Assembly: GCF_014858005.1 (NCBI RefSeq)
Contig: NZ_JACYOT010000004.1
Location: 62,001 to 126,000, forward strand
Direction of reading: 5' to 3'
DNA: 64,000 bases
Source of the DNA: Propioniciclava soli
GTDB taxonomy: Bacteria > Actinomycetota > Actinomycetes > Propionibacteriales > Propionibacteriaceae
In this document: piece by piece, positions 1-64,000 of the stretch
Numbering within the stretch: the first letter of the stretch is position 1
Layout: the number at the start of each line of letters is the position of its first letter
Made by a program: the position numbers and the translations under genes
Notes under the pieces: generated by a model
Told to the model about the DNA's origin: nothing
Seen by the model: the letters and a program-made list of their open reading frames with translations, nothing else
Database searches by the model: none

Positions 1-249
1 CCGGCGCCGGCCTTGACCATGATGATGATGCGGCGCGGCTTCTCCAGTGAGTCCACGAACTCCTCGACGGTCTGCGACGCGATGAAGTGGCCCTCCGGGT
101 GGGCCGTCAGCACGGCCTCCGTCTTGGCCCAGGTGCGGTTGAAGATGGCCGTGCGATACCCGTGGTTGGCGAAGTTGCGGGCCAGGTTGGAGCCCATGAC
201 GGCCATGCCGACCACGCCGATCTGCGCGCTTGAGGTCTTCTCGCTCATG
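1..249 (-). CDS. gnd: 6-phosphogluconate dehydrogenase, decarboxylating (N-terminal part)
   Basis: Only the first 83 codons lie in the window; the gene runs off the left edge. The product oxidises and decarboxylates 6-phosphogluconate to ribulose 5-phosphate in the cytosolic pentose phosphate pathway. The visible part is the N-terminal Rossmann fold: IGVVGMAVMGSNLARNFANH is the family's dinucleotide-binding glycine motif, followed by the NRTWAKTEAV strand-helix and by RRIIIMVKAG, which is where the family has its IxLVKAG strand. ATG at 249 is chosen because a GAAGGGA sequence sits a few bases upstream and the preceding DNA is non-coding. It is divergent from uxaC. Its presence beside uronate genes may be functional, since gluconate made from uronates would enter here after phosphorylation (inference). 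Confidence 0.93.
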
Positions 250-426
250 GTGGTGGTGATCCCTTCGTTGGTGTACCCCGCCCATCTTGCCGCACCCGTG
301 TGGCCCGCGGGCACGCGATTTCCTTCCCTTGCACGGCTTCCTTCCCTGCCACGGCGACGCGCGCCAAGCCCTGCCAACCCCTGCCAACCCCTGCGCAACG
401 CGCCGGGGCGGGGTAAGAATGGGCCC
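250..426. other. Divergent intergenic region with short direct repeats
   Basis: This spacer separates gnd (-) from uxaC (+). It holds a near-identical 16-bp pair (CCTTCCCTTGCACGGC at 322-337 and CCTTCCCTGCCACGGC at 340-355, 18-bp period). A 10-bp tandem CTGCCAACCC follows at 371-380 and 381-390, with a degenerate third copy at 391-400. These could be regulator sites for the neighbouring LacI protein, but no symmetric LacI-type operator is evident. Confidence 0.5.
414..419 (+). promoter_or_regulatory. -10 element TAAGAA for uxaC
   Basis: TAAGAA is followed by exactly 7 nt and then the uxaC ATG. No Shine-Dalgarno sequence fits between, so transcription would begin at or next to the start codon (leaderless mRNA). 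No good -35 box is seen. Confidence 0.45.
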
Positions 427-1845
427 ATGACAGCGCCGTTGACCCTGAACCCGGACCGCCTGTTCCCCGCCGAGCCGCAGACCCGCGCGGTCGCCCGGCG
501 CTTGTACGACCAGGTGAAGGACCTCCCGATCGTCTCCCCGCACGGGCACGTCCCGCCCGTGTGGATCGCCGACGACGTCCCCTTCTCGGACCCGACCAGC
601 CTGCTGCTGAGCCCCGACCACTACGTCAACCGGATCATGCACGGCCAGGGTGTCGACCTCGCCGACCTCGGCGTCCCGCCGGGCCGCGACGGCTTCACCG
701 CCGAGCAGGCGCGCAACGCGTGGCGGATCTTCTGCGAGCACTGGCACCTGTACCGCGGCACGCCGATGAAGTTCTGGATGGAGTCGGAGCTCGTCGACAT
801 CTTCGGCGTCGACGTGCGGCCGTCCGCCGAGACGGCCGACCAGATCTACGACGCCATCTCCGCCAAGCTCGCGACGGACGCGTTCCGCCCCCGGGCGCTG
901 ATGGACACCTTCAACATCACGTTTATCGCGACCACCGACGACCCGCTGGACGACCTCTCCCACCACGCGAAGATCCGCGACGACGCGTCGTTCACGCGCG
1001 AGGTCCGCCCCACCTTCCGACCGGACAAGTACCTCGAGCCCGGCCGCGAGGGCTGGGGAGACCTGATGGACGCCCTCGCCGCCGCCACGGGAGAGGACAC
1101 GGGCACGTTCGCCGGCTGGGTCGCCGCGATGGAGAACCGGCGCGCCTTCTTCAAGGAGAACGGGGCGGTCTCGACCGATCACGCCCACACCGACATGTAC
1201 ATGGCCCCGCTCGACGATGCCGAGGCGGTCTATGCCCGGGCGCGCCGCGGTGAGGCGTCTCCCGAGGAGAACCTGGCGCTGCGTCGGGCCTTCATGTTCG
1301 AGCAGTGCCGCATGGCGTCCGAGGACGGCCTGGTGCTGACCTACCACGCCGCCGTGCACCGCAACCACCACCAGCCGACGTTCGAGCGGTTCGGCGCCGA
1401 CGTGGGTGGCGACATCCCGATGGCGTACAACGTGGTGGAGCCGCTGGAGCCGGTGCTCAACGCCTTCGGCACCCACCCGAACTTCCGAATCGTGCTGTTC
1501 GGCATGGACGAGACGGTCTACAGCCGCGAGATCGGCCCGCTGGCCGGGTTCTACCCCTCCGTGTACGTGGGCGTGCCGTGGTGGTTCATCGACGCCCCCG
1601 ACGCGATCCGCCGCTGGCGCAAGGCGGTCACCGAGTACGGCACGTTCTACAAGAGCTCCGGGTTCATCGACGACACGCGTGCGTTCCTGTCCATTCCGGC
1701 GCGCCACGACATGTCGCGGCGCCTGGACGCAGTCCACCTCGCGGAGCTGGTGGTCGAGCACCGGCTGGAGATCGACGAGGCCGAGGAGGTCGTCCACACC
1801 CTGGTCGCCGACCAGGCGCGGGAAGTCTTCAAGATCGACGGCTGA
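427..1845 (+). CDS. uxaC: Uronate isomerase (glucuronate isomerase)
   Basis: 472 aa, normal for the family. It interconverts D-glucuronate and D-fructuronate (or D-galacturonate and D-tagaturonate), the first step of hexuronate catabolism. It belongs to the amidohydrolase-fold metal enzymes. The N-terminal metal motif is IVSPHGHVPP, with His39 and His41; later landmarks are the FNITFIATTDDP stretch, RPTFRPDKYLEPG and the conserved MAYNVVEPL/PNFRIVLFGMDE region. ATG 427 is preferred over an upstream in-frame ATG because the upstream residues read as translated intergenic DNA, and because a -10 box lies 7 nt before it. It is followed after 49 bp by a LacI regulator. The isomerase product is the substrate of the family to which the 4379-5749 dehydrogenase belongs. 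Confidence 0.95.
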   Translation: MTAPLTLNPDRLFPAEPQTRAVARRLYDQVKDLPIVSPHGHVPPVWIADDVPFSDPTSLLLSPDHYVNRIMHGQGVDLADLGVPPGRDGFTAEQARNAWRIFCEHWHLYRGTPMKFWMESELVDIFGVDVRPSAETADQIYDAISAKLATDAFRPRALMDTFNITFIATTDDPLDDLSHHAKIRDDASFTREVRPTFRPDKYLEPGREGWGDLMDALAAATGEDTGTFAGWVAAMENRRAFFKENGAVSTDHAHTDMYMAPLDDAEAVYARARRGEASPEENLALRRAFMFEQCRMASEDGLVLTYHAAVHRNHHQPTFERFGADVGGDIPMAYNVVEPLEPVLNAFGTHPNFRIVLFGMDETVYSREIGPLAGFYPSVYVGVPWWFIDAPDAIRRWRKAVTEYGTFYKSSGFIDDTRAFLSIPARHDMSRRLDAVHLAELVVEHRLEIDEAEEVVHTLVADQAREVFKIDG

Positions 1846-1881
1846 ACCGCCGTTCGCCCGAGCGTGGGGAGGCCTTTGTTA

Positions 1882-1887
1882 TAGGCT
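1882..1887 (+). promoter_or_regulatory. -10 element TAGGCT for the LacI-type regulator
   Basis: TAGGCT plus 7 nt plus ATG, the same geometry as upstream of uxaC. It implies that the regulator has its own leaderless transcript in addition to any read-through from uxaC. Confidence 0.45.
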
Positions 1888-1894
1888 CGGCCCC

Positions 1895-2899
1895 ATGGCC
1901 AGCGACGCAGCGGGGGGTTCGGACGCCACGATCTACGACGTGGCCCGGGTCGCCGGGGTCAGTCCGTCGACCGTGTCCCGGGCGTTCTCGCGCCCGGGAC
2001 GCGTCAGCGCGCAGACTGCCGAACGGATCCGCAAGGTGGCCGACGATCTCGGTTACCGCTCCCGCGAGGTGAGCCGGACGAGCGCGAAGAGCACCACGAA
2101 GGTGATCGGCGTGGCCGTGGCCGACATCACCAACCCGTTCAACTTCCGCGTCATCCGCGGTTGCCAGGCGGCGGCCGCAGAGGCCGGGTTCGTCGTCACC
2201 CTCAACGACGCCCAGGAGTCGGAGTCGCTGGAGCGGGAGCTGCTGCGCCGCTCACTGCCGCTGCTGGACGGCCTCGTGATCGCCTCGTCGCGGTTGTCGG
2301 ACACCGAACTGCGCACGGTCGCCAAGACGCTGCCCGTCGTGGTGCTGAACCGGCGCGTCGCCGGGTTGCACTGCATCGTGCCCGACATGGGCCACGGCGT
2401 CCGCCGCGCCGCCGAGCACCTCATCGGCCTGGGGCACCGCTCCATCACCTACCTCGCCGGGCCCGAGGCGTCGTGGGCGGACGGCATCCGGTGGCGGGCG
2501 GTGCGCGACTCGGCGACCGAGATGGGGTTCACCGAGCACCGCATCGGGCCGTTCGCGCCCACGCTGCAGGGCGGACGCGGCGCCGCCGAGGTCGTCGCCG
2601 CCCGCCGGTTCAAGGCCGTGGTGTGCTTCAACGACCTCATGGCCATCGGGCTCATCCGCGGCCTGGGGGAGCGTGGCATCCGGGTGCCCGAGCAGGTCAG
2701 CGTGATCGGTTTCGACAACATCTTCGCCTCCGCGATCATCACGCCCGGCCTCACCACCGTGGCCGCGCCGCTGACGATGCTCGGCGACTCCGCCGTGCGC
2801 ACGATCGTGGCAACGTTGAACGGCACCAAGCCGCCGGAGAACCTGCCGGTGACCGTGCCGGTGCGCCTCATGGTGCGCCAGTCCACCGGCCCGGCCTGA
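1895..2899 (+). CDS. LacI-family transcriptional regulator
   Basis: 334 aa. An N-terminal helix-turn-helix and hinge (about residues 12-60: IYDVARVAGVSPSTVSRAF, then AERIRKVADDLGYR) precedes a periplasmic-binding-protein-like effector domain (VIGVAVADITNPFN at the domain start; VVCFNDLMAIGLIRGL and VSVIGFDNI near the C-terminus). Proteins of this family repress sugar-catabolic genes and release DNA on binding a sugar or sugar acid. Wedged between uxaC and the LarA-like/dehydrogenase pair, it most likely controls this hexuronate block; the ligand cannot be read from sequence. It converges on the LarA-like gene. Confidence 0.92.
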   Translation: MASDAAGGSDATIYDVARVAGVSPSTVSRAFSRPGRVSAQTAERIRKVADDLGYRSREVSRTSAKSTTKVIGVAVADITNPFNFRVIRGCQAAAAEAGFVVTLNDAQESESLERELLRRSLPLLDGLVIASSRLSDTELRTVAKTLPVVVLNRRVAGLHCIVPDMGHGVRRAAEHLIGLGHRSITYLAGPEASWADGIRWRAVRDSATEMGFTEHRIGPFAPTLQGGRGAAEVVAARRFKAVVCFNDLMAIGLIRGLGERGIRVPEQVSVIGFDNIFASAIITPGLTTVAAPLTMLGDSAVRTIVATLNGTKPPENLPVTVPVRLMVRQSTGPA

Positions 2900-2911
2900 G
2901 CCGGCCCGCGC

Positions 2912-2953
2912 CAGCCGCGCAGGCGGTCCCGCGGCGTCAGCCGCGCAGGCGGT
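2912..2953. repeat. 16-bp direct repeat copying the 3' end of the LarA-like gene
   Basis: CAGCCGCGCAGGCGGT occurs at 2912-2927 and again at 2938-2953 (26-bp period). The second copy covers the last codons of the minus-strand gene; the first lies outside it, in the convergent spacer. It looks like a local tandem duplication of the gene end. Confidence 0.75.
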
Positions 2954-4232
2954 ACAGCACCTCGCCTGCGTTCTCCTGGACGAAGACGTCCGGGTCGGCC
3001 TTCCACGCCTCGATGTCCACCGCCGACAGCGGCAGGTGGCCGAGGTTGACCTGGCGGCACACCTCTTCGGGGATCTGGGTGCACAGCGTCACCTTGATCC
3101 GGTTGGTCTCGACACCCGTCTCCGGGTCGTAGGTGCCTGCCCCGCGGACGTGCGTGGAGTGGGCCAGGACGCCCTTGGGCACGTGGGAGAACCTGTCCCA
3201 CTGCTTGGTGAAGTACTCAATGGAGTGGTACCCGACCTCGAGGATCTCGGGGTGCTGCTCGGCGACCTGGGTGACGTGGGGGGCGTAGATGATGACCTCG
3301 CCGCCGTCGGCCATGGCGGGCTGCATCTTGTAGCAGCCCTTCGCGGCGGTCCAGATGTCGTCGTAGCGCGTCGGCATCATGGCCAGCACGCGGGTGAACG
3401 GCTTGTCGACGTGGACGACGTGGCTCTCCGAGGCGATCTCGGCGGCGTCGGCCCAGGCGTCCTCGGCGGTGCCGAAGCTGACCGACTCCAGGTCACCCGA
3501 CCCGGACTCCACCACCAGGCACAGCGCCAGGCGCCAGCCGGGGATCATCGCCGAGCCGGCGTTGATGATGGCGCGCACGGGCGTGATGCCGGCCTTGCCG
3601 ATCATCTCCTCGACGCCGATGAGCGCGCCGACCCAGTGCGAGAGGTCGATGGCGTCGTGGGTGGAGCAGCCGGGGATGAAGTACTTGTTGCCCCCCGAGA
3701 TGCCGACCACCTCGTGCGGGAACACCGGGCCGATGACCAGGTTGATGTCGGCCTCGACGACACGGCGGTTCATCTCGACGACGACCTCCTCACGCATCGC
3801 GCCCTGCGACAGCTCGGCCACCTCGTCGGCGCTCAGCGTGCCGATCTCGACGATCTGGCTCGGGTCGTGGAACTCGTGGTTCACCACCGTCAGGCCCGGG
3901 TAGACGTCGTCGATCGTCTGCCCGGCCGGCACGCCGAACCACCGGTCGATGGCGGCCGGGGACATGTAGGAGTGCGTGCCGAGCGCGATGACGGCGGTGA
4001 GGGACGCCACCCGATCAGCCAGATGGCGGTGCACGCTGGCGACCACGAGGGGGAGCGGGCAGCTCCGCGTCCCGTCCGGCACCACGAGCACCACGTTCTT
4101 GCCGTCGAAGTCGACGTCGGCGAACCGGCGGGCGACGAACGCGTCCAGCTCGGCGTCCGACACGTGCTGGTGCGGGCCGCCGATCGTCTCGACGGCGATG
4201 TCGGTGGGCTGATGCCCGATGGATGGGGACAC
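2937..4232 (-). CDS. LarA-family nickel-pincer-dependent 2-hydroxyacid racemase/epimerase
   Basis: 431 aa, the usual LarA length. LarA proteins carry a nickel-pincer nucleotide covalently bound to a lysine and invert the carbinol carbon of 2-hydroxyacids by hydride transfer. The key positions are present with LarA spacing: Asp53/Arg56 in VVPDGTR, His87 in ALGTHS, His173 and, ten residues on, Lys183 in FPHEVVGISGGNKY (LarA His174/Lys184), and a further 16 residues on His199 in LSHW (LarA Ni ligand His200). The GTG start at 4232 is chosen for its upstream AAGGAG. Family members act on lactate, malate, aryl-lactates and also D-gluconate (a C2 epimerase has been reported). Lying beside uxaC and a mannonate-forming dehydrogenase family member, gluconate/mannonate 2-epimerase is my preferred guess. 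Cofactor genes larB/C/E are not in the window. Confidence 0.85.
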   Translation of the reverse strand: MSPSIGHQPTDIAVETIGGPHQHVSDAELDAFVARRFADVDFDGKNVVLVVPDGTRSCPLPLVVASVHRHLADRVASLTAVIALGTHSYMSPAAIDRWFGVPAGQTIDDVYPGLTVVNHEFHDPSQIVEIGTLSADEVAELSQGAMREEVVVEMNRRVVEADINLVIGPVFPHEVVGISGGNKYFIPGCSTHDAIDLSHWVGALIGVEEMIGKAGITPVRAIINAGSAMIPGWRLALCLVVESGSGDLESVSFGTAEDAWADAAEIASESHVVHVDKPFTRVLAMMPTRYDDIWTAAKGCYKMQPAMADGGEVIIYAPHVTQVAEQHPEILEVGYHSIEYFTKQWDRFSHVPKGVLAHSTHVRGAGTYDPETGVETNRIKVTLCTQIPEEVCRQVNLGHLPLSAVDIEAWKADPDVFVQENAGEVLYRLRG

Positions 4233-4269
4233 GGGGGCTCCTTGGGTCGGCACCGCGGATGGTGGTGAC

Positions 4270-4275
4270 AGCATA
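4270..4275 (-). promoter_or_regulatory. Candidate -10 (TATGCT) for the LarA-like gene
   Basis: On the minus strand TATGCT lies 37 nt before the GTG start, leaving room for a short leader containing AAGGAG. No convincing -35 element at standard spacing. Confidence 0.3.
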
Positions 4276-4340
4276 CGAGCCTGTGGGTGCCGGTGCAGGG
4301 CAACCGCGTGCACCCGCGGGTGCGCGGCAAGCCAACGCCC

Positions 4341-4346
4341 TAGAGT
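4341..4346 (+). promoter_or_regulatory. -10 element TAGAGT for the dehydrogenase gene
   Basis: TAGAGT sits 32 nt upstream of the GTG at 4379. The resulting leader carries a GAGAAAGG ribosome-binding site, so this gene, unlike uxaC, would have a normal leader. Confidence 0.4.
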
Positions 4347-4378
4347 CGGGAGGGAACCCGAGAGAAAGGCCCGTTGTC

Positions 4379-5749
4379 GTGTCCCGTCGACTCTCCCGCA
4401 GCCAGGATGGCCGCCCCGCTGCACCCGTGCGCATCGTCCACCTCGGCCTGGGCAACTTCTTCCGCGCCCACACCGCCATGTACACCGAGCACGCGCCCGA
4501 CGCCGACGCGTGGGGCATCGCTGCGTTCACCGGCCGCAGCTACGCCATGGCCGAGACCATGGAGGCCCAGGACGGCCTCTACACCCTCGTCGTGCAGAAC
4601 CCCGAGGGCAACGACTACCAGGTGATCAGCTCCGTCGTGGCCACCCACCCCGGCCCGGACGTCGAGCAGCTGCTGACCTACTTCCGCGACCCGCAGGTCG
4701 CGATCATCACGTCCACGGTCACCGAGGCCGGCTACGTCCGCACCAGCGGCGGCGGGCTCGACGTCGACCACGACGGCGTGAAGGCCGACGTCGAGGCGCT
4801 CAAGGGTGGGGACCTGGCGTCCGTGACGACCGTGCCCGGCAAGTTCGTGGCCGGCCTGGTGGCACGCCGCGAGGCGGACGCCGGCGGCATCACCTTCGTG
4901 CCGTGCGACAACGTGCCCGACTCCGGGCACATGGTCGAGACGGTCGTCCGGGACCTGGCCGGGCTCGTGGACGACTCGCTGCTGGAGTGGGTCGACGCCA
5001 ACGTCTCGTTCGTGACGACGATGGTCGACCGCATCACTCCGGGTGTCACCGACGAGGTGCGCGAGGCCGTCGAGGCCGACACCGAGGTGGAGGATCCGGC
5101 CGCCGTGGCCACCGAGCCCTTCACCGAATGGGTGCTGGCCGGGGAGTTCAAGAACGGCCGCCCGGCCTGGGACGAGGCCGGCGCCACGTTCGTGGACGAC
5201 ATCGTGCCCCACGAGCTGCGCAAGCTGTGGCTGCTCAACGGCTCCCACTCGCTTATGGCCTACGCCGCGACGATCGTCGGACGCCCCACGGTGTACGAGG
5301 CCATCAGCGACCCGACCGTTGCCGGCTGGGTCAACGACTGGTGGGACGTCGCCGCCAAGCACCTGCCCCTGCCCGCCGAGGAGATCGCCGCCTACCGCGA
5401 GGCGCTGCTCGAACGCTTCGGCAACCCCCGCATGAAGGACGCGCTCGCCCGCATCGCGGCCGACGGCTCGCAGAAGATCCCGATCCGCATCGTGCCGGCG
5501 CTGAACGCCGAGCGCGCCGACGGGGGAGAGCCCATCGGCGCCGAGCGCGCCGTCGCCGCCTGGGTGCTGCACCTGCGCGGCCTGGGCGCACCGGTCAACG
5601 ACGCGCGCGGCGACGAGGTGACGTCGCTCGCCGAGGGCACCCTGGAGGAGGCCGTCGTCCGGGTGTGCGACTACCTGTCCATCGCGGACGCAGGGGCCCG
5701 CTCGTCCATCCTGACCCTGGCCCAGGAGCTGGAGGCCGCCGCGGCCTGA
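4379..5749 (+). CDS. Mannitol dehydrogenase/fructuronate reductase family oxidoreductase
   Basis: 456 aa. It belongs to the polyol-specific long-chain dehydrogenases, which include fructuronate reductase UxuB (fructuronate to D-mannonate with NADH) and mannitol 2-dehydrogenase. The N-terminal NAD-binding strand VRIVHLGLGNFFRAHTAMY, the central TMVDRITP and the catalytic signature K-x4-N-x2-H (Lys282, Asn287, His290 in KLWLLNGSH) are all present. The GTG start at 4379 has GAGAAAGG upstream. The gene is divergent from the LarA-like gene and close to uxaC, so fructuronate reduction is the likeliest role; mannitol or other polyol oxidation is the alternative, as sequence motifs alone do not separate them. 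No mannonate dehydratase (uxuA) lies in the window. Confidence 0.88.
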   Translation: MSRRLSRSQDGRPAAPVRIVHLGLGNFFRAHTAMYTEHAPDADAWGIAAFTGRSYAMAETMEAQDGLYTLVVQNPEGNDYQVISSVVATHPGPDVEQLLTYFRDPQVAIITSTVTEAGYVRTSGGGLDVDHDGVKADVEALKGGDLASVTTVPGKFVAGLVARREADAGGITFVPCDNVPDSGHMVETVVRDLAGLVDDSLLEWVDANVSFVTTMVDRITPGVTDEVREAVEADTEVEDPAAVATEPFTEWVLAGEFKNGRPAWDEAGATFVDDIVPHELRKLWLLNGSHSLMAYAATIVGRPTVYEAISDPTVAGWVNDWWDVAAKHLPLPAEEIAAYREALLERFGNPRMKDALARIAADGSQKIPIRIVPALNAERADGGEPIGAERAVAAWVLHLRGLGAPVNDARGDEVTSLAEGTLEEAVVRVCDYLSIADAGARSSILTLAQELEAAAA

Positions 5750-5794
5750 CCCCCGGTGTGTGAGCCCACCTGGGTTGGCCGCCCACCTGGAATG

Positions 5795-5848
5795 GCATTT
5801 GGACCCGAGGAAATGGCGCCATGGCGCCATTTCCTCGGGTCCAAATGC
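5795..5848. repeat. 54-bp perfect palindrome, copy 1
   Basis: A loopless perfect inverted repeat whose left arm begins GCATTTGGACCCGAGGAAAT and whose centre is two tandem copies of ATGGCGCC. It lies between two convergent stop codons (dehydrogenase at 5749, aldo/keto reductase at 5880). An identical copy is at 6975 and a one-base variant at 35448. There is no T-tract, so it is not a textbook intrinsic terminator, though it could form a very stable RNA hairpin from either strand. Confidence 0.95.
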
Positions 5849-5879
5849 GGTGTGCGGAGGCCGCGGCGTCCCGCTCGGG

Positions 5880-7178
<1,299 letters not shown>

Positions 7179-8444
7179 TCAGCGGCGGTATGTCACCCGG
7201 CCGGCCCAGACGGTGAGCTCCACGGGGTCGGGCAGCTCGCGTCCGTGGTAGGGGTTGTTCCGCGAGAGCGACGCCGTCTGCTCCCGGTCGACCATGGCCC
7301 GGCGCTCGGGATCCACCAGCACCAGGTTGGCCGGCTCGCCCACCGCGAGCGGACGCCCCTGGTGCGCGAGGCGTCCGATGCGCGCCGGCGCCACGGCCAT
7401 GCGCTCCACCAGGGTCGGCCAGTCCATGCGCCCGGAGCCGACCATGACCTCCATGACCACCGCGAGCGCCTGCTCCAGCCCGAGCATGCCCGGCAGCGCG
7501 ACGTCGAAGGGGTGGTCCTTGTCCTGCACCGCGTGGGGGGCGTGGTCGGTGCCCACCACGTCGATCGTGCCGTCGGCGAGCGCCTCGCGCAGCGCCTCGA
7601 TGTGCTCGGAGGTCCGCAGCGGGGGATTGACCTTGAACGTGGTGTCGTAGGTCTCCACGTGCGGCGTGTCGAGCAGCAGGTGGTGCGGCGTCACCTCGGC
7701 GGTGACGTGGATGCCGCGCGCCTTGGCCCACCGGATCACCTCGACGCTCTCCGCGGTCGAGATGTGGCAGGCGTGGTAGCGCCCACCGGTGAACTCGGCG
7801 AGCTGCACGTCGCGCGCGATCACCGTCGACTCGGCGACGCTCGGCCAGCCCGGCAGACCGAGGCGTCCCGAGATCTCCGACTCATGGCAGCACGCGCCCG
7901 GCCCCGCCAACCGCGGGTCCTGCGCATGTTGGGCCACGACCCCGTCGAACGGCTTGAGGTAGGTGAGGGCGCGGCGCATCAGGAGGCTGTCGTGCACGCA
8001 GGCGCCGTCGTCGGAGAACACCCGGACGCCCTGGCGCGCCATGAGCCCCAGCTCGGCCAGCTCCGTCCCGGCGCGTCCCTTGGTGACGGCGCCGATCGGC
8101 ACCACCTCGCACGTGCCGTCGCGGCGTCCGAGCTCGGCGACATACTGGGCGGCCTCGGCCGTGTCCGTGTCAGGGGTGAGGTTCGGCATCGCGAACACCG
8201 CGGTGTAGCCGCCCCGCGCGGCCGCCCGCGTGCCGGAGGCGACCGTCTCAGCGTCCTCGCGGCCTGGCTCGCGCAGGTGGGTGTGCAGGTCGACCAGGCC
8301 GGGCAGGGCCAACAGCCCGTCGGCGTCGATGCGCTCGGCGTCCGCAGGGGCGTCCGCCACCTCGACGAACCGGCCGTCGACGATCGCGAGATCGGTCGTC
8401 GAGCCGTCGGCGAGCCGGGCTCCGCTGATGACGTGGGCGCTCAC
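7179..8444 (-). CDS. pyrC: Dihydroorotase
   Basis: 421 aa, class I (amidohydrolase) dihydroorotase, which cyclises carbamoyl-aspartate to dihydroorotate in pyrimidine synthesis. The metal-binding motif [10 protein letters not shown] (His54, His56) opens the barrel; [11 protein letters not shown], the HxCHIST region ([14 protein letters not shown]), [12 protein letters not shown] and VGTDHAPH are all present. The GTG start at 8444 overlaps the pyrB stop by 4 bp (GTGA), so the two genes are translationally coupled. It is the last pyr gene of the operon here; carA/carB do not follow. Confidence 0.96.
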
Positions 8445-9376
8445 TGGTCTCCCTCCCCACCCAGCAGGTGGTACAACACGCTCATCCGGACGGCGACACC
8501 GGCCGACACCTGGTCCAGCACCCGCGAGGCCGCGGCGTCCGCCGCCTGCGAGCTGATCTCCACGCCGCGGTTCATGGGCCCGGGGTGCATGATCGCCGCG
8601 GTCGGCTTCAGCCGGGCCAGCCGCTCGCTGGTCAGCCCGTAACCGGCCGTGTATTCCCGCTCGCTCGGGAAGAAGCCGGACGCCATCCGCTCGCGCTGCA
8701 CGCGCAGCATCATCACCACATCGGCCTGCTCCAGGGCCTGGTCGAAGTCGGAGGTGACGGCGGCGTCCCAGTTCTCGACGCCGGTCGGCAGCAGGGTGGG
8801 GGGCGCCACCAGGGTCACGTTGCCGCCCAGCACCGTCTGCAACAAGACGTTGGAGCGGACGACGCGGCTGTGCAGCAGGTCGCCTACGATCGCGATCCGC
8901 TTGCCCGCGAACCCGTCGCCGAGCCCCTTCGCGCGGAAGTGCTGCCGCATCGTGTAGGCGTCGAGCAGGGCCTGGGTGGGGTGCTCATGCTGGCCGTCGC
9001 CGGCGTTCACGACGTGGGCCCTCACCCACGTGGCGGCCTGCGCCACGGCGCCGGAGCTGGCGTGCCGGATGACAAAGCAGTCGACGCCCATCGCGTCCAG
9101 CGTCAGCATCGTGTCGCGCAGCGACTCGCCCTTCGACACCGACGACCCCTTGGCGGAGACGTTGATCGTGTCCGCGCTCATCCACTTGCCCGCGATCTCG
9201 AAGCTCGTGCGCGTCCGCGTGGAGTCCTCGAAGAACATGTTGATGATGGTGCGGCCCCGCAGCGCAGGCAGCTTCTTGATCGGACGCCGCTGCACCTCGT
9301 GCATTTCCTCGGCCAGGTCCAGCAGCGAGAGGGCCTCGGCACGGGAGAGGTCGCCGGCGCTCAGCAGGTGACGCAT
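8441..9376 (-). CDS. pyrB: Aspartate carbamoyltransferase catalytic subunit
   Basis: 311 aa. It condenses carbamoyl phosphate with aspartate, the committed step of pyrimidine synthesis. The carbamoyl-phosphate loop STRTRTS (residues 52-58) is intact, as are VIRHASSGA and the [14 protein letters not shown] segment. The ATG at 9376 overlaps the pyrR stop by one base (ATGA). No regulatory chain (pyrI) is present, as usual for actinobacteria. Confidence 0.97.
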
Positions 9377-9948
9377 CAGGCCCCCTTCGCGGAGCTCAGC
9401 GTGACGGCGTCGCTGCCGTCGATCTCGGCGATTCGGACGCGGACGTGCTCGTCGGACGCCGTCGGCAGGTCCTTGCCGACATGGTCGGCCTGGATGGGGA
9501 GCTCGTGGTGGCCGCGGTCGATCAGCACGGCGAGGCGGACGGCGCGGGGGCGCCCCAGGTCCTTCAGCGCGTCCATCGCGGCGGCGATCGTCCGGCCCGA
9601 GTACAGCACGTCGTCCACCAGGACGACGGTCGCGCCGTCCAACGACACCGGCACGCGGGTGCGCCCCACGGGCCGGGTCGGATGGCGGCGCAGGTCGTCG
9701 CGGTACATCGTGATGTCGAGCTCACCGACGGGCACCTCCACCCCCTCGGCGTCCGCGATCAGGGCTGCCAGCCGGTGCGCCAAGGGCGCTCCGCGCGAGG
9801 GGATGCCGAGCAGCACGAGATGGTGGGTGCCACGGTTGGTCTCGAGGATCTGGTGGGCGATGCGACGCATCGCGCGGGCGATGTCGTCGGCGTCCCAGAT
9901 CACGCGGGCGTCGTCCGGGGCAGGTCGGGGCTCATGCGTGGCGCTCAT
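9376..9948 (-). CDS. pyrR: Bifunctional pyr operon regulator / uracil phosphoribosyltransferase
   Basis: 190 aa PyrR. It contains the PRPP-binding motif [19 protein letters not shown] and the family's [10 protein letters not shown] loop. PyrR binds pyr mRNA in response to UMP/UTP in Bacillus (attenuation) and mycobacteria (translation), and may also have UPRTase activity. First gene of pyrR-pyrB-pyrC. A -10-like TAGATT only 9 nt upstream of the ATG implies almost no 5' leader, so a leader attenuator cannot sit in front of pyrR if that promoter is used; any RNA target would have to be within the genes. Confidence 0.95.
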
Positions 9949-9957
9949 CGAAGCCCC

Positions 9958-9963
9958 AATCTA
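9958..9963 (-). promoter_or_regulatory. -10 element TAGATT for the pyr operon
   Basis: Minus-strand TAGATT is separated from the pyrR ATG by 9 nt, giving a leader of about 2-3 nt. It lies within the 56-bp divergent spacer shared with the small membrane protein gene. Confidence 0.4.
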
Positions 9964-9991
9964 GCGCACCCACCCGGGCGGAGATGTCCGC

Positions 9992-9997
9992 TACGAT
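9992..9997 (+). promoter_or_regulatory. -10 element TACGAT for the small membrane protein
   Basis: TACGAT followed by 7 nt and ATG 10005; consistent with a leaderless transcript and supports that start over the in-frame ATG at 9984. Confidence 0.4.
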
Positions 9998-10004
9998 TCC
10001 GGCC

Positions 10005-10199
10005 ATGACCCACCTGCTCGGACTTCCGATCCTCCAGACGCTGCCGGGCTGGCCCGAGGCGTACACGCCGACGCTCATGGACATGCTGTGGCTGGTCCTC
10101 ATCATCCCGTTCGGCATCGGTGCCGTGTTCACCCTGTTCATCCTGGGGCCCACGTGGTTCCGTCGTTCGCATCCCTCGACCGAGCTCGAGCGCAGCTGA
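10005..10199 (+). CDS. Small single-pass membrane protein, unknown function
   Basis: 64 aa with one hydrophobic segment (about residues 23-47, LMDMLWLVLIIPFGIGAVFT and onward) and a short basic, hydrophilic C-terminus (FRRSHPSTELERS). The start at 10005 has no Shine-Dalgarno but a well-placed -10 box. I do not recognise a named family. It is divergent from pyrR and convergent with the downstream hydrolase, with which it nearly abuts (4 bp). Confidence 0.65.
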   Translation: MTHLLGLPILQTLPGWPEAYTPTLMDMLWLVLIIPFGIGAVFTLFILGPTWFRRSHPSTELERS

Positions 10200-10203
10200 A
10201 CGC

Positions 10204-11079
10204 TCACCGCGGCGTGTGCGCCTCGATCCAGGCCAGGACGTCCGCGGTCACCTCGTCACGGTTGGTCTCGTTGAACACCTCGTGGCGGCCCTGGGGGTAC
10301 ACGGTCACGGTCACGTCCGCGAGCCCCGCGTCCCGGTAGCGCTGACCCAGCTGCTCGATGAGGTCACCGCCGCGGGCGAGTGGGTCGTCGCTGCCCGAGA
10401 CGAGCAGCAGGGGCAGGTCGGGCCGGACGCCGCCGCGCGCCGCCGCGTCCGCCAACCGCTCGGCGTGGGAGAAGATCGCCGGCATCGTCGCCTCCGGGGT
10501 GGCGAAGCCGCACAGCGGGTCGGCGACATAGGCGTCCACCTCCGCCTCGTCCCGCGAGAGCCACTCGTACCCCGTGCGGTGCTCGAAGCCCGCGTTGAAC
10601 GCCTCGAGCCCGCCGCCACCGCCGCCCTCGGCCAGGGCGGCCACGGTCACGTCGACCGCCGTCGTTCCGGAGAGCACGACGCCATCCCACACGTCGGAGG
10701 CGTCCAACAGTGCCGACTGCGTCGCGAACGAGCCCATCGAGTGCGCCACGAGAAACAGCGGCACGTCGGGGTTCTCGTCGCGGAGCCGTCGGCCGAAGCC
10801 CACCAGGTCCGCCACGAGCCCGTCCCAGCCTCCCGCACCGAAGTCCCCCGGCACGTCGGTGATGGACGCACCGTGGCCGCGGTGGTCGATCGCGGCCACC
10901 GCATAGCCGGCGGCGTTGAGCGCCCGGGCGAGGCGGTCGTACCGCGCCGAGTGCTCGGCCAAGCCGTGGGCGATCTGGACGACGCCGCGCGGGGCGTCCA
11001 CCGGCCACGCGTAGCGGGCCAGGGCGATCTGGTCGGACGGGGAGACGAAGGCATCGGTGCGCTGCATGGTGCCCATCAT
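10204..11079 (-). CDS. Alpha/beta hydrolase (serine aminopeptidase S33 / monoacylglycerol-lipase type)
   Basis: 291 aa. It has the oxyanion HG motif (VVQIAHGLAEHSARYD), the IDHRGHGAS strand, the nucleophile elbow VAHSMGS (Ser114), the acidic residue in LLVSGSDDPLA and the catalytic His in QGRHEVFNE. This set matches lysophospholipase/monoacylglycerol lipases (PldB, Rv0183-like). Start: the first of two adjacent ATGs, 8 nt after GGAGG. No signal peptide, so probably cytosolic or membrane-associated lipid ester hydrolysis; substrate not predictable. Confidence 0.85.
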   Translation of the reverse strand: MMGTMQRTDAFVSPSDQIALARYAWPVDAPRGVVQIAHGLAEHSARYDRLARALNAAGYAVAAIDHRGHGASITDVPGDFGAGGWDGLVADLVGFGRRLRDENPDVPLFLVAHSMGSFATQSALLDASDVWDGVVLSGTTAVDVTVAALAEGGGGGGLEAFNAGFEHRTGYEWLSRDEAEVDAYVADPLCGFATPEATMPAIFSHAERLADAAARGGVRPDLPLLLVSGSDDPLARGGDLIEQLGQRYRDAGLADVTVTVYPQGRHEVFNETNRDEVTADVLAWIEAHTPR

Positions 11080-11134
11080 CGCAGGCGCCTCCGACAATTT
11101 TCGTCGCGGCGATCCCGCCCCCCGGCTCGGCGGT

Positions 11135-11950
11135 TCAGGGCAGGCGCAGCGCCCACGGGTCGGTGTTGAGGGTGGAGACGTGGGTGGTCAGCGGCACGCC
11201 ACGTTCGGACGCCGCCGCCTGCAGGAACGCTTCGGCGGCGGGCAGCCACGTCCACTCCGCGGCCCAGTGGGGCACGTCGATGAGCACGGGGGCGTCGGCG
11301 TGGGCGAGGAAATCCTGCGCCGGGTGGTGGCGCAGGTCACCGGTCACGTAGCAGTCGACGCCTGCGGCGCGCGCGTCGTCCAGCATCGAGTCACCGGCAC
11401 CACCCAGCACGGCCACGCTGCTGACCAGCCGCTCGGGGTCACCGCCCAGCTTGACCCCGCCGGCGGTGGCGGGGACGCCGGCGGCCAGCGCACGCGCCAC
11501 CGCGCGGGCGGGGCGCGGCTCGGGCAGGCGCCCAATGCGGCCCAGGCCGCCTCCGGCCGGGGCGGCCACCAGCGGACGCCGCTCCACCAGGCCCAGCACG
11601 TCGGCCAGGCAGTCCGCCACCCCGCCGGGGGCCGCATCGGCGTTGGTGTGCGCGGTGTACACCGCGATCCCGGCCCGGATCAGCGCGGTCACCACCCGGC
11701 CCTTGGGGTCATCGCCGCGGACGCCGTGCACGCCGCGCAGCAACAGCGGGTGGTGGGAGACGATCAGCTCGGCCCCCAGGGTCATCGCCTCGGCGACCAC
11801 GGCGTCGGTCACGTCCACGCTCAGGAGCACGGTCGACACCGCGGCGTCCGGCTCGCCGACGCTGAGCCCGACCTGGTCCCAGTCCTCCGCCAGGCCGGGC
11901 GGGTACCGTCCGTCGAGCCACCCGGCAATCTCGGCGACCGTCGCGCTCAC
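11135..11950 (-). CDS. Nif3-like dinuclear metal-centre protein
   Basis: 271 aa. NIF3/YbgI family, with [12 protein letters not shown], the metal-binding [12 protein letters not shown], the VYTAHTNAD motif and C-terminal DVPHWAAEW. Family members form toroidal hexamers with two metals; some are described as GTP cyclohydrolase I type 2-like proteins, but the cellular role is unsettled. GTG 11950 has GAGG upstream and lies 7 bp after the pepN stop, so the gene is probably co-transcribed with pepN. Confidence 0.88.
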
Positions 11951-11957
11951 GGGTGCC

Positions 11958-14585
11958 TCACTCCGCCGGCTGCTCGCTCTGGGCCCCCTGCGGCGTCGGC
12001 GCCCCCTCCTGGTTCCGGAGCGCGCGCTCGGCGTCGTCGCGGCGCTCGAGCACGAGGCGGCGGACGGCGTCCGGCAGCTCGCGCTCGGCGAGGAAGGCGT
12101 CCAGCCGGTCGAGGAACGCCCGGTCGGCGAGCGGGCGGGGGAACAGCAGGCCCAGCACGTGCTGCCGGATGGTGGTGGAGCGCTTGTCCCAGCCGTCGCG
12201 CTGCTCGGCGATGGCCGCGACCACGTCGAGGTAGCGCTCGGCGTAGGGGGCGAGCAGCTCGTCCTGGTCGAGCTGCCAGAACTGCGAGCAGATCTGGAAG
12301 TGCGTCTCGTTCGGGGTGTCGCGCTGCGTGGCCGCGGCCCAGGCCTCCGCCTTGGCGTCGGCGTCGGCCAGGGCCGAGCGGGCCCCCGCCGCCTTCTCGG
12401 CCCCGGTGGCCGTCCGGTCGCGCTGGGCCTCGGCCGCGATCTCTGCCTCGCCGATCGCACCGACGCGGGCCAGCTCGGTGAGCAGCCGCCACCGCAGGTC
12501 GGTGTCGACGGCCAGCCCCTCGGGCACCTCCTCGCCGTTCAGCCACGCCTGCAGCACCTCGGCGCCCACGGCGTCGTTGATCGCCAGCGCGAGGGCGCGG
12601 ACGAGGGCGAGCTGGTGGTCCGAACCCGGCTCGGCCGCCAGCATGAGCTGGGCCACGCCCACCTGGAACCGGTCGGCGAGGGCGCGGCGCTGGTCGCGCG
12701 GCGCGTAGTAGTCGATCGCGAGGCGGGCCTGCCCCAGCAGCGCGCTCACGGCGGTGAGGTCGGACTCCACGCCGACGCCGCGCAGCACAAGGTCCACGTA
12801 GTCGGCCACCGCCATCTCGCCGTCGCGCGTGAGGTCCCACGTCGCGCCCCAGCACAGGGCTCGGGCGAGCTCGTCGTCGAGGGCGTGGACGTGCTCCACG
12901 AGCGTGGCCAGCGAGGTCGCGTCCAGTCGGATCTTGGCGTAGGTGAGGTCGTCGTCGTTGAGCAGCAGCAGGGCCGGGCGCGGGCGTCCGACGAGCTCGG
13001 GCACCTCGGTGAAGGGGCCGTCGATGTCGCACTCGACGCGGTCGGTGCGCACCAGCGCCCCGTCCACCAGGTCGTAGCAGCCGACCGCCACGCGGTGCTG
13101 GCGCAGCGTGGGCCACTGCTCCGACGCGGTCTGCCGGATGCCGAAGCGCGTGAAGGCCCCGTCGTCGCCGAGCTCCCACTCCGCCGCCAGCGTGTTCACC
13201 CCGGCGGTCTGCAGCCACTGGCTGGTGAAGAACGACAGATCGCGCCCGGAGGCCGCCTCCAGGTGGGCCAGCAGATCGGGCAGCTCGGTGTTGCCGTAGG
13301 CGTGCTCGGCGAAGTAGGCGCGGACGCCGGCGAGGAAGTCCTCGACGCCGACGAACGCCACCAGCTGGCGCAGCGCCGAGGCGCCCTTGGCGTAGGTGAT
13401 GCCGTCGAAGTTCAGCTCGACGGCCTCGAGGTCGTACATGTCCGCGGCGATCGGGTGGGTGGAGGGCAGCTGGTCCTGCCGGTAGGCCCACGTCTTGCGG
13501 CTGTTGCTGAACGTCGCCCACGGGTCGGCGCGGTCGTCGAACTGGGCGCGGATCTCGGCCTGGGCGAAGTGGGACGCCCACTCCGCGAAGCTCTCGTTGA
13601 GCCACAGGTCGTCCCACCACTTCATCGTCACGAGGTCGCCGAACCACATGTGCGCCATCTCGTGGAGGATCGTGTTGTCGCGGCTCTCGTAGGACGCCCG
13701 CGTCTGCCGGCTGCGGAAGATGTACTCGTCGCGGAACGTCACACAGCCCGCGTTCTCCATGGCCCCGAAGTTGAACTCCGGCACGAAGATCTGGGCGTAG
13801 TCGTCGAACGGGTAGTTGAGCCCGAAGTGGTCCTCGAACACGGCGAAGCCGCGCTGGGTGGTCTCGAAGATGCGCTCGGCATCGAGGTGCTCGGCGAGGG
13901 ACGCGCGCACGTGGATCGACAGCGGGATGGTGGAGCCGTCGTTGCGGGTGTGGGTGTCGGTGACGGTGTGGAACTCACCGGCGCACAGCGCGGTGATGTA
14001 GGTCGAGATCGGCTGGGTCGGCGCGAAGTCCCACACGGCGAAGCCCTCGTCGGCCGGGGTCGGCGCCACGGCGGGGGCGTTCGACAGAACGGTCCAGGAC
14101 GCCGGGGCCACGACCGTGAGCCGGAACGGGGCCTTGAGGTCGGGCTGCTCGAAGGTCGCGTACATGCGGCGGGCGTCCGCCACCTCGAACTGGCTGTAGA
14201 GGTACGTGCGGTCGTCGGCCGGGTCGATGAACCGGTGGAGGCCCTCGCCGGTGCGGGAGAAGCGCATCACGGCCGTCACGGTGAGCGTGTGGTCGCCCTC
14301 GGCGAGTTCGAGCGTGAGGTGCTCCCCGTCGAACGCCTCGGGGCGCAGCGGCGCGCCGTCGAGGTCGGCGTCGATGACCTCCTCGGCGATGAGGTTGGCG
14401 TTGGCGACGCAGCCGATGGAGCGGAAGTGCACCGTCGTCGTCGAGACGAACGTGGTGTCGGGGGATGCCAGCGGCTCGCCGCCCGGGCGGCGTCCGGTGA
14501 GGTCGACCAACACCTCGTAGGACGTCACCTCCAGCTGGCGGCTCCGGACAGCGGCTTCGTCGCGGGTGATGTTGGCTCCGAACAT
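11958..14585 (-). CDS. pepN: Aminopeptidase N (M1 zinc metallopeptidase)
   Basis: 875 aa, typical of actinobacterial PepN. Exopeptidase signature GAMEN (residues 274-278), zinc motif HEMAH (308-312) with the distal Glu331 in NESFAEW. The long C-terminal helical domain (ERAP1-like) is complete. No signal peptide: a cytosolic enzyme removing N-terminal residues from peptides, fitting its proximity to the Clp protease genes. Divergent from the Rv2466c-like gene, as pepN (Rv2467) is in M. tuberculosis. Pairs with the downstream Nif3-like gene. Confidence 0.97.
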
Positions 14586-14680
14586 GGGGCTCCGTCCCAG
14601 GGTCGATCGACAGGTGCACCGGCCACCCTAGCGCCCGGCTCCGACGTTTCCCGCACCCCCGAACCGGGCCCCCGCGTGGG

Positions 14681-14686
14681 TAGGGT
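14681..14686 (+). promoter_or_regulatory. -10 element TAGGGT for the Rv2466c-like gene
   Basis: TAGGGT plus 7 nt plus ATG 14694; no ribosome-binding site fits, so a leaderless start is likely. Confidence 0.45.
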
Positions 14687-14693
14687 GGTGCCC

Positions 14694-15296
14694 ATGACGC
14701 AGCAGGTGGACTTCTGGTTCGATCCCGTGTGCCCGTGGGCCTGGATGACCTCCCGGTGGATGCTCGAGGTGGAGAAGGTGCGCGACGTGCACACCACCTT
14801 CCACGTGATGAGCCTCGCGGTGCTCAACGAGGGGCGCGACCTGCCCGAGAACTACCGCCGCTCCATGGACGCCGCCTGGGCGCCCGTGCGCGTCGCCCTC
14901 GGCGTCGAGCGCGAGCACGGCCCCGAGAAGCTCCGGGAGTTCTACACCGCCCTCGGCACCCGGCTCCACCCGGGCGAGGAGGACCGCTCGCGCGCCACGC
15001 TGGAGGCCGCGCTGGCCGACGCCGGGCTGCCGACTGAGCTGGCCGACCTCGGTGAGACCGACGCCCACGACGACGCCCTGCGCGCCAGCCACCACGCGGG
15101 CATGGATCCGGTGGGCGACGAGGTGGGCACCCCGGTGATCCACGTGAACGGGATGGCGCTGTTCGGCCCGGTGATCTCGCCGGCGCCGAAGGGCGAGGAG
15201 GCCGGCCAGCTGTTCGACGGCTTCGTCAAGGTGACCGCCTACCCCGGCTTCTTCGAGCTCAAGCGCACCCGCGACGTCGGGCCGATCTTCGACTGA
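14694..15296 (+). CDS. DsbA-fold protein of the mycothiol-dependent nitroreductase (Rv2466c) family
   Basis: 200 aa. Thioredoxin fold with an alpha-helical insertion. The active-site motif FDPVCPWAW has Cys13-Pro-Trp-Ala16, so the second, resolving cysteine of a CxxC pair is absent; a single-thiol, mycothiol-linked mechanism is implied. The cis-Pro loop is GTPVIHVNG. Rv2466c is an oxidative-stress oxidoreductase that uses mycothiol. Divergent from pepN and followed by rpiB and nei1 in the order seen in mycobacteria, hence orthology is likely; the specific substrate is not shown by sequence. Confidence 0.85.
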
Positions 15297-15368
15297 CCCT
15301 GTTTGACTGACCGACCACTGGGTCGCGCGTCCTGTGCGTACCCCTCGACCACGAAAGGGATGACTGAC

Positions 15369-15824
15369 ATGCGGGTTCACATCGCCACCGACCATGCCGC
15401 GTTCGATCTCAAGCAGTACCTGGTCAAGGAACTGACCGCGCTCGGCTACGAGGTCGTCGACCACGGGGCCGACACCTACGACGCCGCCGACGACTATCCC
15501 GAACTCATCATTCCCTGCGCCGAGGCCGTGGCCGCCGACCCCGGCTCGCTCGGCATCGTGCTCGGGGGCTCGGGCAACGGCGAGCAGATCGCCGCGAACA
15601 AGGTGAAGGGCATCCGCGCCGGGCTGGCCTACAACACCGTCATGGCGCGCCTGACGCGCGAGCACAACAACGCCAACGTGCTCAGCCTGGGTGGGCGCAT
15701 GCAGAGCCTTGAGGATGCGCTCGACATGGCCAAGGTGTTCCTCGAGACGCCGTTCTCCGGGGATCCGCGCCACCAGCGGCGCATCGACATGCTCGACGCC
15801 TACGAGGAGCGCCAGGCCCGCTGA
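15369..15824 (+). CDS. rpiB: Ribose-5-phosphate isomerase B
   Basis: 151 aa. Interconverts ribose 5-phosphate and ribulose 5-phosphate. N-terminal IATDHAAF (Asp8, His9) and GGSGNGEQIAANKVKGIRAG, in which Glu72 takes the place of the cysteine base found in E. coli-type RpiB; this Glu is typical of the actinobacterial branch. ATG 15369 is preferred over the ATG at 15360 because AAAGGGA is then about 8 nt upstream. Between the Rv2466c-like gene and nei1, the mycobacterial order. Confidence 0.95.
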   Translation: MRVHIATDHAAFDLKQYLVKELTALGYEVVDHGADTYDAADDYPELIIPCAEAVAADPGSLGIVLGGSGNGEQIAANKVKGIRAGLAYNTVMARLTREHNNANVLSLGGRMQSLEDALDMAKVFLETPFSGDPRHQRRIDMLDAYEERQAR

Positions 15825-15895
15825 GCCGTCCCGTCTGATCAGCGCGGCGACGCGCCCGCCGACCGCCGGCACCGTCCGGCCGCAAAGGAGTCCCG

Positions 15896-16741
15896 ATGCC
15901 CGAGGGGCACGTCACCCACCGGCTCGCCCGGGCTCTCGCGGACGCCTTCGCCGGCCGTCCGGTCAGCGTCAGCAGCCCCCAGGGCCGGTTCGAGGACGCG
16001 GCCGCGCTGCTGGACGGCACGGTGCTGACGGGTGCCGACAGCGTGGGCAAGCACCTGCTGGTCGACTTCGAACCGGGCACCGTCTGGATCCACCTCGGGC
16101 TGATCGGCAAGCTGTTGTTCACCGACGCATTTCCCGCCCCCAACCCGGCGACGCTGCGGCTGCGGATCACCGACGGCGTCACCGCCGCCGATCTCCGCGG
16201 CCCGCAGTGGTGCCGGCTCATCACCCCGGACGAGCGCGCCGGGGTGGTGCTCTCCTCGGGTCCGGACCCGATCCGCGAGGACGCCGACCCCGAGCGGGCG
16301 TGGACGGTGGTCCACCGCTCGCGCAAGCCGTTCGCCGCGGTGCTCATGGACCAGAAGGCCTTCGCCGGGGTGGGCAACATCTTCCGCGCCGAGGTGCTGT
16401 ACCGCCACGGCATCGACCCGATGCTGCCGGCGGCGCAACTGCCCCGGCCCGTGTTCGACTCCGTCTGGGGCGATCTGGTCACGCTCATGCGCGCCGCCGT
16501 GGACGTGGGGCGCATCGACACGGTGTTCGACCAGCACACCCCGGACGCCATGGGTCGCGACCCCCGCGTCGACCGGCACGGCGGCGAGGTCTATGTCTAC
16601 CGCCGCGCCAACCTGCCCTGTCACGTGTGCGGCACGCCCGTCGCCACCAGCGACCTGGCCGGGCGCAACCTGTACTGGTGCCCCGTCTGCCAGCCGGCCG
16701 GGTCGGTGGGGCGTCCGCTCCCCGGTGGGGCGTGGGCGTGA
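15896..16741 (+). CDS. nei: Fpg/Nei-family DNA glycosylase/AP lyase (endonuclease VIII, Nei1 type)
   Basis: 281 aa. Excises oxidised bases and nicks the abasic site. Catalytic N-terminus MPEG (Pro2 becomes the nucleophile after Met removal; Glu3), a lysine in VGKHLL (Lys52), and a C-terminal zinc finger with CxxC...CxxC (CHVCG and CPVCQ). SSPQGRFEDAA near residue 30 and the MPEGHxxHRLAR opening match mycobacterial Nei1 (Rv2464c). AAAGGAG lies 6 nt before the ATG. Its stop overlaps the next gene's GTG, so the two are coupled. Confidence 0.95.
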   Translation: MPEGHVTHRLARALADAFAGRPVSVSSPQGRFEDAAALLDGTVLTGADSVGKHLLVDFEPGTVWIHLGLIGKLLFTDAFPAPNPATLRLRITDGVTAADLRGPQWCRLITPDERAGVVLSSGPDPIREDADPERAWTVVHRSRKPFAAVLMDQKAFAGVGNIFRAEVLYRHGIDPMLPAAQLPRPVFDSVWGDLVTLMRAAVDVGRIDTVFDQHTPDAMGRDPRVDRHGGEVYVYRRANLPCHVCGTPVATSDLAGRNLYWCPVCQPAGSVGRPLPGGAWA

Positions 16742-18222
16742 GCCGGCCGGTCCCGCCGAGCTCTCCGGACACCTGGCCCTTCTCCTGTCAGGTGACTGGC
16801 GGCGGGCGCGGGCTCGCCGTCCGACACGGTCGCCAACGGGTCGCGGAACTGGCCTTCGGGCTGCCGGGGGAGCCCGTCCCCGGCTTCACGCCCGACGAGG
16901 ATGAGGTGCGCCTCACTCGCGCCGAGGCGTTCACCGCCCGGCTGCGCCACACGCCCGATGCGACCGGGTGGGTCAGCACCGTTTCGCTCGACAACCACAC
17001 CGACGCCGAGCGGGCGCTGCCGCCGCTCGGTGTCGCGGTGACGCTCGCCCCCGCCTGGGTTGGGTGGTCGTGGAGCTCGGACACCGAGGGTTTCATCGTC
17101 TGCGCCCCGGCGGCCGGCACCGGGCCGTGCCTGTTGGTGGGCGTGCGGCGCGGCTTCTTTCGGGCCGCCCAGTCGGCACCGGTGTTCCTGGCCGCCGACC
17201 GGCGCGGTGAGGGGTTGGGCGCAGGCGTGGCCGCGTTCCACCTGGCGCACCCCACCGGGTCGTTGCGTCCGTTGGGGCGGCACGTCACGACGCTGGAGTT
17301 CTCCTCGATCGCCACGGTGGACGCGGCGGCGTCCCAGCTGCCGGCCTGGCTGCCCGACCTGCTCGTTGCACCCCGCGACGAGATGGTGCTGCGGACGCCC
17401 GACCTCGGCGTCACCCCGGGGGCGGGTGTGGACCTGACGACCGTGGGGACGGACGCCCTGGTGACGGGCGAACCCGGGCACCGGGAACTCGCCGTGCACG
17501 GCGTCCGCGGGGTGCAGCGGCTGCGGTTGTCGTTCACGCCGGAAGCGGGGTCGCTGGTGATGGATCTGGCGGCCGAGCGCCTGGAGACGCGACCGGGCGG
17601 GTCGGCGTCGTCGGCTGCGGCCGTGGTGGCCGGGGCCCTGGCGCACGGCCTGACCCCGGAGCCGGAGCGGGCTCTGGACTGGCTCGAACGTGAGGACTGG
17701 TTGGGGCGCGGCGACGTGTGGGGCCCTGCCATCAGCGGCGTGATCGCCCAGGAGACCCGGGACCCCGACCTCCTGCGGGCGGCGTGCGACGCCGTGGCTG
17801 CGGCCGACTATGTACCGGGCCTGGCTGTGATCGGGACCCGCCTGTGGTGGGGCACGCTGCGCGCCGGTCTGCCGCCGTTCGCGCTGACCGACGTCTTCGA
17901 CCGCGCCACGGACGACCCCCTGGCCCAGCTCGAGAACGCCGTGCTGCGGAATCTGCCCGAGGAACGGTGGGGCGCGGTGGCGTCCGGCTTCGTGAACCGG
18001 CTCGGCGGTGGGTTGCCTGGCCAGCCGGTCGGTTTGTCCGAGGCGGACGCCGGCCTGGCCATCGCGCTGCTGCGCATGGTGCCCGAACACTGGGCCGTAA
18101 GCCGGGCCGCGACGCAGGCGTCCGAGAAGGCTGAGGCACTGCTGCTGTGTGACCACGCCGACCGGCTGCACCCGGCCCTGGACGGCCTCGCCTGGTTGCT
18201 GATGGGGGAGATCGGCTCGTGA
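16738..18222 (+). CDS. Conserved hypothetical protein coupled to nei
   Basis: 494 aa, not recognised. The GTG start overlaps the nei stop (GTGA). No signal peptide or transmembrane segment is apparent. The first two thirds look beta-rich (many short hydrophobic strands around GWSWSSDTEGFIVCAPAAG and HVTTLEFSSIATVDAAASQL), the last third helical and Leu/Ala-rich (WLEREDWLGRGD onward). The fold resembles an N-terminal beta-sandwich followed by an alpha-helical region, as in some carbohydrate-acting enzymes, but I see no catalytic motif. Coupling to a DNA-repair glycosylase may be only operonic convenience. Confidence 0.75.
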   Translation: MSRPVPPSSPDTWPFSCQVTGGGRGLAVRHGRQRVAELAFGLPGEPVPGFTPDEDEVRLTRAEAFTARLRHTPDATGWVSTVSLDNHTDAERALPPLGVAVTLAPAWVGWSWSSDTEGFIVCAPAAGTGPCLLVGVRRGFFRAAQSAPVFLAADRRGEGLGAGVAAFHLAHPTGSLRPLGRHVTTLEFSSIATVDAAASQLPAWLPDLLVAPRDEMVLRTPDLGVTPGAGVDLTTVGTDALVTGEPGHRELAVHGVRGVQRLRLSFTPEAGSLVMDLAAERLETRPGGSASSAAAVVAGALAHGLTPEPERALDWLEREDWLGRGDVWGPAISGVIAQETRDPDLLRAACDAVAAADYVPGLAVIGTRLWWGTLRAGLPPFALTDVFDRATDDPLAQLENAVLRNLPEERWGAVASGFVNRLGGGLPGQPVGLSEADAGLAIALLRMVPEHWAVSRAATQASEKAEALLLCDHADRLHPALDGLAWLLMGEIGS

Positions 18223-18227
18223 CGCGG

Positions 18228-18233
18228 TAGGCT
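18228..18233 (+). promoter_or_regulatory. -10 element TAGGCT for tRNA-Pro
   Basis: TAGGCT ends 14 nt before the first base of the mature tRNA. The same hexamer at similar distance precedes tRNA-Gly at 27952. Confidence 0.5.
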
Positions 18234-18247
18234 CGACCCCTGTTGAC

Positions 18248-18323
18248 CGGGGCGTAGCGTAGTGGCTAGCGCGCCTGCTTTGGGAGCAGGAGACCGCAGG
18301 TTCGAGTCCTGTCGCCCCGACCA
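18248..18323 (+). tRNA. tRNA-Pro (anticodon TGG)
   Basis: 76 nt including an encoded CCA. Acceptor arms CGGGGCG / CGCCCCG pair fully with discriminator A. The anticodon arm CCTGC-TTTGGGA-GCAGG shows TGG, and the T arm holds GGTTCGAGTCC. It lies directly after the 494-aa gene and forms the left boundary of the accessory block that ends at tRNA-Gly. Confidence 0.97.
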
Positions 18324-18441
18324 CTTGTTGCTTCAGTCAGCCGAGATTTGTGACCAGGACGGCGTGGTTGCGCACCCTCCGCGCACCCCAACGTGTCGCA
18401 GCCCGCCCTAGTCTGGGCCAGTGAGGACCGGGAGGCTGAGG

Positions 18442-19695
18442 ATGACGCCTCCTGACCCTGCCGGGGCGCCCCTCTTCGGCTACCCCGCCTTTGTCCGGCT
18501 GTGGCTCTCCGACACCGTCAAGTGGCTGGGCCTGTTCACCTCGGGACTGGCCCTCCAGCTGCTTTTGATCGAGTCGCTGGGTGCCGACCAGGCGGACCTC
18601 GGCTGGGTCAAGGCGGCGCAGTGGCTTCCAATGCTCCTCTTCGGGCTCGTCGTCGGGGTGCTGATCGACCGGGTGCCTCGACGCCCCGTCCTGGTCGCCG
18701 GCGACGCGGTGTGCGCAGTCGCCCTCGCCGCGGTGGGGACGCTGGCGCTGGCGGGGGTGCTGACCATCCCGCTCACGGCGGTGCTGATGTTCGTCGTGGG
18801 CGGGGCCTCCATGTGCGCCACCACGGCGCACCAATCGTTCCTGCCCGGTCTGGTCCCGACCAGACTTCTGCCCCGCGCCAACGCCAGGTTGGATCAGTCG
18901 ATGACCGCGGCCGAGTCGGTGGGCCCGATCCTCGCCGGGGCCCTGATCCGCGGCGTCGGCGCACCGGTCGCGGTCCTCGTCAATGCCTTCACGTATGCGG
19001 TGTCCGCGGTCCTCGTGTGGACGGTCCGCGCGCCTGAGCCGGCTCCCACCCGGCCGCTGCGCGGCGGCATCGGGCGGGACCTCGCGGAGGGTGCCCGCTG
19101 GGTCTACGGCCACCGGACCCTTGGCCCCTACGCGATCACGTTGCACCTGTGGTTCTTCTTCAACTCCGGTGTCATGACGATCCTCGTCTTCTACGCCAGC
19201 CAGGAGCTGGGGCTGAGCGCGCTCCAGATCGGTGTGGCGCTCGCCTGCGCCGGTCTGGCCGGAGTCGCCGCCGCCGGGTTCGCCCCGGCGCTGGCCGAGC
19301 GCCTCGGCCTGGGCCCGGTCGTCTGCGTCGCGGCCTGGCTCACCCCTCTCGCCCTCATCTTGATGGTGCTGGCACCGCCAGGTCTGGCCGGCTTCCTGCT
19401 CCTGGTCCTCGGCCAGCTCGTTTACGGCACAGCCAACGGCCTCACCGACCCGCTGACGATGAGCCACCGCAGCGCAGTGACCCCGGACCGGCTGCGCGCA
19501 CGGATGAACGCCACGATCCGCTCGCTCAACTGGGGCACGATCGTGGTCTCGGCCCCGCTGGCCGGGTGGTTCGCAGCCACCTATAGCAACCGGTCCGCGT
19601 TCTGGGTCGGCATCGCCGGCCTCGGCCTATCCGCCCTCCTGCTGACGCTCTCGCCCTACCGCCGCGCGGAGATGCCGGACGAGGACGCCGGCTGA
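18442..19695 (+). CDS. MFS transporter (MFS_3/enterobactin-exporter-like)
   Basis: 417 aa with about 10-12 hydrophobic segments. The loop 2-3 MFS signature is recognisable as GVLIDRVPRRPVL. Overall layout (two six-helix halves, PILAGALIRGVGAPVAVLVNA, central LAEGARWVYGHRTL) fits the MFS_3 exporters used for siderophores and drugs. ATG 18442 has GGAGG 6 nt upstream; an alternative in-frame GTG at 18421 lies 6 nt after a TAGTCT box and could be a leaderless start. Just downstream of tRNA-Pro. Substrate unknown. Confidence 0.85.
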   Translation: MTPPDPAGAPLFGYPAFVRLWLSDTVKWLGLFTSGLALQLLLIESLGADQADLGWVKAAQWLPMLLFGLVVGVLIDRVPRRPVLVAGDAVCAVALAAVGTLALAGVLTIPLTAVLMFVVGGASMCATTAHQSFLPGLVPTRLLPRANARLDQSMTAAESVGPILAGALIRGVGAPVAVLVNAFTYAVSAVLVWTVRAPEPAPTRPLRGGIGRDLAEGARWVYGHRTLGPYAITLHLWFFFNSGVMTILVFYASQELGLSALQIGVALACAGLAGVAAAGFAPALAERLGLGPVVCVAAWLTPLALILMVLAPPGLAGFLLLVLGQLVYGTANGLTDPLTMSHRSAVTPDRLRARMNATIRSLNWGTIVVSAPLAGWFAATYSNRSAFWVGIAGLGLSALLLTLSPYRRAEMPDEDAG

Positions 19696-19790
19696 CCGTC
19701 CGGCGGGATCCGCCGCCGATGCGATGAGCGTGTCGTCGGTCAGTTTCCAGTGCAGTTGTCGACTGACGGTGGTTGGCTCAGACTGTCTGG

Positions 19791-20630
19791 GTGATCACGC
19801 ACCAGCGGCTCCAGGACATGGCGGATGCGCTGGTGGGTGTGCCCGGTGTCGAGGCGGTCGTCCTGGGCGGCAGCCGAGCGCGGGGAACCCATCATGAAGG
19901 TTCGGACGTCGATCTCGGCCTCTACTATCAGCGCGCCGACCTCGACCTGGACGCTCTGTGCGAACAGACCGAGGCCTTCAGCGACGTGGGCCGTGTCCGT
20001 GTCGCCGGTCCTGGTTCCTGGGGTCCGTGGGTGGATGGTGGGGCATGGCTGAGCGTGGATGCCACCCCTGTTGATTGGATTCTGCGGAACACGGACCGCG
20101 TCCGCACGCAGTGTGAACGTGCGGTCCAGGGCGAGTTCGCGTTCCACCACCAACCAGGGCATCCGCTGGGCTTCCTTGACGTCAGCTATGCCGGTGAGAT
20201 CGCGACGTGCGTTCCACTCGCGGACCCGTCAGGAGTGGTCGCCACGCTCCGGGAGGGTCTGGAACCTTACCCGCGTGCTTTGCGGACCTCCTTCATCGAC
20301 AACCTGTGGCAGGCAGGTTTCCTGATGGACGCGGCTCGCAAGGGGCTCGCGAAGCAGGACAGCGCCTACGTGGTGCTCTGTTGCTCGACGGCCCTGATGT
20401 TCTGTGCGCACGGATGGCACGCCGCGGCCGGTTCGTGGCCGACCAACGAGAAGGGTCTGGTCGTCGATGTGGCGCGGCTGGCCCTTGACACCCATGACTT
20501 CTCCGTCAGGGCAGACCACGCCATGCGCTGGGTTGGGAGTGACGATGGGGCGCTCGGCATGGTCATCGACCGTGTGGCACAGATCGTTGACGACACCCGC
20601 TCCGCTCTCGGCACCTGCCGCGAAACCTAG
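19791..20630 (+). CDS. Nucleotidyltransferase-domain protein
   Basis: 279 aa. Pol-beta-type nucleotidyltransferase motif GGSRARGTHHEGSDVDLGLY: GS at 27-28 and the metal-binding Asp39/Asp41. The remaining 200 residues are helical, with a Trp-rich CAHGWHAAAGSWPTNEKGL segment, as in antibiotic or small-molecule nucleotidyltransferases. GTG 19791 is my choice; a TTG at 19773 and an ATG at 19818 are possible, and no strong ribosome-binding site decides. Codon choice is visibly less GC-strict (CTCTACTATCAG, TTGATTGGATTCTG) than in core genes, suggesting transfer. Target (metabolite, RNA or protein) unknown. Confidence 0.75.
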   Translation: MITHQRLQDMADALVGVPGVEAVVLGGSRARGTHHEGSDVDLGLYYQRADLDLDALCEQTEAFSDVGRVRVAGPGSWGPWVDGGAWLSVDATPVDWILRNTDRVRTQCERAVQGEFAFHHQPGHPLGFLDVSYAGEIATCVPLADPSGVVATLREGLEPYPRALRTSFIDNLWQAGFLMDAARKGLAKQDSAYVVLCCSTALMFCAHGWHAAAGSWPTNEKGLVVDVARLALDTHDFSVRADHAMRWVGSDDGALGMVIDRVAQIVDDTRSALGTCRET

Positions 20631-20733
20631 GACCGCCGCTCGCTTCCACGGGGGAGCGCGCACATTTGCACGGGCGGCGCACGTTGTCAACGGCTTTCCG
20701 TCGGGGCCTTGCCCTCGGCCACCGTTGCGCTGA

Positions 20734-21498
20734 TCACCCCGCGCCGTGGGCGTCCACCCGGACGCGCCGCGTGCGCAGCCAGGGCACGAGTAGTTGGAGG
20801 ACGGCGCCGAGCCAGTCCCGGTCGTCCGGGTCACGCCGGAGTCGGGTCAGCGGGTGCTCCAGGCCGCGGCGGGTGTGCACGCCGCTCACGACGACGCGGA
20901 CGGTGGCGAGGTTCGGGACGAGCCGGGCGAGGGCGTCCGTGCTGCGCGCGGTTGCAGGGGCGCCGGCCGGAACCGGGCGCACGGCCGGGTCGGCCTCGAT
21001 GCGGCCCGCCGGGAACGTCAGCACCGCCCCGCCCGCGAGCAGATGGTTCGCCATCGCCCGCACCACCTCCCCGCGGGAGCCCGCTGCAGGCACCACGATC
21101 AGCCGTTCGCGCAGGTGCGGCAGCGCCGCGGTGAACGCGTGCTCGCGCGCCACGATGCGCAGGTCCTCGCGGGGGAGCGCCGCCAGCAGCGCGATCGCGT
21201 CGAACAGGCCGGGATGGTTGGCCAGGATGAGGACCGGCCCTTCGGCCGGCACCCGCTCCATGCCGGACGCCTCGAGCTCCGGCACCAGCCGGGCCAGCAG
21301 GTCGGACGCGGCGGCGCGCAGCCCACAGCGGTCGATGGCGTCGTCGAAGGTCACCAGATCGCGGGCCAGCCGGCGGGTGGGCGGCGCGATCAGCGCCCCC
21401 GCCAGCGCGCGGACCGGACGGGGAGCGCGCGCCAGCGCGAAGGCGCGCAGTGCGTCGTCCGTGGCGAGGGCGACGAGGCGTCCGAATCGGTCGGGCAT
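20734..21498 (-). CDS. PlsC-type 1-acyl-glycerol-3-phosphate acyltransferase family protein
   Basis: 254 aa. The acyltransferase H-x4-D motif is NHPGLFD (His95, Asp100). The second family block, normally FPEGTR, reads FPAGRIE, so the usual glutamate is replaced by alanine. No clear transmembrane helix. The family transfers acyl chains from acyl-ACP or acyl-CoA to lysophosphatidate or related acceptors at the inner membrane face. The altered block suggests a divergent acceptor. Divergent from the multicopper oxidase gene. ATG 21498 by length and similarity. Confidence 0.75.
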   Translation of the reverse strand: MPDRFGRLVALATDDALRAFALARAPRPVRALAGALIAPPTRRLARDLVTFDDAIDRCGLRAAASDLLARLVPELEASGMERVPAEGPVLILANHPGLFDAIALLAALPREDLRIVAREHAFTAALPHLRERLIVVPAAGSRGEVVRAMANHLLAGGAVLTFPAGRIEADPAVRPVPAGAPATARSTDALARLVPNLATVRVVVSGVHTRRGLEHPLTRLRRDPDDRDWLGAVLQLLVPWLRTRRVRVDAHGAG

Positions 21499-21622
21499 CC
21501 GCCCATCTTGGGCCACCCCGTCCGGGCAGGGAAAGGCACAACGCCGGCGTGCGCTCCCGACCGGCCGCGCACCAGGCATGCTGCGGGGTATCAGAAGGCC
21601 CGGGGCCACACACCTGATCGGT

Positions 21623-23746
21623 ATGACGAATGCTCTCGCTCCCGGTTCCCTCGCCCACGCGTTTCGGGTCGCCACCGGCGACGCCCCGCCTCCGCCTCCC
21701 GCCCCGGGGCATGCGGACGCCCGCCCGACGCCTCGCGCCCCCGAGACGGTGCCGGTGGCTGAACCGGCCTGGCCGCCGAGCGCAGCTGCCGGTGAGCAGG
21801 CACCCCTGCCGGGCGTGGCGTCCGGGTTGGGGCTCGCGAAGTTCCGCGACCGGCTGCGCATCCCGCCCGTCATCCGGGCCTGGCACCGGCCGGCGAACCA
21901 GCCGATCCGCATCGCCGCCGAGCGGACGCGCGTGCGCTGGCACGCCGACCTGCCCGAGGTGGAGGCCTGGGGGTACGAGGGCTCGGTGCCCGGCCCGACC
22001 ATCGAGGTGCTGCGTGGCCAGGAGGCGCGCATCGACTGGGAGAACGCGCTCGCAGCCGACGACGGTGCTCCCGCCACCTTGCCCTTCGACGTGGTGCGCG
22101 TGCCGCCGCTGCCGTTCGGGTCGGTGCCGTTCAACGCCGACTTCGCGACCGCCATGCGCCCCGGCGGACGATCCACCACCGTCGCCACCGGCCCAGACTC
22201 CTACGAGCCCCTGCCCGGCACCGCCACCGTGGGGGCGTCCACCGTCGTCCACCTGCACGGGGCCCTCACCGACGGCCACAACGACGGCTGGGCACACAAC
22301 GTCGCCCTGCCGGGGCGGGTGACCCGCTGCACGTACCCGAACGAGCAGGAGGCGACCACGCTGTGGTACCACGACCACGCGATGGCGGTCACGCGCTTCA
22401 ACGTCCACGCTGGCCTGGCCGGCTTCTATCTCATCCGCGACTGGCGCGAGCACGAGCTGGGGTTGCCGCGCGGGGAGTTCGAGATCCCGCTGACCCTCGG
22501 CGACCGCAACCTCGAGACCGACACCGACGGCGTCTTCACCGGCCGGGTGCTCTACAAGCACTCCGGCTTCCAGTTCGCGGAGGGCGGCACCGTGGGGGAC
22601 GTGCCCTTCAGCGGGCCCTTCCACACCGCCAACGCAACCATCTGGCCGGTGCTGCGCGCCCGGCCGCGCTGGTACCGGTTCCGGCTGCTCAACGCGTCCG
22701 GCACACGCACCCTGCGCCTCGCGCTGCACGACACCACCGACGAGGTCTTCGCCCCTGACGTGTCCGTCCCCGCCACGTCACCGGCCTTCGGCGCCCACCG
22801 TCTGGCCCCCGCGTGGGTCGTCATCGGCACCGACGGCGGTCTCCTGCCCACCCCCTCGACGCCCCAGGATGGGCTCATCGAGTTCGGCCCGGGCGAGCGA
22901 CTCGACGTGGTGGTGGACCTGCGCCGCCTCGGGGGACGCACCCTGGAGCTCCGCAACGAGAACGGGACGGTCCTCAACGCCCAACCGGGCGAAGCGGACG
23001 CCACCATCCTGCAGATCACCGTCCGGCCCGGACGCGAGCGCGACGAGTGGGAGGTGCCCCGGGTGCTCAGCCAGGAGTACCACCGCTACCGGCACCACCA
23101 CGACGGGACGCTGGGCATCGGCGACGAGGTGGTCCACACCCACGAGCACGTGTGGGTCGGCGTGGTGCCGCCCGGCACCCACGGCAATCTGCATCCGGGT
23201 CTGTGGGAGCTGCAGGAACTCACCGACGGCGCGCCCGTCCCCGACCACGACGTCATCCGCATCACGCGCACTGACGGGACGGTGATGGCCCTGCACCCCG
23301 TGGCGCGCCTCTTCGACGACCCGACCACGATCTTCTTCCCCCACGGGGCCTGGGCGGTGTGGCACCTGCTGCATCTCGGCGGGCCGCCGCACCCCATGCA
23401 CATCCACATGACCGAGTTCCAGATGATCGCCCGCCGGCAGTGGCCGCTGGGTCCGGGGGGAACGGTGCCGGGTTTTGACCCGGCCACCGGTACGGTCACC
23501 GACCCGCTGCCGCAGCCCGGGCCGGGGCGGCCCCTGGTGGGTGCTGCGGCGGGCATGAAGGACACCTGGGTGCTGCAACCGGGTGAGTGGGTCTCGGTGC
23601 TCGGCCGCTTCGCGGGGGCCACTGGCAGCTTCATGTACCACTGCCACATCCTCGACCACGAGGACCACACGATGATGCGGCCCTTCGTCGTCATGGCGCC
23701 CGGGGTGCTCCCCCTGCACCGCGGACACGGGGGCGGCCACCACTGA
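21623..23746 (+). CDS. Multicopper oxidase (CotA/phenoxazinone-synthase-like)
   Basis: 707 aa, three cupredoxin domains. All copper ligands are present: VVHLHGALTDG (His210, His212), WYHDHA (His250, His252), the third domain's HPMHIHMTEF, and YHCHILDHEDHTMM with Cys674, His679 and Met684 as type-1 ligands, the CotA arrangement. No Sec or Tat signal is seen; the first ~70 residues are Pro/Ala-rich. This fits the cytosolic/spore-type CotA-PhsA branch that oxidises bulky phenols or bilirubin with O2. Start 21623 lacks a good ribosome-binding site; an ATG 45 nt upstream is possible. A His-rich tail (RGHGGGHH) ends the protein. Confidence 0.9.
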   Translation: MTNALAPGSLAHAFRVATGDAPPPPPAPGHADARPTPRAPETVPVAEPAWPPSAAAGEQAPLPGVASGLGLAKFRDRLRIPPVIRAWHRPANQPIRIAAERTRVRWHADLPEVEAWGYEGSVPGPTIEVLRGQEARIDWENALAADDGAPATLPFDVVRVPPLPFGSVPFNADFATAMRPGGRSTTVATGPDSYEPLPGTATVGASTVVHLHGALTDGHNDGWAHNVALPGRVTRCTYPNEQEATTLWYHDHAMAVTRFNVHAGLAGFYLIRDWREHELGLPRGEFEIPLTLGDRNLETDTDGVFTGRVLYKHSGFQFAEGGTVGDVPFSGPFHTANATIWPVLRARPRWYRFRLLNASGTRTLRLALHDTTDEVFAPDVSVPATSPAFGAHRLAPAWVVIGTDGGLLPTPSTPQDGLIEFGPGERLDVVVDLRRLGGRTLELRNENGTVLNAQPGEADATILQITVRPGRERDEWEVPRVLSQEYHRYRHHHDGTLGIGDEVVHTHEHVWVGVVPPGTHGNLHPGLWELQELTDGAPVPDHDVIRITRTDGTVMALHPVARLFDDPTTIFFPHGAWAVWHLLHLGGPPHPMHIHMTEFQMIARRQWPLGPGGTVPGFDPATGTVTDPLPQPGPGRPLVGAAAGMKDTWVLQPGEWVSVLGRFAGATGSFMYHCHILDHEDHTMMRPFVVMAPGVLPLHRGHGGGHH

Positions 23747-23879
23747 GCGTCCACCCCGGGGCCGACCCCAGCAGGAGTCCGGCGCTGTCGTGGACGCCGC
23801 CGGAGGACGAAACGTCTTCCGCTACGGTGACCCGAACCGTGCCGATGTGCGGATCCCGGCCCCCGACCCCAGGAGCACC

Positions 23880-24425
23880 ATGCTGACCGACTTCGTCCGC
23901 GACCAGGCCTTCACGATCGCGTGGTTCGGGGTCATGGCGTTCGCGTGGTTCGGATGGGCGCAGGAGGACCCGGAGCCTTCGTGGCGGTGGAAGCTCGGCG
24001 TCGGCTCGGCCGTCGGCATGCTCCTGGCGGTTCCGTTCGTCTGGGCGGTGATCCAGGGGTGGCAGCAGCCCACGGCGCTCGAGGGGCGCTACCCGTGGTT
24101 CGGCGTGCTCGTCGCCGTGGAAGTGGTGCTCGCGGGCGCCGGGGCCCTGGTGCTCTGGCGGCGGGGGCAGGCGCGGTGGGTCGCCTGGTGGATCGCGGTG
24201 GTCGTGGCGGCCCACTTCCTCCCGATGGTCTGGCTCCTCAACGACGTCTCCTTGGCCCTGTTGGCCGTCCTGCAGTTGGCCGGCCTGGTCGCGCTCGTGC
24301 CGCTGCTGCGTCGCTCCACGCGGACGACCAGCCGCGTCGCCTGCCCGCTCATGGGCGCCTCGTTGCTCCTGTTCGCGCTGGCCTCCGCCGTCGTGTTCGT
24401 TCTGCGACACGGTTCGCCCTTCTGA
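23880..24425 (+). CDS. Multi-pass membrane protein, unknown function
   Basis: 181 aa with about five hydrophobic helices (FTIAWFGVMAFAWFGW, VGMLLAVPFVWAVI, VLVAVEVVLAGAGALVLW, VAWWIAVVVAAHFLPMVWLL, LALLAVLQLAGLVALVPLL). Trp-rich. AGGAG precedes the ATG by 4 nt, and a TACGGT box lies upstream. No family recognised; it follows the multicopper oxidase at 133 bp and may be transcribed separately. Confidence 0.7.
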   Translation: MLTDFVRDQAFTIAWFGVMAFAWFGWAQEDPEPSWRWKLGVGSAVGMLLAVPFVWAVIQGWQQPTALEGRYPWFGVLVAVEVVLAGAGALVLWRRGQARWVAWWIAVVVAAHFLPMVWLLNDVSLALLAVLQLAGLVALVPLLRRSTRTTSRVACPLMGASLLLFALASAVVFVLRHGSPF

Positions 24426-24948
24426 GGCTCGCATTCCGAGGCAGGACGCCGGCGCGCGACGGTGACCGTCGGCGGCTGGCTGCGTGCGCTCTCTTGCTCG
24501 TCGCAGGCCGTAGTGCAGCGCCGATTCCGGTCTTGGCCATGGGCATCGTGATGAGTTGCCTCGTCGCGATGGCGGCCCTCGTGGTGGGGGAGGAGCGGAG
24601 GCAACTCCGTCGGCGGGATGCCCTGCATGTCGGCGTGTTAGTCGTCGCGAGGTGGCTGGTACTTCAGCGCGGTGAATGTCCTTGTGGCTGCCCTATTCGT
24701 TGGTGTCGCGGGTGCGGCACCGGCACTCGGGCTCGGGGTGGCACTGGCGCCCCTGTTGCTGCTGGTGTGGGCCAACACCCGGTACGCAGCGACCCGGGAA
24801 CTGCACTCCGTGGCACGGCAACCGGAGAGCGTGGGCATTTGTCCAACCGGGAACCCGGTGAAACACTGGGCGGAGAGGATCGCCGGTCACCTGTGTGCCC
24901 TTCCCCCGTCCGACGGGCGTTCCGCCTGACCACCTTGGGGGAAGAACC
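24426..24948. other. 523-bp stretch without an intact gene
   Basis: Between the membrane protein and the LbH acyltransferase. It contains the broken hydrophobic reading frame described at 24539-24929 and no other supported feature. Base composition is locally less GC-rich than the flanks. Confidence 0.5.
24539..24929 (+). pseudogene. Possible frameshifted small membrane protein
   Basis: Two adjacent frames read as parts of one hydrophobic protein. The first (ATG 24539) encodes MGIVMSCLVAMAALVVGEER and ALHVGVLVVARWLVL. About nt 24660-24672 the coding signal moves to another frame with VNVLVAALFVGVAGAA and GVALAPLLLLVWANTRYAAT, ending at 24929. Joined, they would give a protein with about three membrane helices. 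Either a frameshifted relic or a sequencing error; a separate 85-aa gene starting at GTG 24672 is the alternative. No homologue recognised. Confidence 0.35.
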
Positions 24949-25671
24949 ATGCACGACACGCATTTCGACGACGCCGGCACCGGGGCCGACGACACGCGGG
25001 CCCACAGCACCGGCGTCGGCAACTCGGGGGCCGAGCGCGCGGCATCGCCCCTGCCGCCGCCGCGCACGCGGTGGGTGGCGGCGGTCGCCAGGGTCCCCTT
25101 CGTCGAGCAACTCCGCGACGACGTGCGCCAGCACGAGTCGCCGTTCGTGCCGGGCTTCCAGGCCGTGGCCACCGCGCGACTGGGTCAGTGGCTGGACGAG
25201 GGCCGGTTCCCAAAGCCGGCCGCAGCGGCGCTCCGGCCGCTGCAGCGGGTGGCCAGCACCGTCGTCCGCAACGTCTACGGCATCGAGCTTCCGCACACTG
25301 CCAAGCTAGGCCGCCGCGTCCGCATCGCGCACCAGAGCGGCATCGTGATCCACCCCCAGGCCGTGATCGGCGACGACGTCGTGATCCGGCAGAACGTCAC
25401 CATCGGCGCCGGCAGCGGAGTGTTCACCGGACGCCGCGAGGCCCCGATCGTGGGCAACCGGGTGTCGATCGGAGCGGGTGCGACCTTGGTGGGCCCGATC
25501 ACGATCGGTGACGATGCAGTCATCGGGCCGGGTGCCGTCGTGATGACCAACGTGCCGGCCGGGGCGACCGTGCTGGCACAACCCCCGCGGGTGATCCGTC
25601 GCGCGGCACCCCGGGCGTCCGAGGCGGCCGATCCCACCGGCACGTCGGCGTCCTCCGGAGGCCAATCGTGA
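24949..25671 (+). CDS. Left-handed beta-helix (hexapeptide) acyltransferase, serine O-acetyltransferase-like
   Basis: 240 aa. After a ~50-residue polar tail comes a helical segment (FVEQLRDDVRQHESPFVPGF) like the N-terminal domain of CysE. Hexapeptide repeats follow (about 125-215: LGRRVRIAHQSGIVIHPQAV, GDDVVIRQNVTIGA, GNRVSIGAGATLVGPITIGD, DAVIGPGAVV). The HQSGIVIH segment carries the family's acceptor-binding His. ATG 24949 has GGGGGAAG upstream. Its stop overlaps the FkbH-like gene (GTGA). Cysteine biosynthesis is possible, but with an FkbH homologue and ACP next door, transfer of a special acyl group from ACP is more attractive (inference). Confidence 0.85.
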   Translation: MHDTHFDDAGTGADDTRAHSTGVGNSGAERAASPLPPPRTRWVAAVARVPFVEQLRDDVRQHESPFVPGFQAVATARLGQWLDEGRFPKPAAAALRPLQRVASTVVRNVYGIELPHTAKLGRRVRIAHQSGIVIHPQAVIGDDVVIRQNVTIGAGSGVFTGRREAPIVGNRVSIGAGATLVGPITIGDDAVIGPGAVVMTNVPAGATVLAQPPRVIRRAAPRASEAADPTGTSASSGGQS

Positions 25672-27644
25672 GCGTGCCGGTGCCACCCCATGCGGCCCTG
25701 GTGGCCGCGCTCCGGGACGCGCGGCGCTCCGGTGATGTGACGGCCACGGTCCGGGCGGTGACCGCGGTGGCCCGGGGCACCCACGAACTCGCCGCCTGGC
25801 TGTCGGCCGACAAGGCCCTGGCCCAGGTGGCGGACGCAGGCTGGGCGCGCCGGTCGCTGCGGGTGGCCGTCCTGTCCAGCCACACGGGGGAGCAGCTGAC
25901 GGCCGCCCTCCGCGTCGCGGCGGCGGTGCACGGCCTGCACCTGACGACGTGGACGAGCGGGTACCGGTTGTTCGAACAGGAGATCCTCGACCCGGGCAGC
26001 GAGCTCCACGCCTTCGCGCCCGAGGTTGTCGTCATCCTCGCCGACCAGCGCGAGCTGCACTTCCCTGAGTTGTCGACCGCCCCCGAGGACGACCTGGCCC
26101 GGGAGATCGACCGCTGGCAGCACCTGTGGTCCCTGCTGCGGGAGCGCACCGGGGCCACCGTCGTGCAGGCGACGTTCGTGCCCCCCGTCGACGACCCGCT
26201 GGGCCACCTCGGGCTGGGCCTGCCCGGCGCACGTCGGCGGCAGGTGCGACGCCTCAACCTCGCCCTCGCCGAGGCGGTCGGCGACGGCGTCCACCTGGTG
26301 GATGCCGAGCAGGTCGCGCTGCGCGCGGGGGCGGGCGCCTGGTTCGATGCGCGCTACTGGTACCTCAGCAAGAACGCCGTCGGGCTGGCCGCCGTGCCGC
26401 TGCTGGCGGAGGCGGTCGCGGACGTCTTGGGGGCCGCCGTCGGCCTCGCCCGCAAGGTCATCGCCGTCGACCTCGACAACACGCTGTGGGGTGGCGTCGT
26501 TGGCGAGGATGGCGTGGGTGGTCTCGCGTTGGGCGACGGGCCGGCGGGGGAGGCGTTCGTGGACATCCAGCGGTTCCTGCGCGCTCTGAAGGACCGTGGC
26601 CTGCTGTTGGCCGTCGTGTCCAAGAACAACGACGCCGACGCCAGGTTGCCCTTCGCCGAGCACCCCGACATGGTGCTCACCCTCGACGACTTCGTGGCGT
26701 TCGAGGCGACGTGGGACGACAAGTCCGCGGTGCTGCGGCGCCTGGCGGACCGGCTCGGCCTCGGGCTCGACGCGTTCGTGTTCGTCGACGACAACCCCGT
26801 CGAGCGCGACGGCGTCCGCCACCAACTGCCCCAGGTGGGTGTGGTCGACCTGCCCTCCGAGGCGACGGGTTACGTCTCCGCGCTGGCGACCTTCCCGGGG
26901 CTGGCCACGGTGGGTCTGACCGCGGAGGACGCACGGCGCACCGACCAGTACCGCTCTCGCGGCCGCGCCGCCGAGCTGGCCGGCGCCGCCGGCAGCCGCG
27001 AGGACTTCCTCGCGCAGCTGGCCATGACCGCCCGCGTCGAGCCGCTCGGGGAGGCGAACCGCACCCGGATCGTCCAGCTGATCGGCAAGACCAACCAGTT
27101 CAACCTGACCGGGCAGCGGCCCGGGGCTGCCGAGCTGGACGCCTTCGTCGCCGCAGCCGGGCTGGTGTGGGGGTTGCGGGTGGCCGATCGGTTCGACGAC
27201 CACGGCCTGGTTGGCGTCATCGTCGCCAACCCGGCGGCGACGGCCGTGACGGCCGGCGGCGTCCCGGGCGGTGCCCGGGAGGGGGACCTCGTCATCGACA
27301 CCTGGGTCATGTCGTGCCGGGTGCTGCAGCGCACCGCCGAGTTCGCGCTGCTCGCCGAGCTGGCCCGCGCCGCGCGCGACCGCGGGTTCACGCGGCTGGT
27401 GGGCAGCTGGGTGCCGTCGGGGCGCAACGTCCCCGCGCGCCACGTGTTCGCCGAGGCCGGATTCTCCCCGCTGGGCGACCAGGCTCTGCCCCGGGACGCC
27501 GCAGCCCAGAGCGCCGCAGCGGAGAGCCCCGCACCGGAGGAGGGGGCGGCAGCCACCACCACATGGTGGGCGCTGGACCTGGCGTCCGCCCGGCCCGTCG
27601 ACCCGGGTTTCGTTTCTGTCACCACCCTGCAGGAGGCATCGTGA
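25668..27644 (+). CDS. FkbH-like HAD-IIIC protein (glyceryl-ACP-forming type)
   Basis: 658 aa, three parts. The N-terminal SGNH-like region (about 60-255) includes VAVLSSHTG and EVVVILADQREL. The HAD core is at about 263-430: VIAVDLDNTLWGG with Asp268/Asp270, LLAVVSKNN and VFVDDNPVERDGV. A GNAT-like C-terminal domain (about 455-620) includes RTRIVQLIGKTNQFNLTGQR and SCRVLQRTAEFALL. FkbH-type enzymes take 1,3-bisphosphoglycerate and load a glyceryl unit onto an acyl carrier protein; here an ACP gene follows with a 4-bp overlap. No polyketide synthase lies nearby, so the product is probably used by the adjacent LbH acyltransferase. Confidence 0.88.
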   Translation: MSVPVPPHAALVAALRDARRSGDVTATVRAVTAVARGTHELAAWLSADKALAQVADAGWARRSLRVAVLSSHTGEQLTAALRVAAAVHGLHLTTWTSGYRLFEQEILDPGSELHAFAPEVVVILADQRELHFPELSTAPEDDLAREIDRWQHLWSLLRERTGATVVQATFVPPVDDPLGHLGLGLPGARRRQVRRLNLALAEAVGDGVHLVDAEQVALRAGAGAWFDARYWYLSKNAVGLAAVPLLAEAVADVLGAAVGLARKVIAVDLDNTLWGGVVGEDGVGGLALGDGPAGEAFVDIQRFLRALKDRGLLLAVVSKNNDADARLPFAEHPDMVLTLDDFVAFEATWDDKSAVLRRLADRLGLGLDAFVFVDDNPVERDGVRHQLPQVGVVDLPSEATGYVSALATFPGLATVGLTAEDARRTDQYRSRGRAAELAGAAGSREDFLAQLAMTARVEPLGEANRTRIVQLIGKTNQFNLTGQRPGAAELDAFVAAAGLVWGLRVADRFDDHGLVGVIVANPAATAVTAGGVPGGAREGDLVIDTWVMSCRVLQRTAEFALLAELARAARDRGFTRLVGSWVPSGRNVPARHVFAEAGFSPLGDQALPRDAAAQSAAAESPAPEEGAAATTTWWALDLASARPVDPGFVSVTTLQEAS

Positions 27645-27877
27645 GCACCGTCCGCGACCAGGTCGTCGAGATCTTCCGCGAGGTCCTCGACAACCCCGAT
27701 CTCGAGCTGGGCGACGGCTCCGTCGCCCGCGATGTGGAGGGGTGGGACTCGCTGGCCCACATCAACCTGATGTTCAGCGTCGAGCAGGAGTTCGGCATCA
27801 CGTTCAGCGACCGCGAGATGGGTTCGATGGTCAATTTCGGCGAACTCGTCCGCGCCGTGGAGGCCAAGCTCGGCTGA
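27641..27877 (+). CDS. Acyl carrier protein (phosphopantetheine-binding)
   Basis: 78 aa. GWDSLAHINL contains the phosphopantetheine attachment Ser37 in the DSL motif; the protein is acidic and four-helical in pattern. AGGAGG lies 4 nt before the GTG, which overlaps the FkbH-like stop. It is not the fatty-acid synthase ACP by context; a dedicated carrier for the FkbH product. Confidence 0.93.
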   Translation: MSTVRDQVVEIFREVLDNPDLELGDGSVARDVEGWDSLAHINLMFSVEQEFGITFSDREMGSMVNFGELVRAVEAKLG

Positions 27878-27932
27878 CCGCGCTCCGCGCCCGCTGGGGG
27901 CGTCCGATGCGCGGTGGAGGGGGTGGATCCGC

Positions 27933-27938
27933 TAGGCT
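27933..27938 (+). promoter_or_regulatory. -10 element TAGGCT for tRNA-Gly
   Basis: Ends 13 nt before the tRNA; same hexamer and spacing as for tRNA-Pro. Confidence 0.5.
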
Positions 27939-27951
27939 GGATCGGCGCATC

Positions 27952-28022
27952 GCGGATGTAGCTCAATGGTAGAGCACCAGTCTTCCAAACTGGTGACGCG
28001 GGTTCGATTCCCGTCATCCGCT
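27952..28022 (+). tRNA. tRNA-Gly (anticodon TCC)
   Basis: 71 nt. Acceptor arms GCGGATG / CATCCGC pair fully. Anticodon arm CCAGT-CTTCCAA-ACTGG shows TCC; the T arm has GGTTCGATTCC. CCA is not encoded (discriminator T is followed by CCG). It marks the right boundary of the accessory block and precedes tig. Confidence 0.97.
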
Positions 28023-28064
28023 CCGGGTTCGCCCGCTTGTAACCGACATCAGGAGTCCACACCA

Positions 28065-29504
28065 GTGCCCAGCACCGTCGAGAAGCTCAGCCCGTCGCGG
28101 GTCAAGCTCACCATCGAGATCCCCTTCGCCGACCTCAAGCCCCACCTGGACAAGGCCTATCGCGAGATTTCGTCCCAGGTGACCATTCCGGGCTTCCGCA
28201 AGGGCAAGGTGCCGCCCGCGGTGATCGACCGCCGCTTCGGCCGCGGCGCCGTGCTGCAGGACGCGATCAACGACGCCCTGCCGGACGCCTACGGCCAGGC
28301 CGTCAGCGACAACGATCTGACCCCGCTCGACCAGCCCGAGATCGAGATGACCAAGCTCGAGGACAACGACCTGGTCGAGTTCACCGCCGAGGTGGACGTG
28401 CGCCCCGACTTCGAGGTGCCGGCCGCCGCGGACCTGACCGCCGAGGTCCCGCCGCTCACGACGTCGGACGCCGACGTGGACGAGCGCATCGAGGTCATGC
28501 GCCAGCGCTTCGCCACGCGCAGCGACGTGGAGCGTGCGGCGTCCGAGGGTGACGTCGTCACCATCGACCTCGAGGCCCGCGTCGACGGCGAGCTCGTCGA
28601 GGGCGGCGCCGCCGAGGGCGTCACCTACACGATCGGCACCGGCGGCATGCTCGACGGCCTCGACGAGGCCGTCACCGGCCTGTCCGCCGGGGAGAGCGCC
28701 GACTTCAGCAGCGAGTTGGTCGGTGGCCCCGCGCAGGGCCAGACCGCGGACGTGCACGTCACCGTCACCAAGGTGCAGACCGAGGAGCTGCCCGAGGTGG
28801 ACGACGAGTTCGCGCAGCTCGTCAGCGAGTTCGACACCGTCGAGGAGATGCGCGCCGACCTGGCCGACGCGGCCGTGCGGATCGCCCGCCTGGAGCAGCT
28901 CAACGCCGCCCGGGACGCCGTCGTGGCCGACCTCGCCGCGAAGACCGACTTCGAGCTGCCCGAGGGCCTCGTCGCCTCCGAGATCGAGAACCGCAAGCAG
29001 CAGATCAGCGACCAGCTGGCGCGTGCCGGGTACACGGTGGAGCGCTACCTGGAGGAGTCCGAGGACGAGACGGCCGAGAACCAGGAGGAGTTCTGGGCCC
29101 AGGTGGAGGAGAACGCCCGCACCTCGTTGAAGGCGCAGATCATCCTCGACAAGCTCGCCGAGACCTCCGAGGTGCCGATCGAGCAGAGCGATCTCACCGA
29201 GATGCTGTTCCGCCGGGCGCAGGCCAGCGGCACCTCCCCGGAGCAGGAGATGCAGCACATGATGGAGCACAACCACACCGCCGAATGGATGGGTGAGGTG
29301 CGCCGGAACAAGGTGCTGACCGAGATCGTCAAGGGCGCCCACGTCACCGACACCAACGGTGAGGTCGTTGACGTCGCCGCCATCCGCACCGACGGGACGC
29401 TGGCCGACGCCGCACCCGCCGAGCCGACTGCTGACGCGCAGGCGGCTGACGATCAGGCCGTCGAGGCACCGACCACGGACGGGGACGACACCGCCTCCGA
29501 GTGA
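28065..29504 (+). CDS. tig: Trigger factor
   Basis: 479 aa ribosome-associated chaperone with peptidyl-prolyl isomerase activity. The N-terminal ribosome-binding domain has the signature VTIPGFRKGKVPPAVIDRRFG. The FKBP-like PPIase domain (about 165-245) includes GDVVTIDLEARVDGE, and the C-terminal helical domain follows; the last ~40 residues are acidic and Ala-rich. GTG 28065 has AGGAG 9 nt upstream. Upstream of clpP1-clpP2-clpX, as in most actinobacteria, but separated from them by a strong terminator. Confidence 0.97.
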   Translation: MPSTVEKLSPSRVKLTIEIPFADLKPHLDKAYREISSQVTIPGFRKGKVPPAVIDRRFGRGAVLQDAINDALPDAYGQAVSDNDLTPLDQPEIEMTKLEDNDLVEFTAEVDVRPDFEVPAAADLTAEVPPLTTSDADVDERIEVMRQRFATRSDVERAASEGDVVTIDLEARVDGELVEGGAAEGVTYTIGTGGMLDGLDEAVTGLSAGESADFSSELVGGPAQGQTADVHVTVTKVQTEELPEVDDEFAQLVSEFDTVEEMRADLADAAVRIARLEQLNAARDAVVADLAAKTDFELPEGLVASEIENRKQQISDQLARAGYTVERYLEESEDETAENQEEFWAQVEENARTSLKAQIILDKLAETSEVPIEQSDLTEMLFRRAQASGTSPEQEMQHMMEHNHTAEWMGEVRRNKVLTEIVKGAHVTDTNGEVVDVAAIRTDGTLADAAPAEPTADAQAADDQAVEAPTTDGDDTASE

Positions 29505-29524
29505 GGCTGTGGACCACGCCTGAC

Positions 29525-29563
29525 CGAAGGCCCCGTCTCCCGTCGTGGGAGACGGGGCCTTCG
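29525..29563 (+). terminator. Strong hairpin terminator after tig
   Basis: Perfect 17-bp stem (left arm CGAAGGCCCCGTCTCCC, 29525-29541) with a 5-nt loop, starting 20 nt after the tig stop. It is followed by TCGTCG and has no T-run, typical of actinobacterial terminators. It insulates clpP1 from tig. Confidence 0.85.
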
Positions 29564-29626
29564 TCGTACCCGTCTGCCGTCAGCGAACACCGGGCCGCGT
29601 CTCTCGGTTTTGTCGGAGGCGGCCTG

Positions 29627-29632
29627 TAGTTT
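29627..29632 (+). promoter_or_regulatory. -10 element TAGTTT for the clpP1-clpP2 operon
   Basis: TAGTTT plus 7 nt plus GTG 29640. The GGAGG further upstream is too far away to serve as a Shine-Dalgarno, so a leaderless clpP1 start is favoured. Confidence 0.5.
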
Positions 29633-29639
29633 CACACTC

Positions 29640-30263
29640 GTGACTGAACAACTCCCCGGCATCGCCATGGCAGGCGCGCCGTCCGGCATCGGCATGAACG
29701 ACTCGGTGTACCAGGCGCTGCTCGCCAATCGCATCATCTTCCTCGGGTCCGAGGTGCGTGACGACAACGCAAACGCGATCTGCGCACAGCTGTTGCTGCT
29801 GAACGCGGAGGATCCCGACAAGGACATCTACCTCTACATCAACTCCCCGGGTGGGTCGGTGAGCGCCGGCATGGCGATCTTCGACACCATGCAGTGGATC
29901 AGCAATGACGTCGCGACCGTCGCGATGGGGCTGGCCGCGTCCATGGGGCAGTTCCTGCTGAGCGCGGGCACGCCCGGCAAGCGGTACGCCCTGCCGCACG
30001 CGAAGATCATGATGCACCAGCCCTCCGGCGGCATCGGTGGCACGGCGTCGGACATCAAGATCCTCGCCGAGCAGATCATCCAGACCAAGCGCGAAATGGC
30101 CGAGCTCATCTCCCAGCACACGGGCAAGCCGATCGACCAGATCGAGGCGGACTCCGACCGGGACCGGTGGTTCACCGCCGCGGAGGCCCTCGAGTACGGC
30201 TTCATCGACCACGTCTACGAGCGCGCCGCCCAGATCAACGGCGACGACGCACCGAACCAGTGA
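29640..30263 (+). CDS. clpP1: ATP-dependent Clp protease proteolytic subunit 1
   Basis: 207 aa serine peptidase. Catalytic Ser101 (GLAASMGQF), His126 (MMHQPSGG) and Asp175 (SDRDRWF) are aligned as in E. coli ClpP. With ClpP2 it forms the mixed tetradecamer of actinobacteria, fed by ClpX or ClpC. The GTG start is supported by the -10 geometry. The next gene begins 11 bp downstream. Confidence 0.96.
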   Translation: MTEQLPGIAMAGAPSGIGMNDSVYQALLANRIIFLGSEVRDDNANAICAQLLLLNAEDPDKDIYLYINSPGGSVSAGMAIFDTMQWISNDVATVAMGLAASMGQFLLSAGTPGKRYALPHAKIMMHQPSGGIGGTASDIKILAEQIIQTKREMAELISQHTGKPIDQIEADSDRDRWFTAAEALEYGFIDHVYERAAQINGDDAPNQ

Positions 30264-30274
30264 GGAACGCACCG

Positions 30275-30919
<645 letters not shown>

Positions 30920-30952
30920 CGCCCGCGCGTCGGCTGGGAGGGGGGCGCGACG

Positions 30953-32236
30953 ATGCCACGGATTGGTGAGACCTCGGACCTGTTGAAGTGTTCGTTCTGC
31001 GGCAAGAGCCAAAAGCAGGTGCGCAAGCTGATCGCCGGCCCCGGCGTGTACGTGTGCGACGAGTGCATCGAACTGTGCAACGAGATCATCGAGGAGGAGT
31101 TCTCCGAGGCCGCCGACGTGGGCCTGCTGGAGGAACTGCCCAAGCCGAAGGACATCGTCGCGTTCCTCGACAGCTACGTCATCGGTCAGGAGGTCGCCAA
31201 GAAGGCGCTGGCCGTGGCGGTGTACAACCACTACAAGCGCGTCCAGGCCCAGGCTGCCACCCCCGGGCGGGCCGCCGACAACGAGTTGGTCGAGCTGGGC
31301 AAGAGCAACATTTTGCTCATCGGCCCGACCGGCTGCGGCAAGACCTACCTGGCCCAGACGCTCGCGCGCATGCTGAACGTGCCGTTCGCCATGGCGGACG
31401 CCACCGCGCTCACCGAGGCGGGCTACGTCGGTGAGGACGTCGAGAACATCCTGCTCAAGCTGATCCAGGCCGCAGACTTCGACGTGAAGAAGGCCGAGAC
31501 GGGCATCATCTACATCGACGAGATCGACAAGGTGGCCCGCAAGAGCGAGAACCCGTCGATCACGCGCGACGTGTCGGGGGAGGGCGTCCAGCAGGCACTG
31601 CTGAAGATCCTCGAGGGCACCACGGCGTCCGTGCCGCCGCAGGGCGGGCGCAAGCACCCCCACCAGGAGTTCATCCAGATCGACACCACGAACGTGCTGT
31701 TCATCGTGGGTGGCGCCTTCGCGGGCCTTGAGGAGATCATCAACGCGCGCGTCGGCAAGAGGTCCTTGGGCTTCAACAACGACATCACGCTGCGCGCCAA
31801 GGAGCAACCCAACCCCTTCGAGCAGGTCCGCCCGGAGGATCTCCACCACTTCGGGCTCATCCCCGAGTTCATCGGGCGCCTCCCGATGATCGCGACCGTC
31901 AACCCGCTGGACCTGGCGGCGATGGTGCGCATCCTCGTCGAGCCCAAGAACGCGCTCACCAAGCAGTTCCGCAAGCTCTTCGAGCTGGACGGCGTCGATC
32001 TTGAATTCACCGATGATGCCGTCGAGGCCATTGCCGAACTGGCTTTGGCCCGGGGCATCGGCGCGCGCGGGCTGCGATCGATCCTGGAGGAGATCCTGCT
32101 CAACGTCATGTTCCACGTGCCGAGCGCCGAGGACGTCGTCCAAGTGCGCATCGACGCCGACGTGGTCACCAACGGGGCCGAACCCGAGCTGGTCACGCGT
32201 GCAGCCCGCTCGAGCCGGCGCTCCAAGAGCGCCTGA
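30953..32236 (+). CDS. clpX: ATP-dependent Clp protease ATPase subunit ClpX
   Basis: 427 aa AAA+ unfoldase. N-terminal zinc-binding domain with Cys13/Cys16/Cys35/Cys38 (CSFCG and CDECIELC); Walker A GPTGCGKT (124-131); Walker [10 protein letters not shown]; the IGF-equivalent ClpP loop lies in the usual region; C-terminal [14 protein letters not shown] sensor-2. It delivers substrates to ClpP1P2. GGGAGGGGGG precedes the ATG. Confidence 0.97.
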
Positions 32237-32255
32237 CCCGAGCGCCGGGTGCCGC

Positions 32256-32711
32256 CTACTCGGCGGCGTCGGCGAGCGAGCCCGTGACGCCGCCGTCGGA
32301 GAGCCCCACCAGGCACGTGATCGTGCGGTCGTTGAGGAGCGTCCAGGTCTCCTCCGTGGGGTAGAGGTAGAAGGCCTCATAACGCGACGCCTCGTAGGGC
32401 AGGCCGATGAAGCCCTCGAACTCGCCCATGCAGAACGTGGTGGCGGCCTCGTCCACCTCGGCGGCGCCGGGGAACTCCTCGTCCACCCCGAACACCTTTT
32501 CGGCGTAGGCCTCCCAGGCATGCGGGCCCGCGCAGTCAACCGTGGGAATGTCGGAGACCTCGGTCTCCGCGGTGCTCACGTCGGGCAGGTCGGTGCACTC
32601 ACCGACGGCGATGCTGGGAGTCATGGCCTGCTGCGCTTGCTGCAGCAGCGAGCAGCCGCTTGCGAGGGCAGCAACGAGGGTGGCGCAGGCCACCGTGGAG
32701 AGCGCACGCAT
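32256..32711 (-). CDS. Septum-formation-family lipoprotein
   Basis: 151 aa. Lipoprotein signal: MRALSTVACATLVAALASGC with lipobox ASGC (Cys20). The mature part VGECTDLP ... IPTVDCAGPHAWEAY ... CLVGLS resembles the actinobacterial septum-formation (PF13845-like) repeat, in which cysteines pair around a PH motif. Probably anchored on the outer face of the cytoplasmic membrane. ATG 32711 is preferred over a start about 11 codons upstream because AAAGGA then fits and the signal begins with a basic residue. Ends TAG. Convergent with clpX; function in division not demonstrated by sequence. Confidence 0.8.
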   Translation of the reverse strand: MRALSTVACATLVAALASGCSLLQQAQQAMTPSIAVGECTDLPDVSTAETEVSDIPTVDCAGPHAWEAYAEKVFGVDEEFPGAAEVDEAATTFCMGEFEGFIGLPYEASRYEAFYLYPTEETWTLLNDRTITCLVGLSDGGVTGSLADAAE

Positions 32712-32774
32712 CGGCAAGGGTCCTTTCCCGGTCAGGCTCGACACGCGCGACCGCCGTGTCTCGACGCAGGGAGC

Positions 32775-35378
32775 CTAGCCCTGCGTCGCCACCTCCGCAG
32801 CCACCGACACCGCATCGCCGTCGGAATTCCACACGATGCCGCTCTCGATGCGTCCCACCGCCCGCAGGTCTCCCTCCGCGGTGCGCAGCTGCGCCACGGC
32901 GGCCTCGGGGCCGCTGATCGTGACTGCCTTCAGTGGGGTCTTCATGGAGACCTTGGCGTTCGACTTCGCCCCCCGAATGCCGATCAGCGTCGCCGAGACG
33001 GCGTCCAGCAGGGCGGGGTCGCCACCCTCGGGCAGCTCGCCCGTGGTCGGCCACGATGCGTGGTGCACCGAGCCCTCCTGCCACCACGACCACACCTCCT
33101 CGGTCACGAACGGCATGAACGGGGCGAACAGGCGCAACTGCACGCTCAGCGCGAGGGCCAGCGCCGCCCGGGCGGAGGCGCCGGCGTCCGCCCCCTGCGC
33201 ACCGTAGGCACGCTCCTTGACCAGCTCGAGGTAGTCGTCGCAGAAGGTCCAGAAGAACTTCTCCGCCACTTCGAGGGCACTCGTGTAGTCGTACGCCTCG
33301 AACGCGCGGGTCGCCTCGGCCACGACGCGGCGCAGGGACGCCAGCATCGCGCGATCGACCGGTGCCGTGATGGCCGCCGCCCCCTCGGCGGCGGCGTCCG
33401 CCCCCTCCGGGGCGTCCGCCATGCCGAGGACGAACTTGCTGGCGTTCAGGATCTTCATGGCCAGGCGACGCCCGACCTTCATCTGGGTCTCGTCGAACGG
33501 CGAGTCCATGCCGGGCCGCGCCATCGCCGCACGCCAGCGGACGGCGTCCGCCCCGAACTTCTCGAGGATCTCCGTGGGCACCACCACGTTGCCCTTGGAC
33601 TTGCTCATCTTCTTGCGGTCCGGGTCGACCACGAACCCCGAGATCGTCGCCCGGGCCCACGGCAGCGTGTCGCTCTCCAGGTGCGCGCGCACGACCCGGC
33701 TGAACAGCCAGGTGCGGATGATGTCGTGCGCCTGGGGGGCCACGTCCATGGGGAACGTCAGGTTCCACAGCTCCTCGTCGCGCTCCCACCCGCAGGCGAT
33801 CTGCGGCGTGAGCGAGCTGGTGGCCCACGTGTCCATCACGTCCGGGTCGCCGATGAAGCCGCCGGGCACCCCACGCTGGCGCTCGTCGTAACCGGGCGCG
33901 GGCTCGGACGCCGGATCCACCGGCAGGCTCGCCTCGTCGGCCACGATCGGACGCGTCGTGTCCGGCTCACCGTCGGCGTCCAGGGGGTACCAGACCGGGA
34001 ACGGCACGCCGAAGAATCGCTGGCGGCTGATCAGCCAGTCGCCGTTGAGGCCGTTGACCCAGTTGCTGTAGCGGTGCCGCATGTGCTCCGGCACCCAGGC
34101 CAGCTCCTCGCCGCGGCGCAGCAGCGCGGCGCGCAGGTCGGCGTCCCGGCCGCCATTGGTGAGGTACCACTGGCGGGTCGACACGATCTCGAGGGGCTTG
34201 TCGCCCTTCTCGTAGTAGTTCGTCATGCGGGTGGTGGGCTTGGGCTCACCGTCGAGGTCGCCCGATTCGCGCAGCAGCTCCACCATCGTCTCGCGGGCGC
34301 TGAACGTCGTCTTGCCGGCGAGCTGTGCGTACGGCTCGGCGTTCACCAGCCACTCCGGGGTCTCGCGCTGGAGGCGTCCGTCGCGCTGCAGCACCACGCG
34401 GGTGGGCAGGTTCAGCTCGCGCCACCACTGCACGTCGGTGAGGTCGCCGAAGGTGCAGCACATGACGATGCCCGAGCCCTTCTCCTTCTCGGCAAGGGCG
34501 TGCGGCAGCACCGGGATCTCGACGCCGAACACCGGGGAGGTGACGGTGGTGCCGAACAGGGGGGCGTAGCGCTCGTCGTCGGGGTGCGCGATGAGGGCGC
34601 ACACGGACGCGATGAGCTCGGGCCGGGTCGTCTCGATGTGGACGGGAGCCCCGTCCGCGGTGTGGAACGCGACCCGGTGGTAGTGGCCCGGGTACTCGCG
34701 GGCCTCGAGCTCGGCCTGGGCCACCGCGGTCTGGAACGTCACGTCCCACATCGTCGGCGCCTCGGAGAGGTACGCCTCACCGCGGGCGTGGTTGCGCAGG
34801 AACGCGCGCTGCGCCACGCGCTGGCTCTCCTCGGAGATCGTCGCGTACAGCGTGTCCCAATCCACCGAGAGGCCGAGGTGGCGCCACAGGTCCTCGAAGA
34901 CCTGTTCGTCGACGGCCGTCAGCTCGTGGCAGAGCTCGATGAAGTTGCGGCGGCTCACCGGCACCTGACGCTTGGGGTCGGGCTTGGCCGGCGGCGTGAA
35001 GTCGGGGTCGTACGGCACCGACGGGTCACACCGGACGCCGTAGAAGTTCTGCACCCGGCGCTCCGTGGGCAGCCCGTTGTCGTCCCACCCCATCGGGTAG
35101 AACACGTGCTTGCCCTGCATGCGCTGGTAGCGCGCCACCAGGTCGGTGTGGGTGTAGCTGAACACGTGGCCCACGTGCAGCGATCCCGACACGGTCGGCG
35201 GCGGGGTGTCGATGCTGAACACCTGGTCGCGGCGCTCGGGGCGCACGAAGGCGTACGTGCCCTGGTCGCGCCACCGCTGCGCCCACGTCTGCTCCAGCCC
35301 CTCCAGGGCGGGGCGCTCGGGTACGCGCTGGCCGGTCGGGCTCGGCGCGGACACGGGCGTGGTGGGCTGTGCAGTCAT
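32775..35378 (-). CDS. valS: Valine--tRNA ligase
   Basis: 867 aa class I aminoacyl-tRNA synthetase. HIGH motif HVGH (68-71) in [31 protein letters not shown] after it, the CP1 editing domain in the middle, KMSKSKGN for KMSKS and the helical anticodon-binding domain. The form with [11 protein letters not shown] belongs to the bacterial ValS subgroup common in actinobacteria. The stop is TAG. The start is supported by a TAAAAT box 7 nt upstream. In M. tuberculosis valS is directly before folC; here the DsbA/MauE pair intervenes. Confidence 0.97.
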
Positions 35379-35385
35379 GCGTCCG

Positions 35386-35391
35386 ATTTTA
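35386..35391 (-). promoter_or_regulatory. -10 element TAAAAT for valS
   Basis: Minus-strand TAAAAT plus 7 nt plus ATG 35378. Eighteen nt further upstream is GTGACG (4 of 6 matches to TTGACA). The best complete promoter in the window; leaderless start predicted. Confidence 0.55.
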
Positions 35392-35447
35392 CGGGGGCGC
35401 CGCCCCCACCGTCACATCGCTCCCGTGCTGGGGCGGCCGCCGGGATG

Positions 35448-35501
35448 GCATTTGGACCCGAGGAAATGGCGCCATGGCGCCATTTTCTCGGGTCCAAATG
35501 C
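35448..35501. repeat. 54-bp palindrome, copy 3 (one-base variant)
   Basis: Matches the copies at 5795 and 6975 except one base in the right arm (TTTTCTCGG instead of TTTCCTCGG). In RNA this changes a G-C to a G-U pair, so the stem is kept. Lies in the 162-bp spacer between the DsbA-like stop and the valS start, both on the minus strand. Confidence 0.95.
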
Positions 35502-35505
35502 ACAT

Positions 35506-35533
35506 TCAGCCGGGCAGGCAATCAGCCGGGCAG
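35506..35533. repeat. Short direct repeat next to the DsbA-like stop
   Basis: TCAGCCGGGCAG at 35506-35517 and 35522-35533 (16-bp period), just beyond the gene's own TGA at 35541-35543. On the sense strand each copy contributes an additional TGA. Confidence 0.7.
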
Positions 35534-35540
35534 CCGGGGC

Positions 35541-36308
35541 TCAGGCGTTGGCGAGCAGGAACGCGCGCAGGCCCTCGGGCGAGGGATCGCTGAGCTGGCG
35601 GAGGTCGACGATCGTGCCGTTGACGGCGATGGTCGGCGTGCCGGTCACGTTGTCGCTGTACGCGGACCGCTCGACGTTGGTGACGAACTCGCTGGTGGCG
35701 TCGTTGTCGTAACAGGCCTGGAACTGCGTGAGCGCGTCGCCGGTGATGCCCACCTGGGCGGGAATGGTGTCGCGCAGCAGGGTGTCGGAGTACCCCTCCG
35801 ACCCCCGGACCTCCTGCGCCTCCTGGTTGCCGTACACCGTCATGCTGTACTGCGGGTAGGTTTCCGGCGCCACCACCGCCGAGCAGGCGGCACCCACTGC
35901 GGCGCGGGTGGACGCCGTGTTCTGGAGGTTGTTGTCCATGAACGTCATGGTCTTGTTCTCCAGCGTCCAGGTGCCGGCGTTGGCCTCGGTGAGCAGCGTG
36001 TCACCGTAGGTCTCCTCGAACACCCGGCAGTTGGGGCACTGGTAGTCGAGGTAGACGGTCACGGTAGGGGCGTCGGCGGGCGCCGGCGTGCTGTTCAACA
36101 CGATGGAGTCGGCCGAACCCTCCGGAGCCATCTGCCCCACCCGGTTGCCGCTCATGTTCTGCACGAGGACGAAGATCAGCACTCCGACCAGCACGAGCGC
36201 CACCGCGGCGGCGGAGAGGCCGATGATGCGGTTGGTCTTCTTCTGGCGCTCGGCGGCCTCCTGCTGGCGGCGCAGCTGCTCGCGACGGTTGGACGTGGAC
36301 GTGGCCAT
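35541..36308 (-). CDS. Membrane-anchored DsbA-type thiol-disulfide oxidoreductase
   Basis: 255 aa. Basic, charged cytoplasmic N-terminus (REQLRRQQEAAERQKKTNR), one transmembrane anchor (about 28-50), then an extracytoplasmic thioredoxin fold with active site CPNC (Cys91, Cys94) in YLDYQCPNCRVF and cis-Pro in GTPTIAVNG. Introduces or shuffles disulfides in exported proteins. AGGAG precedes the ATG. 30 bp after the MauE/DoxX-like gene, forming an operon; that membrane protein probably reoxidises it. Confidence 0.9.
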   Translation of the reverse strand: MATSTSNRREQLRRQQEAAERQKKTNRIIGLSAAAVALVLVGVLIFVLVQNMSGNRVGQMAPEGSADSIVLNSTPAPADAPTVTVYLDYQCPNCRVFEETYGDTLLTEANAGTWTLENKTMTFMDNNLQNTASTRAAVGAACSAVVAPETYPQYSMTVYGNQEAQEVRGSEGYSDTLLRDTIPAQVGITGDALTQFQACYDNDATSEFVTNVERSAYSDNVTGTPTIAVNGTIVDLRQLSDPSPEGLRAFLLANA

Positions 36309-36338
36309 CGGTGGTTCTCCTGGTGGGTCGGGGGCCGG

Positions 36339-36899
36339 TCAGGCGGTGGTCAGGGGATCGGTGGGGCGGGCGTCCGCCGTGTCGGGGTCGAGCGCGGCGT
36401 CGCTCCCGGCCGGGGGGAGCCGCAGGTTGTCGACGGCGAACCGGGTGCGGGGAAACAGTGCGAGCCAGACGCCGCAGGCCAGCAGCCCGACGTCGCGGGC
36501 GATCTCCCAGGGGTAGGCGGCCCGCGCCGCCTCGGGGGAGATCTCGCCGCCGCCGCCGAAACAGCCGCAGTCGAGCGACAGCCCGCGGGCCCACGCGCTC
36601 GCGATGGCGATGATGAACGCCACCATCACGAGCCCGCCAAGGATGCCGGCGACGCGCGTGTAGGTGCCGGTGAGCAGGAGCAGCCCGAGGGCCACCTCGA
36701 CGAACGGCAGTGCCGTGCCCACGACGGGCACGAGGTCGTAGGGGAGCAGGCGATACGCCATGACGGCATTGACGGACTCGCCCAGCGCGGGCAGCTTCAA
36801 CGCGCCGGCCACGAGCAGGACGCCGCCCAGCAGCAGGCGGGCCGCCAGGCCCACCCACCCCTGCCAGGATCGCGGGGCGAGGGTCGTCGGCGTGGTCAC
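36339..36899 (-). CDS. MauE/DoxX-family membrane protein
   Basis: 186 aa with four hydrophobic helices (LAARLLLGGVLLVAGALKL; VVGTALPFVEVALGLLLL; VAGILGGLVMVAFIIAIASAW; EIARDVGLLACGVWLALF). A conserved cysteine pair lies in SLDCGCFGG (Cys111, Cys113) facing the exterior, the MauE signature. Likely quinone-linked oxidant for the DsbA-type partner downstream. GTG 36899 follows a TATCGT box by 6 nt. Divergent from folC. Confidence 0.85.
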   Translation of the reverse strand: MTTPTTLAPRSWQGWVGLAARLLLGGVLLVAGALKLPALGESVNAVMAYRLLPYDLVPVVGTALPFVEVALGLLLLTGTYTRVAGILGGLVMVAFIIAIASAWARGLSLDCGCFGGGGEISPEAARAAYPWEIARDVGLLACGVWLALFPRTRFAVDNLRLPPAGSDAALDPDTADARPTDPLTTA

Positions 36900-36981
36900 C
36901 CCACCACGATACAGCGCCGCCCGGACGCCCCACCGCCCGCTCCGGGCCGGCCGTCGCGCGGGCACTACGCTGGGGCGCACC

Positions 36982-38400
36982 ATGAGCACCCACACCGACA
37001 TCGTCGCCGCCCTGCAGGCGCGCTGGCCCGAGCACCGGATCGGCCGCAGCCTGGAGCGCATCAGGGCCCTGACCGAGCTGTTGGGGGAGCCCCAGCGCAG
37101 CTTCCCGGTCATCCAGATCACCGGCACCAACGGCAAGGGCTCCACCGCGCTCATGGTCGAGGGCTTGCTGCGCGCGCTCGGCCTGCGGGTCGGACGCCTC
37201 AGCTCGCCCCACCTCGTCGACGTCACCGAGCGCATCGCCATCGACGGCCAGCCCATCGACGCCGACGCGTTCGATGCGCTCGTCGCCGACGTGCTGCCGC
37301 TGGTCGAGATGGTCGACGCCCGGGAGATCGACGGCATTGCCATGACCTTCTTCGAGGTGATGACCGGGCTCGCCTACGAGGCGTTCGCCCAGGCGCCGGT
37401 GGACGTCGCCGTCGTCGAGGTGGGCCTCGGCGGCTCGTGGGACGCCACCTCGGTCGCGGACGCCCAGGTGGCCGTGATCTGCCCCGTCGACGTCGACCAC
37501 AGCCACCTCCTCGGTGACACCCCGGCCGAGATTGCGCAGGAGAAGGCCGGCATCATCAAGCCCGGCGGCATCGCGGTCTCCGCCGACCAGCGCCCTGACG
37601 TGGCCGCCGTGCTCACCGCCCGGGCCGCGGAGGTCGGCGTCCGGCTGCTGGCCGAGGGACGCGACTTCGCCCTGCTCGAGCGCACCGCCGCCGTCGGTGG
37701 TCAGGTGCTCCGCATCGATGCCGCGGACGGCCCGGTGGGCGATCTCTTCCTGCCGCTGTTCGGCGCGCACATGGCCGCCAACGCGGCGCTGGCGGTGGCG
37801 GCCGTCGAGGCGTTCCTCGGTGGCCGCGCCCTTGCGCCCGACGTGTTGGCGGAGGGGCTGGCGTCCGTCAGCGCCCCGGCCCGGCTGGAGGTCGTGCGGC
37901 GCAGCCCCACCGTGGTGCTCGACACGGCGCACAACCCCCACGGTGTCGCGGCGACGCTGGACGCCGTGCAGGAGGCCTTCGGCTTCGCGCCGCTGGTCGC
38001 CGTCATGGGGGTGATGGCCGACAAGGACGCCGAGGGCATGCTGGCCCTGCTCGAGGAGCACGCCCAGACGATCGTCTGCACCCAGGCGTCCTCGACGAGC
38101 CGCGGGCTCTCCGCCGACGACCTCGCGGAGCTGGCGGCAGAGCGGTTCGGCGCCGATCGCGTCCACACCCGCGCCGCGCTGCCGGACGCCCTGGAGCTCG
38201 CGGTCTCGCTGGCCGACGAGGCCGGGGCGGGGGCCGGCGTCCTCATCCTCGGGTCGGTGATCGTGGCCGGGGAGGCCCGGGCGATGCTCGTCACCGAGCG
38301 CCCGTCCGTCGACGCCGGCGACGACGGTGACGACGGTGACCCAGCCGATGACGACGAGGACGACGAGCGCGATGGGGAGGATGTCGCGTGGGGCCGCTGA
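36982..38400 (+). CDS. folC: Folylpolyglutamate synthase/dihydrofolate synthase
   Basis: 472 aa Mur-ligase-fold ATPase that makes dihydrofolate and adds glutamates. P-loop TGTNGKGST (47-55), SSPHLVDVTERI, the Mg-binding VDVDHSHLLGDT, and DTAHNPHG in the C-terminal domain. The last ~30 residues form an unusual acidic tail (DAGDDGDDGDPADDDEDDER) that also covers the ribosome-binding site of the next gene. Translation overlaps the DUF4233 gene by 13 bp. Confidence 0.95.
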   Translation: MSTHTDIVAALQARWPEHRIGRSLERIRALTELLGEPQRSFPVIQITGTNGKGSTALMVEGLLRALGLRVGRLSSPHLVDVTERIAIDGQPIDADAFDALVADVLPLVEMVDAREIDGIAMTFFEVMTGLAYEAFAQAPVDVAVVEVGLGGSWDATSVADAQVAVICPVDVDHSHLLGDTPAEIAQEKAGIIKPGGIAVSADQRPDVAAVLTARAAEVGVRLLAEGRDFALLERTAAVGGQVLRIDAADGPVGDLFLPLFGAHMAANAALAVAAVEAFLGGRALAPDVLAEGLASVSAPARLEVVRRSPTVVLDTAHNPHGVAATLDAVQEAFGFAPLVAVMGVMADKDAEGMLALLEEHAQTIVCTQASSTSRGLSADDLAELAAERFGADRVHTRAALPDALELAVSLADEAGAGAGVLILGSVIVAGEARAMLVTERPSVDAGDDGDDGDPADDDEDDERDGEDVAWGR

Positions 38401-38729
38401 GCGAACAGAACCCCATGCGGCGTGCCCTGGCCGCCAACCTCGTGTTCGAGGCGGTCGTGTACGCGCTGGCGATCGCCGGGATGATCCAGGTGGACGCCGT
38501 CCCGGTGGGCCTCGCGCTCTCCCTGGGAGGCGTCGCCGCCGCGTTGGCGCTCGTCGCGGCCGGAACCCTGCGACGGCCGTGGGGCTGGTGGCTGGGCTGG
38601 TTCGTGCAGGCCCTCGGCATCGCGCTCGGCCTGCTGACCCCCTGGATGTACGCCGTCGGCGCGCTGTTCGCCGGGCTGCACGTGCTGATGGCGGTGCTCG
38701 GCAGGCGCATCGACGCCGCGCGCCGCTAG
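38388..38729 (+). CDS. DUF4233 membrane protein
   Basis: 113 aa, three to four transmembrane helices (NLVFEAVVYALAIAGMI; LALSLGGVAAALALVAAGTL; WWLGWFVQALGIALGLL; YAVGALFAGLHVLMAVL). Actinobacteria-specific family consistently found between folC and ndk (Rv2446c in M. tuberculosis). GTG start within the folC 3' end with GGGGAGG upstream, so coupled to folC. Function unknown. Confidence 0.88.
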   Translation: MGPLSEQNPMRRALAANLVFEAVVYALAIAGMIQVDAVPVGLALSLGGVAAALALVAAGTLRRPWGWWLGWFVQALGIALGLLTPWMYAVGALFAGLHVLMAVLGRRIDAARR

Positions 38730-38738
38730 ATTGGCGCC

Positions 38739-39155
38739 ATGACCGAACGCACGCTCGTCCTGCTCAAGCCCGACGCTGTGTCCCGCGGCCTCGCCGGCAC
38801 GATCCTCGCCCGCTACGAGGCGAAGGGGCTCGCGCTCGCCGCGCTCGAGCTGCGCACGGTGGACGAGGCCTTCTCCGACCGTCACTACGCCGAACACGTC
38901 GACCGGCCGTTCTATCCGGCCCTGCGGGAGTTCATCACCTCGGGCCCGCTCGTCGCGCTCGTGCTGGAGGGGGAGCGGGCCATCGAGGCCGTCCGATCGC
39001 TCAACGGGGCCACCGATGGCATTGCCGCCGCCCCCGGCACCATCCGCGGCGACTTCTCCGCCTCGAACCGGCTCAACCTCGTGCATGCCTCGGACTCGGC
39101 CGAGTCGGCGAACCGTGAGATCGACCTCTGGTTCCCCGAGCTCGGGCAGGTGTGA
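38739..39155 (+). CDS. ndk: Nucleoside diphosphate kinase
   Basis: 138 aa. Catalytic phospho-His116 in NLVHASDS; substrate-site motifs KPDAVSRGL at the N-terminus and GTIRGDF. Equilibrates nucleoside di- and triphosphates. A TAGATT box lies 6 nt before the ATG, so it has its own leaderless promoter as well as following the folC unit. Confidence 0.97.
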
Positions 39156-40213
39156 TGACGGCGCTCGACCCGGCGCAGCTGCCCCCGGCGGCGCGGCCGA
39201 CACTCCCGGTGGAGCCGACCGACTACCTTCGCTTCTTCCGCGCGCCACGGTTCCGCTGGTGGAAGTCGGCGCTGGCCATCGTGGCGGTCGCCCTCGTGTG
39301 GTTCTTCGTGAGCGCAGTCGTGAGCTTCGTCGGCATCGCCTCCGATGGATTCGACTCGGTTAACGCCGACACCGGCGCGGTGCGCGTCGGCCCCGGCATC
39401 TTCCTCGCCAACAATCTGGGCCTGGCGGCGAGCATCCCCATCGTGATGCTGCTGACGTGGGCGATCGTCGGGCAGCGGCCCGGCTGGTTGTCCTCCGTGG
39501 CCGGCGGCTTCCGGTGGAGCTGGTTTGCGCGGTGCGCCCTGGTCGCGCTGCCGCTGTGGGCGGTGCTGACCGCGGTCGGGTTCGTGCTGGGTGACCCGGT
39601 GGAACTCACGTGGCGCGACACCACGGTCTTCATGATCCTGGTCGTACTGCTCACCACGCCGTTGCAGTCGGCGGGGGAGGAGTACCTCGTGCGCGGCTTC
39701 CTCGGCCGCGCCGTCGGCTCGTGGTTCGCGCACCCCTGGGTGGCCTTCGGGGTGTCGACCGTCGTGACCGCGTCGGTCTTCACCGCCCTCCATGCCGCAG
39801 CCGATCCGTGGCTGAACGCCTACTACGTCGTCTTCGCCGTCGTGGCGTCCTGGCTGGTGCTGCGCACGGGTGGGCTCGAGGCGTCCGTCGCCATCCACAT
39901 CGTCAACAACATGACGGGCATGGTGACGCTGCCGTTCAGCGACTTCTCCGAAATGTTCGACCGCGGTGTCGGCACCGGGGACGCGAGCCTGCTGATCAAC
40001 ATGGGCGTCCTGGTGGTGGCCGCCGCCGTGATCGACTGGTGGGCGCGGCGACGCGGTGTGGTGCGCGCCTCGGCGCCCGGCCGCGAGCAGCTGGCGGCGG
40101 TCCGGGCCGCCCTGGCGGGCCGCGGCTGGGCACCAGGGCCGCCCCCGCCCGGTCAGCAGCTTCCCCGGCCAGCCCAGCCGCCCGGCCCGCACCAGCCGCC
40201 CGCCGCTTGGTAG
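39155..40213 (+). CDS. CPBP-family intramembrane metalloprotease (CAAX-like)
   Basis: 352 aa, multi-pass membrane protein. The protease motifs are EEYLVR (Glu175, Glu176, Arg180), F-x3-H (FTALH, His213) and the third-motif His248 in AIHIVNN. A Pro-rich C-terminal tail follows the last helix. The ATG overlaps the ndk stop; a GTG directly before it (39152) is an alternative. Such proteins process or modify small peptides and lipidated proteins; substrate unknown. Confidence 0.88.
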   Translation: MTALDPAQLPPAARPTLPVEPTDYLRFFRAPRFRWWKSALAIVAVALVWFFVSAVVSFVGIASDGFDSVNADTGAVRVGPGIFLANNLGLAASIPIVMLLTWAIVGQRPGWLSSVAGGFRWSWFARCALVALPLWAVLTAVGFVLGDPVELTWRDTTVFMILVVLLTTPLQSAGEEYLVRGFLGRAVGSWFAHPWVAFGVSTVVTASVFTALHAAADPWLNAYYVVFAVVASWLVLRTGGLEASVAIHIVNNMTGMVTLPFSDFSEMFDRGVGTGDASLLINMGVLVVAAAVIDWWARRRGVVRASAPGREQLAAVRAALAGRGWAPGPPPPGQQLPRPAQPPGPHQPPAAW

Positions 40214-40216
40214 GCT
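40211..40216 (+). promoter_or_regulatory. -10 element TAGGCT for the mnh operon
   Basis: TAGGCT 42 nt upstream of the mnhA GTG, overlapping the end of the CPBP gene. The leader then carries AGGAAGG, so this operon would be normally led. Confidence 0.4.
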
Positions 40217-40258
40217 GGGGCCGCTTCCCCCGCTGATGACCGCAGGAAGGGTCCGCCT

Positions 40259-43180
40259 GTGCTGCTGTGCCTCGTCGCCGCCCACTTCGTGGTCGCGTCG
40301 CTGGCCACGCTCGGCAGCCGCGTCGCCGGGCGGAACGCCTTCGCCATAGCGGCGCTCGTGCCCGCCGCCACCTTCGTGTGGGCCTTGACGCTGGGCCCGT
40401 CGCTGCTGGCCGGCGGCACGTACGTCGAGGTGCTTCCCTGGATCCCGACGCTCAAGGTGGCCCTGGCCTTCCACATCGGCATCGTCCAGTGGCTCATGAC
40501 CCTGGTGGTGAGCGGCATCGGCACCCTGATCCTGCTCTACTGCCGCTGGTACTTCTCCTCCGTGCCGGCGCGGACGCTGGGCCTCCTCGTGGCGTTCGCA
40601 GGCGCGATGCTCGGACTGGTGACGGCGGACGACCTCGTCGTGCTGTACGTGTTCTGGGAGCTGACCACCGTCTTCTCCTACCTGCTGATCGGGCACGACT
40701 CCTCCCGCCGCGCCAACCGCGCCGCGGCGATGACGGCGCTCATCGTCACGACGGCGGGTGGCCTGGCCATGCTCATCGGCATCGTGACCCTGGGCCTGGC
40801 GACGGGCACCTTCCGGCTGCAGGCGATCATCGCCGCCGTCCCGTCCGGAGCGGCCGTCACCGCGGGCGCCCTGCTGATGCTCGTGGGCGCGCTGAGCAAG
40901 TCGGCGATGGCGCCCTTCCACTTCTGGCTCCCGGGGGCGATGGCCGCCCCGACGCCGGTCTCGGCCTACCTCCACGCGGCCACGATGGTCAAGGCCGGCG
41001 TCTACCTGGTCGCCGTGCTCGCTCCGGCGTTTGCCGGCGTCGTCGGGTGGCGCGAGGCCGTGACGGTGCTCGGCGCGATCACGATGATCCTCGGTGGCTG
41101 GCGGGCCCTGCGGCAGAACGACCTCAAGCTGCTGCTCGCCTACGGCACCGTGAGCCAGCTCGGCTTCATCACGCTGCTGGCCGGGCTGGGCACGAAGGCC
41201 GCGGCGCTCGCGGGCGTGGCCATGCTGGTGGCCCACGCGCTGTTCAAGGCCACCTTGTTCCTCACGGTGGGCGTGATCGATCACGCCACCGGTACGCGCG
41301 ACCTCACCAAGCTCTCGGGGCTCGGACGCCAGCTGCCTGTCCTCGCCGTGGTCGCCGGTCTCGCGGCGGCGTCCATGGCGGGTTTGCCGCCCCTGTTCGG
41401 CTTCGTGGCCAAGGAGAGCGCGCTGTATGCGCTGACCCGCCTCGTCGGGGGTGACGGCATTGGCATCCCGCCCGCGGTGGCGGTGCTGCTCATTGCGGCC
41501 ATCGTCGCGGGTTCCGCGCTCACCATGGCGTACTCGCTGCGGTTCTGGTGGGGCGCGTTCGCCGACAAGCCCCGCAAGGAGCCCACCGCCATCGGTCACG
41601 CTCCGGAGATCGGGTTCCTCGCGTCGCCGGTGCTGCTTGGCGTGGCGAGCCTCGCCTTCGGATTCCTCGGGCCGACGCTGACCTCGGTGCTGTGGGGGTA
41701 TGTCGACTCGGTGCCGACCGGCGGCGAGCCGCACGAGCTCGGGCTCTGGCACGGCTTCACCGTGCCGCTGGGGCTGTCGGCCACCGCGCTGCTCGGCGGC
41801 TACGTCCTGTTCCACTTCCGTGCCAGCGTGGCGCGGGTCCAGGCCACCTTCCCCCGGCTGACGGCCGCCGATGAGATGTACCGCCGCCTGATGCGGATGG
41901 TGGACTCGCTGGCGGTCGAGACGACCGCCCGCGTCCAGCGTGGTTCGCTGGCCTCCACGCTCTCCATGATCCTCACAGTCTTCGTGATCGGTGTGGCCGG
42001 CTCGCTGCTGTTCCTGCCGGCCTGGCCGCAGGTGCGCGCCTGGGACTCCCTGGCCCAGCTCGCCGTCGGCGTGGTCACCAGCATCGCCGCCATCAACCTG
42101 ATGTGGGTGCGCGGCCGCATCCGCGCCATCCTCACCGCCGGCGCCACCGGCCTGGGCACGTCGCTGTTGTTCCTGTTCCACGGCGCGCCCGACCTGGCGC
42201 TCACCCAGGTGCTGGTCGAGACCGCGAGCGTGCTGATCTTCCTGTTGGTGCTGCGCAGCCTGCCGAAGTTCTTCACCGACCGCCCCCTGCAGTCCTCGCG
42301 CTGGTGGCGTCTCCTCCTGGCCGCGAGCGTCGGTGGGTCGGTGACGGCGTCGATCCTCGTCGCGGCGTCGTCGCGCACCCACGAGCCGGCCTCCGCGGGG
42401 CTGGAGACGCTGGCCTACGAGTTCGGCTACGGCCGCAACGTCGTCAACGTGATCCTCGTCGACACCCGGGTGTGGGACACGATGGGCGAACTGACCGTCC
42501 TGGTCGTCGCGGCCACGGGCGTCGCGTCGCTCATCTTCCTCCGCTCGCGCGTGACCGGGCGGCGTCACGCCGTCCGCCGCCGTGTGGAGCAGAACGAGGG
42601 TGCGTGGCTGCGCGGGAGCAACGACCTCAACCCGGCCTCGCGCTCGCTGATCTTCGAGGTGACGACGCGCCTGCTGTTCGGCGCGATGATGCTCTTCTCC
42701 CTCTATCTTCTCATCGCCGGCCACAACCTGCCCGGGGGTGGTTTCGCGGGGGGCCTGGTCGCGGGCCTGGCGCTGATCGTCCGCTACCTCGCCGCCGGGG
42801 CGGCCGAGCTCGAGGAGGCCGCGCCCGTCGACGCCGGCCGGCTGATGGGCGTCGGCCTGGTGGTCTCGATCGCGACGGCCCTGGCGCCGGCGGCGTTCGG
42901 CGGCCGCATCTTCCAGAGCTACGACGTGCACCTGACCATCGGCGCCCTGGAGGCCGTGCCGACGCCGTGGGGGCCGGTCAACCTGTTCGGTGACCTCCAC
43001 CTGGTGACGTCGACGGCCTTCGACATCGGCGTCTACCTCATCGTCGTCGGCATGGTGCTGGACGTCGTCCGCAGCCTCGGGGCGGGCATCGACCAGCAGC
43101 GCGCCGAGGAACGCTCGCCGCTGCCGCGTCCCGATTCGACCACCGCCGTCCCCGCCTCGGCGAGGAGGCCCGTCCGATGA
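40259..43180 (+). CDS. mnhA: Na+/H+ antiporter subunit A fused to subunit B (MnhA/MrpA-MrpB)
   Basis: 973 aa. Residues ~1-770 are MrpA-like: NuoL-type helices with [37 protein letters not shown] split over the proton channel, [16 protein letters not shown] and the later [25 protein letters not shown] region. The C-terminal ~170 residues (from [12 protein letters not shown], with [16 protein letters not shown]) are a complete MrpB domain, explaining the lack of a separate B gene. Part of the heteromultimeric Mrp complex exporting Na+ for H+ at the cytoplasmic membrane. AGGAAGG precedes the GTG. Confidence 0.95.
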
Positions 43181-43605
43181 CGCCCAGCCTCACCCTCGCC
43201 GTCACCGCCGGTGTGCTCGTCGCCGCCGGTGTCTACCTGCTCACGGAGCGATCGCTCACCCGGATTCTGATGGGCGTGCTGGTCATGAGCAACGGCGTGA
43301 ACCTGCTGTTCCTCGTGGCCATGGGGCCGGCCGGCAACCCGGCCATCATCGGTGCCTTCGACGGCGCGACCATGTCCGACCCCCTGCCGCAGGCGATGGT
43401 GCTCACCGCGATCGTCATCACGATGGCCGTCTCCGCGTTCGTCATCACCATGGCGTACCGCAGCTTCCAGCTCAACGGCAACGACGAGGTGTCCGACGAC
43501 ATCGAGGACGCGCGCATTCGGGCCCTCGCCGAACGTGACGACGTGTCGGACTCCTACGAGGACGCCACGTTCTCCGACACCGGCGAGGACGTGGTCAGCG
43601 AATGA
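43177..43605 (+). CDS. mnhC: Na+/H+ antiporter subunit C
   Basis: 142 aa NuoK-like membrane protein with three helices ([53 protein letters not shown]), the conserved family pattern, and an acidic cytoplasmic tail (residues ~95-142) longer than in many homologues. Overlaps mnhA by 4 bp (ATGA). Confidence 0.95.
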
Positions 43606-45146
43606 ACAACCTGCTCACCATGCCGGTCCTCCTCCCGATCCTGGGGGCGGGACTGACCCTGCTGCTCGGGCGTCGGCCGCGAGCGCAGCGTTTCGTGTCG
43701 GTGTTCGTCCTGTTCCTCGTCGTGGTCGTCGCGGCGGTGCTCGCCGTGCAGGCCCACACCGACGGCGTCCAGCACCTGTGGGTGGGCGCCTGGCCGACGG
43801 GGTACGGCATCGCCCTGGTGGGCGACCGCCTGGCGGCGATCATGCTGACCGTGGCGTCGGTGATCACGCTGGCCGTCCTGGTCTATTCCACCGGGCAGGA
43901 CGAGCAGGAACTGAAGCACGAGACCCCCATCTCGATCTTCCACCCGACGTTCCTGGTGATGTGCGCCGGGGTCTCGGCCGCCTTCCTCGCCGGCGACCTG
44001 TTCAACCTGTTCGTCGGCTTCGAGGTGCTGCTGTTCGCGTCCTACGTGTTGCTGACGATGGGCGGCACCGGGCCGCGCATGCGCGCGGGGGCGACCTATG
44101 TGGTGGTCAACCTGCTCAGCGCCAGCCTGTTCCTCACCGCGATCGCCACGGTCTATGCCGCGACCGGCACCGTCAACCTCGCCGAGCTGGCGGTGCGCCT
44201 GCCCGAGCTCGACACCCACACCCAGGCGATCATCCAGGTGATGCTGCTGGTGGTGTTCGGGCTGAAGGCCGCCGTGTTCCCCATGTCGGCGTGGCTGCCC
44301 GACTCCTACCCCACGGCTCCGGCGCCCGTCACGGCCGTGTTCGCCGGCCTGCTGACGAAGGTCGGCGTCTACGCGATGCTCCGCACGCAGACCCTGCTGT
44401 TCCCGCACCGCCCCCTCACCGAGTTGTTGCTGTGGGTCGCGCTGTTCACCATGCTCGTCGGCATCCTGGGCGCGATCGCCCAGTCCGAACTCAAACGGTT
44501 GCTGTCGTTCACCCTCGTGAGCCACATCGGCTACATGGTGATGGGCATCGCGCTGGCCACCCAGACCGGCCTCGCCGGGGCCATCTTCTACACCGCGCAC
44601 CACATCACCATCCAGGCCACGCTCTTCCTGGTGGCCGGCCTGGTGCAGCGCGTGGGGGGCAGCAACTCCCTCGACAAGCTCAGCGGCCTGGCGCAGATGT
44701 CACCGCTGCTGGCCGTGCTGTTCATCGTGCCCGCGATGAACCTGGCCGGCATCCCGCCGTTCTCCGGGTTCATCGGCAAGCTCGGGTTGCTGAACGCCGG
44801 CGTGGGGGTCGGGACGCCGCTGGCGTGGGCGCTGGTCGTGGCGTCGGTGGTCACGAGCCTGCTCACGCTGTACGCCGTCGCCAAGGTCTGGAACCGCGCC
44901 TTCTGGGGCACCCCCATCCTGCCCTCGGGCCGCACCCCCGGGGCCGACGACGACGACGATGACGAGGACCCGGCCACGGATCGCGCGCTGCCGCCCGCCC
45001 AGGTGGGCGCCACCTGCCTGCTGATCGGCCTGAGCCTCGTGCTGACCGTCGGCGCGGGTCCGCTGTACGAGTACACGTCCCAGGCCGCCACGTCGCTGCG
45101 CGACGGCAACTACGCCGCGGTCGTTCTGCAGGAGGTCGACCGATGA
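43602..45146 (+). CDS. mnhD: Na+/H+ antiporter subunit D
   Basis: 514 aa NuoN/L-like antiporter-type subunit. Key helices include FNLFVGFEVLLFASYVLLTM, FGLKAAVFPMSAWLPDSYPT (channel lysine), TKVGVYAMLRTQTLLF and SFTLVSHIGYMVMGIAL. A DDDDDDEDPATDRALPP acidic loop precedes the last helix. Overlaps mnhC by 4 bp. Confidence 0.96.
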   Translation: MNNLLTMPVLLPILGAGLTLLLGRRPRAQRFVSVFVLFLVVVVAAVLAVQAHTDGVQHLWVGAWPTGYGIALVGDRLAAIMLTVASVITLAVLVYSTGQDEQELKHETPISIFHPTFLVMCAGVSAAFLAGDLFNLFVGFEVLLFASYVLLTMGGTGPRMRAGATYVVVNLLSASLFLTAIATVYAATGTVNLAELAVRLPELDTHTQAIIQVMLLVVFGLKAAVFPMSAWLPDSYPTAPAPVTAVFAGLLTKVGVYAMLRTQTLLFPHRPLTELLLWVALFTMLVGILGAIAQSELKRLLSFTLVSHIGYMVMGIALATQTGLAGAIFYTAHHITIQATLFLVAGLVQRVGGSNSLDKLSGLAQMSPLLAVLFIVPAMNLAGIPPFSGFIGKLGLLNAGVGVGTPLAWALVVASVVTSLLTLYAVAKVWNRAFWGTPILPSGRTPGADDDDDDEDPATDRALPPAQVGATCLLIGLSLVLTVGAGPLYEYTSQAATSLRDGNYAAVVLQEVDR

Positions 45147-45775
45147 GCGCTCGACGCGCCCCCCGGGCAGCGGGCACCCGCCCGGTCTCACGGTTCCGGA
45201 TCCAGTGGCGCCAGATCTCGGTGCTGACCGTCTTCTGGATGATCCTCGTCGGCGACGTCAACCTTGTCTCCGTCGTCGGAGGGGCGTTGCTCGCCTGGCT
45301 CGTCACCATCACCTTCCCGCTGCCGCCGGTCAACTACGGCGGGCGGCTCCACCCCTGGGACGCCCTCAAGCTCGCCGTCGCGACCCTCACCGACCTCGCC
45401 GTCGCGTCGTTCGCCCTCGCCCGGTTCGCCTTCGGGCGCCGCAAGCCGCGGACCGGCATCGTCCGCGTCCAGCTGCGCTCGGACTCCGACTTCTACCAGG
45501 TGATCACGGCCGTCCTGGTGTCGATCGTGCCCGGCACGGTGGTGTTGGATGCCCGGCAACGGACGCGCACGCTCTACCTGCACGTGTTCGACACCCCGGA
45601 CGGCGACCACCTGGCCCACGCCGTGCCGGACACCCTGGGCATCGAGCGTCGCGTGGTGATGGCCCTGGGCAACGAGGCCGAGCGCGCGCAGGTCGCAGCC
45701 CTCAGCGACACCGAACAACGGGCCCACGACGGTGCATCCACCTCGGCGCTGTCGACGGAGGGGGAGGAGTGGTGA
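45143..45775 (+). CDS. mnhE: Na+/H+ antiporter subunit E
   Basis: 210 aa. One or two N-terminal helices (VLTVFWMILVGDVNLVSVVGGALLAWLV in two parts), then a soluble domain with RTGIVRVQLRSDSDFYQVI and ITAVLVSIVPGTVVLDAR, the MrpE signature. Somewhat longer at the C-terminus than usual (about 40 polar residues). Overlaps mnhD by 4 bp. Confidence 0.93.
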   Translation: MSARRAPRAAGTRPVSRFRIQWRQISVLTVFWMILVGDVNLVSVVGGALLAWLVTITFPLPPVNYGGRLHPWDALKLAVATLTDLAVASFALARFAFGRRKPRTGIVRVQLRSDSDFYQVITAVLVSIVPGTVVLDARQRTRTLYLHVFDTPDGDHLAHAVPDTLGIERRVVMALGNEAERAQVAALSDTEQRAHDGASTSALSTEGEEW

Positions 45776-46134
45776 TCGACCAGATTTTGATCGGCGTGGC
45801 CGGTCTCATGCTGGCCGTCGCGGCCGTGTTCGCGCTCGTCCGGCTGGCCAAAGGGCCGACCTCGCTCGACCGGGGCGTCGCGTCGGACGTGCTGCTGGTC
45901 ATCCTCGCCGTCGCCGCGGCGGGCTACGCCCTGTGGGCCGACACGCCCATGGCGCTCGTGGTGAGTCTGGCCCTGTCGCTGCTCGGGTTCACCAGTGCCG
46001 TGGGCCTGGCTCGCCTCATCACCGCCACCACGGCGCAGGAGCGCCGCTTCCGCGAGGCCGAGGCGCGCGCGTATGCGGCCCGGGCGCAGCGCGAGGGTCG
46101 GGAGCAGCGCGAGCAGCCGGAGGAGGAACGATGA
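45772..46134 (+). CDS. mnhF: Na+/H+ antiporter subunit F
   Basis: 120 aa, three helices (ILIGVAGLMLAVAAVFALV; SDVLLVILAVAAAGYALW; ALVVSLALSLLGFTSAVGLA) with the KGPTSLDRGVASD loop typical of MrpF, and a charged C-terminal tail (about residues 85-120). GTG start overlapping mnhE by 4 bp, GGGGAGGAG upstream. Confidence 0.93.
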   Translation: MIDQILIGVAGLMLAVAAVFALVRLAKGPTSLDRGVASDVLLVILAVAAAGYALWADTPMALVVSLALSLLGFTSAVGLARLITATTAQERRFREAEARAYAARAQREGREQREQPEEER

Positions 46135-46517
46135 CCGAGGTGCTCGACATCATTGGGGCCCTGCTGCTGGTGATCGGGGCGTTCTTCTGCCTCGCTGCGG
46201 CCGTCGGCATCGTCCGCTTCCCCGACGTCCTGACCCGCATGCACGCCGCGACCAAGCCGCAGGTGTTCGGCCTGATGGTGGCGCTCATCGGCGTCGCGAT
46301 CTCGTTGCGGACGTGGCACAGCTTCGCGTTGTGCCTGCTGGTCATCGCCCTCCAGGTGTCCACCGCGCCCACGGCCGGCCACATGGTCGGCCGCACGGCC
46401 TACCGCACGGGGCAGTGGGACGACGAGCACGCCGAGATCGATGAGCTCGCCATCGACCTCGAACAGGCCGGCTTCACCCACCGGCCCGATGACCCGGACC
46501 CGCGGCAACCCGGCTGA
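46131..46517 (+). CDS. mnhG: Na+/H+ antiporter subunit G
   Basis: 128 aa. Three helices and the MrpG motif VGIVRFPDVLTRMHAATKPQ; C-terminal QVSTAPTAGHMVGRTAYRTG. Last gene of the operon, overlapping mnhF by 4 bp. It converges on the phosphatase gene with 63 bp between stops. Confidence 0.95.
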   Translation: MTEVLDIIGALLLVIGAFFCLAAAVGIVRFPDVLTRMHAATKPQVFGLMVALIGVAISLRTWHSFALCLLVIALQVSTAPTAGHMVGRTAYRTGQWDDEHAEIDELAIDLEQAGFTHRPDDPDPRQPG

Positions 46518-46557
46518 CCCCGGCACGGAGGCCGCCCCCGGGGCGCGGTGCCGGCGG

Positions 46558-46585
46558 GGCCCAGCTCAGGTCGGCCCAGCTCAGG
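46558..46585. repeat. Tandem duplication across the phosphatase stop codon
   Basis: GGCCCAGCTCAGG at 46558-46570 and 46573-46585 (15-bp period). On the minus strand the second copy contains the gene's TGA and the first gives another TGA in the same frame 15 nt later. Confidence 0.75.
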
Positions 46586-47237
46586 ACGGACCGAGCAGGG
46601 CGGAGCGCAGCTCGTCGGCCGTGGTGCAGGTGATCAGCGGCTTGGCGTCGGCGATGGCGTCCGGGGTACCGGCGCCCCAGGTGACGGCCACCCCGGCCAT
46701 GCCCGCATTGCGCGCGGCCAGCATGTCGACGGCGGCATCCCCGACGTAGACGGAGTCCTCGGGCCGCGCGCCCAGGGCGTCCAGTGCGGCCAACAGCGGC
46801 TTGGGGCTGGGCTTGTGCTCGTCGACGCTGTCGTGGTGCACCAGCACGGGCACGATGTCGTCCAGCCCCACCAGCTGCAGCGCGCGCTGGGCCGGCTCCG
46901 CCCGCTTGGACGTGGCCACGCCGATGCGGACGCCGGCGGCCACCAGGTCGCGCACCAGCTGGTTGACGCCGGGGTACTGGGCGACGAGCCGCTCGGTGTT
47001 GGCCTCGTTCCAGGACGTGTAGGCCGCGAAGATCTCGTCAGCCTTCTCGGGGCTGGCCTGGCGCATGGCCCCGATCAGCGACTGCCCGATCCACGACCGG
47101 ATCTCCGCCTCGTCCCACTCATGGCCCAGCACGGTGGTGAAGGCATGCTGGTAGGAGGCGACGATGAGGGCGATGGTGTCGACGAGGGTGCCGTCGAGGT
47201 CGAAGATGACGTGGGGCCAACGGGGCGTGGAACTCAT
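46581..47237 (-). CDS. HAD-superfamily hydrolase (Gph/PpaX type)
   Basis: 218 aa. Motif I FDLDGTLVD (Asp13, Asp15), a cap domain in the middle, motif II VATSKR, motif III Lys in DEHKPSPKP, motif IV YVGDAAVDMLAA. Resembles phosphoglycolate phosphatase and PpaX pyrophosphatase; the exact substrate is not determined by motifs. ATG 47237 follows a TAGGGT box by 6 nt. Divergent from the radical SAM gene. Confidence 0.9.
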   Translation of the reverse strand: MSSTPRWPHVIFDLDGTLVDTIALIVASYQHAFTTVLGHEWDEAEIRSWIGQSLIGAMRQASPEKADEIFAAYTSWNEANTERLVAQYPGVNQLVRDLVAAGVRIGVATSKRAEPAQRALQLVGLDDIVPVLVHHDSVDEHKPSPKPLLAALDALGARPEDSVYVGDAAVDMLAARNAGMAGVAVTWGAGTPDAIADAKPLITCTTADELRSALLGPS

Positions 47238-47289
47238 GCCCCCACCCTAGCGAGCGCGCGTGTCGGCGACCCCTACCATGGGAGGTCCT

Positions 47290-49251
47290 ATGACTGCCAC
47301 GAAGCCACCCACCCCGCACCCGGCGGCGACCTCGGTCCCCTCGCTCTTCGGTGCGCTCGAACCCCTGCTCGCGCGCGTCAGCAAGCCCATCCAGTACGTC
47401 GGCGGGGAGGTCAACTCCGTCACGAAGGAGTGGGACGCCTGCGCCGTCCGCTGGTGCCTCATGTACCCCGACGCCTATGAGGTGGGTCAGCCCAACCAGG
47501 GCGTGGCGATCCTCTACGAGGTGCTGAACGAGCAGGACGGGGTGCTCGCCGAGCGCAGCTACGCCGTGTGGCCGGACCTGGCCGCGCTGATGCGCGAGCA
47601 CGGGGTGCCGCAGTTCACCCTGGACTCCCACCGCCCCGTGCGGGCGTTCGACGTGCTCGGGGTGAGTTTCGCCACCGAGCTGGGGTACACCAACCTGCTC
47701 GAGGCGATCGACCTGGCGGGCATCGCCCTGCACGCGGCCGACCGGGGCGACGACGAGCCGCTCGTCATCGCCGGCGGTCACGCCGCCTTCAACCCCGAGC
47801 CCATCGCCGATTTCATCGACGCCGCGGTGATCGGGGACGGCGAGCAGGCGTCCCTGCGGGTGTCGGAGCTCATCCGGGCCTGGAAGGACGAGGGTCGGCC
47901 GGGCGGGCGTGACGGGCTGCTCGAGCGGCTGGCGTCCGACGGCGTGGCGTACGTGCCCCGCTTCTACGACGTGACCTACCTGCCCGATGGTCGCATCCAG
48001 CGCGTGGTGCCGAACCGGGCGGGGGTGCCCTTCAGCATCGCCAAGCACACGCTCATGGACCTCGACGCGTGGCCCTACCCCAAGGCGCCGGTCGTGCCGA
48101 TCGCCGAAACCGTCCACGAGCGCTACTCCGTGGAGATCTTCCGCGGCTGCACGCGCGGTTGCCGGTTCTGCCAGGCGGGCATGATCACGCGCCCGGTGCG
48201 GGAGCGGACCATCGAGACCATCGGCCAGATGGTCGCCGGTGGCCTGGACGCCACGGGGCTGGAGGAGGTGGGGCTGCTGTCGCTCAGCTCCGCCGACCAC
48301 TCCGAGATCGGCGACGTCACCAAGGAGCTGGCCGACCGCTACGAGGGCACCAACGTCTCGCTCTCCTTGCCCTCGACACGCGTGGACGCCTTCAACATCG
48401 ACCTCGCGAACGAACTCTCCCGCAACGGACGCCGCTCCGGTCTCACGTTCGCCCCCGAGGGCGGGTCGGAGCGCATGCGGAAGGTCATCAACAAGATGGT
48501 CACCGAGGACGACCTGATCGACACCGTGGCCGCCGCGTTCGGCAACGGCTGGCGTCAGGTGAAGCTGTACTTCATGTGCGGCTTGCCCACCGAGACCGAC
48601 GAGGACGTGCTGGTGATCGCCGACATGGCGGCCCGCGTCATCGAGACCGGACGCCGGGCGGCCGGCTCGCGCGACATCCGGTGCACGGTGAGCATCGGCG
48701 GCTTCGTGCCGAAGCCCCACACGCCGTTCCAGTGGGCGGCGCAGGCGTCCGCCGAGACGATCGACCACCGCCTCCTGGCGCTGCGCGACAAGATCCGCGC
48801 CGACAAGCGGTACGGCCGCGCCATCGGCATGCGCTACCACGACGGCCGCCCCGGCGTCATCGAGGGTCTGCTCAGCCGTGGCGATCGCCGCGTCGGCGCC
48901 GTGATCGAGGCGTGCTGGCGGGCGGGCGGCCGCTTCGACGGGTGGAGTGAGCACTTCGACTACGACCGGTGGGTGGACGCCTGCGCGACCGGGCTTGCCA
49001 CCACCGGCGTCGACCTGGACTGGTACACCACGCGCGAACGCGAGTACGCCGAGGTGCTGCCGTGGGACCACATCGATTCCGGCCTCGACCGCGACTGGCT
49101 GTGGGAGGACTGGCAGGACGCCCTGGACTCCCAGCCCGTCGAGGACTGTCGGTGGACGCCGTGCTACGACTGCGGCGTGTGCCCCCAGCTCGACACGGCC
49201 ATCCAGATCGGCCCGACGGGCAAGCACCTGCTGCCGATCACCCCGCGCTGA
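47290..49251 (+). CDS. Radical SAM protein of the TIGR03960 family
   Basis: 653 aa. N-terminal B12-binding-like region (LGVSFATELGYTNLLEAIDL, LVIAGGHAAFNPEPIADFID) followed by a radical SAM barrel with CTRGCRFC (CxxxCxxC; around nt 48,148-48,171) and GLTFAPEGGSERMRKVINK. C-terminal C-rich motif CRWTPCYDCGVC may hold another cluster. Usually adjacent to or fused with TIGR03936 (DUF2344), which here lies 6.8 kb downstream at 56019. Function unknown; tRNA or RNA modification has been proposed from gene context near rne. GGGAGG precedes the ATG. Confidence 0.93.
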   Translation: MTATKPPTPHPAATSVPSLFGALEPLLARVSKPIQYVGGEVNSVTKEWDACAVRWCLMYPDAYEVGQPNQGVAILYEVLNEQDGVLAERSYAVWPDLAALMREHGVPQFTLDSHRPVRAFDVLGVSFATELGYTNLLEAIDLAGIALHAADRGDDEPLVIAGGHAAFNPEPIADFIDAAVIGDGEQASLRVSELIRAWKDEGRPGGRDGLLERLASDGVAYVPRFYDVTYLPDGRIQRVVPNRAGVPFSIAKHTLMDLDAWPYPKAPVVPIAETVHERYSVEIFRGCTRGCRFCQAGMITRPVRERTIETIGQMVAGGLDATGLEEVGLLSLSSADHSEIGDVTKELADRYEGTNVSLSLPSTRVDAFNIDLANELSRNGRRSGLTFAPEGGSERMRKVINKMVTEDDLIDTVAAAFGNGWRQVKLYFMCGLPTETDEDVLVIADMAARVIETGRRAAGSRDIRCTVSIGGFVPKPHTPFQWAAQASAETIDHRLLALRDKIRADKRYGRAIGMRYHDGRPGVIEGLLSRGDRRVGAVIEACWRAGGRFDGWSEHFDYDRWVDACATGLATTGVDLDWYTTREREYAEVLPWDHIDSGLDRDWLWEDWQDALDSQPVEDCRWTPCYDCGVCPQLDTAIQIGPTGKHLLPITPR

Positions 49252-49325
49252 ACCGACCCCCGCCTCGCCGTCCGCCGGGGCGACCCGTCGGCCCCGGCCC
49301 CCGCGCGGGGCCCTAGGATGCCCGG

Positions 49326-50546
49326 GTGCCCACCACCACGTCCACCCGCCAGCCGTCGCACGGCATGCTGCTCGTCACCCTGGCCGCGTTGGGAATGGTG
49401 GGGCCGTTCTCGATCGACACCATGTTCCCCGCCTTCACCCAGATGGGGGAGTCCCTGGGTGTCGGCTCGGTGGCGCTGCAACAACTCATCAGCGTCTACA
49501 TGCTCGCGTTCGGCACGATGAGCCTGTTCCACGGCCCCATCTCGGACGCCGTGGGCCGCAAGCCGGTCATCATCGTGGGCGGGTTGCTGTACACGGCGGC
49601 GTCCGTGGGCTGTGCGCTCTCGCCCAACCTGGGCCTGCTGCTGGTGTTCCGGGCCCTGCAGGGCGCCAGCGCCGGCGCGGGCCAGATCATCAGCCGCGCC
49701 ATGGTGAGCGACCTGTTCCCGCGCCCCGTGGCCCAGCGCGTCATGAGCCACATCGCCATGATCTTCGGCCTGGCACCGGCGCTCGCCCCCGTGGTCGGTG
49801 GCTGGCTGCTGCTGGCCGGTGACTGGACGGTCATCTTCTGGTTCTTGGCGGTCTTCGGACTGCTGGTCGTCGGGCTCACCGTCCTCGTGCTGCCCGAGTC
49901 ACACCCGGCCGAGGCCCGATCCCCCCTGCGCGTCGGCCCGCTGTTCTCCGGGCTGGTGGCCGTGTGGCGCGACCCGGCCGGGCGCCGGCTCGCGTTCGCC
50001 GGCATGACCAACTTCGCCGGCATGTTCCTCTACATCAGCTCCGCGCCGCTCATCGTCGTCACCCACCTCGGCGGGGGCGAGCAGGACTTCTGGTGGCTGT
50101 TCTTCCCGCTCATCGGCGGGCTGGTGTTCGGCTCCTGGGTCGCCGGACGCCTCGCCGGGCGCCTGCCCGGCACGCGCATCGCCACGATCGGCTACCTCGT
50201 GTCGCTCGGCGCCGGGTCGGTGAACCTCGTGCTCACGCTGATCCCCGCCACGCAGGGGTTGCCGTGGGCGGTGCTCGTGCTGCCCGTGTACTCCTTCGGC
50301 ATCGCGCTGGCCTTCCCCATCCTCACCCTGGAGATGCTCGCGCTGTTCCCGAGCCGCCGAGGCGCCGCCAGCTCGGTGCAGTCGTTCGTGCAGCTGATGT
50401 CCAACGCCGTCATCGCCGGCGTCCTCGCCCCGTTCGTGGGCATCAGCCTGGCCAGCCTGGCCGCCACGGCGCTCGCGTTCACCGGTGTCGGGTGGGTGCT
50501 GTGGCGCCGTCACCTGGCCGTCACCCACGACGCCGCCCCTGCCTGA
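49326..50546 (+). CDS. MFS multidrug efflux transporter (Bcr/CflA family)
   Basis: 406 aa, 12 hydrophobic segments. Bcr/CflA hallmarks: GMVGPFSIDTMFPAFTQMGE in helix 1, the GPISDAVGRKPVII loop motif, and FRALQGASAGAGQIISRAMV. Likely proton-driven drug exporter. GTG 49326 lies 6 nt after TAGGAT (49314-49319). A GGCCCCG/CGGGGCC hairpin (49290-49312) immediately upstream may terminate the radical SAM transcript. Confidence 0.88.
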   Translation: MPTTTSTRQPSHGMLLVTLAALGMVGPFSIDTMFPAFTQMGESLGVGSVALQQLISVYMLAFGTMSLFHGPISDAVGRKPVIIVGGLLYTAASVGCALSPNLGLLLVFRALQGASAGAGQIISRAMVSDLFPRPVAQRVMSHIAMIFGLAPALAPVVGGWLLLAGDWTVIFWFLAVFGLLVVGLTVLVLPESHPAEARSPLRVGPLFSGLVAVWRDPAGRRLAFAGMTNFAGMFLYISSAPLIVVTHLGGGEQDFWWLFFPLIGGLVFGSWVAGRLAGRLPGTRIATIGYLVSLGAGSVNLVLTLIPATQGLPWAVLVLPVYSFGIALAFPILTLEMLALFPSRRGAASSVQSFVQLMSNAVIAGVLAPFVGISLASLAATALAFTGVGWVLWRRHLAVTHDAAPA

Positions 50547-50570
50547 GGTACCCCCGCCTGAGGTACCCCC
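50541..50570 (+). repeat. Perfect 15-bp tandem repeat at the MFS stop codon
   Basis: GCCTGAGGTACCCCC twice in a row (50541-50555, 50556-50570), then a partial third (GCCCGGG). The first copy contains the stop TGA at 50544; the second repeats TGA in the same frame. Confidence 0.85.
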
Positions 50571-50677
50571 GCCCGGGTTGCGACCGGCGCGTCGAGAAGG
50601 CGTGCTTGTGCGGTTGTCGACGCGACGGGTGCGGGGGCGATGGCGGCTCACTCGTTCTTCCCACGAACCCAAAGTCG

Positions 50678-50687
50678 TACTTAAGTA
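50678..50687. promoter_or_regulatory. AT-rich palindrome TACTTAAGTA upstream of the sugar porter
   Basis: A 10-bp perfect palindrome in an unusually AT-rich patch about 67 bp before the sugar porter ATG; a candidate regulator-binding site. Confidence 0.35.
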
Positions 50688-50722
50688 GGAATCGGTCCGT
50701 TTCTTCGTGGAATCACGTCGTT

Positions 50723-50746
50723 CGCCTGTCCGAGCAGGCGTACTGT
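50723..50746 (+). promoter_or_regulatory. Promoter/operator of the sugar porter-fructokinase operon
   Basis: Inverted repeat CGCCTG-tccgag-CAGGCG (50723-50740) directly abuts the -10 box TACTGT (50741-50746), which is 7 nt before ATG 50754. The repeat fills the spacer, so a protein bound there would block RNA polymerase. Confidence 0.5.
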
Positions 50747-50753
50747 GCGGCGC

Positions 50754-52163
50754 ATGAGACCCCTCGTCATCCGGAGCGCCCTGGTCGCTTCGTTGGGCGG
50801 TCTGATCTTCGGATTCGACACCGCCGTCATCTCGGGAACCACCGAGCAGCTCAAGAGCTACTTCGAGCTCTCCGACGCCTACCTCGGCTGGGCTGTGGGC
50901 ATGGCCCTGCTCGGCACGATCCTCGGTGCCCTCACCGCCGGCAAGCCGGCCGACCGCTTCGGCCGCAAGCCGGTGCTCTTCGTCATCGGCATCCTGTACG
51001 TCGTCGGGGCGCTGGGTTCGGCGTTCGCCACCAACATCGTCATGCTCGAGGTCTTCCGGTTCCTGGGCGGCATCGGCGTGGGTGCGGCGTCCGTCTGCGC
51101 GCCCATCTACACCGCCGAGATCGCGCCCGCCCGGGTGCGCGGCCGTCTCGTGGGCCTGGTGCAGTTCAACATTGTGCTCGGCATCCTGCTCGCGTACCTC
51201 TCCAACGCCATCGTCCGCGCCGTGGTGTCGGACCACACGAGCGACTGGCGCTGGATGTTCGGCGTCATGGCCGTGCCGTCGGTCATCTTCCTGCTGCTGC
51301 TCTTCACCGTCCCCGAGACCCCGCGCTGGCTCATGGCCAACGGCCGGGCCGACGAGGGCCGCGAGGTGATCGGCCGGCTCACGACCTCCGAGGACGAGGC
51401 CCGTCTGCAGGTCGAGGAGATCAACACGTCCCTGAGTGCTGCCACCAACGCCCCGAAGGTGCCGTTCTTCACCCCCCAGCACGCCAAGGTGATCCTGCTC
51501 GCGTTCACGATCGCCATGTTCAACCAGATGTCCGGCATCAACGCGATCCTGTACTACGCCCCGGTCGTCATGGAGCGCGCGGGGGCCAGCACGGACGCCG
51601 CGTTCATGATGAGCGTCGCGGTCGGGTTCATGAACCTCATCGCCACGATGACGGCGCTCACCGTCATCGACAAGATCGGACGCCGCAAGCTCATGCTGAT
51701 CGGCTCGATCGGCTACCTGATCAGCCTGGGCTTCCTCTCCGGCCTGATGTTCTACTACGAGCAGGTGCTGGGCGGCGCGTTCGACTCGACCTCCAGCATC
51801 CTGGTGCTCGTCGGCCTGCTGGTGTTCATCGCCGCCCACGCCTTCGGCCAGGGCTCGGTGATCTGGGTGTTCATCTCCGAGATCTTCCCCAACCGCATCC
51901 GCGGCCGCGGCCAGTCGCTCGGCTCGCTGACGCACTGGGTGTTCGCGTGGCTGACCTCGACGTTCTTCCCGCCGGTCATCGGCGCCCTCGGCGGCGGGGT
52001 GGCCTTCGCCATCTTCTTCGTGTTCATGGTGGGCCAGCTCGTCTGGGTGCTCCGCGTGATGCCCGAGACGAAGGGTGTGCCGCTGGAGGAGATGGAGGCC
52101 AAGCTGGGCCTCACCCACGACCCCCGCGACACCGGGGACCCCCTCGCTGCGAAAGGACACTGA
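50754..52163 (+). CDS. Sugar porter family MFS transporter
   Basis: 469 aa, 12 helices. Sugar-porter signatures: GGLIFGFDTAVISGT in helix 1, DRFGRKP, PETPRWLMANGR before the central loop, NQMSGINAILYYAP (the QxxSGxN sugar-binding motif) in helix 7, DKIGRRK, and PETKG near the C-terminus. Likely proton-coupled import of a hexose. The next gene, a fructokinase, begins inside its stop codon, so fructose (or a fructose-containing sugar) is the expected substrate. Start defined by the adjacent -10 box. Confidence 0.94.
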   Translation: MRPLVIRSALVASLGGLIFGFDTAVISGTTEQLKSYFELSDAYLGWAVGMALLGTILGALTAGKPADRFGRKPVLFVIGILYVVGALGSAFATNIVMLEVFRFLGGIGVGAASVCAPIYTAEIAPARVRGRLVGLVQFNIVLGILLAYLSNAIVRAVVSDHTSDWRWMFGVMAVPSVIFLLLLFTVPETPRWLMANGRADEGREVIGRLTTSEDEARLQVEEINTSLSAATNAPKVPFFTPQHAKVILLAFTIAMFNQMSGINAILYYAPVVMERAGASTDAAFMMSVAVGFMNLIATMTALTVIDKIGRRKLMLIGSIGYLISLGFLSGLMFYYEQVLGGAFDSTSSILVLVGLLVFIAAHAFGQGSVIWVFISEIFPNRIRGRGQSLGSLTHWVFAWLTSTFFPPVIGALGGGVAFAIFFVFMVGQLVWVLRVMPETKGVPLEEMEAKLGLTHDPRDTGDPLAAKGH

Positions 52164-53122
52164 TGTCAGACCAACACAAGGCCGTGTTGTGCCTCGGTGA
52201 GGCGCTGATCGACGTGGTGAGCCGCGCCGACCAGCCCACCCAGGAGCACGTGGGCGGCAGCCTGCTGAACGTGGCCGCGGGTGTGGCCGCGCTCGAACGC
52301 CCCGCCGCGATCTGCGCGTGGTGGGGCCGCGACGAGCGCGGCGACCGGCTCGCGACGTTCGCGGCGGACGCCCGCGTGGACGTGGTGCCCGGCACCGACG
52401 GCGCCACCCGGACCACCGTGGCGCAGGCCACGCTCGACGAGCACGGCCGGGCCACCTACGAGTTCGATGTTGAGTGGGACGTCCCCGAGCTGGGCGACCT
52501 CACGCCGTACGGCCACGTGCACACCGGCAGCATCGGGGCGACGCTGGAGCCCGGCGGCACCGCGGTGGTGGCGGTGGCCCGCCGGGCCCGGGAACACGCC
52601 ACCGTCTCCTACGACCCCAACGTGCGGCCGGCCCTCATGGAGACGCCCGAGCACGTGCTGGGCCGCATCGAGGAGCTCGTGGGGCTCGCCGACGTGGTGA
52701 AGGCCAGCGACGAGGACATCGCGTGGCTCTACCCCGACGAGCCGGTGGAGGACGTCATGCGCCGGTGGATCACCGCGGGGCCCGCCCTGGTGGTCGTCAC
52801 CCGCGGCCCGTGGGGCGCCTACGCGCGGCTGGCGGGCAACCGGGACATGCTGCACCTGGACCAGATGACCGTCGAGGTGGGCGACACCGTCGGCGCCGGC
52901 GACTCCTTCATGGCCGGGCTCGTCTCCGGGTTGTTGGACGCCGGCCTGCTCGGTTCGGTCGAGGCGCGGGAGCGGCTCGCCGCGGCGAGCTGGTCCGACG
53001 TCCAGCCGGCGCTGCACCGGGCCGTCATCACGTCCGGCATCACCGTGAGCCGCAACGGGGCGTACGCGCCCGGTCGCGACGAGGTGACCCGGATCCAGGA
53101 GGCCGACCCGGCGCTCGCCTAG
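52163..53122 (+). CDS. PfkB-family carbohydrate kinase (fructokinase type)
   Basis: 319 aa ribokinase fold. N-terminal CLGEALIDVV and the HVGGSLLNVA substrate motif; YDPNVRP; the anion-hole/ATP motif VGDTVGAGDSFMAGL with the catalytic Asp. Phosphorylates fructose or a related sugar imported by the preceding porter (overlap of one base, TGATG, with GAAAGGA upstream). Its TAG stop shares CTAG with the oppositely oriented Eis-like gene. Confidence 0.92.
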   Translation: MSDQHKAVLCLGEALIDVVSRADQPTQEHVGGSLLNVAAGVAALERPAAICAWWGRDERGDRLATFAADARVDVVPGTDGATRTTVAQATLDEHGRATYEFDVEWDVPELGDLTPYGHVHTGSIGATLEPGGTAVVAVARRAREHATVSYDPNVRPALMETPEHVLGRIEELVGLADVVKASDEDIAWLYPDEPVEDVMRRWITAGPALVVVTRGPWGAYARLAGNRDMLHLDQMTVEVGDTVGAGDSFMAGLVSGLLDAGLLGSVEARERLAAASWSDVQPALHRAVITSGITVSRNGAYAPGRDEVTRIQEADPALA

Positions 53123-54372
53123 AAGCCGGAGGTGTTGTGGGGCGGCCCGTCGGTGCGGAAGAGCCGCGCCAGGGCCGCCACGTCCGCGGCCGGTCCGTGG
53201 ACCAGCCCGGCCGCGGCCAACGTGCGGGCGTCCGCCAGGCCGAGGTAGAGGCTGCCCAGGGCGCGGATGTCGACCTGGACGGCCGCCTCGGTCGCCGGCA
53301 TGACCTCGGCGTGCCCCGCGCGCGCCGCGACGCGCCAGGTGCCGGACGCGATCCCGCGCGGGTCGACCACCTCGAGGGCGATCTCGCCGTCGGCGTCGAA
53401 GGCCCGCACGGCCAGCGCGGCGGCCGGGTCGAGCACCCGCAGCCACGTGAAGTCCTCGACGCCGGTGACCTTCAGCACCCGCGGATCGGTGAGGGCCCAG
53501 GGCAGCGCAGAGGTGGGGGAGAGCCGTCGGAGGGTGGCCTTCTCCACCAGGTCGAGCGCCGCGATGAACTGCCACAGGCCCAGCTCGGCACCCGCGTCCA
53601 GTGCCAGCAGGTCCCGGATCTTGACCGCCGAGGACTGCTCGTCGATCTCGTAGGACAGCACGCCGTCCGGCTGGCCGGACGGGTCGAGGTGCACCGCCGA
53701 GCGAATGGCCTTGTTGGGGCCGTCGGAGTCCCAGTCCCACGCCCCGGACAGCAGGGCGTCGTAGAAGGCCAGCCGCTGGTGCGAGCCGCGATGGGTCGCG
53801 TGGAAGCGGTCGAAGACGGCACGGCGCACGGCGACGCTCGCGTCGTTCGGCATCATCTCGACCCGGGGTTCGACGGGGGCGACCAGGCCGAACCGGAGCC
53901 CCGTGTCGATCTCGGCGCTGCGGTGCTGGGTGGCGACACCGAAGCCGAAGCGACCGTAGATGCCGCCCTCGGTCACCGTCAGGGCGGCCAGGCTCAGCCC
54001 CTCGTCGCGGGCGCGGCGCAACGCCGCGCCCATCAGGTGGCTCAGCAGGCCGCGGCGCCGGTGAGTGGTGCGCACCGTGACGTCGGTGATGAAACAGGCG
54101 GGTTCGACGTGCCCGCCGCCGGTGTTGATGCTCTGCGTGGTGGTCGCGAACGTGGCGACGGGGATGTGCGCCCCCAGGGAGTGCTCCGAGGCCGGCGCGT
54201 AGGCGCCGTCGAGTCGCCAGCCGTCGCGGCTGACCTCTTCGCGCCACCGGCCGGCCGCCTCGTCGGAGCCCTGCTTCTGATGGAAGCCGAGGCCGACCGC
54301 GTCGTACCAGCCGCGCAGCTCGTCGGTCAGGGCGTCGGGGATGTCGAAGGTGCGATAGGTGATGTCGGACAC
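53119..54372 (-). CDS. Eis-like GNAT acetyltransferase
   Basis: 417 aa. First GNAT domain with the acetyl-CoA loop VTVRTTHRRRGLL (98-110), Tyr139 in EGGIYGRFG (general acid in Eis) and, at the very C-terminus, a Phe whose carboxylate acts as base in Eis; a second GNAT-like region and an SCP2-like C-terminal domain lie between. Eis enzymes acetylate amines, including aminoglycosides and proteins. GTG 54372 follows TAGGCT by 8 nt. 11 bp downstream of the alanine symporter gene; physiological substrate unknown. Confidence 0.9.
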   Translation of the reverse strand: MSDITYRTFDIPDALTDELRGWYDAVGLGFHQKQGSDEAAGRWREEVSRDGWRLDGAYAPASEHSLGAHIPVATFATTTQSINTGGGHVEPACFITDVTVRTTHRRRGLLSHLMGAALRRARDEGLSLAALTVTEGGIYGRFGFGVATQHRSAEIDTGLRFGLVAPVEPRVEMMPNDASVAVRRAVFDRFHATHRGSHQRLAFYDALLSGAWDWDSDGPNKAIRSAVHLDPSGQPDGVLSYEIDEQSSAVKIRDLLALDAGAELGLWQFIAALDLVEKATLRRLSPTSALPWALTDPRVLKVTGVEDFTWLRVLDPAAALAVRAFDADGEIALEVVDPRGIASGTWRVAARAGHAEVMPATEAAVQVDIRALGSLYLGLADARTLAAAGLVHGPAADVAALARLFRTDGPPHNTSGF

Positions 54373-54383
54373 GCCGCCCGAGC

Positions 54384-55865
54384 CTACCTCCCGGGGTCGG
54401 CGTCCGTGGGGGCGGTCGTCCGCCGCGCCGCGACCTCGCGCCACACGAGTGCGCCCCGCAGACCGAGGGCGTCCGGATCGAACACCGGGTCCAGACCCGC
54501 CCTGCGCTGCCGCTCGTAGTCGGCGTAGATCGTGATGGCCTTCGGGCTCAGCAGCACGAGCGCGATGAGGTTGATCCACGCGAACAGGCCCACGCCGACG
54601 TCCGCGATCGCCCAGGCGAGCTCGGAGGAGCGGAAGGCGCCCAGCACGATCGAGCCGGCGAGCACGAGCTGGACGACGGTGACGACGGCGCGCTCCCCCC
54701 GGCGGCCGCGCATGAGGTAGGCGATGTTGGTGTCGGCGTAGAAGCCGAAGGACAACAGGGTGGTGAACGCGAAGAAGAACATGGCGATCGCGATGAACAC
54801 CGAGCCGAAGCCGGGGAAGACGGCGTCGATGGCGGCCTGGGTGTAGGCCGGCCCGGCCTCCAGGCCCGGCGCGTACTCGGCGATCAGCGTGACGCCGTCG
54901 GCACCGACGACGTTGTAGCTGTCGGTCACGAGGATCATCAGGCCGGTCATGGTGCAGACGAACAGGGTGTCGACGTAGACCGAGAAGCCCTGCGCCAGGC
55001 CCTGCTTGACCGGGTGGCTCACCTCGGCGGCGGCGGACGCCTGCGCGCCGGAGCCGATGCCGACCTCGGAGGAGTAGACGGCCCGGCGCACGCCCCACAT
55101 GATCGCCGCGCCGAGCATGCCGCCGAAGGCCGCATCGGCGCCGAAGGCGGCCGCGAAGATGTGGGTGATCATGCCGGGGATCGCGGGCGCGTTCAGGGCC
55201 ACGATCACCAGGCCGATGAGGATGTAGGCGGCCGCCATGAACGGCACCACGAGGCCGCACACGGTGCCGATGCGCTTCAGGCCGCCGAAGATGACGGCGC
55301 AGAACAGCGCCGCCACGACGACACCGCTGACCACCGGGTCGATGCCGAGGCCGGCCTGCGCCGACGTGGCGATGTTGAACGACTGGATCGACGGGCCGGT
55401 GACCGCGAAGGCCAGCGACGCCGCGATCGCGTAGGCGACCGCCAACCACCGCCAACCCAGGCCACGCTCGATGTAGTAGGCGGGCCCGCCGCGGTACTCG
55501 CCGTTGATCTCCTCCTTGTACGCCTGCGCGAGCGATGACTCGACGACCGCGATCGCGGCACCGATGGTGGCCGTGATCCACATCCAGAACAGCGCCCCCG
55601 GGCCGCCGGCGTTGATGGCCGTGGCGACGCCGGCGATGTTGCCGACGCCGACGCGTCCGCCGAGCGCCATGGCGAAGGCCTGGAACGAGGAGACGCCGCG
55701 GGTGGAGTCGCCGCCGCCCACCAGATAGCGCAGCATCTCGGGGATGCGCCGCAGCTGCGGCACGCCGAGCCGGATCGTGAACCAGATGCCCACCCCCAGG
55801 ACGAGGAACAACATCGGGGTGCTCCACAGCACCCCGACGAGCCAGGTGACGGCGGTCTCGAACAT
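54384..55865 (-). CDS. Alanine/glycine:cation symporter (AGCS family)
   Basis: 493 aa with about 11 hydrophobic helices. AGCS signatures: GGRVGVGNIAGVATAINAGG near the N-terminus, FWMWITATIGAAIAVVESSLAQ, EYRGGPAYYIERGLGWRW and RAVYSSEVGIGSGAQASAAA. Imports alanine or glycine with Na+. It could draw on the Na+ gradient built by the Mnh antiporter nearby. Ends in TAG; upstream of the Eis-like gene on the same strand. Confidence 0.95.
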   Translation of the reverse strand: MFETAVTWLVGVLWSTPMLFLVLGVGIWFTIRLGVPQLRRIPEMLRYLVGGGDSTRGVSSFQAFAMALGGRVGVGNIAGVATAINAGGPGALFWMWITATIGAAIAVVESSLAQAYKEEINGEYRGGPAYYIERGLGWRWLAVAYAIAASLAFAVTGPSIQSFNIATSAQAGLGIDPVVSGVVVAALFCAVIFGGLKRIGTVCGLVVPFMAAAYILIGLVIVALNAPAIPGMITHIFAAAFGADAAFGGMLGAAIMWGVRRAVYSSEVGIGSGAQASAAAEVSHPVKQGLAQGFSVYVDTLFVCTMTGLMILVTDSYNVVGADGVTLIAEYAPGLEAGPAYTQAAIDAVFPGFGSVFIAIAMFFFAFTTLLSFGFYADTNIAYLMRGRRGERAVVTVVQLVLAGSIVLGAFRSSELAWAIADVGVGLFAWINLIALVLLSPKAITIYADYERQRRAGLDPVFDPDALGLRGALVWREVAARRTTAPTDADPGR

Positions 55866-56018
55866 GGACGGCCCCTTTCGGTGGTGGGCGCGGGCCGGGT
55901 GGCGTCGCTGAGTGCTGGCGTCCGGTGGGGCAGCACGCTAGCGGCGTGATGGCCGCCGCGGGGGGGCGTCCCGCCCCTTGTCGTCGCACGTCGACGGCAC
56001 CGGCTACGCTGCGGGCCT

Positions 56019-56735
56019 GTGACCCCGCGCCAGCAACCCGAACAGCAGGCCCCGCCGGTGCAGAAGCTGCACGTCCGCTACGCCAAGCGGGGGCGTGCCC
56101 GGTTCGCCAGCCACCGCGACTTCAGCCGCGCCTTCGAGCGCGCCCTGCGCCGAGCCGACGTCCCCATGGCCTACAGCTCCGGTTTCAACCCCCACCCGCG
56201 GGTGTCGTTCGCCAACGCCGCGCCCACGGGTGCCGCCAGTGTGGCGGAGTACCTGGAGATCGGCCTGAGCGAGCGGCGCGATCCGGACGCCGTCGGCGCC
56301 GCCCTCGCTGCGGCGCTGCCGGACGGGTTGGCCGTGGTGGACGTGGCCGAGGCGGTGCCCGGCGGGCTGGCCGAGCGGCTGACGGCCTCGCATTGGCGCA
56401 TCGACCTACCGGGCGCGGATCCGGGAGTCCTCGCCCGGGTGGTGGCGGAGTTCCTGGCGGCCGACGCCGCCCCGGTCGAGCGCATGACCAAGAACGGGGT
56501 GCGCACCTTCGACGCGCGCGCCGCGGTGGTGCGGCTGACGGCGGATCCGGAGGGCCTGGAGCTCATCTCGGCCCACGGGACGCCGCTGGTGCGGCCCGAC
56601 GACGTGGTGACGGCCCTGCGGAACCGGGACGATGAATTCGCTGCCGGAGTGGTGCCGGTGCTCACCCGCCGCGCCCAGGGAGAGTGGGACGGCGAGCGGA
56701 TCGTCGGCCCGTTCGAGACGCGCCCGGGCCGCTGA
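56019..56735 (+). CDS. TIGR03936/DUF2344 radical SAM-linked protein
   Basis: 238 aa. Family motif KLHVRYAKRGRARFASHRDF, AFERALRRADVPMAYSSGFNPHP and ERMTKNGVRTFDAR are the standard blocks. Normally encoded next to, or fused to, the TIGR03960 radical SAM protein (here at 47290) and followed by rne, as here. GTG 56019 is preceded by TACGCT at 8 nt. Partner function inferred from conserved linkage only. Confidence 0.92.
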   Translation: MTPRQQPEQQAPPVQKLHVRYAKRGRARFASHRDFSRAFERALRRADVPMAYSSGFNPHPRVSFANAAPTGAASVAEYLEIGLSERRDPDAVGAALAAALPDGLAVVDVAEAVPGGLAERLTASHWRIDLPGADPGVLARVVAEFLAADAAPVERMTKNGVRTFDARAAVVRLTADPEGLELISAHGTPLVRPDDVVTALRNRDDEFAAGVVPVLTRRAQGEWDGERIVGPFETRPGR

Positions 56736-56923
56736 GGTGTCCCTCGCCCCCAGGGGTGTGGCATCATGGCCCTGACAGGTTGGGCCGCGAACCGCGCGGT
56801 CGACCCGGACGCAGGCCGCGACGAGAGTGCTCGACCGCGGCAGCGCCCGACCAGGCTTTGTCGCCCACCTTCGGGTGCGGTGACCACACCGACGGTGGCA
56901 CGCCCACCGTGTGAGGAGAGCAC

Positions 56924-59719
56924 ATGCTCGATTCGGACACACCGATCAACCCCGCCAACGGCGAGGAGCAGAACCCCCAGCAGGACGCCCCGCAGCGCGC
57001 CCCGCGCCGCCGCCGTGCGGCCAGCCGCCCCGCCGGCCCGCCGAGGGCCATCGAGACCCCGCCGAGGGCCATCGAGACCCCGCCGAAGGCCATCGAGACC
57101 ACAGCGCAACCGGCCGAGATCGCACCGGCCGCCGAGCCCGACGCCGTCGAGGTGGAGTGGACCGAGGTGCAGGGAACGACCGAGGTCGAGGTCGTCGGCG
57201 AATCCTCCCCGCGGTTGGACACGGGGGATGCCGCGCCGACCGAATCGGTCGTCGTCGACGTCACGCCGGACGAGGCCTCCGACGACGGTCCCGAACCCCA
57301 GGTCGAATCGGCGGGCGACCCGGCCGCCGACGAGGACCCCGCCGACGAGCAGGCCGCTGGCGAGCAGGCCGCCGACGGCGCCGCGGAGGTCGGCACCCCG
57401 GCGGACGCCCAGGAGGTGCCCGCCGAGCTCGAGGCCATCCTCGACGCCGAGGACGACAACGAGATCGACGGCGCCATCGACGCGCTGATGAACACCGAGC
57501 GGAACACCCCGTCGCGTGGCCGGCGCCGTCGGCCGTCGCGCCGGGGCGAGGCGGAGGCGTCCGAGGAGGACGCCCGCCCCGCCGACGTGGCCGCCGCGCT
57601 CGACGACCTCGCCGCGGCGCTCGGTGGTCAGCCGACCCGCGACGCCGACCCCGAGCCCGACGGCGGCGCCGACGAGCGGCGCCGTGACGGGCGCGACGAC
57701 GAGGCCCCCACGGAGGACGACACCGACGCCGACGCGAATGCGGACGACGACGGGAACGAGAACGACGACGCGGACGGCGATGAGGGCGACGACAGCGGCG
57801 AGGGATCGCCGCGTCGCCGGCGTCGCCGCCGGGGTGGCCGTCGCCGGCGTCGGGGCAGTGGCTCCGACGAGGGAGACGATTCCGAGGGCGACGACGACTC
57901 CTCCGACGACTCTGACTCCGACCCCGGCAGCGACGGACCCGGCGAGCCCGAGGAGAAGTCCGAGGACGAGCAGGGGCCCGAGGGAGACGAAACCGGTGCC
58001 GGCTCTCCGGGTCGGCGTCGGCGTCGGCGCCGGCGCCGCGGTGAGGACACGGGCACCGAGGACGAGGACGGCGTCGACGTCGTGGTCAAGGTCCGGGAGC
58101 CCCGCCGCAGCCGCGGGTCGGGTTCGGCGTCCGACGAGATCACGGGCATCGAGGGATCGACCCGCATGGAGGCCAAGCGCCAGCGGCGCAAGGAGGGGCG
58201 TGCGGCCGGCCGCCGGCGGGCGCCCGTGCTGTCCGAGGCGGAGTTCCTGGCCCGCCGGGAGTCCGTCGAACGGCAAATGCTGATCCGCCAGACCGACGAG
58301 TACACCCAGATCGGCGTCCTCGAGGACGGTGTCCTGGCGGAGCACTACGTCGACCGGGACAGCTCGGCGTCGTTGATCGGCAACGTCTTCCTCGGGCGGG
58401 TGCAGAACGTGCTGCCCTCCATGGAGGCGGCGTTCATCGACATCGGCCGCGGCCGCAACGCCGTGCTCTACGCCGGTGAGGTCGACTGGGACTCCTTCGG
58501 CGTGACCGGCGACGACCGCAAGGTCGAGAAGGTGCTCAAGAGCGGGCAGTCGATCCTCGTCCAGGTGACGAAGGATCCGGTCGGCGCCAAGGGCGCCCGT
58601 TTGACGGCGCACATCTCCATCCCGGGCCGGTACGTCGTGTACTGCCCCGGTGGTCAGCTCTCCGGCATCTCCCGCAAGCTGCCCGACAACGAGCGGCAGC
58701 GCCTCAAGGGCATCCTCGACGAGGCGGTCGACTCGGACGCCAGCGTGATCGTCCGCACCGCCGCCGAGGGGGCGTCCGAGGAGGAGCTCGTCCGCGACGT
58801 GAGCCGCCTCAAGGCGCAGTGGGAGGTCATCGAGAAGAAGAAGTCCGGCAGCGCGCCGCAGCTGCTCTACGCCGAGCCCGACCTCACGGTGCGCATCGTC
58901 CGTGACCTGTTCACCGAGGACTTCAGCAAGCTCATCGTGGACGGCGACGGTGCGTGGGAGATGCTGGAGGCCTACGTCACGCACGTGGCCCCGCACCTCG
59001 AGGACCGCCTGCGGCGGTGGGACCGTGAGGCCGAGGGCGACGTCTTCGACGTCTTCCGCGTGCACGAGCAGGTGAGCAAGGCGCTCGAGCGCAAGGTGCA
59101 CCTGCCCTCCGGCGGCTCGTTGGTCATCGACCGCACCGAGGCGATGACGGTCATCGACGTCAACACCGGCAAGTTCACCGGCACCCAGGGCAACCTGGAG
59201 GCCACGGTCACCTCCAACAACCTGGAGGCGGCCGAGGAGATCGTCCGCCAGCTCCGGCTGCGCGACATCGGCGGCATCATCGTGATCGACTTCATCGACA
59301 TGGTGCTGCCCGCCAACCGTGAGCTGCTGCTGCGCCGCCTGGTGGAGTGCCTGGGCCGTGACCGGACCCGCCACCAGGTGGCCGAGGTCACCTCGCTGGG
59401 CCTGGTGCAGATGACCCGCAAGAAGATTGGCACCGGTCTCCACGAGGCGTTCACGGTGCCCTGCGAACACTGCTCGGCCCGTGGCTACCACGTGCACGAC
59501 GCCCCCGTCGCCACGCAGGCCCAGGCCGACGGCGGCGACCGGGAGGGACGCCGCGGCGGCGGCAACGGCAACCGTCGCGGCGGCCGGAACCGACGTTCCG
59601 ACGGCAATGGCAGCAACGACCAGGCGGACCAGGGCAACGGCTCCTCCCAGGGCGGCTCCGGCCAAGGTGGTTCCGGCCAGGGTGGCGCGGCGGAGGGCGG
59701 TTCGGACGGCGGGGCGTGA
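56924..59719 (+). CDS. rne: Ribonuclease E/G
   Basis: 931 aa. Residues 1-~430 are a long disordered extension: acidic runs, three 7-residue PPRAIET-type repeats and Arg-rich patches (RRRRRRGGRRRRR-like), probably RNA- and degradosome-binding. The catalytic core follows: S1 domain (from ~446, QIGVLEDGVLAEHYVDRD; GNVFLGRVQNVLPSMEAAF), DNase I-like domain with VIDVNTGKFTG and GGIIVIDFIDM, and the Zn-link CEHC near 846. A Gly/Asn-rich tail ends the protein. 188 bp separate it from the DUF2344 gene, enough for a regulatory leader; AGGAG precedes the ATG. Its stop overlaps the next gene. Confidence 0.96.
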   Translation: MLDSDTPINPANGEEQNPQQDAPQRAPRRRRAASRPAGPPRAIETPPRAIETPPKAIETTAQPAEIAPAAEPDAVEVEWTEVQGTTEVEVVGESSPRLDTGDAAPTESVVVDVTPDEASDDGPEPQVESAGDPAADEDPADEQAAGEQAADGAAEVGTPADAQEVPAELEAILDAEDDNEIDGAIDALMNTERNTPSRGRRRRPSRRGEAEASEEDARPADVAAALDDLAAALGGQPTRDADPEPDGGADERRRDGRDDEAPTEDDTDADANADDDGNENDDADGDEGDDSGEGSPRRRRRRRGGRRRRRGSGSDEGDDSEGDDDSSDDSDSDPGSDGPGEPEEKSEDEQGPEGDETGAGSPGRRRRRRRRRGEDTGTEDEDGVDVVVKVREPRRSRGSGSASDEITGIEGSTRMEAKRQRRKEGRAAGRRRAPVLSEAEFLARRESVERQMLIRQTDEYTQIGVLEDGVLAEHYVDRDSSASLIGNVFLGRVQNVLPSMEAAFIDIGRGRNAVLYAGEVDWDSFGVTGDDRKVEKVLKSGQSILVQVTKDPVGAKGARLTAHISIPGRYVVYCPGGQLSGISRKLPDNERQRLKGILDEAVDSDASVIVRTAAEGASEEELVRDVSRLKAQWEVIEKKKSGSAPQLLYAEPDLTVRIVRDLFTEDFSKLIVDGDGAWEMLEAYVTHVAPHLEDRLRRWDREAEGDVFDVFRVHEQVSKALERKVHLPSGGSLVIDRTEAMTVIDVNTGKFTGTQGNLEATVTSNNLEAAEEIVRQLRLRDIGGIIVIDFIDMVLPANRELLLRRLVECLGRDRTRHQVAEVTSLGLVQMTRKKIGTGLHEAFTVPCEHCSARGYHVHDAPVATQAQADGGDREGRRGGGNGNRRGGRNRRSDGNGSNDQADQGNGSSQGGSGQGGSGQGGAAEGGSDGGA
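57038..57100 (+). repeat. Three 21-bp in-frame repeats in rne
   Basis: Units at 57038, 57059 and 57080 each encode PP(R/K)AIET; nearly identical in DNA (one base change in unit 3), indicating recent in-frame expansion in the disordered N-terminus. Confidence 0.85.
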
Positions 59720-60750
59720 CCGCCTCGCCGGAGCTGGCCGCCCGCGCCCCGGCATGGGCCGAGACGGGGGTGACCGCGGTGCGCACGACGTACCCGTGGG
59801 CGTCCCAGCACGTCGTCACCTCGGCCGAGGACGTTGACGCGAGCCCGCAGCGGCTCAACCCGGCGTTCCACGGCAGCTTCGACTGGCACAGTTGCGTCCA
59901 CATGCTCGCCGCCGGCGTGACGTTGCTGGACGTGGCCCCGGACGCCCTCGCCGCCCCCACGCGCACGGCGCTGGTGGCGCTGCTCGACGAGCGGCTCGAC
60001 CCCGCCCGCACGGCCGTCGAGGCCGAGCTGGTGCGGCGGCGTCCGGGCTTCGAGCGCCCCTACGGCTGGGCGTGGGTGGCGCGGTTGGCCCAGGTGTGCG
60101 CTGAGTCCGGTCACCCGCACGCCGAACGGTGGTCGGCGGCGCTGGAGCCGGTCGCGGACGCCGTGTTCGCCCACCTCGGCCCGTGGATGACGACGCTCGA
60201 CCACCCGGTCCGCACCGGCGCCCACGACAACACCGCCTTCTCCCTCGGGCTGCTCCGCGACGCCGCCGGCGCGTTGGGGCGTCCCGACGTCGTGGCGGCG
60301 ATCGACGGGTTCGTCCGCCGCCACTTCGTGCCCGACACCGATTACCCGGTCGCCTGGGAGCCGGGCGGCCACGACTTCCTCTCCGCCGCGTTGTGCGAGG
60401 CGACGCTGGTGGCCCGGGTGCTGCCGGCCGCCGAGTTCGCGGACTGGTTGGCCGCGTTCCTGCCCGGCCTCGGCTCGGCTGAGGACCCGCTGCTGGGCGT
60501 GCCGCACCCCACCGACCCGAGTGACGGCAAGGCCGCGCACCTGCTGGGCCTCGCGCTGTCGCGGGCCTGGCACCTGCGAACGCTGACCCGGCTGCTGCCG
60601 GACGGCGCCCTCCCGCCCGAGCGCGCCGCGCGCCTCCGGTCGGCGGCCAACACCCAGGCCGCCGCGGTGGCCGACCACGTGGTGGGTCAGAACTTCATGG
60701 CCACCCACTGGCTGGTCAGTTACGCCCTGGGTGCCGAGCTCGCCCGCTGA
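59716..60750 (+). CDS. DUF2891 family protein
   Basis: 344 aa. RLNPAFHGSFDWHSCVHMLAA is the DUF2891 signature; further blocks are ERPYGWAWVARLAQ, VRTGAHDNTAFSLGLL, WEPGGHDFLSAALCEA and NFMATHWLVSYAL. The conserved His, Trp and Asp residues suggest an (alpha/alpha) barrel enzyme, but no activity is established. GTG start overlaps the rne stop (GTGA), so its synthesis is coupled to RNase E. Confidence 0.88.
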   Translation: MTASPELAARAPAWAETGVTAVRTTYPWASQHVVTSAEDVDASPQRLNPAFHGSFDWHSCVHMLAAGVTLLDVAPDALAAPTRTALVALLDERLDPARTAVEAELVRRRPGFERPYGWAWVARLAQVCAESGHPHAERWSAALEPVADAVFAHLGPWMTTLDHPVRTGAHDNTAFSLGLLRDAAGALGRPDVVAAIDGFVRRHFVPDTDYPVAWEPGGHDFLSAALCEATLVARVLPAAEFADWLAAFLPGLGSAEDPLLGVPHPTDPSDGKAAHLLGLALSRAWHLRTLTRLLPDGALPPERAARLRSAANTQAAAVADHVVGQNFMATHWLVSYALGAELAR

Positions 60751-60783
60751 GCCACCCCGCTGAACCACCCCGCTGAACCACTC
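60745..60783 (+). repeat. Three 13-bp tandem copies carrying stop codons in all frames
   Basis: Units CGCTGAGCCACCC, CGCTGAACCACCC and CGCTGAACCACTC at 60745, 60758 and 60771. The first holds the real stop of the DUF2891 gene. Since 13 is not a multiple of three, the TGA of each copy falls in a different frame, closing all three plus-strand frames. The last copy overlaps the TCA of the convergent glutaredoxin gene. Confidence 0.85.
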
Positions 60784-61252
60784 AGAGCGTGGGTGGGGCG
60801 TCCGGCGTGCCCGCGAGGGCGGCGCGCACCTGGTCGGCGGTCGGGTTGACCATCACCTGAGACCCCACCAGCACGGTCGGAGTCACCTCGTTGCCGGCGT
60901 TGTGCTCGCGCACCACCGCGTTGGCGGCCTCGTCCACCCAGACGTTCACCCAGGTGACCCGCGGGTCGCGCCGCAGCGCGCGCTGCAGGATCTCGCAGAA
61001 GGTGCAGCCCGGCTTCCACAGCACCACGGCGTGCCCGGGGGCGACGCGGCTGCGCGCGGTCGACCACGGGGTGTGCAGCCCGACACGGCCTTGCCACAGC
61101 AGCAGCGCGACGACGGCGACCGTGCCGACCCCGGCGACGAGCCAGCCCTGGGTGGCGTTCTCGCGGCCGAGCAGCACCGCGGTGACGCCGACGAGCAGGA
61201 CGCCGACGGCGCCGGCTTGGACGAGCGTGCGCGTGCGTTCAGGGCCTGTCAC
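60782..61252 (-). CDS. Membrane-anchored glutaredoxin/mycoredoxin-like protein
   Basis: 156 aa. Two N-terminal hydrophobic helices (VQAGAVGVLLVGVTAVLL and GWLVAGVGTVAVVALLLW), then a glutaredoxin fold with active site KPGCTFC (Cys83, Cys86), VTWVNVWVD and the cis-Pro motif EVTPTVLVG. With two helices the redox domain would be on the cytoplasmic side. GTG 61252 as start. Similar to mycoredoxin-like proteins with an added membrane anchor. Confidence 0.85.
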   Translation of the reverse strand: MTGPERTRTLVQAGAVGVLLVGVTAVLLGRENATQGWLVAGVGTVAVVALLLWQGRVGLHTPWSTARSRVAPGHAVVLWKPGCTFCEILQRALRRDPRVTWVNVWVDEAANAVVREHNAGNEVTPTVLVGSQVMVNPTADQVRAALAGTPDAPPTL

Positions 61253-61301
61253 GGCACCGATCCTGCCACGCGCGCCACCTCCGGCGAAGGGTCGGGTGAT
61301 C

Positions 61302-62558
61302 TCACACGATCAGCTGGCTCACCGCGTGGATCACCAGGCCGGCCAGGGCGCCGACAATGGTGCCGTTGATGCGGATGAACTGCAGGTCGCGGCCGACGTA
61401 CAGCTCGATGCGGCGCGAGGCCTGGCGTCCGTCCCAGCGCTGGATCGTGTGGCTGATCACCGAGCTGAGCTCGCGGCCGTAGGTGCGCACGGCGAAACCG
61501 GCGGCGTCCGCCAGTGCCCCGTCGACGCGCTCCTGCAGCGCCGCGTCGTGCTCCAGGGCGTCCGCCAGACGCTGCACCAGCCGGACCCCGCGGGTGTGGA
61601 CCCCGGAGTCCGGGTCGTCGAGCGCGGTGGCCAAGGTGCGCTTGAGGCTGCCCCACAGCGACACCACCGTGGCGGCGGTGTGCGGGTGGCCGAGCAGCCG
61701 ATCCTTGAGCGCCTCGGCTCGGGCCTGCACGGCCGGGTCGTGCTGCAGATCGTCCGCGACGCGGAGCAGCAGGTCGTCCAGCGCCGCGCGCGTGGGGTGC
61801 TCGGGGTTGTCGCGCACCGAGGCGGCCCAGTCGACGGCCTGCCAGTAGAGCACCGACACGACGCGCTGGTTGACGAAGTCCGGCGCCCACTTCGGCGCGC
61901 GATCGCGCATCATGGCCGCGAACCGTTGCGGGTGCTTGGTCAGCCAGGTGTGGATCTCGCGGGCGGCGAGGTCGACCAGCCCGCGGTGGGAGCCGTCGGT
62001 GACAACACCGTCGAGCAGCGTGCCGGCGATGGGGGCGACCTGCTCGCGGGCCAGGCGGGGCAGGATGACGTCGCTGGCCAGCGTGGCCACCGCGTCGTCG
62101 TCGACCCGGTCGAGCAGCACCCCGGCGATGCGCACGCCCTCGCGGACCAGGCGCTGGGCGTTGGCGTCCTCGCGCGCCCACGCGCCCGCCCGGGCCGCCA
62201 GCCCGGCGTCGGTGACGCGTTCGCGCACGACGTCCTCGGTGAGGAAGTTGTCGGCGAAGAAGGACTGCAGGCTGCCGGCCAGTTCGTCCTTCTTGCGGGG
62301 GATGAGGGCGGTGTGGGGGATGGGGATGCCGAGCGGGTGTCGGAACAGGGCGGTGACGGCGAACCAGTCGGCCAGCGCGCCCACCATGCCCGCCTCGGCC
62401 ATCGCGTTGACGTAACCCCACCCGCCGCTGTGGTCGAGCGGCAGGGTGGCCAGGTAGATCACCGCGGCGAACACCAGCAGGCCGAGCGCCACGCCCTTCA
62501 TGCGCCGCAGCCGGGTGCGTCGCAGCTCGTCGCCGGCGGTCAGGGCCATCAGTTCCAC
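61302..62558 (-). CDS. DUF445 family membrane protein
   Basis: 418 aa. Hydrophobic helix near the N-terminus (GVALGLLVFAAVIYLATL), then the family block AEAGMVGALADWFAVTALFRHP and PIPHTALIPRKKDELAGSL; a long amphipathic helical middle; C-terminal FIRINGTIVGALAGLVIHAV helix. YjiN-like family of unknown function. The GTG at 62558 is annotated; the ATG at 62549 is equally possible because neither has a good ribosome-binding site. Confidence 0.88.
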   Translation of the reverse strand: MELMALTAGDELRRTRLRRMKGVALGLLVFAAVIYLATLPLDHSGGWGYVNAMAEAGMVGALADWFAVTALFRHPLGIPIPHTALIPRKKDELAGSLQSFFADNFLTEDVVRERVTDAGLAARAGAWAREDANAQRLVREGVRIAGVLLDRVDDDAVATLASDVILPRLAREQVAPIAGTLLDGVVTDGSHRGLVDLAAREIHTWLTKHPQRFAAMMRDRAPKWAPDFVNQRVVSVLYWQAVDWAASVRDNPEHPTRAALDDLLLRVADDLQHDPAVQARAEALKDRLLGHPHTAATVVSLWGSLKRTLATALDDPDSGVHTRGVRLVQRLADALEHDAALQERVDGALADAAGFAVRTYGRELSSVISHTIQRWDGRQASRRIELYVGRDLQFIRINGTIVGALAGLVIHAVSQLIV

Positions 62559-62674
62559 GCCCCAAGGATTCCACGCAGGCGCAGACGAACCCAGCCGAGG
62601 TCACCCCGGCTCGACCCGGGCGGGTACAGTGCCAGCGTCCGCGCAGCCGTCGCGGCCACGACCGAGGAGTCGCC

Positions 62675-63052
62675 ATGCCCGATCCCCGCCCCGCGGCCCA
62701 CCACGGCCAGGCGGCCGGTGACGATCCTGCGCCGCCACCCGGCGCGGTGCCCGGCGTGGCCGGGCCCGAGGTGCCGCGCGCGGCGCCCCGCGCCAACGCA
62801 CCGTACGGCCTCGACGGACGCACCGGCGTCCCGTTCTCCGATCGCAGCCGCGCCGTGGCCGGGTTGCTGCAGGTGCTGCTGGCCCCCTTCGCGGCGGGGC
62901 GGCTCTACCTCGGTGACACGAAGCTGGCCCTCACCCAGATCGTGGTGAGCTGGGCCACCTGTGGCCTCGGGGCCGTGTGGCCGCTGGTGGACGGGATCCG
63001 GCTGCTCGTGACCCACCCCGTCGACCACACCGGACGCCCGCTGCGTCCCTGA
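62675..63052 (+). CDS. TM2-domain protein
   Basis: 125 aa. A Pro/Ala-rich cytoplasmic N-terminus (about 1-55) is followed by two helices: AVAGLLQVLLAPFAAGRLYLGD and LTQIVVSWATCGLGAVWPLVDG, the TM2 pattern with the G-R-x-Y-x-G-D turn. GAGGAG precedes the ATG. 12 bp before the PIG-L deacetylase gene, so co-transcribed. Function unknown. Confidence 0.85.
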   Translation: MPDPRPAAHHGQAAGDDPAPPPGAVPGVAGPEVPRAAPRANAPYGLDGRTGVPFSDRSRAVAGLLQVLLAPFAAGRLYLGDTKLALTQIVVSWATCGLGAVWPLVDGIRLLVTHPVDHTGRPLRP

Positions 63053-63064
63053 CGAAGGAGAGCC

Positions 63065-63859
63065 ATGGCCACCCTGGTGTTCGTCCATGCCCACCCCGAC
63101 GACGAGGCGTCCCAGACGTCGGGCACGATGGCGCGCGCCGTCGCCGCCGGCGACCGCGTCGTCTGCGTGTACGCCACCAACGGCGACCACGGCTCGGCGC
63201 CCGACGATCTGGGGGACCACGCGTTGGCCGACCGGCGGCGGGCCGAGGCGGAGGCGTCCGCCGAGGCGGTCGGCACCCATCGGATCGTGTGGCTCGGTCA
63301 CCGCGACTCCGGCATGCACGGCTGGCCGACCAACACCGCCGAGGGGGCACTGTGGGTGGCGGACGCCGACGCCGTCGCCCGGCAGGTGGCCGACGTGCTC
63401 GACGACGAGGACGCCGACGCCGTGATCGGCTATGACTGGCACGGCGGCTACGGCCACCCCGACCACCTCATGGTGCACCGCGTGGCGCGTCACGCCGTGG
63501 AGCTCGCCGCGCGGCGGCCGCGCTACCTGGAGGTCTCGCTGAACCGCGACCTGCTGCGCCGCCTCATGACGGTGGCGCGCGAGCAGGGCCTGCTGCCGGA
63601 GGAGGGGACGTGGGACGTGGACGCCCCGGCCGACGACGGCAACCCGATCGGCACCCCGGAGGCCGAGCTGCACTGGGCCGTCGACGTCACCGGTCAGCTC
63701 GACGTCAAGCGGGCCGCCCTGGCCTGCCACGCCAGCCAGGAGGACGCCGCCCAGCTGCTCTCGATGCCGCCCGAGGCGTTCGCGGCGATGATGGGCACCG
63801 AGCACTTCCTCGAGCCCGGCCGGGCCCCGGGCCTGGTGACCGGCTGGCCCTTCGCCTGA
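63065..63859 (+). CDS. PIG-L family deacetylase (Mca/MshB-like)
   Basis: 264 aa. Zinc motif AHPDDE (residues 9-14) and the second metal site GHPDH (130-134), as in the mycothiol enzymes MshB (GlcNAc-Ins deacetylase) and Mca (mycothiol S-conjugate amidase). Shorter than MshB and Mca, so a related LmbE-type deacetylase with another N-acetyl-sugar substrate is also possible. GGAG precedes the ATG. Confidence 0.88.
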   Translation: MATLVFVHAHPDDEASQTSGTMARAVAAGDRVVCVYATNGDHGSAPDDLGDHALADRRRAEAEASAEAVGTHRIVWLGHRDSGMHGWPTNTAEGALWVADADAVARQVADVLDDEDADAVIGYDWHGGYGHPDHLMVHRVARHAVELAARRPRYLEVSLNRDLLRRLMTVAREQGLLPEEGTWDVDAPADDGNPIGTPEAELHWAVDVTGQLDVKRAALACHASQEDAAQLLSMPPEAFAAMMGTEHFLEPGRAPGLVTGWPFA

Positions 63860-63875
63860 GCCTGCCCTTCGCCTG
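63847..63875 (+). repeat. Tandem duplication across the deacetylase stop
   Basis: GCCCTTCGCCTG at 63847-63858 and 63864-63875 (17-bp period). The first copy covers the last codons up to the TG of the stop TGA. Confidence 0.7.
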
Positions 63876-63895
63876 GGCAGCCGGGCTGGTCGGCC

Positions 63896-64000
63896 TCAGC
63901 GGTCGGGGACGTTGCGGCGCAGCTCGTCGAGCCAGAGGTCTGCGCTCGTGTCGGAGGGCATCCGCCAGTCGCCCCGCGGGCTGAGCGAGCCGCCGCGCAC
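63896..64000 (-). CDS. C-terminal end of an unidentified protein
   Basis: 34 codons before a TGA at 63898-63896; the rest lies beyond the right edge. The visible end includes [20 protein letters not shown] and terminates RRNVPDR. Not recognised. It converges on the deacetylase gene with a 36-bp gap. Coding is inferred from the open frame and typical codon use only. Confidence 0.55.

Follow-up and report, generated by a model that had tools for sequence, protein, structure and literature searches.

Gene content of the cluster

The DNA analysed here, a stretch of 64,000 nucleotides from Propioniciclava soli that we call the window, begins with the genes listed in Table 1. An earlier note, made from the letters alone, had described gnd, uxaC, a LacI regulator, a LarA homologue and a UxuB-family dehydrogenase as contiguous, and profile matches confirm this. 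The window holds just the first 248 bases of gnd, and the gene (C34:60788-62248) reaches C34:60788 outside it. The profile behind the uxaC assignment, NF002794, is an equivalog model with a cut-off of 387. The LarA homologue starts at either 4274 (ATG) or 4232 (GTG).

Table 1. Features of the cluster, in window coordinates
Feature	Position	Strand	Evidence or remark
gnd 5' end, 6-phosphogluconate dehydrogenase	1..248	-	Pfam 6PGD 392 bits, NAD_binding_2 157 bits; ATG at 248
uxaC, glucuronate isomerase	427..1845	+	NCBIfam NF002794 529 bits; Pfam UxaC 255 bits
LacI-family regulator	1895..2899	+	profile matches
LarA homologue, predicted D-mannonate/D-gluconate 2-epimerase (GntE-like)	2937..4274	-	Lar_N, 4NAR, residues, tree
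UxuB/mannitol-dehydrogenase-family oxidoreductase, predicted fructuronate reductase	4379..5749	+	Pfam Mannitol_dh 132 bits, Mannitol_dh_C 91 bits
weak LacI-type operator-like site GGCAACCGCGTGCA	4299..4312	.	divergent promoter between larA and uxuB; differs from GGCAACCGGTTGCC at 3 positions

Pfam places the UxuB-like protein in the UxuB/mannitol-dehydrogenase family. The narrower label of fructuronate reductase found no curated match: the protein reaches 242 bits on the fructuronate reductase UxuB model NF011611 (cut-off 603), and the D-arabinitol 4-dehydrogenase model scores higher, at 263 bits, also below its cut-off of 600. The best PDB matches are 4im7 (YdfI, 220 bits) and mannitol dehydrogenase 1lj8 (217 bits). 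NCBIfam thus does not settle the substrate, and we predict a fructuronate reductase from gene context.

The LarA homologue groups with gluconate 2-epimerases

The LarA homologue matches Pfam Lar_N with 73.2 bits (cut-off 23.3) and is the one Lar_N gene recovered by a genome-wide search of the host. In our alignment the catalytic LarA residues D72, H108, H174 and K298 correspond to D65, H99, H185 and K310, and the cofactor-binding residues R75, K184 and H200 to R68, K195 and H211. All seven are invariant in the 47 aligned clade members, which bears out the claim of a cofactor lysine and key histidines at LarA positions. The mapping onto R41, E155, K164 and H180 of 4NAR, identified as Thermotoga GntE2 in PMC7583248, agrees with the available part of that paper. 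At the positions of LarA F175, F176, W358 and T359 the host protein carries E186, V187, A369 and H370, again invariant in 47/47, and E, V, A and H are given as the usual GntE residues in the accessible text of PMC11770544. Of these, E186 and V187 are anchored by numbering, and A369 and H370 by alignment to 4NAR A351 and H352 together with the PMC11770544 signature.

Among solved structures the best match is 4NAR (1.4e-60, 208 bits), against 34 bits for the lactate racemase 2YJG and 24 bits for Mar2. In a tree that has long branches and partial reference sequences and leaves GntE1 out, the clade, 4NAR and distant actinobacterial relatives are split from LarA and Mar2 with support 100/99. The best curated family is NF052594, 'putative hexonate epimerase' (LarAH group 18), where the host protein scores 166 bits and GntE2 180 bits, both below the cut-off of 500; the clade therefore lies at least as far from group 18 as GntE2 does. 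The lactate racemase model NF033504 gives 53 bits, below its cut-off of 460, and the loop reads E-V, with no F175/F176. Tree, 4NAR score and E-V-A-H signature together support placing the protein with the GntE-type D-gluconate 2-epimerases, apart from lactate racemases, the outcome of the phylogenetic check that the earlier note had asked for. That it is an ordinary lactate racemase standing beside uronate genes by chance, a reading to which Lar_N membership lends itself, is scarcely credible in view of the scores, the tree, the replacement of F175/F176/W358 by E/V/A and a conserved uronate linkage, and we rejected this identity.

Cofactor genes and conserved linkage in relatives

The three genes predicted to make the nickel-pincer cofactor, which the note had suggested looking for, are all present on contig C45 of the host: LarB (258 bits), LarE (268 bits) and LarC (174 bits) each score above their NCBIfam cut-offs.

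We collected 80 larA loci from relatives and based counts on the 57 whose flanks extended 5 kb or more in each direction, using a radius of 9 kb. Within this distance of larA we observed uxuB in 39, uxaC in 36, lacI in 36, larE in 34, larB in 33, larC in 25 and gnd in 13 of the 57 loci; a match to the LacI regulator at 40% identity or more occurs in 34/57, and 17/57 have neither uxaC nor uxuB. No aldarate dehydratase genes were seen near larA. In relatives, larA is thus accompanied by uxaC, uxuB, gnd and larEBC, and some loci add a gluconokinase.

The intergenic DNA of the core (20.7 kb) holds 31 sites of a LacI-type palindrome, GGCAAC-CG-GTTGCC, against 46 in the remaining 1436 kb, a density about 47-fold higher that is inflated because the consensus came from those very promoters. 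In a shuffle control, 25 of 94 regions contained the palindrome against a shuffled mean of 0.07. A scan of the window's own promoters yields no LacI-type site by itself. The one in Table 1 is weak alone, since nine such sites (three mismatches or fewer) are found across the window. This palindrome is the probable site at which the LacI-type regulator acts on the cluster; its sequence signal is clear in relatives and weak in the host.

The kinase step

The kinases linked to these loci in relatives belong to three unrelated families. An FGGY kinase lies directly 3' of uxuB in 14/80 loci, and gluconokinase is the best NCBIfam model in 14/14 of them, yet below its cut-off. A GntK-type gluconokinase above cut-off is found in 4/80 larA loci; it overlaps larA by 4 bases in locus L058 and follows directly after larA in L095. 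PfkB-family kinases form the third group, and a host gene of this family (C34:391778-392851) is 76-78% identical to those beside gnd/larA or uxuB in relatives.

In the host genome, TIGR01313 gluconokinase has no match, and all seven FGGY kinases (7/7) fit some family other than gluconokinase better. The FGGY gene L016 was rejected as host gluconokinase (XylB 268 bits versus gluconokinase 175) and is just 23-32% identical to the operon kinases of relatives. A KDG-kinase-like gene at C34:189 kb was likewise set aside, with 32-33% identity to the linked PfkB kinases against the 76-78% given above. The search for a gluconokinase has thus turned up no curated type (TIGR01313, FGGY) in the host and, by linkage in relatives, a PfkB candidate. 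It is a solitary gene a long way from the cluster, the named families closest to it are KDG-kinase-like, and no operator site was found nearby. We regard it as the best candidate for a host kinase encoded outside the cluster, and the kinase step of the actinobacterial version may be unusual.

We would go further only tentatively, to a regulon devoted to the shunt: a LacI repressor would govern the uronate genes, the nickel epimerase, larEBC and gnd together, and the kinase position would be filled by the three families, with a hitherto unrecognised PfkB gluconokinase among them serving the host; as a whole, this falls somewhat short of an even chance.

Other possible fates of mannonate in the host

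The earlier note had stated that uxuA, kdgK and kdgA are missing. This holds for the cluster, where none of the three was found. In the host genome uxuA (PF03786) was not found either, and a KDPG aldolase and a KDG-kinase-like PfkB gene are present beside uxaE (about C34:182-191 kb). The lack of uxuA is uninformative because just 12/396 genomes of a phylum sample carry the gene (1/49 searched larA-clade genomes does). A ManD mannonate dehydratase is encoded on contig C10 (669 bits, cut-off 550), next to an idonate-dehydrogenase-like gene. We therefore rejected the argument that uxuA absence proves a bypass. ManD, the KDG-kinase-like protein and KDPG aldolase offer mannonate a possible alternative outlet, so the host need not depend on a shunt. 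None of their genes lies beside uxaC.

A probable route from hexuronates to the pentose phosphate pathway

In the reading that we consider likely, the cluster carries hexuronates into the pentose phosphate pathway via a nickel C2 epimerase, with the PfkB protein as best kinase candidate. UxaC would convert D-glucuronate to D-fructuronate, which the UxuB-family enzyme would reduce to D-mannonate. The LarA homologue, once LarB, LarC and LarE have supplied its nickel-pincer cofactor, would invert C2 to give D-gluconate; a kinase would form 6-phosphogluconate, and Gnd would oxidatively decarboxylate this to ribulose 5-phosphate. The residue signature, the 4NAR match, the tree, larBEC, the linkage and the operator make a mannonate-gluconate step feeding 6-phosphogluconate well supported as a prediction; from the same material we infer the individual reactions, the UxuB-like substrate, which kinase acts and which way flux runs. 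The canonical route (UxaC, UxuB, mannonate dehydratase, KdgK, KdgA) has its first two steps in common with the cluster, and the host also has genes for ManD, a KDG-kinase-like protein and KdgA, whereas the cluster has a C2 epimerase and gnd in place of the dehydratase.

Flux may run the opposite way, from gluconate to mannonate and on through ManD, KDG kinase and KDPG aldolase. The presence of these genes would fit, and no gluconokinase would be needed, in keeping with the lack of a curated one. We think this unlikely: it is gnd, not manD, that adjoins the cluster and recurs near larA in relatives, some larA loci carry gluconokinase-type genes, and manD is on another contig.

About equally unlikely is a different native substrate, another hexonate, an aldarate or a uronate, such as glucarate/mannarate. 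GntE1 (LarAH19) of Corynebacterium glutamicum, an actinobacterial enzyme that has been characterised and is described as lying in a uronic-acid context, shows D-gluconate 2-epimerase activity. Its KM for mannonate is very high, at 120 mM; the authors question whether mannonate is the native substrate and suggest glucarate/mannarate (PMC7583248, available part). The low score on the hexonate epimerase model and the glucarate-dehydratase-like and talarate/galactarate dehydratase genes of the host genome point the same way. Against this stand the E-V-A-H signature and closeness to GntE2, the missing aldarate dehydratase genes near larA, and the company of uxaC, uxuB, gluconokinase types and gnd, for which mannonate/gluconate is the shared pair. 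Since all 47 clade members match Lar_N and the C. glutamicum control genome gave no match, GntE1 may belong to another group.

A still less probable variant places the kinase first, so that the LarA homologue would be a 6-phosphomannonate 2-epimerase. The galacturonate pathway of Lactobacillus suebicus, which likewise links the isomerase route with 6-phosphogluconate by way of mannonate, phosphorylates mannonate before epimerisation; both activities were shown in cell extracts, and in the available part of PMC6978723 the genes are unknown and no link to LarA is shown. Several linked kinases are indeed not classical GntK, but in L058 the GntK-type kinase is coupled to larA at the level of translation and in L095 it comes right after larA, and the closest characterised enzyme uses unphosphorylated mannonate, to judge from the published excerpts.

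Relation to known systems and significance

The uronate-to-gluconate shunt of the earlier note finds partial support: the GntE grouping, larBCE and the linkage speak for it, and the absent curated gluconokinase and the presence of kdgA, a KDG-kinase-like gene and ManD weaken it. Nor is the route new. Rodionova et al. put forward a mannonate-to-gluconate shunt for Thermotoga maritima in 2012 (as reported in PMC6978723 and PMC7583248). In 2020 the Desguin group showed that GntE-type enzymes interconvert mannonate and gluconate (PMC7583248). As described there, a LarA-type gene of T. maritima is encoded with fructuronate reductase and gluconokinase, and mannonate is proposed to enter the pentose phosphate pathway; UxaE is common to T. 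maritima and the host genome. GntE2 (LarAH20, TM0442 region) shares with the host clade its catalytic residues, its cofactor-binding residues and the first-loop E. The actinobacterial clade differs in several ways: where the sequences align, it is at most about 31% identical to GntE2; its larA is linked with gnd and a LacI regulator, and in many cases with larEBC; its kinase comes from three unrelated families and, in the host, lies outside the cluster. Most likely we have here a conserved, jointly regulated actinobacterial version of a known route.

According to the sections available, the Thermotoga shunt has so far rested on gene context and in vitro activity, with no in vivo proof as of 2020 (PMC6978723), and PMC7583248 leaves it open what the actinobacterial enzyme naturally acts on. 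Conserved linkage and a palindrome common to promoters of actinobacteria, including several isolates in culture, open the question to knock-out tests. The nickel-pincer cofactor, a rare one, would through this cluster be linked to a commonplace pathway for sugar acids in mostly aerobic bacteria; the PfkB protein is a candidate for a new kind of gluconokinase. The shunt would give ribulose 5-phosphate and CO2, not pyruvate and glyceraldehyde 3-phosphate, which is relevant to engineering for uronate-rich feedstocks.

A GntE-like LarA homologue

The cluster's LarA homologue is the sole Lar_N protein of the host, an actinobacterial genome of 3.80 Mb in 65 contigs. It matches 4NAR, the structure of the T. 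maritima D-gluconate 2-epimerase GntE2 (PMC7583248), at 208 bits over nearly its full length. The lactate racemase 2YJG scores 34 bits and the malate racemase Mar2 24; a three-sequence profile gives 269 bits for 4NAR, 41 for 2YJG and 46 for Mar2. A residue signature of GntE enzymes is given in PMC7583248 and PMC11770544. The homologue carries it as E186, V187, A369 and H370, which, with the catalytic and cofactor residues, are invariant in all 47 aligned clade members (the window protein, L022, L023 and 44 from the 80 fetched loci). In a maximum-likelihood tree (56 rows), LarA and Mar2 are split at 100/99 support from a side that holds 4NAR, the host clade and distant relatives in actinobacteria. 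The tree, limited by partial reference sequences and long branches, does not resolve the branching order inside the GntE side. The protein falls on the side of GntE2, in keeping with the nickel-pincer 2-epimerase proposed in the earlier note.

The top NCBIfam model is group 18, a putative 'hexonate epimerase' (166 bits, cut-off 500), which all 47 clade members match at E < 0.001. As GntE2 itself scores just 180 bits on this model, also below the cut-off, we describe the homologue as predicted GntE-like, yet assignable to no curated group. One further family of the phylum (f13) has distant LarA homologues at ~30% identity (L024-L028), two of them within one genome; in the tree L024-L027 join the GntE side, and L028 stands apart on a very long branch.

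Gene order in the host and its relatives

The window spans C34:62001-126000 of the host genome. Reading frames and family matches across it confirm that gnd, uxaC, lacI, the larA homologue and the uxuB-like gene are contiguous; an aldo-keto reductase and pyrimidine genes follow downstream. The genes larB (258 bits), larE (268 bits) and larC (174 bits, first domain) were all found above their cut-offs, grouped on a single contig. Between larE and larC lies a 329-aa reading frame whose repeats look terpene-cyclase-like by eye. Separately, a near-perfect palindrome of ~54 bases (GCATTTGGACCCGAGGAAATGGCGCCATGGCGCCATTTCCTCGGGTCCAAATGC) recurs dispersed in intergenic DNA, one copy lying just 3' of uxuB; it is a REP-like or terminator-like repeat.

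Features of the Propioniciclava soli genome (window positions unless a contig, C, or fetched locus, L, is named)
Feature	Position	Strand	Remark
gnd	248 bases inside window, at its start	minus	
uxaC	427-1845	+	
lacI	1895-2899	+	
larA homologue	2937-4274 or 4232	minus	
GGCAACCGGTTGCC-like site	4299-4312		three mismatches
uxuB-like gene	4379-5749	+	
~54-base palindrome copies	5792-5851, 6967-7036, 35448-35501; L030:10550-10607 (C65)		
UxaE locus	L011:2196-13295, C34:182-193 kb		second hexuronate-type locus, outside window
PfkB kinase	C34:391778-392851 (L117:9739-10854)		lone gene after gatCAB (frames read by eye)
ManD and preceding L-idonate-5-dehydrogenase-like gene	L123:8724-11090 (C10)		ManD directly after
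larB, larE, larC	about C45:337-341 kb		
329-aa reading frame	L010:10839-11828 (C45)		

Among the matches listed, the closest named LarA homologues belong to Propioniciclava, a genus of Propionibacteriaceae (76-80% identity). In an even sample of the phylum, 7 of 396 genomes, host counted, have a homologue at E 1e-30 or better; in two of these besides the host the identity exceeds 50%. A scan of named genomes confirmed at least 567 relatives, of which we took the best 80; linkage was counted in the 57 of these loci with at least 5 kb on each side of larA. Within 9 kb of larA, uxuB occurs in 39 loci, uxaC in 36, lacI in 36, larE in 34, larB in 33, larC in 25 and gnd in 13 (when an identity of at least 40% is required: 37, 36, 34, 31, 33, 25 and 13). 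Of the 57, 40 carry at least one of uxaC and uxuB and 17 carry neither. In 23 of them uxaC is the divergent neighbour of larA, within 400 bases. Over the whole set of 80, gnd is found in 18 loci.

A palindrome in the promoters

The palindrome GGCAACCGGTTGCC (up to two mismatches) has 31 sites in the core intergenic DNA (20,714 bases) of the relatives' loci and 46 in the remaining 1,436,325 bases, some of them also upstream of lacI. The resulting ~47-fold higher core density is inflated, because the consensus was derived from these very promoters. The palindrome is present in 25 of 94 regions, compared with a mean of 0.07 in shuffled controls. Sites are present in 19/34 uxaC/larA, 3/6 lacI/larE, 3/6 uxuB/larA and 1/9 gnd/lacI promoters, the last rising to 4/9 at three mismatches. 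The host has a single site of this kind, with three mismatches; none was found in its gnd/uxaC and uxaC/lacI gaps.

A seemingly varied kinase step

An FGGY kinase lies immediately 3' of uxuB in 14 of the 80 loci. FGGY gluconokinase is the best NCBIfam model for all 14, above xylulokinase (twelve score 311-375 bits; L040 and L068 are partial matches of 130 and 149), and none reaches the cut-off of 648.55. A GntK/IdnK-type gluconokinase scores above cut-off in four loci: its GTG start shares four bases with the larA stop in L058, it lies ~100 bases 3' of larA in L095, and it adjoins larC in L057 and L098.

Three loci carry PfkB kinases with 74-83% mutual identity, immediately after gnd and before larA (L104, L113) or after uxuB (L086). 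No gluconokinase of a curated type was found in the host: a profile search of the genome detected no GntK, and each of the seven FGGY kinases has a better match in another family. The host does encode a PfkB kinase at C34:391 kb that is 76-78% identical to those of L104, L113 and L086, a conservation between families exceeding that of LarA itself. Its motif is GGGDG; that of the KDG-kinase-like paralogue is GGGDS. Among the open-access papers searched, we found no PfkB gluconokinase by title or abstract start.

Other possible fates of mannonate

The earlier note had the cluster carry glucuronate through fructuronate, mannonate, gluconate and 6-phosphogluconate to ribulose 5-phosphate, bypassing the mannonate dehydratase/KDG route. 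As a forced bypass in this host, this was overstated: the genome encodes elsewhere a ManD mannonate dehydratase (669 bits, cut-off 550) and, beside a tagaturonate epimerase UxaE (397 bits), a KDG-kinase-like PfkB, a KDPG aldolase, a short-chain dehydrogenase and Gfo/Idh-type oxidoreductases. With these dehydratase, kinase and aldolase genes, host mannonate can, judging from gene content, have two fates. Of 49 larA-clade genomes searched, 48 lack uxuA, but this carries no weight for a bypass, because 384 of the 396 genomes of the phylum sample lack it as well.

A previously proposed pathway, predicted for an actinobacterial clade

The interpretation is right in its core, a predicted GntE-type step joining uronate to pentose phosphate metabolism; its novelty as a pathway does not stand. 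The shunt was proposed for T. maritima by Rodionova et al. 2012 (as cited in PMC6978723 and PMC7583248), mannonate-gluconate epimerisation has been shown for two enzymes, GntE1 of C. glutamicum and GntE2 of T. maritima (PMC7583248), and PMC11770544 adds a eukaryotic GntE-type enzyme. L. suebicus uses a kinase-first variant of the mannonate-gluconate route, in which phosphorylation precedes epimerisation (PMC6978723). Among the open-access papers searched, by title or abstract start, we found no description of this cluster in actinobacteria. What is new is an actinobacterial clade with regulon-like architecture and a seemingly varied kinase, the host's PfkB candidate foremost.
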